In this document: positions 1 through 41,307 of the stretch, in pieces
How positions within the stretch are numbered: position 1 is the first letter of the stretch
Layout: each line of letters begins with the position of its first letter
From: Candidatus Rokuibacteriota bacterium
GTDB taxonomy: Bacteria > Methylomirabilota > Methylomirabilia > Rokubacteriales > CSP1-6
Assembly: GCA_016179965.1 (NCBI GenBank)
Contig: JACPCF010000017.1
Location: 1 to 41,307 of the forward strand
Direction of reading: 5' to 3'
DNA length: 41,307 bases
The notes under the pieces: model-generated
Database searches by the model: none
What the model was told of the DNA's origin: nothing
Seen by the model: only the letters and a program-made list of their open reading frames with translations
Program-made: the position numbers and the translations under genes

Positions 1-2
1 TC

Positions 3-101
3 CGCGAGGCCGGCGCGGCCATGCTGAACGGGGCGGGGGAGCTGACCGTGGAGCCCAAGTCCAGCCACGGCGTCCACCTCCACATCTCCCGCTTCGACTG
101 A
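3..101 (+). CDS. C-terminal end of a possible VOC/glyoxalase-family protein (partial)
   Basis: The first bases continue an open frame that ends in TGA at 99-101; the start lies outside the window. The last residues, ending VEPKSSHGVHLHISRFD, resemble the final strand of vicinal-oxygen-chelate proteins (glyoxalase, methylmalonyl-CoA epimerase), which often end in a hydrophilic P-K/R-S-x-x-G-V-x-L pattern. That match is by eye over a short stretch, so the family call is weak; that this is the end of a plus-strand gene is more secure. Confidence 0.4.
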   Translation, partial: REAGAAMLNGAGELTVEPKSSHGVHLHISRFD

Positions 102-131
102 GGCCCGTACCCCGGCTCCAAGCCAGCTGTC

Positions 132-398
132 TCACTTCCAACGCAGAAAGTCCCACAGGTGAATAGGACTGCCTGACTCAGCGGTTTTTGCGGGAGTATA
201 ACCCTTGGTTTCCATACAGGCCTTCCATGTTCCTGGAATAGATCCTGGCAGAGAACATTCAGTGGGCTTTTCTACGCGCCTCTTGCATTCCGCCTTGTCG
301 CGGGCGATGTCCTCTGCTGATTTTCCTGGGGGAGGTACCAGCGTCGCACAGCCCGTGCTGAGGACCACGATGGTGAGCAGGACGCCCCTATTCCTCAT
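132..398 (-). CDS. Small putative outer-membrane or periplasmic lipoprotein
   Basis: Encodes about 88 residues. The start chosen is the internal ATG giving MRNRGVLLTIVV, because it produces a compact signal peptide: two Arg, a hydrophobic run, then the lipobox-like LSTGC, with Cys as the expected lipidated residue. The upstream ATG at 425 would add nine charged residues before the signal. The mature part has three further Cys and ends in a W-K-A-C-M-E-T-K-G-Y segment, a pattern common in short bacterial lipoproteins of unknown function. It is followed upstream on the same strand by two other small genes but with gaps, so there is no strong operon evidence. Function unknown. Confidence 0.6.
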   Translation of the reverse strand: MRNRGVLLTIVVLSTGCATLVPPPGKSAEDIARDKAECKRRVEKPTECSLPGSIPGTWKACMETKGYTPAKTAESGSPIHLWDFLRWK

Positions 399-476
399 GT
401 CATCCTCTTGTCGGTTGTTCTCCAACTTTGGGGCGGCCTAGTGACGACGAACCATTCATTTCCAGAGCCGTTCTGC

Positions 477-659
477 TCATCTCGCTCTCAATCGATAGCG
501 GACGCCGTGATCTTCGCGCTGGCAGACCTTGCACCTACAATGTGTACCACGCTGCGTGGGACCGTGCGTGCGGTCAGTGTAGAAGTCCGTGAGTGGCTTC
601 AACTGCTCGCATTTCGAACACACCTTTCCTTCAATTCCGTCCTTCGTGATGATCGCCAC
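477..659 (-). CDS. Small zinc-ribbon protein
   Basis: Sixty residues with a Cys pattern C-x2-C near residue 14 (KVCSKCEQLKPLTDFY) and C-x-C-x2-C near residue 42 (CRCKVCQRE). The K-P-L-x-x-F-Y motif after the first knuckle is typical of short phage and bacterial zinc-ribbon or HNH-associated proteins. No HNH catalytic histidine arrangement is evident, so a nuclease call is not supported. It probably binds zinc and perhaps nucleic acid; the partner is unknown. It sits alone between the lipoprotein gene and the aspartyl-protease-like gene, both on the same strand. Confidence 0.55.
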   Translation of the reverse strand: MAIITKDGIEGKVCSKCEQLKPLTDFYTDRTHGPTQRGTHCRCKVCQREDHGVRYRLRAR

Positions 660-821
660 AGTTTCCCTCCTCGAATGATGGATCTGACCTTCGTTACGGA
701 TAGGCTGCGGTCGATCGGAATCCTGGTCAGGAAAAAAGGAGAGTCCCGAGTAGAGAAGTCACGTGTTTGGAGGGTAAGGAGGCAAGCAGTAGGCAGGTGG
801 GGTGGTAGAAGGGAAGGTACG

Positions 822-1184
822 CTATGTCAGGGCGACGTAAAGGTCGATGGGGACGAGGCGGCGGTGCACCGGGTCGATCCCAAGCCCCAGCGCTTCCAGT
901 GTAACGGCACCCAGGAGGATGGGTCCGTCGGATGGGCTCATGAGGACTGGCGTCGTGGCCCGCCGCCCTTCGTATTCGATGGAGAGCTCGCATAGGGGCC
1001 ACTCCTCGATCCGCCCGTCGGCGAGCACGACCCGCTGCATCCGAATGATCTCAGATCCCAGCGGCTCAAGAAGCCGGCGGGGGACGACCGTATAGGCGGC
1101 GCCCGTATCCACCAGCGCTTCGATGGTCCGCGGGCCAGCGGGCGCCGCGAGGTGGAAGGTCAGCCTGACTGTGAATTGGCCCAC
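822..1184 (-). CDS. Clan AA (retropepsin-like) aspartyl protease family protein
   Basis: About 120 residues. The active-site signature is EALVDTGAAYTVVP near residues 22-35 (D-T-G followed by Ala), with the hydrophobic flank and the later G-A-V-T-L-E-A-L-G segment (near residue 95) expected for a single-domain bacterial retropepsin-like protein that would act as a dimer. I chose the GTG start at 1184 because a good ribosome site, GGAGG, lies just upstream of it on the minus strand; the ATG at 1232 adds an unlikely Pro/Trp-rich leader. Substrate is unknown; such proteins frequently occur as orphan genes or near toxin-antitoxin pairs. Confidence 0.7.
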   Translation of the reverse strand: MGQFTVRLTFHLAAPAGPRTIEALVDTGAAYTVVPRRLLEPLGSEIIRMQRVVLADGRIEEWPLCELSIEYEGRRATTPVLMSPSDGPILLGAVTLEALGLGIDPVHRRLVPIDLYVALT

Positions 1185-1260
1185 ATGATCCTCCGTGAGC
1201 CGATTCTCCCACGGCCCCCAGGCGGGCCGCAAGTGTCGAAAATTTCAGACGCCTCGCCGG

Positions 1261-1362
1261 CTAGAAGGCGTCGGGGGCGGCGGCGATCTTGTCGAGGTCG
1301 GCGCGGGTGTAGGAGCCCAGGCTCCGGAAGTCCAGGTCGGTGTAGTTCTTGATCCACTTCAT
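1261..1362 (-). CDS. 33-residue ORF translationally coupled to malate synthase
   Basis: The ATG at 1362-1360 overlaps the TGA of the malate synthase gene (ATGA), and the frame runs to TAG at 1263-1261. The peptide begins MKWIKNYTDLDFRSLGSYTR and ends ADLDKIAAAPDAF; it is acidic, with no membrane segment. The overlap is the same coupling style used throughout this genome, which argues for translation, but the length is short and no family is recognised. It may be a genuine small protein or the remnant of a longer downstream gene. Confidence 0.4.
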   Translation of the reverse strand: MKWIKNYTDLDFRSLGSYTRADLDKIAAAPDAF

Positions 1363-2921
1363 CGCGCGGCGCGGCCCTTGTCGTCCTTCACGGTGACCTT
1401 GAGCCGGGCCAGGATGTCCTCGCACTCTTCCTGGAGCAGGCGCTTCACGAGGGCGAAATCGTGGACCGCGTCCGGGCCGGCCGTGGTCTTGGCGCGATGG
1501 CGGATGCGCTGGGCGATCTGGGCGACGGACATCCGGCCTGTGGCCAGGTCTTCCATCAGGGCCGGGTGGATTCCCGGTTTCCCCGCGAGGCTGTCGATTC
1601 CCTTGGCGCCCCTCCCGTTCAGCCAGCCCTCGACGTATTCGATGACCATTCGGGCGTTGCGGCGCGTCCCCTCCAGGGTGATGGGCCCCGCGGGGACCTC
1701 GATCTTGACGGGGTAGTTGTCGGGGTTCGCCATCTCGGGAGTCGGCTTCCAGCCCGATGCCCGCAGGTCCCTGAACGGCTGAGCAGCGGTCTTCATGTGG
1801 AAGATGTGCGCGACCCAGGCCCGGATGAACCCCTGCTGGGCCTCCCAGATCTTGTCGGCGCGGATCGCCTCGCCGGCCACCCGATTCACCTCGGGATCGG
1901 GGTTAGGGAGGGCGGTGGCCATGCCGCCGATGGGGACGGCGCCGCGCTTGAGGCAGATCGCCACGAGGCGGCGGAAGATGTTGGCGAGAAACGGCGTGGT
2001 CTTGATGTCCACGCCGAAGCGGTCCGGCCAGACCGACTTGGGGTCGGCCATCACGAACTCGAAGATGCTCGCCTTCAGGTCCCAGCGGGCGGCGTTGAGC
2101 CCCGCGGCGTACGGGCCCAGGGCGTGGAGCATCTCTTCCATCTGATAGACGGCGGGGAGCGACTCGATCAGGTGGATGCCGCGGATGGTCGCGTTCTTCA
2201 GCCACGGTAGCTCGGCCTGGCTGGCGGCGAAGAGGTCCCGGTACCACGCGGCCTCCGCGGCCGCTTCCAGCTTGGGCAGGTAGAAGTAGATCCCCTGCCC
2301 GCGGTCGGCCTGGTGGCGGCCCGCGTAGAAGAGGGTCAGCGCGGTGCCGAGGATCGCGGCGGGAATCGGCTTGCCGTCCACGGTGACGTCGGGCTCGTCC
2401 AGGTGCAGGCCGCGCTCCCGGTGCATGAAGAACGGCAGCTCGCCCGGAGCGATGCGGTACTCTTTGCCTTTCTCCGAATCGAAGTAGATCAGCTCGCGAC
2501 TGATCGCCGCCACGCGGTTATGGGCGGCTCTCACCGTGTCAATGAGCCGGTGGCCGGCCGAATCCTCGTCGTCGTCGAGGTCGCCCTCGGCCCGCTCGCC
2601 CTCCGGCCCGGGGTTGAGCGCGTTGATGAACATGCTCGTGATCGAGCATGGCCCCGAGATCTCGATCCCCGGCTTCTGGAGCTCGTCGGGCACGGGCGGC
2701 ACCTGCCAGTCGCCGGTGTTGATGGGGCTCAGCGGCGGGTGGGTCGGCTGGATCCCCTGGTGCAGGGCCTTCTTGAGGACTTCGGCGCGCGCGGCCCGCA
2801 GCGCGTGGACGCGCGGCGTGAACTGGTCGTGGAGGCGCACGAGATAGTCGGTGAACGGCGGGGTGAAGAGCTCGGCGGCGCCTTCGACGGGCGCGAATTT
2901 CACTCGGGTGGCTGCGGACAT
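1359..2921 (-). CDS. aceB: Malate synthase (MSA-like, divergent)
   Basis: A 520-residue protein with the layout of malate synthase A, the glyoxylate-shunt enzyme condensing glyoxylate with acetyl-CoA to malate. Recognisable blocks are IRGIHLIESLPAVYQMEEM (near residue 246, equivalent to the family's IETLPAAFEMDE region), GLNAARWD (near 275), GGMATALPNPDPE (near 331) and LMEDLATGRMSVAQ (near 465), which carries the Asp expected to be the catalytic base. The usual DGTWVAHP block is altered here to IRAWVAHIFHM, so the enzyme is divergent and may use a different acyl-CoA or oxoacid. No isocitrate lyase gene is beside it. The gene is divergent from the MFS transporter and coupled to a 33-codon ORF at its end. 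Confidence 0.8.
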   Translation of the reverse strand: MSAATRVKFAPVEGAAELFTPPFTDYLVRLHDQFTPRVHALRAARAEVLKKALHQGIQPTHPPLSPINTGDWQVPPVPDELQKPGIEISGPCSITSMFINALNPGPEGERAEGDLDDDEDSAGHRLIDTVRAAHNRVAAISRELIYFDSEKGKEYRIAPGELPFFMHRERGLHLDEPDVTVDGKPIPAAILGTALTLFYAGRHQADRGQGIYFYLPKLEAAAEAAWYRDLFAASQAELPWLKNATIRGIHLIESLPAVYQMEEMLHALGPYAAGLNAARWDLKASIFEFVMADPKSVWPDRFGVDIKTTPFLANIFRRLVAICLKRGAVPIGGMATALPNPDPEVNRVAGEAIRADKIWEAQQGFIRAWVAHIFHMKTAAQPFRDLRASGWKPTPEMANPDNYPVKIEVPAGPITLEGTRRNARMVIEYVEGWLNGRGAKGIDSLAGKPGIHPALMEDLATGRMSVAQIAQRIRHRAKTTAGPDAVHDFALVKRLLQEECEDILARLKVTVKDDKGRAAR

Positions 2922-2992
2922 GGCCCCTATTTTTCATGGCGGGGGGTCCCTGTCAACGGGAAAATCGCTGCGCCGAGCGTGGTTGTGGCAGA

Positions 2993-4246
2993 ATGTCGCA
3001 CGTGCCCCGCTCCGACACGCTGTGGCTCGCCGGTCTCTGCGCGGCCCGCACGGGCGCTTCGATGATGAGCATGGCCTATCCGGCCATCCTCCCCATCGTC
3101 CAGCGCGAGTGGGGGCTCTCGGCGACCGCGGCGGGCTCCATCTCCTCGGCGTTTCACTTCGGCACCGCGTTCTCGCTGGTGGTGGTTTCGACTCTGGCGG
3201 ACCGGGTGGGCTCCCGGGTCGTCTTCCTCTGGGCGGCCTTCGCCTCGGCCGTCGTCGCTCTGCTCCTGCCGGTCCTGGCCCAGGGATACCTTTCGGCCCT
3301 CATCCTCTTCTCCGCCCTAGCCGTTTCACTGGCCGGGACGTACACCCCGGCGCTCATCCTCCTTGCCGACCGCTTCCCCGCCGAACGGCGGGGGTGGGCG
3401 ATCGGCTGGTTCCTCGCCTCATCTTCCATCGGCTACGCCCTGGCCCTCGGGCTCGCGGGGCTGGTGGTCACGACGGGGGGGTGGAGGATGGCCCTGTTCG
3501 CCGTCGCGCTGGGGCCGGTCATCTGCGCCGCCCTGGCCATTCCCATCCTGCGCGGCACCACCCGGCGGCTTGCGGCGGGCCAGGCCGCGTGGCGGTTCGG
3601 GGGCGACCTGCTCCGCAACCGCGCTGCTCAGCTCATGATCGCCGGCTATACGTTTCACTCCTGGGAGCTCCTGGGGATGTGGGCCTGGACCCCGGCATTT
3701 CTGGCCGCGGTGCTGGCGAGCCACGGCCTGGAGGTGGGCCGCTCCGCCGGCATCGGCGCCAACCTGACCGCCCTCTTTCACGTCACGGGGATCGCCGCCT
3801 CGAGCATGGGCGGCTGGTTGTCCGACCGCTGGGGCCGCACGGCGGTCATCCTCGCGATGATGACCGTGAGCACCCTCTGCTCGTTCACCTTCGGCTGGCT
3901 CCTGACCGCGCCCCTTCCCCTGGTGATCCTGGTGGGCCTCGTCTACGGCTTCTCCGCCATCGGCGACTCGCCGGTTTACTCCACGGGCATCACCGAGGTC
4001 GTGGACCCGGCTCACCTGGGCTCCGTGCTGGCGGTGCGGTCCCTCCTGGGCTTCGGCGCCGGGGCGGTGGCGCCGCTCGCGTTCGGGGCGGTGCTCGACC
4101 TCACGGACGGCCGGGCCGTGCCCACGGGGGGCGTCTGGGGATGGGCCTTCGGTGTCCTCGGGATCGGCGGGTTCCTGGGGATCTGCTCCATGATCTGGCT
4201 TCGTGCGCTTCCCGAGAGCCGCCGGATGGCCGCCGGCAAACGGTAA
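2993..4246 (+). CDS. MFS transporter
   Basis: About 417 residues with twelve predicted hydrophobic segments. It has the MFS loop 2-3 motif form LADRVGSRVV (near residue 65) and the matching GGWLSDRWGRTAV in the second half (near residue 275), so it is a secondary transporter of the inner membrane. The ATG at 2993 is preferred to the one at 2936 because the earlier start adds a Cys/Arg-rich leader before the first helix and would overlap the promoter side of the divergent malate synthase gene. Substrate cannot be told from sequence. The following SDR gene starts 17 bases after its stop. Confidence 0.8.
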   Translation: MSHVPRSDTLWLAGLCAARTGASMMSMAYPAILPIVQREWGLSATAAGSISSAFHFGTAFSLVVVSTLADRVGSRVVFLWAAFASAVVALLLPVLAQGYLSALILFSALAVSLAGTYTPALILLADRFPAERRGWAIGWFLASSSIGYALALGLAGLVVTTGGWRMALFAVALGPVICAALAIPILRGTTRRLAAGQAAWRFGGDLLRNRAAQLMIAGYTFHSWELLGMWAWTPAFLAAVLASHGLEVGRSAGIGANLTALFHVTGIAASSMGGWLSDRWGRTAVILAMMTVSTLCSFTFGWLLTAPLPLVILVGLVYGFSAIGDSPVYSTGITEVVDPAHLGSVLAVRSLLGFGAGAVAPLAFGAVLDLTDGRAVPTGGVWGWAFGVLGIGGFLGICSMIWLRALPESRRMAAGKR

Positions 4247-4262
4247 TGCTAGAGTGCGGGCG

Positions 4263-5063
4263 ATGGCCCAGGGCGTGCTCGACGGGAAGGTGGCGCTGAT
4301 CACGGGAGCGGGCCGAGGAATTGGGCGGGCCGTGGCTCTGGCCTACGCGCGGGAGGGCGCGAGCCTCGCGCTCTGCTCCCGGACGAAGAAAGAGCTTGCG
4401 GCGACGGAGAGGGCGGTCGCTGAGCTGGGCGTGGCCGTGGTGACCCAGCCCGGAGACGTGGGCCGGGTTGAGGACGTGGAGCGCTTCGTCCGCCGCGCGC
4501 TCGACGTCTTCGGCCGGATCGACGTCCTCGTGAACAACGCGGGCGTCGCCCACCGCTCTGCTCCGCTGGTGGAGCTCTCCCCGGAGGAGTGGGACGATGT
4601 GCTCACCACGAACCTTCGAGGCTCGTGGCTCGTGGCGCGCGCGGTGGTGCCCCACATGATCCGGCGGCGGCGTGGGAGCGTGATCAACGTCTCCTCATGG
4701 CTCGGCCGGGACGCGCTCACCGGCTACGGCGCCTACGGCGTCTCCAAGTGGGGCGTCGAAGGGCTCACCCGCTACCTCGCGCTGGAGGTGAAGAGCGCCA
4801 GGGTCCGGGTCAACTCGGTGAGCCCCGGCTATGTGGCGACCAAGATGACCAACTACCGGGGCGGCAGGCCTGAGGACGTGGTGGATCTCCTCGTCTATCT
4901 CGCGTCGGACGCCTCGGCGGGGCTGACGGGGCAGCAGCTGGACGTGGAGACCTGGAAGCGCGACCTAGGGGTCCGGCCCCCTCACCCTGCGACCCGACCG
5001 CCAGGGTCGGGTGCCGCGACCCGCTTCGCGGGTGCCCGCAAAGGACGGGCTTCGCCCTCTTAA
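4263..5063 (+). CDS. Short-chain dehydrogenase/reductase with repeat-encoded tail
   Basis: A classical SDR: cofactor motif TGAGRGIG near residue 14, NNAG near residue 88, and catalytic Ser plus YGVSK (Y-x3-K) near residue 160. It would use NAD(P)(H) on an unknown alcohol or ketone. The normal SDR fold ends around residue 236 (LTGQQLDVETWKRDL). The last ~30 residues, rich in Pro, Gly, Ala and Arg, are encoded by a palindromic intergenic repeat (from about 4975) and have no counterpart in the family. The ATG at 4263 gives the correct N-terminus; the longer upstream frame overlaps the transporter gene. Confidence 0.82.
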   Translation: MAQGVLDGKVALITGAGRGIGRAVALAYAREGASLALCSRTKKELAATERAVAELGVAVVTQPGDVGRVEDVERFVRRALDVFGRIDVLVNNAGVAHRSAPLVELSPEEWDDVLTTNLRGSWLVARAVVPHMIRRRRGSVINVSSWLGRDALTGYGAYGVSKWGVEGLTRYLALEVKSARVRVNSVSPGYVATKMTNYRGGRPEDVVDLLVYLASDASAGLTGQQLDVETWKRDLGVRPPHPATRPPGSGAATRFAGARKGRASPS

Positions 5064-5066
5064 GGG
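4977..5066. repeat. Composite palindromic GC-rich repeat
   Basis: Contains successive hairpins: 4992-4999 with 5005-5012 (ACCCGACC/GGTCGGGT), 5019-5024 with 5028-5033 (ACCCGC/GCGGGT), and a GGGC-TTC-GCCC near 5047-5056. It opens with a CCCCCTCACCCT-type arm also seen in the repeats at 5461, 19322 and 23311, and an inverted counterpart (GAGGTGAGGGG) lies at about 5106-5116. It overlaps the 3' end of the SDR gene. Confidence 0.7.
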
Positions 5067-5137
5067 CTCGCCTTCGCTCGCATTGTGCGTGGAGGGGGCC
5101 GAGAAGAGGTGAGGGGCATCGAGTAGGAGGTTTCACC

Positions 5138-5449
5138 ATGGCCACCGTACTCTTCGTCGTCAAGGCCTCCATCACGCCCGACCAGGAGGAGGCGTTCAAC
5201 CGCTGGTACAACACCGAGCACGCCCCCGAGGCCATGCAGTTCAAGGGGGTCCTGAGCGGCCGCCGCTACAAGGCCATCATGGGCGAGGACCGCTACCAGT
5301 TCATGGCCGTGTACGAGTTCGAGAGCGAGGAGACGTTCCAGCGGTTCCTGAACTCCGATTACCTCGCCACCCTCAAGAAGAAGTACGACGCGGCGTTCGG
5401 CCGGGTGTCCGAGCGCGCCCGGTCCGCCTACGTCCAAGTCTGGCCCTGA
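5138..5449 (+). CDS. EthD-like dimeric alpha/beta-barrel protein
   Basis: A 103-residue protein with a strong ribosome site (AGGAGG at 5125-5130). The sequence pattern, an N-terminal strand VLFVVKASI, then QEEAFNRWYNTEHAPE, then a strand with YKAIMG and FMAVYEFES, is typical of EthD/stress-responsive dimeric ferredoxin-like barrel proteins, where the W-Y-N-T-E-H-A-P-E block is characteristic. Members bind or process small hydrophobic or aromatic compounds; the specific activity here is unknown. It lies between two palindromic repeats and so is probably its own small unit. Confidence 0.72.
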   Translation: MATVLFVVKASITPDQEEAFNRWYNTEHAPEAMQFKGVLSGRRYKAIMGEDRYQFMAVYEFESEETFQRFLNSDYLATLKKKYDAAFGRVSERARSAYVQVWP

Positions 5450-5460
5450 TGGTGCGCTTT

Positions 5461-5507
5461 TCACCGCTTCTCCTCTCCCCCTTGGGGGAGAGGTAGGGTG
5501 AGGGGGA
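5461..5507. repeat. Palindromic REP-like repeat (possible terminator for the EthD-like gene)
   Basis: A perfect 10-bp stem, CCTCTCCCCC at 5472-5481 with GGGGGAGAGG at 5484-5493 and a TT loop, flanked by TCACC and GGGTGAGGGGG outer arms. It belongs to the same family as the repeats at 19322-19363 and 23311-23426. No T tract follows, so any terminator role is uncertain. Confidence 0.75.
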
Positions 5508-5575
5508 TGAGGCGCTTTCGCGGGACCGGGCGGGGGCGGAAGACGCGGCGGGCCATCGCGCGGGGCGGTGCCGGT

Positions 5576-5896
5576 ATGGCCGAGCAGTTGAACGACGCCC
5601 TGGGCGGCTGGCCCGGGGTGAAGATCACGCCCATGTTCGGCCGGTGGGGGTATCTCGTCGGCGCGACGCTCTTCGCGTGCTTCCCGCTGCGCGCGAAGGA
5701 CCACGACCTCTGGATCCGGCTGAGCCGCGAGGATCAGGCCCGCGCCCTCAGGACTCCCGGCATCACGCCCCACCGGCGCTTCGCCGCCCGCGGGTGGGTC
5801 GAGTGCCAGGTCGAGTCGCGCGCGGCGCTCCCCCGGGCGCTCCGCTGGCTCCGCCGGAGCTACGAGGAGGTCAGGACGAGGCTGGAGCCGGACTGA
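5576..5896 (+). CDS. TfoX/Sxy N-terminal domain-like protein
   Basis: About 106 residues. The block TPMFGRWGYLVGATLFACF followed by DLWIRLSREDQARAL fits the TfoX/Sxy N-terminal domain or the related YjhX/MmcQ-like small alpha/beta proteins, where F-G and the glycine-rich strand are conserved. I start at the ATG at 5576 because the earlier GTG (5498) and ATG (5507) lie inside a palindromic repeat and give an Arg/Gly-rich leader. Its last 26 bases overlap the convergent transporter gene. Sxy proteins act with CRP in competence regulation, but orphan domains like this one have no proven role. Confidence 0.6.
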   Translation: MAEQLNDALGGWPGVKITPMFGRWGYLVGATLFACFPLRAKDHDLWIRLSREDQARALRTPGITPHRRFAARGWVECQVESRAALPRALRWLRRSYEEVRTRLEPD

Positions 5897-7136
5897 CCAG
5901 CCCTGCCGGCTCGGTGCGCGGCTCCAGCTCGTCCACCTTCACCAGCGGGAGCAGGAGCCAGGCGACGGCGGTGAAGGCCGCGCTGATCAGCACGAGCCAG
6001 TTGTATCCGACGGTCGTGTAGAGCCATCCGCCCACAATCGCCGAGCCCTTCATCCCGAGGTTGAAGATGGACATCAGGAGGGCGAAGAACGTGCCCTCCG
6101 CTTCCTTGGGGCAGGCGCGGGCCGCCAGATCCAGAAACGCCAGCAGGGCGATGAGGTTGACGCTTCCGAAGATGACATAGATGGCGACAGCCGACGCCTG
6201 GCCCACGAGTCCGAGGTAGGCCAGCGTGCCGGCCACGCCGAAGCCGATGGACCAGCTGATGATCCGGCGGAGCGGGAAGGACTTGGAGTAGACGAAGTAG
6301 AGCGCGGCCCCGACGATGCCGGAGGCGGCGCTGATGGAGTCCAGCGTGCCGATGAAGACCCTGGAGAACTTTAGCTGGTCGGTCATGTAATAGACGAGGG
6401 ACGGGCCGAAGGATGGGCTGAAGTTGAAGAAGAAGATGAAGCCGGCGACCACCCAGAGCCGTTTCGAGCCGATCCCGCCCCGGACCGATCGCCAGGTGCG
6501 CCGGAAGACTTCGAGGTCGGAGCCGCGGGGGGTCTCCCGCACCGCCCAGAAAACCATGAGGAAGGTCACCGCCGGGAAAATGGCGGTCAGCCTGAACGCG
6601 ATGTTGAGCGGCACGTGCTCGGCCAGGTATCCCCCGGCCACGCCGACGATGACGAGCGCCACCGAGATCGCGCCCCACTGAACGGCCTGGAGGGAGCCGG
6701 TGATCCCGAGCGGTTGCCCGTTCTCCACCATCAGGGCGTCGGCCAGGACGTCGGCGAAGGCGAAGCCCAGCGCCATGAGCGTGAACAGCGCCAGCGTCAG
6801 CTGGTAGGTGCCCATGGCCGAGCCACCGAGCGAGAGACCGGCGAGCACCGCGACCAGCGTCGCCAGGATGAAGTAACTCTTCCGGCGGTATCCCGAGATC
6901 GGCAGGAAGTCCGAGATCAGACCGTAGAGCGGCTTGATGTACCAGGGGATCGTGGCGATGGTGTAGAAGGTGGCGACGTCGGCGGGCGAGAAGCGGAACT
7001 TGTCTTTCAGGAGGAACGTGAGCGAGAGGTCCGGGAGCCCCCACATCCCCTGGGCGAAGTACACCCACGCGAAGAGCAGCGCCAGCCGGCGCGTCTCGGG
7101 CTTCTCCCTGAAGATCTTCAGCGCCGCGAGCCTCAT
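5871..7136 (-). CDS. BT1-type folate/biopterin transporter (MFS superfamily)
   Basis: 421 residues with about twelve hydrophobic segments. The motifs PWYIKPLYGLISDFLPI and GYRRKSYFIL (near residues 62-85) and ADVLADALMVENG (near 128) are diagnostic of the BT1/FBT family, known from trypanosomatids, plants and cyanobacteria for folate and pteridine transport. It would act in the inner membrane. Bacterial members are mostly uncharacterised, so the substrate is inferred from the family only. The gene is divergent from the crotonase gene and overlaps the TfoX-like gene tail to tail. Confidence 0.75.
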   Translation of the reverse strand: MRLAALKIFREKPETRRLALLFAWVYFAQGMWGLPDLSLTFLLKDKFRFSPADVATFYTIATIPWYIKPLYGLISDFLPISGYRRKSYFILATLVAVLAGLSLGGSAMGTYQLTLALFTLMALGFAFADVLADALMVENGQPLGITGSLQAVQWGAISVALVIVGVAGGYLAEHVPLNIAFRLTAIFPAVTFLMVFWAVRETPRGSDLEVFRRTWRSVRGGIGSKRLWVVAGFIFFFNFSPSFGPSLVYYMTDQLKFSRVFIGTLDSISAASGIVGAALYFVYSKSFPLRRIISWSIGFGVAGTLAYLGLVGQASAVAIYVIFGSVNLIALLAFLDLAARACPKEAEGTFFALLMSIFNLGMKGSAIVGGWLYTTVGYNWLVLISAAFTAVAWLLLPLVKVDELEPRTEPAGLVSPAPASS

Positions 7137-7192
7137 CGCACCTCCGAAAAGAGGCTGGGCAAACCGATAGTTGGCATTTACTATACCCCCAA

Positions 7193-7960
7193 ATGGGACT
7201 GTACCGGATCGAATGGCGAGACGGGATCGCCGAGATCAGCCTGGCCTGCGGCAAGGCCAACGCCCTGAACCCCCAGAGCCTGGCTGCCCTCTCCCAGGCC
7301 TTCGACCAGGCCGGGGAGACGGGTACCCGCGGAGCGGGTGCGCGCGGGGTGATCCTCACCGGCTACGACCGGTTCTTCTCCGCCGGCTTTGATCTGGTGA
7401 GCCTGTACGATCTCAATCGGTCGAAGATGAGCGCGTTTGTCCGCGAGTTCGACCGGGTGATGCTCCAGGTTTTTGCGTTTCCACGCCCCACCGTGGCAGC
7501 GATCAACGGCCACGCGGTGGCCGGCGGCTGCATCCTGGCGCTGGCCTGCGACGCCCGCCTCATGCCCGACCATCGGGGGCAGATCGGCGTGAACGAGATC
7601 CGGCTCGGCGTGCCGTTCCCCGCCTCGGCCCTCGAGATCGCGCGGCACACGCTCCCGATGGAGTACGTGGACTCGATCCTCTACGGCGGTCAGCTCTACA
7701 CCCCGACGGAGGCGATGTCCCGCGGGCTCGTGGACGGCCTGACATCGGGCGACGTGCTCGAGGAGGCGCGCGCGGTCTGCCGGCGCCTGGCCGAACAGCC
7801 GTCCGGCGCCTTCCGAACGATCAAGGCCGCGCTCAAGGGCCCCGCCGTCCGGCGCGCGTTGGACGGGCGCGAAAAGCTGCGCAAGGCGTTCGTGGAGGCC
7901 TGGTTCTCCCCCGACGCGCGTCGCCTGATCGGCGAGGCCCGCGCGCGATTGATGAAGTGA
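7193..7960 (+). CDS. Enoyl-CoA hydratase/isomerase family (crotonase)
   Basis: 255 residues with a crotonase fold: first oxyanion-hole segment RFFSAGFDL near residue 60 and second INGHAVAGGCILALACD near residue 103. The exact reaction (hydratase, isomerase or other) cannot be fixed; the Glu residues used by true hydratases are not both evident, and the GVPFPASALEI segment near residue 141 is where catalytic residues vary. Its stop codon overlaps the start of the molybdopterin oxidoreductase gene, suggesting one transcript and possibly one catabolic pathway acting on CoA thioesters. Confidence 0.82.
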   Translation: MGLYRIEWRDGIAEISLACGKANALNPQSLAALSQAFDQAGETGTRGAGARGVILTGYDRFFSAGFDLVSLYDLNRSKMSAFVREFDRVMLQVFAFPRPTVAAINGHAVAGGCILALACDARLMPDHRGQIGVNEIRLGVPFPASALEIARHTLPMEYVDSILYGGQLYTPTEAMSRGLVDGLTSGDVLEEARAVCRRLAEQPSGAFRTIKAALKGPAVRRALDGREKLRKAFVEAWFSPDARRLIGEARARLMK

Positions 7961-10020
7961 TGGCCCAGAAGGTTCCCTCGGTCTGCCCCCACGACTGCCC
8001 CTCGGCGTGCAGCCTGGTCGTCACCCTGGACGCGGGGCGGATCACCGACGTGTCGGGTAATCCCGAGCATCCCTACACGCAGGGCGTGATCTGCGGCAAG
8101 GTCCACGACTACGCCGAGCGCGTGTATTCCCCCCTGCGGGTGCTGAGACCGCTCCGCCGCGTCGGGGAGAAGGGCCGGGGGCGGTTCGAGCCGATCTCCT
8201 GGGATGAGGCGATCGAGGAGATCGCCCGCCGCTTCACGGAGATCAAGGTCCGGTGGGACGCAGAGGCGATCCTGCCCTTCTCCTACGGCGGCACGCTGGG
8301 AGTCGTTCAGTTCCGGGCGGGCCACCCGTTCTTCCACGCCCTCGGGGCGAGCCAGCTCGACCGCACCATCTGCATCTCCACCGCTTACGCCGGCTGGCGG
8401 GCCACCGTGGGGATGGTCGGCGGCAACGACTCTGAGCAGATGGTCGGGGCCGACCTGGTGATCCTCTGGGGGATCAATGCCGCCTACACCCACATCAACC
8501 TCATGACGTTCGTCAAGCGCGCGCGGGAGCGCGGCGCCTATGTGGTCGTGATCGACCCGTACCGCACCCGCACGGCCAAGCAGGCCGACGAGCATCTCAT
8601 GGTCAGACCCGGGACGGACACGGCGCTCGCGCTCGGCCTCATGCACGTTCTGATCGCCGAGGGGCTGGTGGACCGGGAGTATATCGAGCGGGCGACGCTG
8701 GGCTTCGACAAGCTCGCCGAGCACGTGAAGGCGTATCCTCCCGAGCGGGTCTCGGACATCACCGGGATTCCGGTCGAACGGATCGTGGGCCTGGCCCGGC
8801 GCTACGGGAGCACCCGGGCGAGCTACATCCGCGTGGGGATCGGGCTCTCCCGCCACGACAACGGCGGGATGACCTGCCGGACCCTCGCCTGTCTCCCCGC
8901 ACTGACCGGGGCGTATGCCCATCCCGCGGGCGGCGCCCTCCTCTCCACCTCGGGGTCATTCCCTCTGAACGTCGGCGCCATCGAGCGCCCCGACCTCATG
9001 CCCAAGCCGGCGCCGCGGGTCATCAACATGATCCACCTGGGGCGCGCCCTCACCGACCCAGGGCTCCAGCCACCGATCAAGGCGCTCTACGTCTATAACT
9101 CGAATCCCGCGTCGGTCTGCCCCAACCAGGAGCTCGTGCTCAAGGGGTTCGCGAGGGAGGACCTCTTCACGGTGGTCCACGAGCAGATGCTCACGGACAC
9201 CACCGACTACGCCGACATCGTGCTCCCCGCCACGACCTCGATGGAGCACCTGGACCTCTACCGCTCCTACGGCCACCTCTACCTCCAGCTGGCCGAGCCG
9301 GTCATCCCGCCCGAGGGCGAGGCGAAGTCCAACTGGGAGGTGGTTCGCCTCCTCGCTCGGGCGATGGGACTCCGGGACCCTCACTTCGACAAGAGCGAGG
9401 AGCAGCTGATCAAGGAAGCCCTCGCGACCGATGACCCGGCAGTCAAGGGGATTACCTACGAGCGGCTCACGACCGAGCGCTGGGTGAGGGTCAACGTGGG
9501 GCGCCCGTATATGCCCTTCGCGGACGGGGCCCCGACGCCCTCAGGGAAAGTCGAGTTCTACTCCGAGTGGATGGCCAAGCAGGGTTTGCCGCCGCTGCCG
9601 ACCTATGTGCCGCTTCAGGAGGGCCCGGAGAATGCGGAGTTAGCCCGCCGGTTCCCGCTCCAGTTGATCGTGCCGCCCAACCGCTTCTTCCTGAACTCCT
9701 CCTTCAGCCAGTCTGAGCTGCTGCGGAAGCGCCAGAAGGCGCCCATCGTCTTCCTGAACCCGGAGGATGCCGCCACGCGGGGGATCGGGGACGGGGACCT
9801 GGTGAAGGTCTGGAACGACCGGGGCTCGGCCCAGTTCGTGGCCGGCGTGACCGACGACACGCGCCCGGGCGTGGCGGTGATCGAGGGGATCTGGTGGCAC
9901 AAGTTCCAGCCGGGCGGGCGCGGCGTGAACGTCCTGACCTCAGACCGCGTGACCGACCTTGGCGGCGGCCCCGTCTTCCATTCCAACCTCGTCGAGATCG
10001 CGCGTCTAGACAGCGCCTAG
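7960..10020 (+). CDS. Molybdopterin-dependent oxidoreductase (DMSO reductase superfamily)
   Basis: 686 residues. The N-terminus carries the 4Fe-4S ligands CPHDCPSAC (residues ~7-15) and a fourth Cys in VICGK (near 47). It then follows the domain order of the family: a Mo-bis-PGD oxidoreductase core with GADLVILWGINAAYTH (near 164) and VIDPYRTRTAKQAD (near 196), and a C-terminal dinucleotide-binding barrel (from ~570). There is no twin-arginine signal, so it is expected in the cytoplasm. The start at 7960 is the ATG overlapping the crotonase stop (TGATG). No electron-transfer subunit is next to it. The substrate is unknown; formate dehydrogenase-like or hydroxylating members are possible. Confidence 0.82.
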   Translation: MAQKVPSVCPHDCPSACSLVVTLDAGRITDVSGNPEHPYTQGVICGKVHDYAERVYSPLRVLRPLRRVGEKGRGRFEPISWDEAIEEIARRFTEIKVRWDAEAILPFSYGGTLGVVQFRAGHPFFHALGASQLDRTICISTAYAGWRATVGMVGGNDSEQMVGADLVILWGINAAYTHINLMTFVKRARERGAYVVVIDPYRTRTAKQADEHLMVRPGTDTALALGLMHVLIAEGLVDREYIERATLGFDKLAEHVKAYPPERVSDITGIPVERIVGLARRYGSTRASYIRVGIGLSRHDNGGMTCRTLACLPALTGAYAHPAGGALLSTSGSFPLNVGAIERPDLMPKPAPRVINMIHLGRALTDPGLQPPIKALYVYNSNPASVCPNQELVLKGFAREDLFTVVHEQMLTDTTDYADIVLPATTSMEHLDLYRSYGHLYLQLAEPVIPPEGEAKSNWEVVRLLARAMGLRDPHFDKSEEQLIKEALATDDPAVKGITYERLTTERWVRVNVGRPYMPFADGAPTPSGKVEFYSEWMAKQGLPPLPTYVPLQEGPENAELARRFPLQLIVPPNRFFLNSSFSQSELLRKRQKAPIVFLNPEDAATRGIGDGDLVKVWNDRGSAQFVAGVTDDTRPGVAVIEGIWWHKFQPGGRGVNVLTSDRVTDLGGGPVFHSNLVEIARLDSA

Positions 10021-10438
10021 GGCTGTCAGACAGAGAGTCGGTAGTATCTGATCTGGACGTCAGATCGTAGTCGACATAAAGCCCATTCTCGGACGCGGCG
10101 CGCGCGGCCGCGGCCGGCGATCCAACTGGACGCGAGCCGGCGGGGGTCACCATCTACCATTCCTGATACAGTCCGTCAGATGTACCAACAAGAAGCCGCA
10201 AAGGTGGCATGGTTCACCGTACCTCTCGATCACTTACTTCTGGGGATTAGGTCCATACGACTCGAACTCGTGTTTCGGTCGAGAAGCGCGGTCTGCCCTC
10301 CACATATACCATTTCGGCCTCACGTACTTTGTGGAAATTGACTGGCCCAGAGTAACTAATGAAAGCCTTTAAGTTCCCGGTCGGCATTTGTTTGCCCTCG
10401 TTGCAGGCTGCTCCCTACGGTGACGCTCGAAATCCGGC
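10021..10438. other. Gene-free stretch at the left edge of the defence island
   Basis: About 420 bases without a credible gene. It starts with CTGTCAGACAG (10023-10033) and an inverted repeat ATCTGA (10046-10051)/TCAGAT (10060-10065), possibly a terminator for the oxidoreductase gene. The rest is visibly lower in GC than the neighbours. The body of hsdM would be expected here but is absent; I see no integrase, tRNA or transposase in it. Confidence 0.6.
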
Positions 10439-10597
10439 TGCAATCCAGCGGAGGAGGTAGAAAACTACCCAGGGCACCGCGATGTCCAGACGCTCCTGGA
10501 CGAGCTGGCCAGCCTGGACACCCAGGCCAGACGGCTGGACGACGAGCTCGAGGGGATCTTCACCGGCCTGGGGTACCGATGGAGAGGGAAGCGTTGA
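10424..10597 (+). pseudogene. hsdM: hsdM 3' remnant (type I restriction-modification methyltransferase, C-terminal ~50 codons)
   Basis: After a stop at 10421-10423, a frame runs to TGA at 10595-10597 and reads NPAEEVENYPGHRDVQTLL, then DELASLDTQARRLDDELEGI and FTGLGYRW. This is the typical HsdM tail: an acidic linker, then a short coiled coil ending before the stop. No methyltransferase motifs (N-P-P-F/Y, SAM-binding) are found upstream, so only the C-terminus survives. Its stop overlaps the ATG of the ORF6N gene at 10579, preserving the original operon junction. Confidence 0.65.
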
Positions 10598-11121
10598 GCG
10601 CTCTCGTGCCGACCGAACGGATCGACCGGGCCATTCTCGTCATACGCGACCGGAAAGTCATGCTCGACGCGGATTTAGCCAGGCTCTACGGGGTCACGAC
10701 CAAGCGGCTCAACGAACAGGTCAAGCGCAACCGGGATCGCTTCCCCGAGGATTTCATGTTTCGGTTAACTGCTGAGGAGAAGGCCGAGGTGGTCGCAGAT
10801 TGCGACCACCTCCAGCGGCTCAAGTTTTCACCCTCTTCGCCTTACGCTTTCACTGAGCACGGTGCGCTCATGCTGGCCAGTGTCCTGAACAGCCGGGTGG
10901 CCATTCAGACCAGTATACAGATCGTGCGTGTCTTCATCCGTCTGCGCGAGGCGCTTACGTCCAATAGGCACCTCGCCCGCAAGCTGGAAGCCCTCGAGAA
11001 GAAGTACGACGCCCAGTTCAAGGAGGTATTCGATGCCATCCGCAAGCTCATGGAGCCTCCTCCTGGTATCGCAAAGCGTCGGATTGGCTTCCGTCCCTTC
11101 CCCCTCGAGCACAAGTCATGA
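10579..11121 (+). CDS. ORF6N domain-containing protein
   Basis: 180 residues. The segment IDRAILVIRDRKVMLDADLA through LYGVTTKRLNEQVKRNRDRF and PEDFMFRLT is the ORF6N/KilA-N-type DNA-binding domain found in phage antirepressors and frequently beside type I restriction-modification genes. A C-terminal helical region (ARKLEALEKKYDAQFKEVFD) looks like a coiled coil. I start at the ATG at 10579; the longer frame to 10420 covers the hsdM tail in another frame. Its stop overlaps the start of hsdS (ATGA at 11118), so the two are co-translated. It may regulate the restriction operon, but that is inference. Confidence 0.82.
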   Translation: MEREALSALVPTERIDRAILVIRDRKVMLDADLARLYGVTTKRLNEQVKRNRDRFPEDFMFRLTAEEKAEVVADCDHLQRLKFSPSSPYAFTEHGALMLASVLNSRVAIQTSIQIVRVFIRLREALTSNRHLARKLEALEKKYDAQFKEVFDAIRKLMEPPPGIAKRRIGFRPFPLEHKS

Positions 11122-12377
11122 CAGGACTCTTCCCTCCAAAAGAGCTGAGAATGAACGATTGGGTTACATATCGCCTCGGCGATCCTAATGTTTCAAGTAT
11201 CATCATGGGTCAATCTCCCGACTCCGCTACGTACAACCCCTCCCGGGAAGGGTTGCCATTCTTCCAGGGAAAAGCAGACTTCGGCGTTCGGTACCCTATG
11301 CCCAAGACGTGGTGTTCGGCGCCCACCCGCGTGGCAGAACCGGGCGACATCTTGGTCTCTGTACGTGCTCCGGTGGGCGACGCCAATATCGCAGTAGAGC
11401 GATGTTGCATCGGTCGCGGGATCGCCGCGCTTAGACCTGGCCCTAGAACCCACGGGGAATTCCTCTTCTACTTGCTGCTGCACCATAAGCCCGATCTTGA
11501 CGGCCTTGGATCTGGCGCGATTTTCAAGTCAGTTAACAAGGACACGCTGCGAGACTTTGAAATCGCCCTGCCCTCAGTCGTGGAGCAGAGGGCGATGGCG
11601 GCGGTACTGGCGAAGATTCAGACGGCGGTAGAGGTACAGGAGAAGATCGTCGCCACGCTCAAGGAGCTGAAGGCCGCGACCATGGCCAAGCTCTTCCGCG
11701 AAGGCCTGCGCGGCGAGCCCCTCAAGCAAACCGAGATCGGTGAGATCCCAGCGAGCTGGGAAGTGGTGAGACTTGGAGAAGTAGCGAGTATCGAGCGTGG
11801 AAAATTTGCTCATCGTCCTCGAAACGATCCGAGATTTTACGGTGGAGCGATACCGTTCATTCAAACCGGCGACGTTGCACGGTGCAATGGAAGGATTCGG
11901 ACTTATACCCAGACGCTCAATGAAGATGGTTTGGCGATCAGTCGGCTGTTTCCGAAAGGGACTATCGTGCTTACGATTGCTGCGAATATTGCTGACACGG
12001 GGATCCTGGAGTTTGACAGCGCCTTCCCGGACAGTTTGGTTGGGATTACGCCCGACGAGACCATGGACCCTGTGTTTCTCGAATACTACCTCCGAACGCA
12101 GAAGGCCGAGATGAACCGCCTGGCTCCAAAGGGCACCCAGAAGAACATCAACATCGAGTTTCTCAAACCGTGGCCGACTCCCCATCCCTTAATCGATGAA
12201 CAGCGAAAAATCGCGCAGAGCCTGCGCCGTCTGGACGACAGGCTGCAGGCGGCATCGGTGCAGCGCGAAACTCTCAAGTCTCTCTTTTCCTCCATGCTCC
12301 ACCTGCTCATGACCGGCCAGGTTCGAGTGACCGGGTTGACCGCTTTAGACGGCCAGCTGCCCTCCAGACGGACGTAG
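11118..12377 (+). CDS. hsdS: Type I restriction-modification specificity subunit HsdS
   Basis: 419 residues with the two-repeat architecture of HsdS: target-recognition domain 1 (residues ~10-150), a central conserved helix region (VEVQEKIVATLKELKAATMA near 175, then LKQTEIGEIPASWEVVRLGE), target-recognition domain 2 (~220-350), and the C-terminal helix with EQRKIAQSLRRLDDRLQAA. Each recognition domain reads half of a bipartite DNA target. It needs HsdM to methylate and HsdM plus HsdR to cut. Because hsdM is reduced to a remnant here, this subunit lacks its local partner. The reading frame itself is intact. Confidence 0.92.
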   Translation: MTGLFPPKELRMNDWVTYRLGDPNVSSIIMGQSPDSATYNPSREGLPFFQGKADFGVRYPMPKTWCSAPTRVAEPGDILVSVRAPVGDANIAVERCCIGRGIAALRPGPRTHGEFLFYLLLHHKPDLDGLGSGAIFKSVNKDTLRDFEIALPSVVEQRAMAAVLAKIQTAVEVQEKIVATLKELKAATMAKLFREGLRGEPLKQTEIGEIPASWEVVRLGEVASIERGKFAHRPRNDPRFYGGAIPFIQTGDVARCNGRIRTYTQTLNEDGLAISRLFPKGTIVLTIAANIADTGILEFDSAFPDSLVGITPDETMDPVFLEYYLRTQKAEMNRLAPKGTQKNINIEFLKPWPTPHPLIDEQRKIAQSLRRLDDRLQAASVQRETLKSLFSSMLHLLMTGQVRVTGLTALDGQLPSRRT

Positions 12378-12396
12378 GGCGCTAAGGAGGGTTCTC

Positions 12397-13005
12397 GTGG
12401 AGTTCTTGGCGTGGCCTGTAGTGGCGCTTATTCTCGGTATCGTTGCCATTTTTGTCTTCAAGCAGCCGCTGACCCGGTTTCTTGACCGAGCGGAGAAGAT
12501 TGGAAAAGGAGGTATTCAGGCAGCAACCGGTGCCCAGACCGGCGGCATGGAAGTAAAGCCCTCCCCGGCAGACGAACTCCTTAAGGCCTTCGACAATGCC
12601 CTTCTAGTGCAGCGGGAGAAGTTCATTACAGCCGAACTTGAGCGACTGCATATCGGTCCTGGTTCCGATCGAGAACGTGTTTTGATTCGCCTTCTTGCGG
12701 CGCTCTCCTTGGTCCAGAGCTTTGAACGAACGTACACGCTGATCTGGGGGAGTCAAATTTCAGCCCTACAATTCCTGAATTCAGCGGGTGCCGTCCGGCC
12801 TGATCTCCTCCGGCCGGAGTACGACCAGGCCGCAGCACGTGAGCCTGCGTTGTACGCTGGCTACACCTTTGACCAGTGGCTTCACTTTCTTGAAGTAAAT
12901 CTTTTTATTCTTCGATCCGCTGATACCGTCACCATCAGTCTGGAAGGCCGAGAGTTTCTCAAGTATCTGCTTCACCAGGGGTATACCCTCTACAAGCGTG
13001 GATAA
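12397..13005 (+). CDS. Unknown membrane-anchored protein in the restriction operon
   Basis: 202 residues from a GTG at 12397 preceded by a strong ribosome site (AAGGAGG at 12384-12390). The N-terminus is one hydrophobic helix (EFLAWPVVALILGIVAIFVF, residues 2-21), followed by basic residues, so the protein is probably anchored in the inner membrane with a cytoplasmic domain. The C-terminal segment, TVTISLEGREFLKYLLHQGY, resembles the last helix and wing of a winged-helix domain. No known family recognised. It sits between hsdS and hsdR, 19 bases after one and 44 before the other. Confidence 0.75.
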   Translation: MEFLAWPVVALILGIVAIFVFKQPLTRFLDRAEKIGKGGIQAATGAQTGGMEVKPSPADELLKAFDNALLVQREKFITAELERLHIGPGSDRERVLIRLLAALSLVQSFERTYTLIWGSQISALQFLNSAGAVRPDLLRPEYDQAAAREPALYAGYTFDQWLHFLEVNLFILRSADTVTISLEGREFLKYLLHQGYTLYKRG

Positions 13006-13049
13006 CGGGCCGGCAATGACTGCTACAAATTGCGGTCGGAATACGACTT

Positions 13050-15932
13050 ATGTCCCCTAACCTCGGGACCGAACGGCCCACCGTCCAGGACCCTCTGATC
13101 CGCTATGCGGTGGAGATCGGGTGGGCGTACCTGTCTCCCGAGGAAGCCCTGACGCTCCGGCGGGGGGAGAGCGGCACGCTTCTCTACCAGACGCTTGCTG
13201 ATAAGTTGATCGCCCTCAATCCTGGCGTGGTCACGGTGGAAAAGATTGACCAGGTGATCGCGCGAATCGAGGAGGTCCGGAACAACATTGAGGGGAACGC
13301 CGAGATACTGGCCTGGCTGCGGGGAGAGCGCTCGGTGTACGTCGAGAGCGAGAAACGGCAGCGCAATGTGACGGTCATCGACTTCGAGCATCCGGCGAAC
13401 AACATCTTTCAGGTTACTGACGAGTGGGAATACACCAACGGCCAGCACACGAACCGGGCTGATGTGATGTTCCTCGTCAACGGTATACCCGGGACAGTGG
13501 TGGAGACCAAGAGCGCCAAGAAGAGCGAGGGAATTGACGAGGGGATCGCCCAGATCCGCCGCTACCACCGGGAAACGCCGGAGCTGATGACGGCCCCGCA
13601 GGTCTTCGACGTTACCCACCTCCTGGACTTCTACTACGGCGTTACCTGGAACCTTGACCGCAAAGACCTTTTCAACTGGAAAGACGAGGAAAAGGGGAAT
13701 TTTGAAAAGAAGGTGAAGCGCTTCTTCGCACGCGAGCGCTTCCTGAAGCTTCTCAGGGACTGGATCATCTTTTTCAAGAAGGACGACGAGCTGCGGAAGA
13801 TCGTCCTGCGCCAGCACCAGACCCGGGCCGTCGAGAAGGTGGTCGAGCGGGTGCTGGACCCGGTAAAGCGCACCGGCCTGGTCTGGCACACTCAGGGTGC
13901 TGGCAAGACCTTCACGATGATCTCGGCGGCTGAGCAGATCCTCTCCCATCCCGCCTTTGAGAAGCCGACGGTCGTCATGTTGGTGGACCGGAACGAATTG
14001 GAGAGCCAACTGTTCGCGAACCTCAAGGCCTACGGCCTGGGCTACGAGCAGGCGACCTCGAAAGCGAGACTGCGGGAACTATTAAAGGCGGACTACCGCG
14101 GCCTCATCGTCTCAATGATCCATAAGTTCGACAAGGCCGATGCGAATCTGTGCCCACGGGTCAACGTGTTCGTTTTTGTGGACGAGGCCCACCGCACGAC
14201 GAGCGGCGACCTTGGGAACTACCTCGTCGCCGCGCTCCCCAACGCGACGATGGTTGGGTTTACCGGCACCCCGATTGACAAGATCGCCTACGGCAAGGGG
14301 ACCTTCAAAGTCTTTGGCAAGGACGACGAGAAGGGCTACCTCGACAAGTATTCCATCGCCGAGTCCATCGAGGACGGCACAACGCTGCCGCTCCACTACA
14401 CGGTCGCGCCGAACGACATCCGGGTGCCACGGGAACAGCTGGAGCGGGAGTTTTTCGATCTCGTGGAGGCGGAGGGCGTCAGTGACATCGAGGAGCTGAA
14501 CAAGATCCTTGATCGAGCGGTCAACCTGAAAGCCTTCCTGAAGGCCGGTGAACGTGTGGAGAAGGTAGCCCGATTTGTTGCGGAGCACTTCCGGCAGAAT
14601 GTTGAGCCTCTCGGCTACAAAGCATTCCTCGTGGGCGTGGATCGGGAGGCGTGCGCGCTCTACAAGAAGTCCCTGGACCGCCACCTCCCACAGGATTACT
14701 CGGCCGTAGTCTATACCTCGGCGCACAATGATAGCGAACTTCTGGCCGAGTATAGGCTGGGAGCGGACGACGAAAAGAGAATCCGCAAGGCATTTATTAA
14801 GGTGGGAGTGGTGCCCAAGATCCTGATCGTCACGGAGAAGTTGCTCACGGGTTTCGACGCCCCGATTCTCTACTGCATATATCTGGACAAGCCGATGCGG
14901 GACCATACGCTCCTCCAGGCTATTGCCCGAGTCAACCGTCCTTACGAAGAGGAAGGCGTGATCAAGAAGCCGGCCGGCTTCGTCCTAGACTTTGTCGGGA
15001 TCTTCGAGAGGCTGGAGAAGGCGCTGGCCTTCGATTCAGATGTCGTCGATAGCGTGATCCAGAATCTGGATGTCCTTAAGGAGCGGTTCGGCAGGCTGAT
15101 GGCGGAGCAGGCACCGGGGTACCTGGCGTTCTGCCGTGGTCCCATTGACGACAAGGCGGTCGAGAGAGCCATTGACGCCTTCGGCGAGAAAGAGAAGCGC
15201 GAGGCGTTCTACAAGTTCTTCAAAGAGCTTCAGATCTTGTACGAGATCATCTCGCCGGATGCATTCCTCCGTGAGCACCTCGATTATTACGGCAAGCTGT
15301 CGGTTCTCTACGAGATCGTCCAAAACGCTTTCAGCAAGCAGGTGGCTCTATACAGGGACGTTGCGAAGAAAACGGAATCGTTCGTGCGTGAGCGGGTCAA
15401 GATCTCCGGGCTCCTGACCACCATGCCGCTCGTCAAGATTGACGAAAAGGCCCTTGACGCTTTGAAGAGCGCCGATTCCTCGCCCCATGCAAAGGTCTTC
15501 AATCTGGGGAAGAGCCTGGCCCAGGCCGCGGCCGAAGGGGGGGAGCGGGAACCGTACCTGTTCCCCATCGGGGATCGAGCAGAAGCGATTCTGGAGGCTT
15601 ATGACGACAGGCAGATCGGGACCCAGGAGGCTCTGAGGGAGTTGGAGAAACTCCTTGGCGAGTTTGTGCAAGCGCGTAAGGAGCGCGAGAAAACAGGCTT
15701 CGACCTTAGTACGTTCACGATTTACTGGGTCCTGAAACAGACGGGCTCGCCCGAGCCGGAGAAGTTGGCGCCCTTGCTGGACGGAGCTTTTGGGCGCTTT
15801 CCGAACTATAGGGACAACGCCGCTGAGCGCCGCCAGCTCAAGGCCGAGTTATACAAAGTGCTCCTGCCCGCGGTGGGCAAGGAAAGAATGGTCGAGCTAG
15901 CGGAGCGACTCATGTGGTTGCACCGAAAGTGA
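13050..15932 (+). CDS. hsdR: Type I restriction endonuclease subunit HsdR
   Basis: 960 residues with all the expected parts. The N-terminal nuclease has DVMFLVNGIPGTVVETKSAK (near residue 138), containing the acidic residue and E-x-K. Helicase motifs follow: Walker A HTQGAGKTF (near 280), DEAH box FVFVDEAHRT (near 375), motif III GFTGTPI (near 408) and motif VI QAIARVNRPY (near 625). The C-terminal helical domain would dock on the HsdM-HsdS complex. HsdR translocates DNA using ATP and cleaves unmethylated DNA. The gene looks intact, yet the matching hsdM is missing nearby. Its 3' end overlaps the YgjP-like gene by 19 bases. Confidence 0.95.
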   Translation: MSPNLGTERPTVQDPLIRYAVEIGWAYLSPEEALTLRRGESGTLLYQTLADKLIALNPGVVTVEKIDQVIARIEEVRNNIEGNAEILAWLRGERSVYVESEKRQRNVTVIDFEHPANNIFQVTDEWEYTNGQHTNRADVMFLVNGIPGTVVETKSAKKSEGIDEGIAQIRRYHRETPELMTAPQVFDVTHLLDFYYGVTWNLDRKDLFNWKDEEKGNFEKKVKRFFARERFLKLLRDWIIFFKKDDELRKIVLRQHQTRAVEKVVERVLDPVKRTGLVWHTQGAGKTFTMISAAEQILSHPAFEKPTVVMLVDRNELESQLFANLKAYGLGYEQATSKARLRELLKADYRGLIVSMIHKFDKADANLCPRVNVFVFVDEAHRTTSGDLGNYLVAALPNATMVGFTGTPIDKIAYGKGTFKVFGKDDEKGYLDKYSIAESIEDGTTLPLHYTVAPNDIRVPREQLEREFFDLVEAEGVSDIEELNKILDRAVNLKAFLKAGERVEKVARFVAEHFRQNVEPLGYKAFLVGVDREACALYKKSLDRHLPQDYSAVVYTSAHNDSELLAEYRLGADDEKRIRKAFIKVGVVPKILIVTEKLLTGFDAPILYCIYLDKPMRDHTLLQAIARVNRPYEEEGVIKKPAGFVLDFVGIFERLEKALAFDSDVVDSVIQNLDVLKERFGRLMAEQAPGYLAFCRGPIDDKAVERAIDAFGEKEKREAFYKFFKELQILYEIISPDAFLREHLDYYGKLSVLYEIVQNAFSKQVALYRDVAKKTESFVRERVKISGLLTTMPLVKIDEKALDALKSADSSPHAKVFNLGKSLAQAAAEGGEREPYLFPIGDRAEAILEAYDDRQIGTQEALRELEKLLGEFVQARKEREKTGFDLSTFTIYWVLKQTGSPEPEKLAPLLDGAFGRFPNYRDNAAERRQLKAELYKVLLPAVGKERMVELAERLMWLHRK

Positions 15933-16288
15933 GAGCGCTTGCTGCAAGAACCCACTCGGAACCGGCTGCCCGGGATGCCCCAGCCTTGAAGGTCATCGTG
16001 CGGCGTTGGGCGTCAAAGATCGGTGTGGAGCCCAAACGCGTTCACGTTCAGCGCATGACCACGAAGTGGGCATCGTGTTCACTCAGCGGCCGGCTGTGCT
16101 TCAGCAGCGATCTGCTCCTCGAAGATGCCGCATTCCAGGAGGCCGTTATCGTACACGAGTTGCTGCATCTCCGCGTACCCAATCACGGGAAGCTGTTTAG
16201 AAGTCTGATGGCTGCCTATGCGCCGGGTTGGGAGGGAGCCGGGGTGTTGAGGATCTCCGAGAGGTGCGGTCGTGGGCGCCAGGGATAG
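15914..16288 (+). CDS. YgjP-like (DUF45) zinc metallopeptidase
   Basis: 124 residues. The zinc site VIVHELLHLRVPNHGKLF (near residue 77) gives H-E-x-x-H plus a third His seven residues on, as in YgjP/WLM-type metallopeptidases. An upstream block, TTKWASCSLSGRLCFSSDLL, matches the family's W-G-S-C-x-x-x-G-x-x-x-x-N pattern. Such genes are very often directly downstream of hsdR in type I systems, as here, where its ATG lies inside the last codons of hsdR. The role in restriction is not known. Confidence 0.85.
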   Translation: MVAPKVRALAARTHSEPAARDAPALKVIVRRWASKIGVEPKRVHVQRMTTKWASCSLSGRLCFSSDLLLEDAAFQEAVIVHELLHLRVPNHGKLFRSLMAAYAPGWEGAGVLRISERCGRGRQG

Positions 16289-16400
16289 GGCCGTGGATGA
16301 GCTCGAGAGGTTGCGGGGACAGCTCACTGAGGATCAGCGAGCGGTCCTTAGGCTATTTACCCTTATAAAACAGCGTTTAGGCGACAAACTGGGCTCCTAG
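16272..16400 (+). CDS. Possible 42-residue helical peptide
   Basis: A GTG at 16272 inside the last codons of the YgjP-like gene opens a frame to TAG at 16398-16400. The peptide includes DELERLRGQLTEDQRAVLRL and FTLIKQRLGDKLGS, an amphipathic helix with heptad-like leucines. The overlap suits translational coupling, but the frame also runs through the first of four direct repeats, there is no obvious ribosome site, and no family is recognised. It may be spurious. Confidence 0.3.
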   Translation: MGARDRAVDELERLRGQLTEDQRAVLRLFTLIKQRLGDKLGS

Positions 16401-16497
16401 GCAGCGCTATTTAGCGCTACGCCGACTCTAGGCCACATATCTTTAGCACTTGAGCGACTAAATATAGTTTAAAATAGCGCATAGACGACAAATTAGG
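16365..16497 (+). promoter_or_regulatory. Four spaced direct repeats upstream of the AbiEi-Fic gene (probable operator array)
   Basis: Four copies of AGC-N7-CGAC occur at 16372, 16413, 16445 and 16476, always with CGAC ten bases after AGC (16382, 16423, 16455, 16486). Centre spacings are 41, 32 and 31 bases, close to whole helical turns. Copies 1 and 4 match over a longer stretch (TTAtAAAA-type lead, then AGCG, TAG, CGACAAA and GGG). A perfect inverted repeat, AGCGCTA (16403-16409)/TAGCGCT (16412-16418), overlaps copy 2, and a TATAGT hexamer lies at 16463-16468. AbiEi-type antitoxins are known to repress their own promoters through repeats. Confidence 0.65.
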
Positions 16498-16505
16498 GGC
16501 CAGCG

Positions 16506-18032
16506 GTGGCAAACCTAGCAGTTACCCGACAAGACGAAGTTTTCATCACCCGAGGCAACGAATCGGGGGCGGAAACGCGGGCGATTCAGCGCCGGGCCAA
16601 GGAAGGCGAGCTGACCCGTATCGCGGAAGGCATCTACCTCCGAGAGAAGGAGCCCGAGGCGCAGAAGGCGGTCGTGCGCCGCAATTGGTTTCGGATACTC
16701 GGAGCCCTTGCCCCCGGCGCAGTCGTGTCATACCGCAGCGCCTACGCAGGGGGGATCACGCCGGACGGGGCCGTGCACCTCAGCCACCCCACCAACTTCA
16801 ACCGGAAAATCACCCTGCCCGGCGTGCAGGCGGTTCTGGTCAAAGGCCCGGGCCCGCTACCCGGCGACATGCCGCTCGGAGACGGCAAGCTCTATTTCGC
16901 TTCTCGTCCCCGCCAGCTCCTGGAGAACCTGTCTCCCGAACGCGGCGCGCGCGGCAAGTCCGTGGGCGCGAAGGCGGTTGAAGAGTTGCTCATCACGTTA
17001 CTGCATGCGAACGGCGAGGCCGAGCTCAACCGGATCCGTGACGACGCAAGAGCGCTCGTCGAGCCCTTGGGTTTCAAGGAGCAGTTCAGGAAGCTCGACA
17101 AGCTCATTGGCGCGCTTCTCGCCACGCATGCTGACGGCGTTCTCAAGACGAAAGAGGGAAAGCTCGTTGCGAAGGGCACGCCCGTCGATTCGGAGAGGAT
17201 GGCGCGCTTCGAGACGCTCGCCGCGAAACTTCGCGCCATGGTCCTCGCCCGTCGCCCTGCGGTGGCGCCGAATGAGCCGGCGCGTTCCTGCTTCGCGTTT
17301 CTCGAAGCGTACTTCTCCAACTACGTGGAAGGCACCGAATTTGCGATCGAGGAGGCACGCGACATCGCGCTCGAAGGGCGCATTGTCGAGCAGCGCCCGA
17401 AAGACTCCCATGACATCCTGGGGGTCTTCCGGCTGGCGCTTCAGTCTCCCGGCCGCGATACGGTCCCTCCTTTCGGTGCGGATTTTGCGGTGGAACTCGC
17501 AAGACGCCATGCGCAAATGCTGGAAAAACGCCCGGAAAGCAACCCCGGTCAGTTCAAGCTCGAGCCGAACCGGGCGGGCGGAACCTGGTTCGTCGATCCT
17601 CACCTGGTACGGGGCACCCTCATCGAGGGCTCGATGCTTGCGCGAAGCATCCCCGAAGGGCTTGCCCGCGCCATTTACTACTCGTTTCTCGTGACCGAGG
17701 TGCATCCCTTCAATGACGGAAACGGGAGGATCTCCAGACTGGTGATGAATGCCGAGCTTTCACGCGTGGGCGAGGCGCGCATCATCATTCCAACACTGTT
17801 TCATGAGGAATACGTGGACTGCCAACGCCAGTTGTCACGTCAGAACAATCCCGCCGGCATCATCCGCGCCCTTTCGCTCATGCAGCAATGGACCGTTGCT
17901 TTCGACTATGCGGACGTGAATGCGCTCATCGAGGCCGTCAGACACACCAACGCGCTTGAGCGCTCCCGCGTGCAGTTCCGTCTCACCATGCCCGATGGTT
18001 CACCGCTCGCGAACGAGCAAGCACAGGCGTGA
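16506..18032 (+). CDS. AbiEi-like N-terminal domain fused to a Fic domain
   Basis: 508 residues from a GTG start. Residues ~1-100 (GELTRIAEGIYLREKEPEAQ, then PGAVVSYRSAYAGG) resemble the winged-helix N-terminus of AbiEi/type IV antitoxins. The C-terminal half is a Fic domain with HPFNDGNGRISR near residue 399, matching the full HPFx(D/E)GNGRxxR active site, so AMP transfer (or another NMP) to a protein hydroxyl is expected. SNYVEG near residue 271 fits the inhibitory S/T-x3-E-G/N motif, so activity is probably self-restrained. The next, truncated gene starts within its stop codon. Four direct repeats precede it, suggesting autoregulation. Confidence 0.82.
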   Translation: MANLAVTRQDEVFITRGNESGAETRAIQRRAKEGELTRIAEGIYLREKEPEAQKAVVRRNWFRILGALAPGAVVSYRSAYAGGITPDGAVHLSHPTNFNRKITLPGVQAVLVKGPGPLPGDMPLGDGKLYFASRPRQLLENLSPERGARGKSVGAKAVEELLITLLHANGEAELNRIRDDARALVEPLGFKEQFRKLDKLIGALLATHADGVLKTKEGKLVAKGTPVDSERMARFETLAAKLRAMVLARRPAVAPNEPARSCFAFLEAYFSNYVEGTEFAIEEARDIALEGRIVEQRPKDSHDILGVFRLALQSPGRDTVPPFGADFAVELARRHAQMLEKRPESNPGQFKLEPNRAGGTWFVDPHLVRGTLIEGSMLARSIPEGLARAIYYSFLVTEVHPFNDGNGRISRLVMNAELSRVGEARIIIPTLFHEEYVDCQRQLSRQNNPAGIIRALSLMQQWTVAFDYADVNALIEAVRHTNALERSRVQFRLTMPDGSPLANEQAQA

Positions 18033-18238
18033 GCGGCGAATTCGATCTCTTCATCGGCATCGACTACTCCGGCGCGCGCACTCCCACGGCGCGCCTGAAG
18101 GAGCTGCAAGTGTACGCCGCCAAGCCCGGCGGGCAGCCCGAGAAGCAGTTTTCGCTCTCAGCCATGCGTGGGCATGACCGGGGCCTGCCGTTCCGGGCGA
18201 AAGGGAGCCCCGGAGACCATCATCCGCTCACTCCCTGA
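18029..18238 (+). pseudogene. Truncated gene coupled to the Fic gene (RNase H-like/DUF429-type start)
   Basis: A GTG at 18029 overlaps the Fic gene stop. The first ~45 residues, including FDLFIGIDYSGARTPTARLK and ELQVYAAKPGGQPEKQFSLS, look like the beginning of a conserved nuclease-like (RNase H-fold) family in which the early G-I-D-Y-S-G carries an acidic active-site residue. Family members are several times longer. Here the frame drifts into unrelated sequence and stops at 18238, about 40 bases before the tRNA fragment. I read it as the 5' end of a gene cut by the recombination that formed the island edge. Confidence 0.5.
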
Positions 18239-18274
18239 TAGAGGGGGTCGCTGGAGGGCTGAGCGGGTTTCCCC

Positions 18275-18323
18275 CTGATTCGTAATCAGCAGGTCGTGGG
18301 TTCGAGTCCCACCGCCGGCTCCA
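18275..18323 (+). tRNA. 3' fragment of tRNA-Thr(CGT), probable attachment-site remnant
   Basis: From 18275 the sequence gives most of an anticodon arm (CTGA-TTCGTAA-TCAG, anticodon CGT at 18281-18283), then a variable loop, a perfect T arm (GTGGG-TTCGAGT-CCCAC at 18296-18312), the 3' acceptor strand CGCCGGC (18313-18319), a T discriminator and CCA at 18321-18323. The D arm and the 5' acceptor strand (GCCGGCG expected) are missing; identity to a tRNA stops at the anticodon stem, the usual crossover point for tyrosine integrases. It cannot make a functional tRNA and marks one end of an integrated element. Confidence 0.82.
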
Positions 18324-18325
18324 GC

Positions 18326-18568
18326 TCAGCTAGGGCGCCACTCGAGATTGCCGACCAGCCTCCCCACAAAGAAGATCTCCCGGTGGCCCTGCTCGACGAA
18401 CTGGTGGAGGCCCCCGCCCTCGGCGCGGTGGTCCGCCTCGCGGAGAAAGGTGTCCAGGTGGGTGCGGACGACGATGTGGAGGACGCCGCGCTCCGCGTCG
18501 CGTGGGCGGTAGGCTGGGCGCGCGAGGGCCAAGGACCCCACGTGAGGCCAGAGCGCGGGGTGGCACAA
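18326..18568 (-). pseudogene. Transposase N-terminal fragment (zinc-binding, IS91-like type)
   Basis: An open frame of 80 residues contains YRPRDAERGVLHIVVRTHLD, then TFLREADHRAEGGGLHQFVE. This matches by eye the start of IS91-type transposases with an N-terminal zinc-binding domain, where Y-x-P-R/P then V-L-x-x-V-V-x-x-H-L-x-T-F-L, then G-L-P-x-F-V-E are conserved. After FVEQ the similarity fades and the frame stops at 18326, three bases from the tRNA fragment. No catalytic region is present, so it is a dead remnant. Confidence 0.5.
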
Positions 18569-18666
18569 TGCCCAAAAAGAAATACGCCACGCGGGTTGGG
18601 GGCGGCGTGGGTAACACCGCCGCTGGCAGGGCGTCTCCCTCGAGTGACGGCGCCAGACGAGAACGC

Positions 18667-19254
18667 TTAGAAACCGAAGAGCTGGTCGGCCCGGGGCGTG
18701 AGAGCGGCGCCGCGGCGGGGGCGGGGCCAGCCGTGTTCGGGCTCGGCGAGCACGGTTCGGAGCTTCGCCCGCTGCTCGGGCGTGAGCTGGGCCTTGCCCT
18801 GCTCGATGGCGCGGATCCGGGCGAGGCGCAGGTCCACCCGCAGCCGCTCGACCTCCCTGAGCTTCGCATCCACCTGGCCGAGATCCACGGGGTCCTTTTC
18901 GAGGAGCGCCGCCAGGTCCATCTCGGCGATGCGGAGGTCGGCGTCTCGGCGGATTGCCTCGCGCTGGAAGTCGGCTCGGAGTCGCTCGAGGCTCTGAACC
19001 TGGTCGGGGGAGAGCCCGAGCTCGTCCTTGAGCCGGAGCATGAGCGTGATGAGCGGGCGCTCGCCGCGCGGGGCAGGCGCGAAGTGCTCGCGCCAGCGGC
19101 TGCCCAGGTCGTGGAGCTGGCCGATCAGCTCATCCAGGCTCCGGCCGAGTTCCTCGTGGGCCGCCGGGATCGGCGCCGTCGGTTCTAGAGCGGCCGCCGG
19201 CGTCGCCAGGGCCAGGAGCGCCAGGAAGAGTCCAAAGGGGATGTGGGTCCGCAT
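18667..19254 (-). CDS. CpxP/Spy-like periplasmic protein (LTxxQ family)
   Basis: 195 residues. The N-terminus, MRTHIPFGLFLALLALATPA followed by AALEP, is a clear Sec signal peptide. The mature part is helical, with two L-(T/S)-x-x-Q repeats, GLSPDQVQSLERL (near residue 80) and AQLTPEQRAKLR (near 155), the hallmark of the CpxP/Spy/CnrX family of periplasmic chaperones and metal sensors. It is rich in Arg, Glu and Leu. It lies downstream of hpnN on the same strand, separated by a palindromic repeat, so it may be transcribed separately. A role in envelope stress beside lipid-transport genes would be reasonable but is inference. Confidence 0.75.
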   Translation of the reverse strand: MRTHIPFGLFLALLALATPAAALEPTAPIPAAHEELGRSLDELIGQLHDLGSRWREHFAPAPRGERPLITLMLRLKDELGLSPDQVQSLERLRADFQREAIRRDADLRIAEMDLAALLEKDPVDLGQVDAKLREVERLRVDLRLARIRAIEQGKAQLTPEQRAKLRTVLAEPEHGWPRPRRGAALTPRADQLFGF

Positions 19255-19321
19255 ATGGGGTCCTCCTTCGATCGGAGATGGCCACCTTGTCAGACGGGCG
19301 GGACGGGCTGATATTCGCCTT

Positions 19322-19363
19322 ACACCCTCACCCTAACCCTCTCCCTCTCCGAGGGAGAGGGGG
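19322..19363. repeat. Palindromic REP-like repeat, possible terminator for hpnN
   Basis: A perfect 11-bp stem, CCCTCTCCCTC (19337-19347) with GAGGGAGAGGG (19351-19361) and a TCC loop, preceded by CCCTCACCCT. It lies directly after the hpnN stop and before the CpxP-like gene, and belongs to the same family as the repeats at 5461 and 23311. Confidence 0.75.
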
Positions 19364-19372
19364 ATGCGGGGG

Positions 19373-22111
19373 CTACGCGGCCGGGAGGCGGATGACCTTC
19401 GACTCCTCCTCGACCTTGTGGCCGAAGTTGCGGAGCAGGACCGGCAGGACCAGCAGGGAGGAAACCAGGCTCACGCTGGTCCCAAGGGTCAGGAGCAGGC
19501 CGAGGCCGAAGATCCCCTGATGGTCGGCGACCATCAGGCTCCCGAAGCCCACGATGGTGGTCAGCCCGTTGACGATCACGGCCATCACGGTGCTGCGCGC
19601 GACGAACGGGCCACCGTGGCGGCGCCCCTCCATGTAACGCACCGTGATGTTCAGGCCGAACTCGGCCGCGGTCCCCACGATCAGCGGAATCCCCCAGACG
19701 TTGGCCAGGTTGAACCGGAGGCCGAAGAGGTGCATGAGCCCTACGGTCCAGAGCATCCCCAGGGCGAGCGGGATTAGCGCGAGGATGCTCTCGCGCAGCC
19801 GGTGGAGCATCAGGAACGCCAGGACGCCGACGACGAGAAACGCGTAGATCGTCCCCTGGAGGTAGGCCTTCTCCATGAGGCGGATGGCCTCAAAGGTGAT
19901 GATGGGGGATCCCGTCACGTCGGAATCGACGCTCCGGAGGTCCCGGACGAAGCGGCGCGCCCCCTCGCGGTCCCAGATGTCCACCTTGGGGTGGATCTGG
20001 ATCAGGAACCGGCCGCTCTGGCCGATGAACTTCCGCCGGAGTTCTTCCGGCACGTCCTTGAGGCTCACGGGCCGGGGTTGGAGGTTCCGCTGGAGGAAGT
20101 GGAACTTGTCCACGAAGTCCTGGTAGAGCTGGGACTGGAGAAAGCCGAGCGCCGTCTCGGCCAGCTCGGGCTCGGCGCCGCGGAGCCTGTCCAGGAGGGA
20201 GACGATCTGGGCGTGGATGCCCTCGATGTCCTTCCGCGAGTCGCTCCCGCTCGCCTCGGAGAGGGCCAGGTCGAAGCGCCGCTTCAGCGTCTCGAGGGAT
20301 GCGGTCAGGCGCTGGAGGTCCACGGGCTGGGGCATGCCGACCCGGACCGGGGCCACGAGCGGCGCGAAATCCCGGATGATCTTGGCCTTCTCCGGCTGCC
20401 CTTCGGGGATGAGGAGCAGCACGCTGTCCACCTCGGAAACCGAGGGCAGCCGATCGAAGGCGTCGTGCTTGCGCCGGAGCTCGTCGAGGGTGCTCGCGGT
20501 GGCCAGCCCGGTGAACCCCGAGCGTCCCGCCTTGGCCAGGATCTTCTTCTCCCAGATCACCGACTCGGTGGCCTTGGCCTGGAGGTTCAGGAGGTTGTAG
20601 TCGAAGCCGACCGTGGTGACCGTCCAGAGGGAAAAGGCGGTGAAGAGGCCCGCCGTCACGAGCACGCTCTTGGGGTAATGGGTGAGCCGCTCCAGCAGCG
20701 GCACCCGGATCTGCTCGAGCTCCAGCGCCCGCGGCACCGTGCCCTTGGGCCGGCCGGCGTGGCGGCGATCCACGAGCATGAGGAGGGCGGGGAAGAAGGT
20801 CATCATGGCGAGCCAGGCCAGCATGATGCTGGTGCCGGCGATGAAACCGAGCTCCCGGATGCCGCGAAAATCCGTGAAGGCCAGCACGTAGAAGGCGCCG
20901 GCCGCCGTCAGCGCCCCCAGGAGGATCCCGGGGCCGCTCCGCGCCGCGGTGAGCTCCAGCGCCTCCTTGAGGTTCCGGCCGAGGAACAGCTCCTCCTCGT
21001 ACCGGAAGAGGAAGTAGATCCCGTAGTCGATGCCGATCCCGATGACGATCGGGATGAACATGACCGAGAAGATCGTGAGGTGCCCGATGGCCAGCGTGGT
21101 GGCGCCCATGGACCAGGCCAGGCTCACCGCCAGGACGGCCAGCATGAGGATCGGCTTGCCGGCGCGCTTGAAGGCCAGGAGCAGGAGCCCCAGGGTGAGG
21201 GCGAAGGCCAGCAGCGTGGCCACCTGGCTGTCCTGGAAGGCGGAGGTCATCTCGTCGTTGGAGAGCGCGGGGGCGCCCGTGACGCCGACCTGGACGCGGG
21301 GAAACTCGGGGCGCAGGGCGGCGATGATGTTCCGGATGGCGCTGATCGCCTCCTGGTCGCCGGTGAAGCTTCCCTTCTTGCTGGCGGGCTCCACGAGGAC
21401 GAAGAGCAGGCTCTTGTCGTCGGACAGGAAGTAGCCGGCGTCGCCGTCGTCGTGGCGGTCCAGCGTGAAGAGCGCCCCCCAGGGGGAGCGGTACGGGGCC
21501 GGGCGGTCGAGCCGCTCGGAGATCTGGCCCACGACCTCCTTCAGGAAGCGCAGGTCCACCGGCCCGCCGTCCTGGAGGCCCAGGTCGAAGAAGTTCGAGA
21601 CGAAGGCCGAGGCGATCTGGGTGTTGATCCCCGCGATGAGCTGGGCCAGCGTCGGGGTGGCGGCGAAATTCTCCATGAACTCCTGGTGGTCGAAGACCTT
21701 GTCCCGGATCTCCTTGAGCTTGGCGGCGGAGAGGTAGAGGAGCGCGCGGCCCTCGAAACGCTTGGGGTCGATCCGGTAGGCCACCCGCTGGAACTTGACG
21801 GGGCCGCGGCGGATGTCGCGCACGAGCCGGCTGGCGTAGGCCTTGGACTCTTCGAGCGTCCGCCCTTCCACCACGACCGCGATATCCTCCAGCTCGCCGA
21901 AGTCGCGGCCATACTCGGCGTACAGCGCGGCGTAGCGCGCGCCGGGGGGGAGCAGGTCGCGCGTGGACGTCTTGAAGGTCAGCGCCTCGAAGGTGTAGGC
22001 AAGGGCGAGCACCGCGAGCGCCAGCGAGACGAAGACCGTCAGGCTCGGGCGCCGGCAGGAGACCCGAACCAGTCGGCGGAGGAGTCGTCCGGTCCGCGAA
22101 ATGGCGATCAT
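19373..22111 (-). CDS. hpnN: HpnN-like hopanoid-associated RND transporter
   Basis: 912 residues with the MMPL/RND layout: an N-terminal helix (SLTVFVSLALAVLALAYTFE), a periplasmic loop to about residue 260, six helices (~265-450), a helix near 490, a second periplasmic loop and a final group of helices (~745-895). The HpnN family carries hopanoids to the outer membrane in Rhodopseudomonas, and the location beside hopanoid and Mla genes supports the same job. Sterol-sensing-like segments include VMFIPIVIGIGIDYGIYFLF with the G-x-x-x-D-Y motif typical of RND proteins. The gene follows inositol-3-phosphate synthase by 79 bases. Confidence 0.82.
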   Translation of the reverse strand: MIAISRTGRLLRRLVRVSCRRPSLTVFVSLALAVLALAYTFEALTFKTSTRDLLPPGARYAALYAEYGRDFGELEDIAVVVEGRTLEESKAYASRLVRDIRRGPVKFQRVAYRIDPKRFEGRALLYLSAAKLKEIRDKVFDHQEFMENFAATPTLAQLIAGINTQIASAFVSNFFDLGLQDGGPVDLRFLKEVVGQISERLDRPAPYRSPWGALFTLDRHDDGDAGYFLSDDKSLLFVLVEPASKKGSFTGDQEAISAIRNIIAALRPEFPRVQVGVTGAPALSNDEMTSAFQDSQVATLLAFALTLGLLLLAFKRAGKPILMLAVLAVSLAWSMGATTLAIGHLTIFSVMFIPIVIGIGIDYGIYFLFRYEEELFLGRNLKEALELTAARSGPGILLGALTAAGAFYVLAFTDFRGIRELGFIAGTSIMLAWLAMMTFFPALLMLVDRRHAGRPKGTVPRALELEQIRVPLLERLTHYPKSVLVTAGLFTAFSLWTVTTVGFDYNLLNLQAKATESVIWEKKILAKAGRSGFTGLATASTLDELRRKHDAFDRLPSVSEVDSVLLLIPEGQPEKAKIIRDFAPLVAPVRVGMPQPVDLQRLTASLETLKRRFDLALSEASGSDSRKDIEGIHAQIVSLLDRLRGAEPELAETALGFLQSQLYQDFVDKFHFLQRNLQPRPVSLKDVPEELRRKFIGQSGRFLIQIHPKVDIWDREGARRFVRDLRSVDSDVTGSPIITFEAIRLMEKAYLQGTIYAFLVVGVLAFLMLHRLRESILALIPLALGMLWTVGLMHLFGLRFNLANVWGIPLIVGTAAEFGLNITVRYMEGRRHGGPFVARSTVMAVIVNGLTTIVGFGSLMVADHQGIFGLGLLLTLGTSVSLVSSLLVLPVLLRNFGHKVEEESKVIRLPAA

Positions 22112-22190
22112 GGGCCGGGGAGCGATGTGCCCTTCAGCCTACCACACCCCGACGTTTAGACGCGGGGGCCCGGCCCGGGATTCACTAGGA

Positions 22191-23264
22191 TTATTCGTCT
22201 CCCTGGATGAAGCGCTCAAGCCGCTGGCGGGCGACCTCGTCGGACCACTGCTCCGGGGGGGACTTCATCAGGTAGGCCGACGGCGCGACAAGCGCGCCCT
22301 TCAGCCCCCGATCCAACGCGATCTTGCAGTAGCGGATCGCGTCGATGACGACCCCGGCCGAGTTGGGGGAGTCCCAGACCTCGAGCTTGAGCTCGAGGGA
22401 GAGCGGGAGGTCGCCGAAACCGCGTCCCTCCAGTCGGATGTGGGCCCACTTGCGATCCTGGAGCCACGGCACGTAGTCGCTGGGGCCGATGTGAACGGCC
22501 TCCGGGGGGAGCGGGTGGGCGAGCTGCGAGGTGACGGCGTCCGTCTTCGAGGTCTTCTTGGACTGGAGGCGCTCGCGCTCCAGCATGTTGTAGAAGTCGG
22601 TGTTCCCGCCCACGTTGAGCTGGCTGGTATGCTCCAGCCGCACGCCGCGGTCCATGAACAGCTTGGTGAGGGCCCGGTGCACGATCGTGGCGCCCACCTG
22701 CGACTTGACGTCGTCGCCGATGACTGGCAGCCCGCGCTCCTCGAAGCGGCGGCGCCAGTACGCCTCCCGCGCGATGAACACCGGAATGCAGTTGACGAAG
22801 GCGCACTCGGCGTCCAGCACCTGCTCTACGTACCACTTGGTCGCCATCTCGCTGCCCACGGGGAGGAAGTTCACCACGACGTGGGTGCCCGTCTCGCGGA
22901 GAATGCCGACGATGTCGGCGGTGGCGCCGGGCGCCTTCGTGACCACCTGGGACAGGTAGTGGCCCAGCCCGTCGTGGGTCATCCCCCGGTGGACCGGGAC
23001 GCCGAGCGGCGGGACGGGGGCGAAGCGGGCGGTGTTGTTCGGGGGCGCGAAGATCGCCTCGGAGAGGTCCCGGCCGACCTTCCCCGCATCGATGTCGAAG
23101 GCCGCGGAGAACTCGATGTCCCCCAGGTGATAGCCGCCGAGCCGCGGGTGCATGAGCCCGGGAATGAAGCCGTCCTCGGGCGCCTGCCGGTAGTAGCGGA
23201 CCCCCTGGACGAGGGCGGACGCGCAGTTGCCGACTCCGATGATGGCCACGCGAACGACTGTCAC
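22191..23264 (-). CDS. ino1: myo-Inositol-3-phosphate synthase
   Basis: 357 residues, the short actinobacterial/archaeal length. It starts with a Rossmann motif, [18 protein letters not shown] (G-x-G-x-x-x-S). Later blocks are [17 protein letters not shown] (near residue 180), [12 protein letters not shown] (near 218) and [10 protein letters not shown] (near 236), where Lys residues bind the phosphate and drive the cyclisation. It converts glucose 6-phosphate to inositol 3-phosphate (1L numbering) using NAD+ in a redox-neutral step. Beside a CDP-alcohol phosphatidyltransferase and a cytidylyltransferase it may supply an inositol phosphate headgroup. A repeat separates it from the oxygenase gene upstream. 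Confidence 0.92.
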
Positions 23265-23310
23265 GGCGACGCCTCCTTGGGGGGCGGCTCGGTGGCGCTA
23301 CTCTAGCACA

Positions 23311-23426
23311 CTGCCCCTCACCTCTTCTCCTCTCCCCCCTCACCCTGCCCTCTCCCCCTCGGGGGGGAGAGGATGAAGGTGAGGGGATCATGAGTGGGGT
23401 GAGGGGGGGAGGATGAAGGTGAGGGG
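23311..23426. repeat. Palindromic REP-like repeat cluster
   Basis: The core stem is CCTCTCCCCC (23349-23358) with GGGGGAGAGG (23363-23372). Outer arms CCCCTCACC (from 23314) and GGTGAGGGG (near 23379) also pair. A direct repeat AGGATGAAGGTGAGGGG occurs at 23370-23386 and 23410-23426, forty bases apart. The cluster lies between ino1 and the 2OG oxygenase and encodes the last ~30-35 residues of that oxygenase. Confidence 0.75.
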
Positions 23427-24172
23427 GCCCGGCGGATCAGCGCGCGTATCCCGAAATACGCGATGGCATCCTTCATGTTGGAGACGAACCGCCTGAAGAC
23501 TGCCATCTCCGGGTTCGTGACGTACTCCATGGTGAGGACGACCCGCTCCCCGCCGGGGGCGAGCGGCGTGACGGCATGGTACAGCTTGGGGCCGTTGAAG
23601 ATCACCAGGGCCCCGGGGCCGTATGCCCACTGGATCTCGCGGGTCTCCCGCGTGGGGTCGTCCTTGTAGAGCCGGGCGACCAGCCGGCAGTGATCGGTGC
23701 GCTGGACCAGCCCCATGAGGACCGTGTAGCGGGCGCCCTTGTAATAGGAATTGTCGTAGTGAAAGCCCATGTGGTCCCCGGGCTCCGTGTAGAAGTAGAG
23801 CGCGCAGGCGTGCGGGTCGTCCTCGGGGCAGGGGAGCAGGCGGGCCCCCGTGAGGCGGCTCAGGAAGTCGATGAAGGCGGGGGACTTGTAGAAGGCCAGG
23901 AAGAGCGGGGCCTTCTCGGCCAGCGTGTAGTAGCTGATGCTCCCGCCCTTCTTGTGGCCGGGGATGTAATTCCGGTGGACGTTGGGACGGAGCTTGTCCA
24001 CCTCGGGCAGGAAGCAGCGCTCCACCAGCTCCGGGGGCAGGAAGCGATCCAGGAAGAGGCATTCGTTCTGCTCCCAGTACTTCCGGCGCGCGCCCTCGAA
24101 GTCCACGCCGGCGAGGGCGCGGGCGAGGGCCCGCTCCACTTCTCCCTCTTGAGCCGCGACGCGATCGGTCAT
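23318..24172 (-). CDS. 2-Oxoglutarate/Fe(II)-dependent oxygenase
   Basis: About 284 residues from the ATG at 24172, which overlaps the stop of the HpnL-like gene. Iron ligands are visible as HYD in HMGFHYDNSYYKGARYTVL (near residue 150) and the distal His in LYHAVTPLAPGGERVVLTM (near 208), with Arg in GGERV to bind 2-oxoglutarate. It would hydroxylate or otherwise oxidise an unknown substrate; in this operon a lipid or headgroup is a fair guess. The fold ends near residue 248. The rest (PSPSSSPPHPTHDPLTFILS and onward) is encoded by a palindromic repeat and is probably not functional. Confidence 0.8.
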   Translation of the reverse strand: MTDRVAAQEGEVERALARALAGVDFEGARRKYWEQNECLFLDRFLPPELVERCFLPEVDKLRPNVHRNYIPGHKKGGSISYYTLAEKAPLFLAFYKSPAFIDFLSRLTGARLLPCPEDDPHACALYFYTEPGDHMGFHYDNSYYKGARYTVLMGLVQRTDHCRLVARLYKDDPTRETREIQWAYGPGALVIFNGPKLYHAVTPLAPGGERVVLTMEYVTNPEMAVFRRFVSNMKDAIAYFGIRALIRRAPSPSSSPPHPTHDPLTFILSPPRGRGQGEGGEEKR

Positions 24173-25140
24173 GTGAGATCGGAGCCGGTGGCCGTCCGGA
24201 AGAGGGAGAGGGTCACGAGCCCGGCGGCCACCCACGTCAGCTCCCTGAAGCGCCGGACCAGCGTCATGCTGAGCCCGGCCGCGCCCCCCAGGCCGAAGGC
24301 GGCGAAGACGGCCATGTTCCCCCCCTCGAGGGCCCCGAGCCCCGCCGGGATGAGAAACGCCGCCGACTTGATGGCCGCGGCGAAGGCCTCGATGACCAGC
24401 GCCGTGGCGAGCGAGATGGGGGTTCCCATGAAGTGGAGGATCAGATAGACCTCGAGGCTGCCGACCAGCCAGCCGACGAAGTGGAAGAGGAGGGACAGCG
24501 TGAGGCGGCCCCGGTGCTCCCGATAGAAAACCGACAAGGCGCTGTCGAGGCGACGGACCCCCTCGTGCCCCTGCTCTCCCCACGAGAGGCCGAGCGCGCG
24601 GAGGAACCGGAGCCCGCGCCCGAAGAGCCCCTTCTGCTGGGCGAGGACGAAGCCTCCCAGGGCGACGGCTTCCACCGCCGCCAGCCCCGTCATGCCCTTG
24701 AGGAGCGGCGCCGCCGGCGGCAGCACGGCGAGCGCCACGGCGATCCCCACCAGCAGAAACGCTCCCTGGGCCAGGGTCACGGTGGTCTTGGCGATGATGA
24801 CGGAGGCCAGCCCCTCGCCGAGCGGGACCCGGGGCCGGAGGAGGTACGCCTTCACCGGCTCGCCGCCCACGGACGCCGTCGGCGTCGTGAGATTGAACGC
24901 CTCCCCCGCCAGCCGCGCCGCCAGCAGCGTGGGGAAGGAGGTGAGGTCGCGCCGGAACGCGTAGCGCCAGCCCAGCGTGTCCAGCACGGTGATCAGGGCG
25001 AACGGGAACCACACGATGAGCAGGAGACGCCAGGAAATGGCCTGAAAGGAGGCCAGCAGGGTCTCGGGGCCCACCTGGACCACGAGGTAGCCGAGGAAGG
25101 CGACGCCGATCGCGAGGAGGATCAGCCGGACGGTGGTCAT
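24169..25140 (-). CDS. hpnL: HpnL-like/UPF0104 integral membrane protein
   Basis: 323 residues with about seven or eight hydrophobic helices. The motif FNLTTPTASVGGEPVKAYLL (near residue 85) and the later PAGLGALEGGNMAVFAAFGL (near 270) are typical of the lysylphosphatidylglycerol synthase transmembrane (UPF0104) family, whose hopanoid-associated branch is HpnL. Members are proposed lipid flippases. The start overlaps the end of the CDP-alcohol phosphatidyltransferase gene (ATGA) and the stop overlaps the oxygenase start. It may flip the lipid made by the adjacent enzymes. The choice between HpnL and another UPF0104 subgroup is not certain. Confidence 0.75.
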   Translation of the reverse strand: MTTVRLILLAIGVAFLGYLVVQVGPETLLASFQAISWRLLLIVWFPFALITVLDTLGWRYAFRRDLTSFPTLLAARLAGEAFNLTTPTASVGGEPVKAYLLRPRVPLGEGLASVIIAKTTVTLAQGAFLLVGIAVALAVLPPAAPLLKGMTGLAAVEAVALGGFVLAQQKGLFGRGLRFLRALGLSWGEQGHEGVRRLDSALSVFYREHRGRLTLSLLFHFVGWLVGSLEVYLILHFMGTPISLATALVIEAFAAAIKSAAFLIPAGLGALEGGNMAVFAAFGLGGAAGLSMTLVRRFRELTWVAAGLVTLSLFRTATGSDLT

Positions 25141-26360
25141 CGGCCGGTCACCCAGCGACGGCCGAGGCACGTCAGCCAGTACCCCTGGGAACCTACCGCG
25201 AGGAGGCCGACCAGAATCGGCAGTAGCCCAGGAGCGAACCAGAGGCCCAGGAGGAAGGCCACCAGCACCAGGTAGAAGAGATCCCGGGTTCCCAGCCCCT
25301 TGAGCACTGTGGCCAGCCGCTCCTCCCCGGAGGCTTCCTCGGGGAGGAAGCGGGCAAAGAGTGCGCTCAGGATGACGCCGAAGGCGGCAACGGCGCCGGC
25401 GACCAGCATCGTGGGTTCTCCGACTCGGCTCGCGGTGACGCCCATGCCCAGGACGAGGGCCGCGTGGATCACCGTGTCGGTGGTGAAGTCGAGCCACTCG
25501 CCGAAGGCGGATTCCTGGAAGGTGAGGCGGGCGACCTCGCCGTCGGAGTGATCCACGACGACGGCCAGCAGGTAGAGGACGAACCCCGCGAGCGCCGAGG
25601 CCGGCCTGGCGGGCCAGAGCATCCAGGCGGCGGCGAGCCCCAGGGCCAGGCTCAGCAAGGTCACCTGGTTGGGCGTGACGGGCAACCGGATCAGAAAGCG
25701 AGTGAGCCAGCGCGAGCACCGGCGGTTGATCATCCGGTCCACGTGGCTGTCGGCGCTGATTCCCAGGCTCCGGAAGAGCGTGGCCTCGGCCTCGCTGCGA
25801 CTGGCCTCGTCCAGCACGGGCACGAAGAAGCCGGCGCCCACCACCAGCGTCATCCGTCCCTGCCTGACCCGCACCTCGAGGTCGTCTCCGAGCGGCGCCC
25901 CCTGGACGAGTCGATCCCATAGCGCGGCCGCAAGCGCGGCGGGAGCCAGCAGGATCGGCGAGAGGCTTCCCTTCGATTCCTCGAGGGCGATGCCCTCGCC
26001 CGGGTCGCGTTCCGCGAGGAGCCGCCGGAGGCTCTGCGGGTCCAGGAGCACGTTGGCCGGGAGGAGGAGAAGCGGGCCGCTGCTCCAGTCGCGCGCCTGG
26101 GCGGGGCTGAGCCGATCGAGCCAGACGACCGCCGCTCGGAGACGGGGGTTCGCCGCGATCCTGCCCTCAACGGCCGCATCCCTGAGGGACGCCGGCACGC
26201 CGATCTCGCGAACTCCCCCGCGCTCGCCGGTCAGGAGCGTCCGGACGAGCATCGCCCGCCCCGCCACCTGGCTCGCGGCCGCGGCGCGGCTCGTCGGATC
26301 CGGGAGGTACACGACGGCGCGGGGCAATGGGAGCGCGCCGCGCGCTGCTGGGTGGGTCAC
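25137..26360 (-). CDS. CDP-alcohol phosphatidyltransferase with an extra N-terminal domain
   Basis: 407 residues from a GTG overlapping the stop of the upstream nucleotidyltransferase gene (GTGA). The C-terminal membrane domain has the complete signature D-x2-D-G-x2-A-R-x8-G-x3-D-x3-D as DHSDGEVAR, then FGEWLDFTTD (near residues 275-298), so metal-dependent transfer of a CDP-linked group is expected. The ~200-residue N-terminus lacks a working nucleotide-binding loop, but the junction (RSEAEATLFRSLGISADSHV, then INRRCSRWLTR and TPNQVTL) looks like that of bifunctional inositol-phosphate cytidylyltransferase/DIPP synthases. The N-domain may be a decayed transferase, with the separate upstream gene supplying that activity. 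Confidence 0.82.
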   Translation of the reverse strand: MTHPAARGALPLPRAVVYLPDPTSRAAAASQVAGRAMLVRTLLTGERGGVREIGVPASLRDAAVEGRIAANPRLRAAVVWLDRLSPAQARDWSSGPLLLLPANVLLDPQSLRRLLAERDPGEGIALEESKGSLSPILLAPAALAAALWDRLVQGAPLGDDLEVRVRQGRMTLVVGAGFFVPVLDEASRSEAEATLFRSLGISADSHVDRMINRRCSRWLTRFLIRLPVTPNQVTLLSLALGLAAAWMLWPARPASALAGFVLYLLAVVVDHSDGEVARLTFQESAFGEWLDFTTDTVIHAALVLGMGVTASRVGEPTMLVAGAVAAFGVILSALFARFLPEEASGEERLATVLKGLGTRDLFYLVLVAFLLGLWFAPGLLPILVGLLAVGSQGYWLTCLGRRWVTGR

Positions 26361-27103
26361 GCGTCGGCCCCGAGGCGGCGGATGAGCGGGAGCACATCCT
26401 CTTCGGCCCGCTGGAGGTCTTCGACGAAATCGATCTCCGTCCACGGCAGCCCGCCCACGTCCACCCAGCCGACATGGACGCGGCGCAGCAGGAGATCGAT
26501 GGCGTCCTCGTACTCGCGGTACCGGCTCTGGTCCCGGAGGACTTCTTCCATGCAGTCCCGGAGCACCGACCCGTGGGCGGACGCGCACTTGAAGAAGCCG
26601 ACCCCCTCGCCGACCGTGTCGTGGGGCGGCGGCTCGAGGACCTTCTTTCCGATCGCCAGGACCTGCCCCGCCCGGGCATAGACCTTTACCTCTTCGCCCG
26701 TGTCGGTGAAGCCCCGGTCGATCAGGAGCGCGCTCGGGGCGGGGCACTCCACCAGACTGCGGAGCATGCCGGTGGGGAAGAGGACATCGGCGTCCATCAC
26801 GACCACGTCCGCGTCCAGCTCGTCCCGGCAGACCCAGAGGGATCGGATGGAGTCCCGCGTGTACTCGGGGTTCTCGATGTAACGGACGGGCAGTCGCCCG
26901 AAGCGGCTTCCCGCCACCCGGCGGATCTGGTCCTGGCAGTGGCCCACGACGATCACCGCCTCTGAGACGGGGAGCGCGGCGAGGGATTCCAGCATGCGCT
27001 CGAGCAGCGAGCGGCCCCCCACCGGGAGCAGGCACTTCGGCTGGCGATCGGTCAGCGGCGCCAGGCGATGTCCCACTCCGGCGGCCAGGATGAGGGCGCG
27101 CAT
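26357..27103 (-). CDS. Sugar/choline-phosphate-type nucleotidyltransferase (probable cytidylyltransferase)
   Basis: 248 residues with the nucleotidyltransferase start MRALILAAGVGHRLAPLT, the PKCLLPV Lys, and VVVMDADVLFP (near residue 100) for metal binding. The block YTRDSIRSLWVCRDEL (near 80) resembles LicC/PntC-type CTP:phosphocholine or 2-aminoethylphosphonate cytidylyltransferases. It should activate a phosphate or phosphonate headgroup with CTP for the adjacent CDP-alcohol phosphatidyltransferase; inositol phosphate is another candidate. Its start overlaps the stop of the decarboxylase gene (TGATG) and its stop overlaps the next start. Confidence 0.82.
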   Translation of the reverse strand: MRALILAAGVGHRLAPLTDRQPKCLLPVGGRSLLERMLESLAALPVSEAVIVVGHCQDQIRRVAGSRFGRLPVRYIENPEYTRDSIRSLWVCRDELDADVVVMDADVLFPTGMLRSLVECPAPSALLIDRGFTDTGEEVKVYARAGQVLAIGKKVLEPPPHDTVGEGVGFFKCASAHGSVLRDCMEEVLRDQSRYREYEDAIDLLLRRVHVGWVDVGGLPWTEIDFVEDLQRAEEDVLPLIRRLGADA

Positions 27104-28236
27104 CAGGCCCTCCCCAGCGCGGCGCGGAACCGATCCCGGATCACGGGCGGCGCGTAGGGAATCCGCGGCACGGCCCGCGATTCCGGCGTGACCTTGACGA
27201 GGATGAAGGCCGGCCCGTCGGTGGCGAGAGCCTCGCGAGTGGCCAACTCAAGGGCGCCGCGCTCGGTCACGGCGCGGACCCACGGGTACCCGGCGCCGGC
27301 GGCGAGCCGGTCGAGCCTGACCTCCCGCGAGAGCGAGGGCTGATCGCCCGTCGAGCCGTACACTTCGTTGTCGAACACGAAGTGGACGAAGTTCTTCGGC
27401 CCGAGGCCGCCGGCCATCGAGAGGCTGCCCAGGTTCATGAGGAGGTTGCCGTCGCCGTCGAAGACCACGGTCCGCCGGTCGGGCCGGATCAGGGCGACGC
27501 CGAGGCCGATGGACGAGGCGAGCCCCATGGAGCCAAGCATGTAGAAGTTCTGCGGCCGGTCGGCCACGGCGTAGGACTCGCGGCAGATATAGCCGTTGGC
27601 GTGAATGACGGGCTCATCCCCCAGGCATCGGATGATCACGCTCAGCGCCTCAGAGCGGGACACGCACGGCGCGAGATCGGGCTCTTGCTGGGGTCGGTCG
27701 GATCGCGCCTGGCGCCGAGCACCGGGATGAGCCTCGCGCGCGTGCTCGCTTTCAATGACTCCCGGCGGCAGGAGCAGCGCCACGGGCGCCTCCCGCGCCA
27801 GGGTCTCGCGCGTGGCCCAGGCGAGGTCGGCCTCCAGCGAGCTGGCGCCGAGGGCCCGGTGCGGAATGCCGAGCAGATCCAGCAGGCGCGGGGAGATGTC
27901 GCCCATGAGGAGGTGCTCCGGAGCGTCCTGACCCTGGAAGCCGCGCCAGGTCACCACGAGCAGGCAGGGGAACCCGTACATCAGCGAGAGCGAGGCGAGG
28001 GCGTTGAGGCTGGTGCCGAGCCCCGAGTTCTGCATGAGGACCGCCGGCTGCCCCCCGGCGAGCCAGGCCCCCGCGGCGCACCCCACCGCGGCGTCCTCGC
28101 GGATCGCGGGCAGGTAGGGGAGCCGGGGCCGCGTGCCCAGCGCGCTCAGGACGCCTTCCAGCAGGGAGCAGGGAACCCCGGCGAAAAAGTCGTAGCGGTG
28201 CTGCTCGAGAAGATCGACGAATTCTGTTCCCTTCAC
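27103..28236 (-). CDS. Phosphonopyruvate decarboxylase-like ThDP enzyme
   Basis: 377 residues. The N-terminal pyrimidine-binding domain has LPAIREDAAVGCAAGAWLAG with the ThDP-activating Glu (near residue 47), and the C-terminal domain has VVFDGDGNLLMNLGSLSM (near 258) followed by FVFDNEVYGSTGDQPS. Both halves match phosphonopyruvate decarboxylase (Ppd) and the related sulfopyruvate decarboxylase. Ppd makes phosphonoacetaldehyde and pulls the unfavourable PEP mutase step forward; the adjacent PEP mutase-like gene favours that role. A Gln/Arg-rich linker (near residues 165-190) separates the domains. It starts 19 bases after the upstream gene. Confidence 0.85.
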   Translation of the reverse strand: MKGTEFVDLLEQHRYDFFAGVPCSLLEGVLSALGTRPRLPYLPAIREDAAVGCAAGAWLAGGQPAVLMQNSGLGTSLNALASLSLMYGFPCLLVVTWRGFQGQDAPEHLLMGDISPRLLDLLGIPHRALGASSLEADLAWATRETLAREAPVALLLPPGVIESEHAREAHPGARRQARSDRPQQEPDLAPCVSRSEALSVIIRCLGDEPVIHANGYICRESYAVADRPQNFYMLGSMGLASSIGLGVALIRPDRRTVVFDGDGNLLMNLGSLSMAGGLGPKNFVHFVFDNEVYGSTGDQPSLSREVRLDRLAAGAGYPWVRAVTERGALELATREALATDGPAFILVKVTPESRAVPRIPYAPPVIRDRFRAALGRA

Positions 28237-28255
28237 GTCGGGCGCAGCCCTCCAA

Positions 28256-29920
28256 TTACTTCCGGATCTCGGCCCACGCCCGCTGGTAGTCCTCGAAGGT
28301 GTCGATCTCCAGCCAGCCCTTGTAGACGTTGACGCAGGAGACCGGGTGCCCCTGGGTCACGAGCTCCTGGAGGATGTCGGTGAACGCCGCGCGGTCCAGG
28401 GTCTCGGACTCGTGGAGCGCGCCGCCCCCGGCCCGCAGCAGTTGCTCGTGCGTCTCCCGGAGCAGGCGGCTGCCGCGCTCGGAGAAGAGGGCCATCCCGA
28501 TGAACTCCCCGGTGGCTTCCTCGGGCGGCACCCGCTGGCCCACCCGGACCAGCGTGTCGTCGTCCTCCGACGGGAGCGAGCGGAGGCCGGGGGGCGGCGG
28601 GTTCGACGTGACCACGAGGTCCAGGGGCTTGGCCAGGGGGAGCAGGCGGTCCCGCTGGTCCATCCACGCGCGGTCCACGACGATGGCCACGTCCGCCCGC
28701 GAGCGGAGCAGCTTCCGGAGCACGGCCGGGTCGAAGAGGATGTCGGAGTAGAGGAAGAGGACGCGGCCGTCCAGCTCCTGTTCGGCGGCGAAGAGGGATG
28801 CGAGCTCGCCCGTCTCCTCGTAGCGGTCGTTGTCGTAGTAGCGGATCCCGGAGAGGGCCACCTTCGCCTTCTGGTAGCCGCGCACCACCACCACGTCGTG
28901 GAGGCCGCACTCTCTCAGGGTTTCCAGCTGGCGCTCCAGGAGCGTGCGCCCCTTGATGTCCAGGAGACACTTGGGCCGGTCTTCGGTGAGCGGGAGCAGC
29001 GATTTCCCCGAGCCGGCGGCGATGATGATCGCCCGGACGTTCGCCGCCCGGGGGAGGAACTCGGCCTCGATCGCCCTGAACTCGGCGACGCCGACGTGCC
29101 GGTAAATCTCCTCGAGCGCCACGATCGTCGGGGCCACGGACTCCAGGTGCTTCGTCCGCTGGAGGAGCGCGAGGGTCTGCTGCATCCCCTTGACGGCGCC
29201 GCGGAGGGCCTGGTTGGCCCAGATGACCAGCTTGACGCCGGCGGCTTCCAGCTCTTCGAAGCTCACGGAGGGGTAAAGGGTTGGGACCACGACGATGGGC
29301 TTCGAACCGTCCCACCGAGCCATGAACTCCAGCACCTCGGCGGCCGTGGGGGCCTTGGAGTGCACGAGGATCATGTCCGCGCCGGCGTCCGCGTACGCGT
29401 GGGCCCGCTTCAGGGCCTCGGCCATCCCCCAGCCCGCGATGAGCGCCTCGGTGCGGGCGATCACCACGAAGTCCGGATCCCGCTGGGCCCGCTTGGCCGC
29501 CCGGATCTTGCCCGAGTGCTCCTCCACCGACGCCAGCTCGCGGCGCGCCCCGGGATAAAGGCTGCACGTCTTGGGGAACACGTTGTCCTCGATGCTGATC
29601 CCGGCGACGCCCGCCTTCTCGTATTCCTCCACCGTCCGGATCACGTTCACGGCGTTGCCGTAGCCGTTGTCGCAGTCGGCGATGACGGGAAGGGTGATCG
29701 CGTCGTTGATGTGGCGGGCCACCTCCACGTTCTCGGTCATCGTGAGGAGGTTGACGTCGGGCATGGCCCGTTGGGCGGCCGAGACCGTGAAGCTCGAGGC
29801 CCAGACCACCGGGAAGCCGGCGGCCTCGATGAGCTTCGCCGAGAGGGCGTCGTGGGCGCCGACGGCGGCCACGAGGCCGGGGCGATGGAGCAGGGCGCGG
29901 AGTTGGGCGGCCTTGGTCAC
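28256..29920 (-). CDS. PEP mutase-like domain fused to a nucleotidyltransferase
   Basis: 554 residues from a GTG overlapping the mlaC stop (GTGA). The first ~290 residues are a PEP mutase/isocitrate-lyase barrel: VVWASSF, MPDVNLLT Asp, ADCDNGYGN (both metal Asp), ISIEDNVFPKTCSLYPG, VVIARTEA Arg and MILVHSKAP His. Most PEP mutase residues are kept, but the diagnostic EDK-x5-NS is EDN-x5-CS, placing Cys where the mutase has a gating-loop Asn and isocitrate lyases have catalytic Cys. Residues ~298-554 are a nucleotidyltransferase (AIIIAAGSGKSLLPLTEDRP, YSDILFD). With the decarboxylase downstream, phosphonate formation is the best guess; another C-P or C-C lyase reaction is possible. Confidence 0.8.
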   Translation of the reverse strand: MTKAAQLRALLHRPGLVAAVGAHDALSAKLIEAAGFPVVWASSFTVSAAQRAMPDVNLLTMTENVEVARHINDAITLPVIADCDNGYGNAVNVIRTVEEYEKAGVAGISIEDNVFPKTCSLYPGARRELASVEEHSGKIRAAKRAQRDPDFVVIARTEALIAGWGMAEALKRAHAYADAGADMILVHSKAPTAAEVLEFMARWDGSKPIVVVPTLYPSVSFEELEAAGVKLVIWANQALRGAVKGMQQTLALLQRTKHLESVAPTIVALEEIYRHVGVAEFRAIEAEFLPRAANVRAIIIAAGSGKSLLPLTEDRPKCLLDIKGRTLLERQLETLRECGLHDVVVVRGYQKAKVALSGIRYYDNDRYEETGELASLFAAEQELDGRVLFLYSDILFDPAVLRKLLRSRADVAIVVDRAWMDQRDRLLPLAKPLDLVVTSNPPPPGLRSLPSEDDDTLVRVGQRVPPEEATGEFIGMALFSERGSRLLRETHEQLLRAGGGALHESETLDRAAFTDILQELVTQGHPVSCVNVYKGWLEIDTFEDYQRAWAEIRK

Positions 29921-30567
29921 GGCGACTTCTTGGCGCGGCCCTTCGTCTTGGTCTCTTCCTCGAAGAGGAACTCTTCCTGCTTGGTCTTCATCTTCTTCAC
30001 CAGCTCGGCGTAGGAAGAGGTCTGGATGATCTTGTTGAACTGGGTGCGGTAGTTCGAGATGAGGCTGACGCCCTCGATGGAAACGTCGTAGACGTGCCAG
30101 CGATCCCCGCGCCGGAGCATCCGGTAATCCACCGGGACCTCCTGCCCCTGCTTGGTGACGATCTTGGTGGAGACGGTGGCGACGTCCCCGTCGATCCGCT
30201 CGCCGGCGTACTGGATCTTCTCGCCCCCGTAGAGCTCGATCTTGGAAATGTAGGACCGCTCGATGAGGTCGGCGAAGAGCTCCGCGAACTCCTCCCGCTC
30301 CTTCTCCGTGCGGCCCTGCCAGTGGCGCGCCAGCGACCGCTTGGCGGTCTCGGCGAAGTCGAAGATGTCGTTGGCCACCTTCCGAACGGTCCTCCGGCGC
30401 TCCTTGACCCTGCCGTCCACTTTGAGCACCGGGTCCTCCAGGATCTTGAGAACCTGGTCGATGTGGGCCCTCAGCTGATCCGTGGGGGCGCCGGCCCACG
30501 CCCCGGGCGTGACGCCCAGAACCAGCAGGCCGGCGAGGATGAGGCTCAGTCGTCGCGAACGGATCAT
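29917..30567 (-). CDS. mlaC: MlaC/HpnM-type periplasmic lipid-binding protein
   Basis: About 216 residues. The start giving MIRSRRLSLILAGLLVLGVT yields a normal signal peptide ending near AWAGA. The mature protein follows the MlaC/Ttg2D family: TDQLRAHIDQVLKIL, then the FAELFADLIERSYISKIELY helix (near residue 95), then VPVDYRMLRRGDRWHVYDV (near 145) and an ISNYRTQFNKIIQTSSYAEL C-terminus. It carries lipids across the periplasm between the Mla inner-membrane complex and the outer membrane; the hopanoid-linked version is called HpnM. A Lys/Glu-rich tail extends past the family end. It is 36 bases after mlaD. Confidence 0.87.
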   Translation of the reverse strand: MIRSRRLSLILAGLLVLGVTPGAWAGAPTDQLRAHIDQVLKILEDPVLKVDGRVKERRRTVRKVANDIFDFAETAKRSLARHWQGRTEKEREEFAELFADLIERSYISKIELYGGEKIQYAGERIDGDVATVSTKIVTKQGQEVPVDYRMLRRGDRWHVYDVSIEGVSLISNYRTQFNKIIQTSSYAELVKKMKTKQEEFLFEEETKTKGRAKKSP

Positions 30568-30603
30568 CGCGTGACCTCCACTCTTCATCGGGCCTCCGAG
30601 TCC

Positions 30604-31044
30604 CTACACCTTGCCGAAGATGTACTTCGAGAGCAGCTCTTCAAAATCCACCGGCGGCTCCACCTCCCGGATGCGGCCGTTCGGCGGAATGATCCGATCC
30701 GAGCCGCCCGGATTGATGCGGATGTACTTCTCGCCGATCAGCCCCTTGGTCTTGATGGAGGCGATCGAATCTTCCTGAAGCTTCACGTCCCTCCGGATTC
30801 GGATCCGGACCCGGGCCTGGTAGTCCGCGAGGGTGATCGCTTCGACGCGTCCGATTTCCACCCCGGCGATCTCCACGGCCGAGCCGGCCTTGAGGCCGCC
30901 GACCGAGGGAAAGTCGGCGGTCACCTGGTACCCCGGACTCCCCAGGAATTCGACCCTGCCGAGTTTAACCGAAAGCCAGCCCAATGCCAAGACACCAATG
31001 AGGACGAACACTCCGACACCGAGGTCGAGCACCGGCCTTCGCAT
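30604..31044 (-). CDS. mlaD: MlaD family substrate-binding (MCE) protein
   Basis: 146 residues: one N-terminal membrane helix (LGVGVFVLIGVLALGWLSVK) then a single MCE domain, with FPSVGGLKAGSAVEIAGVEI and GRVEAITL, and GLIGEKYIRINPGGSD (near residue 100). This is the length and layout of MlaD, which forms a hexameric ring on MlaE in the periplasm and passes lipids to MlaC. It sits 12 bases after mlaF in the expected gene order. Confidence 0.9.
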   Translation of the reverse strand: MRRPVLDLGVGVFVLIGVLALGWLSVKLGRVEFLGSPGYQVTADFPSVGGLKAGSAVEIAGVEIGRVEAITLADYQARVRIRIRRDVKLQEDSIASIKTKGLIGEKYIRINPGGSDRIIPPNGRIREVEPPVDFEELLSKYIFGKV

Positions 31045-31056
31045 ACGCCTGTCTCC

Positions 31057-31803
31057 TTAGATGGCTCGGATCGGCCCTTCGATCTGGCCCCGGATGAACT
31101 GCTGGACGACGGGGTTCCCGGATTCCTGGATGGCCTGGGGATCCCCCGCCTCCACGATGACCCCGTCGTGGAGCATCGCCACCCGCTGGGCGATCTCGAA
31201 GATCTCCGGGATCTCGTGGCTCACCATGACGGCGGTGAACCTGAACTTCCGATGGAGATCGAGGATCAGGTGGTGGATCGCGTTCACCAGCACCGGATCG
31301 AGCCCGGTCGTGGGCTCGTCGAAGAACACGATCTGGGGCTCGGTCACCAGAGCCCGCGCGATGGCGGCGCGCTTGCGCATGCCACCCGAGACCTCGTCGG
31401 GGTACTTGTGGCCCGCGCCGCTCAACCCCACCTGGGCCAGCTTCTCTTCCACCCGGGCGGCGATCTCGGAGGCCGCCAGCGCGGTTTTCTCCCGGAGCGG
31501 GAAGGCGACGTTGTCGAAGACCGTCAGGGAATCGAAGAGCGCCCCGCCCTGGAACACCACCCCGTAGCGCTCTCGGACCTTGTCCATCTCGTGGCCCCGC
31601 AGGGCGGTGATCTCCACCCCGTCCACCCAGATCCGCCCCGCGTCGGGGCGGAGCAATCCGAGGAGGTGCCGCAGGAACACGGATTTTCCCCCCCCGCTCC
31701 GCCCGATCACGATCATGATCTCGCCGGTGTTGACCTCGAGCGTCAGCCCCTGGAGCACCTGCTGACCGCCGAAGGCCTTGTGGAGGTTCTCGACCCGGAT
31801 CAC
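31057..31803 (-). CDS. mlaF: MlaF family ABC transporter ATPase
   Basis: 248 residues with Walker A VIGRSGGGKS (near residue 33), the Q-loop region, the ABC signature EVSGGMRKRAAIARAL (near 138), where Met-Arg-Lys-Arg is typical of Mla/Mkl ATPases, Walker B IVFFDEPTTGLDP (near 160) and the switch His in VMVSHE. It powers the MlaFEDB lipid transporter on the cytoplasmic side. No mlaB-like STAS gene is in the operon. The start overlaps the mlaE stop. Confidence 0.93.
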   Translation of the reverse strand: MIRVENLHKAFGGQQVLQGLTLEVNTGEIMIVIGRSGGGKSVFLRHLLGLLRPDAGRIWVDGVEITALRGHEMDKVRERYGVVFQGGALFDSLTVFDNVAFPLREKTALAASEIAARVEEKLAQVGLSGAGHKYPDEVSGGMRKRAAIARALVTEPQIVFFDEPTTGLDPVLVNAIHHLILDLHRKFRFTAVMVSHEIPEIFEIAQRVAMLHDGVIVEAGDPQAIQESGNPVVQQFIRGQIEGPIRAI

Positions 31804-32594
31804 GGCAGCACCGACCCGAGGAAGTAGTCCCAGACGAGGATCAGCACCGAGGAGAGGACCACCGCCTCCGTGGTGGCGCGGGACACGCCCTCGGCGCCGT
31901 GGCCGGTGTAGTAGCCCTTGTAGGCGCAGACCCAGGTGACCACCACCCCGAAACAGAGCGACTTCCAGAAGCCGACCCAGATGTCGGCCATGTCCACGAA
32001 GGTCTGCATCTCGCCGAAGTAGGTCCCCTCCGACAGGCCCAGGAGCCTCACGCCCACCAGGTAGCCCCCGAAGATTCCCACGACGTCGAAGATGGCCGTC
32101 ATCAGGGGGAACGTGATGAGGCCCGCGACGATGACGGGGACGATCAGGTAGCGCATGGGGTTCAGCGCCATGACGGTGAGGGCATCGATCTGCTCCGTGA
32201 TGCGCATGATCCCGATCTCGGCGGTCAGCGCGGAACCCGCTCTGCCGGTCACCATGAGCGCTGCCAGGACCGGCCCGAGCTCCCGGATCAAAGAGAGGGC
32301 GACGGCGGGGCCCAGGAAGGCCTCGGAGCCGAAGCGCGACAGGGTGAGGAAGACCTGGAGCCCCAGCACCATCCCGGTGAACGCGCCGGTGAGAATGATG
32401 ACCGACAGCGAACGGAAGCCGATGAAGTGGATCCGCTGCAGCAGCTGGAGGACCTTGAAGGGCGGGACGAAGGTCCAGACCGCGGCCTGGCCCAGGAAGA
32501 GGCCGAAGCGGCCGAGGGATTCCACGACGTCGAGGGAGATCCGCCCGAGGGCTTCGACGGGGCGGACGAACGTTTCGGAGGGGCCGGTGTTCAT
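31800..32594 (-). CDS. mlaE: MlaE family ABC transporter permease
   Basis: 264 residues from the ATG at 32594, which shares its A with the stop of the squalene-hopene cyclase gene (TGATG). It has an N-terminal amphipathic region and about five membrane helices. Conserved blocks are RELGPVLAALMVTGRAGSAL (near residue 130), AEIGIMRITEQIDALTVMAL and NPMRYLIVP, all characteristic of MlaE. It forms the membrane core for lipid movement. The longer upstream frame overlaps the cyclase gene and is not used. Confidence 0.92.
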   Translation of the reverse strand: MNTGPSETFVRPVEALGRISLDVVESLGRFGLFLGQAAVWTFVPPFKVLQLLQRIHFIGFRSLSVIILTGAFTGMVLGLQVFLTLSRFGSEAFLGPAVALSLIRELGPVLAALMVTGRAGSALTAEIGIMRITEQIDALTVMALNPMRYLIVPVIVAGLITFPLMTAIFDVVGIFGGYLVGVRLLGLSEGTYFGEMQTFVDMADIWVGFWKSLCFGVVVTWVCAYKGYYTGHGAEGVSRATTEAVVLSSVLILVWDYFLGSVLP

Positions 32595-34492
32595 CAGCCT
32601 TGAGCGCTGCGATACACCCCCAATGCCCACAGGGGAAAGTACTTCGCGTACAGGTGGTACTTCAGGAAGAAGACGCGCGGGAACCCCGTCCCGTTCCAGA
32701 AGAGGTCCTCCCAGGAGCCGTCGGGCCGCTGGGTGTCCAGCAGATACCGGATCCCGCGCTCGACGGCGGGATCCGAGACCCGCCCGGCGGCGAAGAGCCC
32801 CAGGAGCGCCCAGGCCGTCTGGCTCGGAATCGAGTCGCCCACGCCGGCGAGTTCGGGGGTGTGGTAGCTGGCCATGCTCTCGCCCCACCCCCCGTCCGGG
32901 TTCTGCTTGGCCTCGAGCCAGCCGACCGCCCGTCGCACGTAATCCTGCGACAGATTCTCACCGACCGCCCGGAGCCCGCGCAGGACGGACCACGTGCCGT
33001 AGATGTGGTTGGCGCCCCACCGGCCGTACCACGACCCGTCCTCCCGCTGGGCGCGCCGGAGGAAGTCGATGCCGCGACGCGCGGGGGCGTAGGTCGGCGC
33101 GAAGCCCAGCGTGCCCAGCAGCTCCAGCGCCCGTCCCGTCAGATCCTCGGTGGAGGGATCGAGGAGCGCGCCGTGGTCGGCGAAGGGGATGTTGTTCAGG
33201 ACGAGCCGGTTGTTGTCGGCGTCGAAGGACCCCCAGCCGCCGTCGCCCCCCTGCATGCCTAGGACCCACCGGAGCCCCCGGTCCACCGCGGCGCGCTTCG
33301 GCTCCGGCGCCTCGATCTTCTGGAGCGCCATCATGACCATGGCGCTGTCGTCCACGTCCGGGTAGAAGTCGTTCCCGTACTGGAACGGCCAGCCGCCCGG
33401 GGGCGTGTCGGGCCGCTTGACGCGCCAGTCGCCCGGCGTCAGGACCTGCTTGTCGATCAGCCACTCGGCGGCCTTTTGGAGGGCCGGATCGTCGGCGGGC
33501 CGGCCCGACTCCACGAGGGCGTTGGCCGCCAGCGCCGTGTCCCACACCGGCGAGACGCACGGCTGGTAGTGCAGGGTGTGGAGGTCCTCGACGGCCAGCG
33601 CCTCGATCTCCTTGAGCTGGCCGCGGATCAGCGGATGGTCGTCCGGATAGCCGAGGCAGCGCAGCGCGAGCACCGCGTTGGCCATGGCTGGGTAAATGCC
33701 GCCGAGCCCGCCCGGCACGCCCAGCCGCTCCTCGAGCCAGAGCCGGGTCGCCTCCACCGCCCTCGCCCGGGCGGGTCGGGCGCCGTGGCGCTCCCAGAAC
33801 TTCAGCGCGTCGTCCACGGCGATGAAGAAGTTCTTCCACGAGATCGGGTGGCGTGTCCGCGGCAGGCGCAGGTGCGCGCGCTCCCGCGGGATCGGCCAGA
33901 GCTCCGCGAGGTCGAGCCCGGGTGGGAGCCGCTTGACGGGTTTCTTGTCCATGAGGATCAGGAGCGGGACGATCACGGTCCGCGACCAGTAGGAGACCTC
34001 GTAGAGGTTGAAGTAAAACCAGCGCGGCAGGAGCATGATCTCTACCGGCATGGACGGCACGCCGGACCAGTCGTACTCGCCGAAGAGCGCAAGGGTGATC
34101 TTGGTGAACACGTTGGCGGCCACGGGGCCGCCGGCCTGGCGGATCAGATTGCGCGCCGCGGCGGTGGCGGGGTCTTCCGGGGAAACACCGGCGAGCTTCA
34201 GAGCGAAGTAGGCTTTGATCGTGGCCGACAGGTCGGCGGGGCCGCTCTCGTAGAGGGGCCAGCCGCCGTCGGGGAGCTGGTGGGCTCTCAGGTAGCGGAC
34301 CGCCTTTCGCTCCCGCTCCCGGTCCACCCGGTCGAGCAGGTGGCAGAGCAGGAGGTACTCGGAAGTGACGGTGCTGTCGGCTTCGAGTTCTCCCCGCCAG
34401 TGGCCGTCGGGGGCCTGGGTGGAAAGGACGAACTCCTGGGCCCGTTGGATGGCCTGGTCCACCATTGAGCGATTGGCGATGAACTTGGGCAT
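32594..34492 (-). CDS. shc: Squalene-hopene cyclase
   Basis: 632 residues, the normal length for the family. The protonating motif is DVDDSAMV (near residue 365), and several QW repeats are seen, such as DGHWRGEL, DGGWGSFD, EDGSWYGRWG, PDGGWGES and RPDGSWEDLFW. It cyclises squalene to hopene/hopanol at the inner membrane surface. It is the first gene of a long minus-strand operon and shares bases with mlaE at its end. It is also called HpnF. The start MPKFIANRS at 34492 leaves 116 bases to the divergent CruF-like gene. Confidence 0.95.
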   Translation of the reverse strand: MPKFIANRSMVDQAIQRAQEFVLSTQAPDGHWRGELEADSTVTSEYLLLCHLLDRVDRERERKAVRYLRAHQLPDGGWPLYESGPADLSATIKAYFALKLAGVSPEDPATAAARNLIRQAGGPVAANVFTKITLALFGEYDWSGVPSMPVEIMLLPRWFYFNLYEVSYWSRTVIVPLLILMDKKPVKRLPPGLDLAELWPIPRERAHLRLPRTRHPISWKNFFIAVDDALKFWERHGARPARARAVEATRLWLEERLGVPGGLGGIYPAMANAVLALRCLGYPDDHPLIRGQLKEIEALAVEDLHTLHYQPCVSPVWDTALAANALVESGRPADDPALQKAAEWLIDKQVLTPGDWRVKRPDTPPGGWPFQYGNDFYPDVDDSAMVMMALQKIEAPEPKRAAVDRGLRWVLGMQGGDGGWGSFDADNNRLVLNNIPFADHGALLDPSTEDLTGRALELLGTLGFAPTYAPARRGIDFLRRAQREDGSWYGRWGANHIYGTWSVLRGLRAVGENLSQDYVRRAVGWLEAKQNPDGGWGESMASYHTPELAGVGDSIPSQTAWALLGLFAAGRVSDPAVERGIRYLLDTQRPDGSWEDLFWNGTGFPRVFFLKYHLYAKYFPLWALGVYRSAQG

Positions 34493-34608
34493 GACGCGCG
34501 GGGCATCTTACCACGGGGCCAGGAAAATCACAAAGGAGGGAGACGACTTTAACCTTGAAAACGTTGACGGCTTTCAGTATCGTGGGTGGGACCTTCGGAA
34601 GGCCATGC
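34493..34608. promoter_or_regulatory. Divergent promoter region between the two hopanoid gene sets
   Basis: The only sizeable gap between two outward-reading operons, so promoters for both are expected here. It has an AT-richer centre (34527-34580) with AAAATCACAAAGGAGGGAG and a TTGACG at 34564-34569, but I cannot find a convincing matching -10 box for either direction. The assignment rests on position. Confidence 0.4.
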
Positions 34609-35355
34609 ATGAATGACCTGGCTACCCTCATGAGCGGGACCCTCGCCCTGCGGCCGTACGTGTTCGTCTTTCTTGCCGTTTATCTGGTGGCGGCCGCGCG
34701 GGACCTAGGCCTCCGGCGCGCCCTGGCCTTCACCGGCTGGGCGTGGGCGGTGGCCTTCGCCGCCGAGTTCGCGTCCACCCGCACGGGGATCCCGTTCGGG
34801 CTCTACCACTACACGGAGGCCACGCGGGGGCAGGAGCTGTTCCTCGCCAACGTGCCCTTCATGGATTCGCTCTCGTTCACCTTCCTCGCCTACGCGTCCT
34901 TCTGCCTGGCGCGCCTCACGCTCGGACGGAGTCGGGGCGGCGCCCTCGTGCTCCTGTCGGGGTTCTTGATGATGCTTCTCGACGTCGTGATCGATCCGCT
35001 GGCGGTCCGGGGGGACCGGTGGTTCCTGGGGCAGATCTTCTACTATCCCGACGGGGGAATCTACTTCGGGGTGCCGCTCTCCAACTTCGTCGGGTGGGCG
35101 GTGGTCGGCTGCGTGATCGTCGGCGGGGCTTCGGCGTTCCTGGCGCTCACCGACGGCGCGCGGCGGCCGGGGCTCGGGGCGGCACTCTACTACGGCGTGC
35201 TCGCCTTCAACCTGGCCCTGACCTGGTGGATCGGCGAGTCGCTGCTGCTCGCCGTGGGCCTCGGGCTCCACGCCGCCGCCGTGCTGGCATTGTGGTCGTT
35301 TGCTTCTGAGCGGGAGGTTCGGAAGGGGAACGGAATCCCCCTCCGAGTGACCTGA
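34609..35355 (+). CDS. CruF-like carotenoid biosynthesis membrane protein
   Basis: About 248 residues with six or seven hydrophobic helices. AAEFASTRTGIPFGLYHYTE (near residue 50) and MLLDVVIDPLA (near 122), then YYPDGGIYFGVPLSNFVGWA (near 145), are conserved in the CruF/DUF422 family, which hydrates carotenoid or isoprenoid ends. I start at the ATG at 34609 because the earlier ATG (34555) adds a leader before the first helix. Its stop overlaps the hpnH start (TGATG). In a hopanoid cluster it may act on squalene-derived or other polyprenoid substrates rather than carotenoids; no carotenoid genes are nearby. Confidence 0.78.
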   Translation: MNDLATLMSGTLALRPYVFVFLAVYLVAAARDLGLRRALAFTGWAWAVAFAAEFASTRTGIPFGLYHYTEATRGQELFLANVPFMDSLSFTFLAYASFCLARLTLGRSRGGALVLLSGFLMMLLDVVIDPLAVRGDRWFLGQIFYYPDGGIYFGVPLSNFVGWAVVGCVIVGGASAFLALTDGARRPGLGAALYYGVLAFNLALTWWIGESLLLAVGLGLHAAAVLALWSFASEREVRKGNGIPLRVT

Positions 35356-36377
35356 TGGCCGTGCCGCTTTCCCAGATGTGGACGGTCGCGACCTACGTCC
35401 TCAAGCAGAGGCTGCGCGGGCTGAAGCGGTATCCGCTGGTGCTGATGCTGGAGCCGCTCTTCCGCTGCAACCTCACGTGCGCGGGCTGCGGCAAGATCCA
35501 GTATCCTGCGCAGATTCTCAAGAAGCACCTGACGCTCGAGCAGTGCCTGAAGGCGGTGGACGAGTGCGGCGCTCCCGTCGTGAGCATACCGGGCGGCGAG
35601 CCGCTCATGTACCCCTCCATCGGCGAGCTGGTGGACGCCCTCGTCCAGCGCAGGAAGTACGTGTACCTCTGCACCAACGCCATCCTGCTGAAGGAGAAGC
35701 TCGAGCAGGGTGTCTTCAGCCCCTCCAAGTACCTCAGCTTCAGCATTCACATGGACGGCTTACGCGAGGAGCACGACGAGGCCGTCTGCCGCGACGGCGT
35801 GTACGACAAGGCGGTGGAGGGGATTAAAGCGGCGCTGACGCGCGGCTTCAGGGTGACCACCAATACGACCCTGTTCGACGGCGCCAACCCGCTCCGGATG
35901 CGGGAGTTCTTCGACGAGATGATGAAGCTCGGCGTGGAAGGGATGATGCTCTCGCCCGGCTACAGCTATTCCAAGGCCCCCGACCAGGAGCACTTCCTCC
36001 GTCGAAGCAAGACGCACGAGCTGTTCTCCAGGATGCTGTCTAACCCCAGGGAGCACTGGAAGTTCAACCAGTCGCCGCTCTTCCTCCAGTTCCTCATGGG
36101 CCAGCGCGACTACGAGTGCACCCCGTGGGGCAACCCGACCTTCAACATGTTCGGCTGGCAGCGCCCGTGCTACCTCCTACAGGAGGGCTACGCCGAGAGC
36201 TTCCGGGATCTCATGGAGAACACCCGCTGGGAGCAGTACGGCCGGAAGAGCGGCAACGAGAAGTGCCAGGACTGCATGGTCCACTGCGGCTACGAGGCCA
36301 CCGCGGTGGATGACACCTTCAGCAACTGGAAGGGCTTCAAAGACACCGTTGTGGCCACCCTGACGGGCAAGCTCTAG
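35355..36377 (+). CDS. hpnH: HpnH, radical SAM adenosyl-hopene synthase
   Basis: 340 residues. The radical SAM cluster is CNLTCAGC (C-x3-C-x2-C, near residue 38), followed by SIPGGEPLMYP (near 78) for SAM binding. The C-terminal part has ECTPWGNPTFNMFGWQRPCY (near 255) and EKCQDCMVHCGYEA (near 303), extra cysteines typical of HpnH. HpnH adds the 5'-deoxyadenosyl radical to hopene, the first step of side-chain elongation. It is translationally coupled to the CruF-like gene. Confidence 0.95.
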   Translation: MAVPLSQMWTVATYVLKQRLRGLKRYPLVLMLEPLFRCNLTCAGCGKIQYPAQILKKHLTLEQCLKAVDECGAPVVSIPGGEPLMYPSIGELVDALVQRRKYVYLCTNAILLKEKLEQGVFSPSKYLSFSIHMDGLREEHDEAVCRDGVYDKAVEGIKAALTRGFRVTTNTTLFDGANPLRMREFFDEMMKLGVEGMMLSPGYSYSKAPDQEHFLRRSKTHELFSRMLSNPREHWKFNQSPLFLQFLMGQRDYECTPWGNPTFNMFGWQRPCYLLQEGYAESFRDLMENTRWEQYGRKSGNEKCQDCMVHCGYEATAVDDTFSNWKGFKDTVVATLTGKL

Positions 36378-36394
36378 ATGTTGCCACGATTCGA

Positions 36395-36453
36395 GCGCGG
36401 GCTTGGCCCGCGCAACCCTGGGGGGAGGCATCGGAAGGGGGGCGAAGCCCCCC
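36395..36453 (+). other. Two strong hairpins between hpnH and the next gene
   Basis: Hairpin 1 is GCGCGGGC (36395-36402)/GCCCGCGC (36406-36413) with a TTG loop. Hairpin 2 is GGGGGGC (36437-36443)/GCCCCCC (36447-36453) with a GAA loop, ending ten bases before the next ATG. Neither is followed by a T tract. They could modulate transcript stability or hide the ribosome site of the next gene. Confidence 0.5.
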
Positions 36454-36463
36454 TCCGAGCAAT

Positions 36464-36805
36464 ATGACGCTGGAAGGCTGGGTGCCCGAGCTCTCCGAGT
36501 CCCTGACCCTCGCCGAGGTGATCGACCTCGCCTTCGATTACCGGGGCAACACCACTGTCGTGAAGGTGGACGGGACCGAGGCGAAGGGGTACATCTTCAA
36601 CCGCAGCAGCGACGCCCCGGAGCCCTTCATCCAGATGTTCGACGTGGCCGGGAACGGACCGATCAAGATCCTGTACTCCGAGATTCGGAACATCAAGTTC
36701 ACCGGCCGGGATATGGCGGCCGGCAACTCCTGGCAGGCCTGGCTCGAGCGCAAGGAGAGGGAAAAGGCCGAGAAGGCGGCTCGCCTCGGCACGGGGCCGG
36801 CGTGA
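36464..36805 (+). CDS. Unknown small protein between hpnH and hpnG
   Basis: 113 residues, soluble, no signal peptide. A beta-rich core (SLTLAEVIDLAFDYRGNTTV, then VDGTEAKGYIFNRSSDAPEP, then IKILYSEIRNIKFTGRDMAA) is followed by a highly charged helix (ERKEREKAEKAARL). The phrase Y-S-E-I-R-N-I-x-F-T-G-x-D suggests a small barrel of the kind used for ligand or RNA binding, but I do not recognise the family. Its stop overlaps the GTG start of hpnG (GTGA), so it is expressed with the hopanoid side-chain genes. Confidence 0.75.
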   Translation: MTLEGWVPELSESLTLAEVIDLAFDYRGNTTVVKVDGTEAKGYIFNRSSDAPEPFIQMFDVAGNGPIKILYSEIRNIKFTGRDMAAGNSWQAWLERKEREKAEKAARLGTGPA

Positions 36806-37518
36806 CCGACGTCCTCGTCCTCACCGCCGTCGAGCTCGAGGCGCGCGGTCTGGCCCGCGAACTCGAGCTCTCCCGCCTCTCCCGCTTCGCGTTTCCCGCG
36901 TACGAGCTTCAGCGAAGCGGCTGCCGGCTCAGGCTCGCCCCCGTCGGCCTTCGGGCTGCGCTCTTGTCCGAGCGCGGGCCCGCCCTCGCTGCCGACCTCG
37001 CCTCGCCCCTGGTCGTCTCGGCGGGGACCTGCGGGGGGCTGGCTCCCGACCTGGAAGCGGGTGACCTGGTTCTCCCCGAGAGCGTCGTCGGCCTCCAGGG
37101 CGAGCGGCTGAACGTGACGCCCGGGGCCCACGCGCTGGCCGTGGGGCTTGCCCCTCAGGCGCGGCGGGGGCTCCTGCTGACCCGGCGCGACGTCCTCGCC
37201 ACGCCGGAGTCAAAGGCCGACAGCTTCCGCGCGACGGGGGCGGCGGCCGTGGACCTCGAATCCGCCCTCATCCTCGCCTGGGCGTCGCGCGAGGGGCGCC
37301 CCTCTCTCGTCGTGCGCGCGGTCGCCGACACGGCCCGTCAGCACCTTCCGGCCGAGCTCGTGGAGCTGGTGACTGCCGAGGGGAGGCTCCGGGCCGGTCG
37401 CGCCGTCGCCCTCGCCCTCACCCGTCCCCAAACCATTCCCCAGGCCCTCCTTCTCCGGCGCGGCACCCGACGGGCGCTTCGGTCCGTCGCCCGGCTCATC
37501 GTCGCGCTCGTCGAGTAG
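36802..37518 (+). CDS. hpnG: HpnG, hopanoid-associated nucleoside phosphorylase-like enzyme
   Basis: 238 residues from a GTG overlapping the previous stop. It belongs to the purine nucleoside phosphorylase/MTAN superfamily: VVSAGTCGGLAPDLEAGDLV (near residue 70) for ribose/base binding and AAVDLESALILAWA (near 150), with the Glu-Ser pair that grips the ribose. HpnG removes adenine from adenosylhopane to give ribosylhopane. Hopanoid family members are around this length. Eighteen bases separate it from hpnA. Confidence 0.88.
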   Translation: MTDVLVLTAVELEARGLARELELSRLSRFAFPAYELQRSGCRLRLAPVGLRAALLSERGPALAADLASPLVVSAGTCGGLAPDLEAGDLVLPESVVGLQGERLNVTPGAHALAVGLAPQARRGLLLTRRDVLATPESKADSFRATGAAAVDLESALILAWASREGRPSLVVRAVADTARQHLPAELVELVTAEGRLRAGRAVALALTRPQTIPQALLLRRGTRRALRSVARLIVALVE

Positions 37519-37536
37519 CGGGCGAGTAGTCCTGCC

Positions 37537-38547
37537 ATGGACGTGCTGGTCACGGGAGGCACCGGCTTCGTCGGGGCCAACCTCGTCCGTGAGCTCCTGA
37601 AGGACGGCGCCCAGGTGCGAGTCCTTGTCCGGCCTCGGAGCCACCGGAGAGCGCTCGAAGGCTGCGACGTCGAGTTCGTGGAGGGAGACCTCCTGGATGC
37701 CGCCTCCTTGAAGCGCGCCGTGGCTGGCGTCAGCGTCGTGTACCACGTCGCCGCCGACTACCGTCTCTGGGCTCCGGACCCGAACGCCCTCTATCGGGCG
37801 AACGTCGAAGGCACGCGCCAGGTCCTCGCTGCGGCGGCTGAGGCCGGCGCCGCGCGGGTGGTCTACACGTCCACCGTCGGCGCCCTCGGTATCCCCAAGG
37901 ACGGCCGCCCCGGAACAGAGACGACGCCGGTGACCCTGGCCGACATGGTCGGCCCCTACAAGCGCTCCAAGTTTCTGGCCGAGCGGGTGGCCGAGGAGTG
38001 GGCCGGCCGCGGGCTTCCCGTCGTCATCGTCAACCCCTCGGCCCCCGTGGGGGCGTGGGACGTGAAGCCTACGCCGACGGGGCAGATGATCGTGGATTTC
38101 CTCAAAGGGAAGATGTTCGCCAGCCTGGACACCGGGCTGAACCTCGTCCACGTCCGGGACGTGGCGCGGGGGCACCTCCTCGCGGCCGAGCGGGGAAAGG
38201 TCGGCGAAAAATACGTCCTCGGGAATCAGAACCTGTCGCTGATGGAAATTTTCCTAATGCTCGGACGCCTCACCGGATTGCGGGCGCCGCGCTTTCGAAT
38301 CCCGTACCCCGTGGCCTGGCTCGCGGCGGCCTCCATGGAAGGCTGGGCGCGGGTCGCCGGCGGGGAGCCGCGCGTGCCGCTCACGGCGGTACGAATGGCG
38401 AAAAAGCGGATGTACTTCGACCCGTCGAAGGCGGTGAGGGAATTGGGCCTGCCCCAGACCCCGGTGGAGGAGGCGCTGAAGGAGGCGGTTGACTGGTTCG
38501 TCGCCCGCGGCTACGCGACACTCCCCGCGCGGAGGTCGGTCGCATGA
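37537..38547 (+). CDS. hpnA: HpnA, hopanoid-associated NAD-dependent epimerase/dehydratase
   Basis: 336 residues. N-terminal cofactor motif VLVTGGTGFVGANLV, then YHVAADYRLWAPDPNALYRA (near residue 68), typical of HpnA, and the catalytic YKRSK (Y-x3-K near 141) with T in STVGALG. It is an extended SDR of the dihydroflavonol-reductase type found in most hopanoid clusters; its precise reaction is unproven. Its stop overlaps hpnD (ATGA). Confidence 0.92.
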   Translation: MDVLVTGGTGFVGANLVRELLKDGAQVRVLVRPRSHRRALEGCDVEFVEGDLLDAASLKRAVAGVSVVYHVAADYRLWAPDPNALYRANVEGTRQVLAAAAEAGAARVVYTSTVGALGIPKDGRPGTETTPVTLADMVGPYKRSKFLAERVAEEWAGRGLPVVIVNPSAPVGAWDVKPTPTGQMIVDFLKGKMFASLDTGLNLVHVRDVARGHLLAAERGKVGEKYVLGNQNLSLMEIFLMLGRLTGLRAPRFRIPYPVAWLAAASMEGWARVAGGEPRVPLTAVRMAKKRMYFDPSKAVRELGLPQTPVEEALKEAVDWFVARGYATLPARRSVA

Positions 38548-39413
38548 ACGCCGGCCAGCTGGTCTCTCGCCTGACCCGCAAGAGCCGGTCCAACTTCTAC
38601 TATGCTTTCCTCCTCCTGCCGCGGCCGCAGCGCGAGGCAATGTACGCCGTCTACGCGTTCTGCCGGATCGTGGACGACGTGGTGGACGCCGGCGGGGACC
38701 CGGAGGTCCAGCGCAAGGCGCTGGCGCACTGGCGCCGCGAGGTCGCGCGCTGCTTCGAGGGCACCCCGGAGGAGCCGGTGACCCAGCGCCTCGCTGAAGC
38801 GGTCCGCGCGTTCCCGATCTCCCGGGCTGCGCTGGAGGAGATCATCAACGGCGTCGAGATGGACCTGGATCGGTCGAGCTACGAGACGTTCGACGAGCTC
38901 TACCCGTACTGCTACCGGGTCGCGGGGGCCGTGGGGCTGTGCTGCATCGAGATCTTCGGGTACGCCGACCCGCGGGCCCGCGACTACGCGGTGAACCTCG
39001 GGGTCGCGCTCCAGCTCACCAACATCCTGCGCGACGTCCAGGCCGATGCCCAGCAAGGGCGCGTCTATCTCCCCGCCGAGGATCTCCGGCGCTTCGGCGT
39101 GACCCCCGAGGACCTGAGGCTGGGTCGCTACACGCCCCAGTTCGTCGAGCTGATGGAGTTCGAGGCGCTGCGGGCGCGGGGGTTTTACCGTCGAGCCTGG
39201 GAAACGCTGCCCGAGGGCGACGCGCGCCGGCTCTTCGCGGCGGAGATCATGGGGCGCATCTACTTCGCCCTCCTCCGGGCCATCGAGGCGCGGCGGTACC
39301 GCGTCTTTGACGGCCGCCTCTCGGTTCCCGTCTCCACGAAGCTCGCGATCGCCCTCAGGTGCTGGGCGGGGGCGCGGCTGGGGGCCGGGGCCCGCCGGCG
39401 GGAGGTCGCATGA
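38544..39413 (+). CDS. hpnD: HpnD, presqualene diphosphate synthase
   Basis: 289 residues with both aspartate-rich metal sites of the squalene/phytoene synthase family: CRIVDDVVDAGGD (near residue 46) and LTNILRDVQADAQQGRVYLP (near 153). HpnD joins two farnesyl diphosphates to presqualene diphosphate, which HpnC and HpnE then convert to squalene. Neither hpnC nor hpnE is in the window; they may lie beyond the right end. The stop overlaps the start of the next dehydrogenase gene. Confidence 0.9.
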   Translation: MNAGQLVSRLTRKSRSNFYYAFLLLPRPQREAMYAVYAFCRIVDDVVDAGGDPEVQRKALAHWRREVARCFEGTPEEPVTQRLAEAVRAFPISRAALEEIINGVEMDLDRSSYETFDELYPYCYRVAGAVGLCCIEIFGYADPRARDYAVNLGVALQLTNILRDVQADAQQGRVYLPAEDLRRFGVTPEDLRLGRYTPQFVELMEFEALRARGFYRRAWETLPEGDARRLFAAEIMGRIYFALLRAIEARRYRVFDGRLSVPVSTKLAIALRCWAGARLGAGARRREVA

Positions 39414-40429
39414 AAGCCGCGGTGTACCAGGCCCCGGGCCGAGTGGCGCTCAGCGAGTGGCCGACACCGTCTATCGGCGCCGGCGAGCTCCTGCTCAAGG
39501 TCCGCGGCTGCGGGCTCTGCGGGTCGGACGTCGCCAAGATCCGCTCGGGGCGCGTGACCCCGCCCGCCGTGTTCGGCCACGAGGTGGTCGGCGAAGCGGT
39601 CGCGCTCGGGCCGGGAGTCCGCGGATTCGAGGTCGGTGACCGCTTGGTGGTCGCCCACCACGTGCCGTGCTTCGCGTGCCACTACTGCCGCCGAGGCAGC
39701 CCGTCCATGTGCCGGGGCTTCAAGACGGTGAACCTGGATCCGGGAGGGTTCGCCGAATACCTGAGGGTCCCGGCCCCCAACGTGGAGCACGCGACCTTCA
39801 AGGTGCCGAAGACGCTGAGCGACGAGGCGGCGTCGTTCACCGAGCCGCTGGCCTGTTGTCTCCGGGCGGTGAAGCGCGCGCAGGTCCTTCCGGGCGACGT
39901 GGCCTGGGTGATCGGCCTCGGCTCGGTGGGGTGTCTGTTCGTCCAACTCTTGCGCCGCGCCAGCCTCACGGTCCTCGGCTCCGATCCCCTGCCGGCGCGG
40001 GTGGCGCTGGGGCGGGCGTTTGGCGCGGACGCGTTCCGGACTCCGGAGGCGCTGGAGGAGCGGGCGCGGGAGCTGACCGACGGGCGGGGCGTGGACCTCG
40101 TGATCGTCACGGGCGGCGGCGCGGCGGTGCTTCCCTCGGCGGCCTCGGTCGTGAGGGACGGCGGCGCCGTCCACTACTTCGCCGGGGGTGAGGGCGACGA
40201 CCTCCCGCTCCCGCTCGACGCGCTCTATCACCGGGAGCTGACGCTCACCGCGACCTATTCGTCGTCGCCCGCCGAGCTGGGGGAGGCTTTCGAGCTGCTG
40301 GTCCGGGGCCAGATCCAGGCGGATGGGCTCATCACCCACCGCCTGCCGCTGTCGCGCCTCGCGGAAGGGGTCGCCCTCACCGTCGAGCATGAAGCCGTCA
40401 AGGTCTTCGTGACGGGAGTGCCCCAATGA
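39410..40429 (+). CDS. Zinc-dependent alcohol/polyol dehydrogenase (MDR family), first of a tandem pair
   Basis: 339 residues from the ATG at 39410 (ATGA overlap with hpnD). Catalytic zinc ligands are CGLCGSD (Cys near residue 37), GHEVVGEAV (His-Glu near 59) and the later Glu in FTEPLAC (near 145). Structural zinc is bound by CFACHYCRRGSPSMC (near 87). The Rossmann motif is VIGLGSVGCL (near 165). It would oxidise or reduce an alcohol/ketone pair with NAD(P). Its coupling to hopanoid genes makes a hopanoid polyol or sugar side chain a candidate substrate. The stop overlaps the next start. Confidence 0.85.
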   Translation: MKAAVYQAPGRVALSEWPTPSIGAGELLLKVRGCGLCGSDVAKIRSGRVTPPAVFGHEVVGEAVALGPGVRGFEVGDRLVVAHHVPCFACHYCRRGSPSMCRGFKTVNLDPGGFAEYLRVPAPNVEHATFKVPKTLSDEAASFTEPLACCLRAVKRAQVLPGDVAWVIGLGSVGCLFVQLLRRASLTVLGSDPLPARVALGRAFGADAFRTPEALEERARELTDGRGVDLVIVTGGGAAVLPSAASVVRDGGAVHYFAGGEGDDLPLPLDALYHRELTLTATYSSSPAELGEAFELLVRGQIQADGLITHRLPLSRLAEGVALTVEHEAVKVFVTGVPQ

Positions 40430-41307
40430 AGGCCATGGTCTTCTACGGCCCGGGGGATCTCCGCTACGAGGACATCCCCGTCCCCGATCCCCGGCCCGGG
40501 GAGGCGCTGGTGAAGATCGAGGCGGCGCTGACCTGCGGCACGGATGTGAAGACTCTCCAGCGTGGTCACCCGGTCATGATCCCGCGGGTTCCTACCGTCT
40601 TCGGGCATGAACTCGCCGGCACTGTCGCGGCAGTGGGCCGCGGCGTCAATGCGTTCCGCGAGGGAGATCGCGTCGTCGCGGCCAACTCGGCTCCCTGCGG
40701 CGAGTGCCCGCCCTGCCGGGCGGGACGCGCCAACCTCTGCGAGGATCTCCTCTTCGTCAACGGCGCGTACGGTGAGTACATTTCGCTCCCCTCTCGATTG
40801 GTCGAGCGCAACTTAGTCCCCCTGGGGCCGGCCATTCCCGCGGCGCGGGCCGCCTTCGCCGAGCCGCTGGCCTGCGCCCTGGGCGGAATCGAGCGGGGCA
40901 GGGTGGAGGCCGGTCAGACAGTGGCGGTGTTCGGCGTGGGACCATTGGGGTGTCTCCTGGCGATGGCGGCGGCGGCGCGCAAGGCGCGCGTCCTCCTCGT
41001 CGGCAAGCCGGGCTGGCGCCTCGCCCGCGTCCGGAGCCTCGGGCTGGCCGAGTGCCTCGACACCGACGGGACCCCAAATGTTGTGGCGGCCATCCGGGCC
41101 CTCACCGCCGGCAGGGGCGTGGACGTGGCCGTGGACGCCACGGGGCGCCCGGAGGTGTGGGAGCAGGCCATCGATGGGGTGGCGCGGGGCGGGACCGTGG
41201 TATTCTTCGGAGGGTGTGCTCCGGGGACCGCGGTGCGGCTCGACACTCGACGGGCGCATTACGAAGAGCTGACGTTGACGGGGGCGTTCCACCACACGCC
41301 GCAACTG
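40426..41307 (+). CDS. Zinc-dependent alcohol/polyol dehydrogenase (MDR family), second of the pair, cut by the window end
   Basis: 294 codons are present and the frame is open at 41307. Zinc and cofactor motifs match the first copy: CGTDVKT (near residue 37), GHELAGTVAAVG (near 62), CGECPPCRAGRANLC (near 89), FAEPLACALGG (near 143) and VFGVGPLGCL (near 168). The two proteins are clearly paralogous but diverged in the substrate region. The ATGA overlap with the first copy suggests that the two are made together. Confidence 0.85.
   Translation, partial: MKAMVFYGPGDLRYEDIPVPDPRPGEALVKIEAALTCGTDVKTLQRGHPVMIPRVPTVFGHELAGTVAAVGRGVNAFREGDRVVAANSAPCGECPPCRAGRANLCEDLLFVNGAYGEYISLPSRLVERNLVPLGPAIPAARAAFAEPLACALGGIERGRVEAGQTVAVFGVGPLGCLLAMAAAARKARVLLVGKPGWRLARVRSLGLAECLDTDGTPNVVAAIRALTAGRGVDVAVDATGRPEVWEQAIDGVARGGTVVFFGGCAPGTAVRLDTRRAHYEELTLTGAFHHTPQL

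Follow-up and report, generated by a model that had tools for sequence, protein, structure and literature searches.

A probable PEP mutase of a cysteine type, with a rebuilt gating loop, in Candidatus Rokuibacteriota and a group of relatives across about a dozen phyla

The window analyzed here, a stretch of 41,307 nucleotides from Candidatus Rokuibacteriota (contig JACPCF010000017.1), encodes a domain that is very likely a genuine PEP mutase (PepM) of a "cysteine type", in which the gating loop was rebuilt with Cys122 and Tyr125 and Lys116 was lost. This reading, together with the pathway described below, draws on conserved residues, the predicted fold, the place of the domain in a tree, its neighboring genes and the sharing of a phosphonopyruvate decarboxylase (Ppd) lineage, from which we infer the reaction itself. 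The odd signature of the domain defines a large natural group across phyla. A changed reaction is unlikely because the PepM residues are kept, the lyase residues are absent, Ppd genes are neighbors and one Ppd lineage serves both the cysteine type and the classical PepM type with the EDKx5NS motif.

The gene is a single open frame of 554 aa (28256-29920, minus strand), and its product is a PepM domain fused to an NTP transferase (Table 1). The coordinates given for the domain in the first-pass annotation span the whole frame, whereas the mutase takes up residues 1-289 and the PF12804 NTP transferase lies from about residue 295 onwards. EDKx5NS PepM proteins are typically fused to a MobA-like (PF12804) NTP transferase, as in the PntC phosphonate cytidylyltransferase fusions (Rice et al. 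2019, PMC6697681), and the window protein has the same arrangement. That survey kept only EDKXXXXXNS sequences and set aside 22 fused sequences without the motif. Alignment of the window domain with Mytilus PEP mutase (1m1b), whose numbering is used for all columns, revealed that D58, D85, D87, E114, K120, S123, R159 and H190 were kept, while K116 was replaced by Asn and N122 by Cys, and the EDKx5NS signature is therefore not present. Both the odd signature and the retention of the metal, substrate and gating Lys residues had been read correctly in the first-pass annotation. The domain belongs to the PEP mutase fold family PF13714, and its score against the PepM model TIGR02320 was 286.5 bits (288.9 in the genome search), below the curated cut-off of 319.55.

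Table 1. Features of the fusion gene and the neighboring phosphonate genes in the window.
Feature	Position	Strand	Evidence
PepM domain, fusion residues 1-289	29054..29920	-	PF13714, 2.5e-61, 207.8 bits, residues 7-251
Motif EDNVFPKTCS, E111-S120	29561..29590	-	Cys119 (column 122) codon at 29564-29566
Fused MobA-like NTP transferase, residues 295-554, PntC-type position	28259..29038	-	PF12804, 5.2e-17
Ppd, single chain	27103..28236	-	TIGR03297, 298.2 vs cut-off 312.5; sulfopyruvate decarboxylase beta, 170.4
NTP2, second stand-alone NTP transferase	26357..27103	-	PF12804, 1.8e-14; weakly like inositol-1-phosphate cytidylyltransferase
CDP-alcohol phosphatidyltransferase	25137..26429	-	PF01066, 4.6e-12
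LPG_synthase_TM flippase-like membrane protein, HpnL-like	24169..25143	-	PF03706, 1.7e-26; TIGR03476 (HpnL), 179.9 vs cut-off 195.65

An AlphaFold2 model of the window PepM domain, built on an alignment of 32 relatives, had a pLDDT of 94.7 and a pTM of 0.92, although the block around the gating loop was lower (77). The closest PDB matches to the model were PepM 5unc (TM 0.96) and PepM 1pym (0.95), followed by phosphonopyruvate hydrolase (PPH; 0.92) and 2-methylisocitrate/isocitrate lyases (MICL; about 0.88-0.91).

A genome scan of bacteria and archaea yielded 79 loci, nearly all of which contained ED[N/A/S]x5C[S/A]; the exceptions were one archaeal EDNx5NS sequence and a few EDKx5NS sequences. 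Once the scan loci had been merged with those from additional genome searches and duplicates discarded, 82 non-identical cysteine-type sequences were left. Cys122 was present in all 82, and residue 116 was never Lys (Asn in 75, Ala in 5 and Ser in 2). About a dozen phyla hold the cysteine type: Rokubacteria, Nitrospirota, Nitrospinota, Omnitrophota, Planctomycetota, Acidobacteriota, Myxococcota, Pseudomonadota, Chlamydiota, Binatota and Peregrinibacteriota, with one actinomycete. As the Cys and the non-Lys residue recur throughout this set, and the Cys occupies the same column in 24/24 MICL-type sequences, the odd motif reflects neither chance nor sequencing error. The TIGR02320 scores recorded for other cysteine-type sequences were about 262-303, and none reached the cut-off. 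Stand-alone PepM proteins without the transferase also occur in the group (L100, L103, L105, L106 and L108; ORFs of 325-343 aa). In the open literature we found no characterized member of the group and no report of a cysteine-type PepM or of a hopanoid-phosphonate link, although an earlier mention is possible.

Compared with classical PepM (TIGR02320; Mytilus 1pym/1m1b and Streptomyces platensis 5unc), the cysteine group has the same fold, metal and substrate residues, Lys120, Ser123, His190, PF12804 fusion and Ppd partner, but it carries Cys for Asn122, Asn, Ala or Ser for Lys116, Phe for Leu48, Tyr at 125 and Thr at 160, and in most members His replaces Phe138. In particular, D58, D85, D87, E114, R159, H190 and K120 were invariant in 82/82 sequences and S123 was kept in 81/82; the PepM-specific residues W44, H190 and N239 were also kept, and S46 mostly so. 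Near-diagnostic columns of the group were Tyr125 (82/82), Phe48 (79/81) and Thr160 (81/82), followed by Arg130 (71/82) and His138 (61/82). On the Mytilus structure, these columns map to the gating loop, its immediate surroundings or the substrate pocket. Most members had Arg or Lys at 121. The loss of Asn122 could matter, since this residue was fixed in all 35 classical sequences.

A tree of 71 sequences, calculated with the motif columns masked, placed the cysteine group on the PepM/PPH side with support of 100/100 against MICL, and thus not among the lyases. All EDKx5NS PepM sequences and PPH formed a clade (100/99) that excluded the group. The first-pass annotation had proposed that a position among characterized PepM enzymes sharing the Cys would make the domain ordinary, and no such position was found. 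When the tree was rooted on MICL, the cysteine group formed a basal grade. A tree in which the group was held as one clade with the archaeal sequence L121 was not rejected (p-AU 0.32; 0.09 without L121), so that a grade and a sister group are both possible. L121 (also L099), from a Thaumarchaeota-labelled archaeal MAG, reads EDNVFPKRNS, with Asn at 122 in the absence of Lys116. It nests in the cysteine group, which shows that Asn and Cys have been interchanged within the group. A more tentative reading, which we hold to be possible but not favored, is that the cysteine types form a grade at the base of the PEP mutase family, the mutase having arisen on an isocitrate-lyase-like scaffold with the lyase Cys still present and the Lys116/Asn122 signature having come later.

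Gene partners were counted in 56 cysteine-type loci of at least 12 kb; the count of NTP-transferase neighbors was set aside because of cross-matches by the fused domain. Ppd, as a single chain or split, was found beside the cysteine-type PepM in 38 of these loci, as it is in the window, and an AEP-transaminase-like gene in 25. Among 12 genomes checked that lacked Ppd at the locus, 10 had a Ppd-family match elsewhere, some of which could be sulfopyruvate decarboxylase. No Ppd was detectable genome-wide in two Phycisphaerales-type genomes (L103 and L108), and cysteine-type loci without Ppd, including these, may do something else. In many relatives, two adjacent genes encode the halves of a split Ppd (for example at L049:6386-7557 and L062:10703-11709), as in sulfopyruvate decarboxylase, and the halves score about equally for the two families.

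Within Rokubacteria, one Ppd lineage (100/99) pairs with cysteine-type PepM in six genera, namely that of the window and five others, and the same lineage pairs with EDKx5NS PepM in three genomes (G017, G019 and G031), the Ppds being about 60% identical. A tree in which the Ppds linked to the cysteine type were forced into one clade was weakly rejected (p-AU 0.036). The simplest reading would be that one PepM type replaced the other while Ppd stayed as it was, and both PepM types would therefore supply the same product, phosphonopyruvate. This sharing is the strongest functional evidence for the mutase reading, although it remains indirect.

The transaminases of the cysteine-type clusters formed their own clade (96/92), and a shared AEP transaminase as a second argument for the exchange is thus unsupported. 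The one transaminase tested, from a cysteine-type Rokubacterium, scored 344.7 bits, just under the PhnW cut-off of 360.8. A PhnW-like gene was present within the cluster in two members of the window's phylum (L035 and L198/G018). The window's cluster contained no transaminase. The best AEP transaminase of the window's genome is unlinked (L205, G000:C94:24958-26010; TIGR03301, 381.8 bits, over the cut-off). It adjoins a periplasmic binding protein whose resemblance to AEP uptake proteins, judged by eye, suggests that the organism may also use AEP, and for this reason we rejected the gene as proof of an AEP product.

We weighed three other explanations. The first-pass annotation had raised a shift to another C-C or C-P lyase-type reaction, and the Cys might indeed serve a carbon-carbon lyase or other superfamily reaction of the isocitrate, methylisocitrate, dimethylmalate or oxaloacetate type, with the decarboxylase acting on another keto acid, such as sulfopyruvate. 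The Cys does stand in the lyase Cys column, as that annotation had stated; Thr160, the non-Lys residue at 116 and, in most members, the basic residue before the Cys are also MICL-like, the group is basal under MICL rooting, and the split Ppd subunits match sulfopyruvate decarboxylase almost as well as Ppd. However, in the lyases the Cys is followed by Gly-His and position 190 is acidic (G123 and H124 in 24/24 MICL-type sequences, E/D at 190 in 24/24), whereas the cysteine group has Ser-Phe/Leu-Tyr and His, with about 30% identity to MICL structures. Gly123, His124 and Glu190 were absent in all cysteine-group sequences aligned, the window itself reading KTCSLY and His instead of K-x-C-G-H and Glu, while the PepM residues His190, Ser123, Trp44 and Asn239 were present. 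The Ppd lineage common to the EDKx5NS PepM of sister genera also argues against a shift, the AEP-transaminase-like neighbors and the fused NTP transferase are consistent with a phosphonate pathway, and three separate MICL-like genes already exist in the window's own genome. We consider a lyase unlikely, and the alternative offered in the first-pass annotation, a PEP mutase variant, is supported by the PepM-specific residues, fold, side of the tree and gene neighborhood.

A catalytically weak or lost mutase, retained for its nucleotidyltransferase half, would account for the disappearance of Asn122 and Lys116, which are otherwise invariant, but no metal or substrate residue varies between phyla, some members lack the transferase and consist of PepM alone, and a PF13714 search of the window's genome found no second PepM, the next best matches being MICL-like; we regard such a loss as very improbable. 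Also very improbable, and in our estimate the most remote of the three, is that the domain is a PPH, a catabolic enzyme. The Variovorax PPH (2dua) belongs to the same superfamily and shares Phe48 and a non-Asn residue at 122 with the cysteine group, and its change at 122 goes with a changed reaction. It differs in having Thr at 122, in keeping Lys116 and in branching inside the EDKx5NS clade (100/99), apart from the cysteine group. The window domain scored 262.6 bits against the PPH model TIGR02321 (cut-off 374.4), below its PepM score, and its neighbors are biosynthetic (decarboxylase, nucleotidyltransferase and CDP-alcohol transferase).

The Mg-dependent dissociative phosphoryl transfer of Mytilus PepM is established. 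As a PEP mutase, the window domain would convert PEP to phosphonopyruvate by the same chemistry, using Asp58, Asp85, Asp87, Glu114, Arg159 and His190, and the neighboring Ppd would pull the unfavorable equilibrium forward by decarboxylation to phosphonoacetaldehyde. The fused NTP transferase would then activate the phosphonate, which the CDP-alcohol transferase would probably join to a lipid, the final lipid being a prediction from these genes. In the closed loop of PepM, Asn122 and Ser123, together with Arg159 and His190, have been proposed to bind the phosphoryl group during its transfer (PMC7916636). In the cysteine type, this role would most naturally fall to Cys122 and to Tyr125, which is invariant; along with the Arg or Lys that most members have at 121, they would stand in for Lys116 and Asn122.

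The phosphonate genes of the window are embedded in a hopanoid cluster (19373-41307). One strand contains HpnN, INO1, a 2OG oxygenase, the HpnL-like flippase, the CDP-alcohol transferase, NTP2, Ppd, PepM, MlaC/D/F/E and squalene-hopene cyclase; the other contains CruF-like, HpnH, HpnG-like, HpnA and squalene/phytoene synthase-like genes (HpnD by position and by eye). The gene order is largely conserved in the six Rokubacteria genera with cysteine-type PepM, and this order was not seen around the EDKx5NS PepM of sister genera. Conceivably, the product of this cluster is a hopanoid or lipid that bears a phosphonate or inositol. Additionally, a mycothiol-type inositol-3-phosphate synthase (22191-23264) lies close to the NTP transferase and CDP-alcohol transferase at 25137-27103, both weakly like inositol-phosphate lipid enzymes, hinting at a possible inositol headgroup. 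Elsewhere in the window, a type I restriction-modification-like stretch (10420-18032) was recognized by eye, with an ORF6N/KilA-like gene (10420-11121), an HsdS-like gene (11118-12377), an HsdR-like helicase (13050-15932) and a Fic-domain-like gene (16506-18032).

The share of the cysteine type was estimated in a census of evenly drawn genomes, using TIGR02320 at E<=1e-60 and reading the motif type from the loci fetched. Among the PepM-like loci fetched, the cysteine type made up 17/30 in Planctomycetota (294 genomes), 9/18 in the window's phylum (95 genomes), 1/24 in Myxococcota (237 genomes) and 0/10 in an actinomycete class (297 genomes). In Nitrospirota (198 genomes), the 30 loci fetched, nearly all top-scoring, were EDKx5NS; 12 of 57 matches fell at 270-290 bits, the range of the cysteine type, of which G067 alone was confirmed as such. 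Three surveys (PMC6697681, PMC8931226 and PMC12723261) used EDKx5NS to define PepM and hence phosphonate producers. The C-P bond is very probably still made by the cysteine group, and therefore the EDKx5NS motif test for counting phosphonate producers would overlook it; the NCBI PepM model cut-off likewise leaves the group out. If the basal-grade reading is true, Asn122 would not be required for C-P bond formation, and surveys based on it would miss a large, old share of phosphonate producers. If active, the cysteine-type enzymes would alter the census of phosphonate producers and would provide a natural test both of the role of the gating Asn in PEP mutase and of the divergence between mutase and lyase chemistry.
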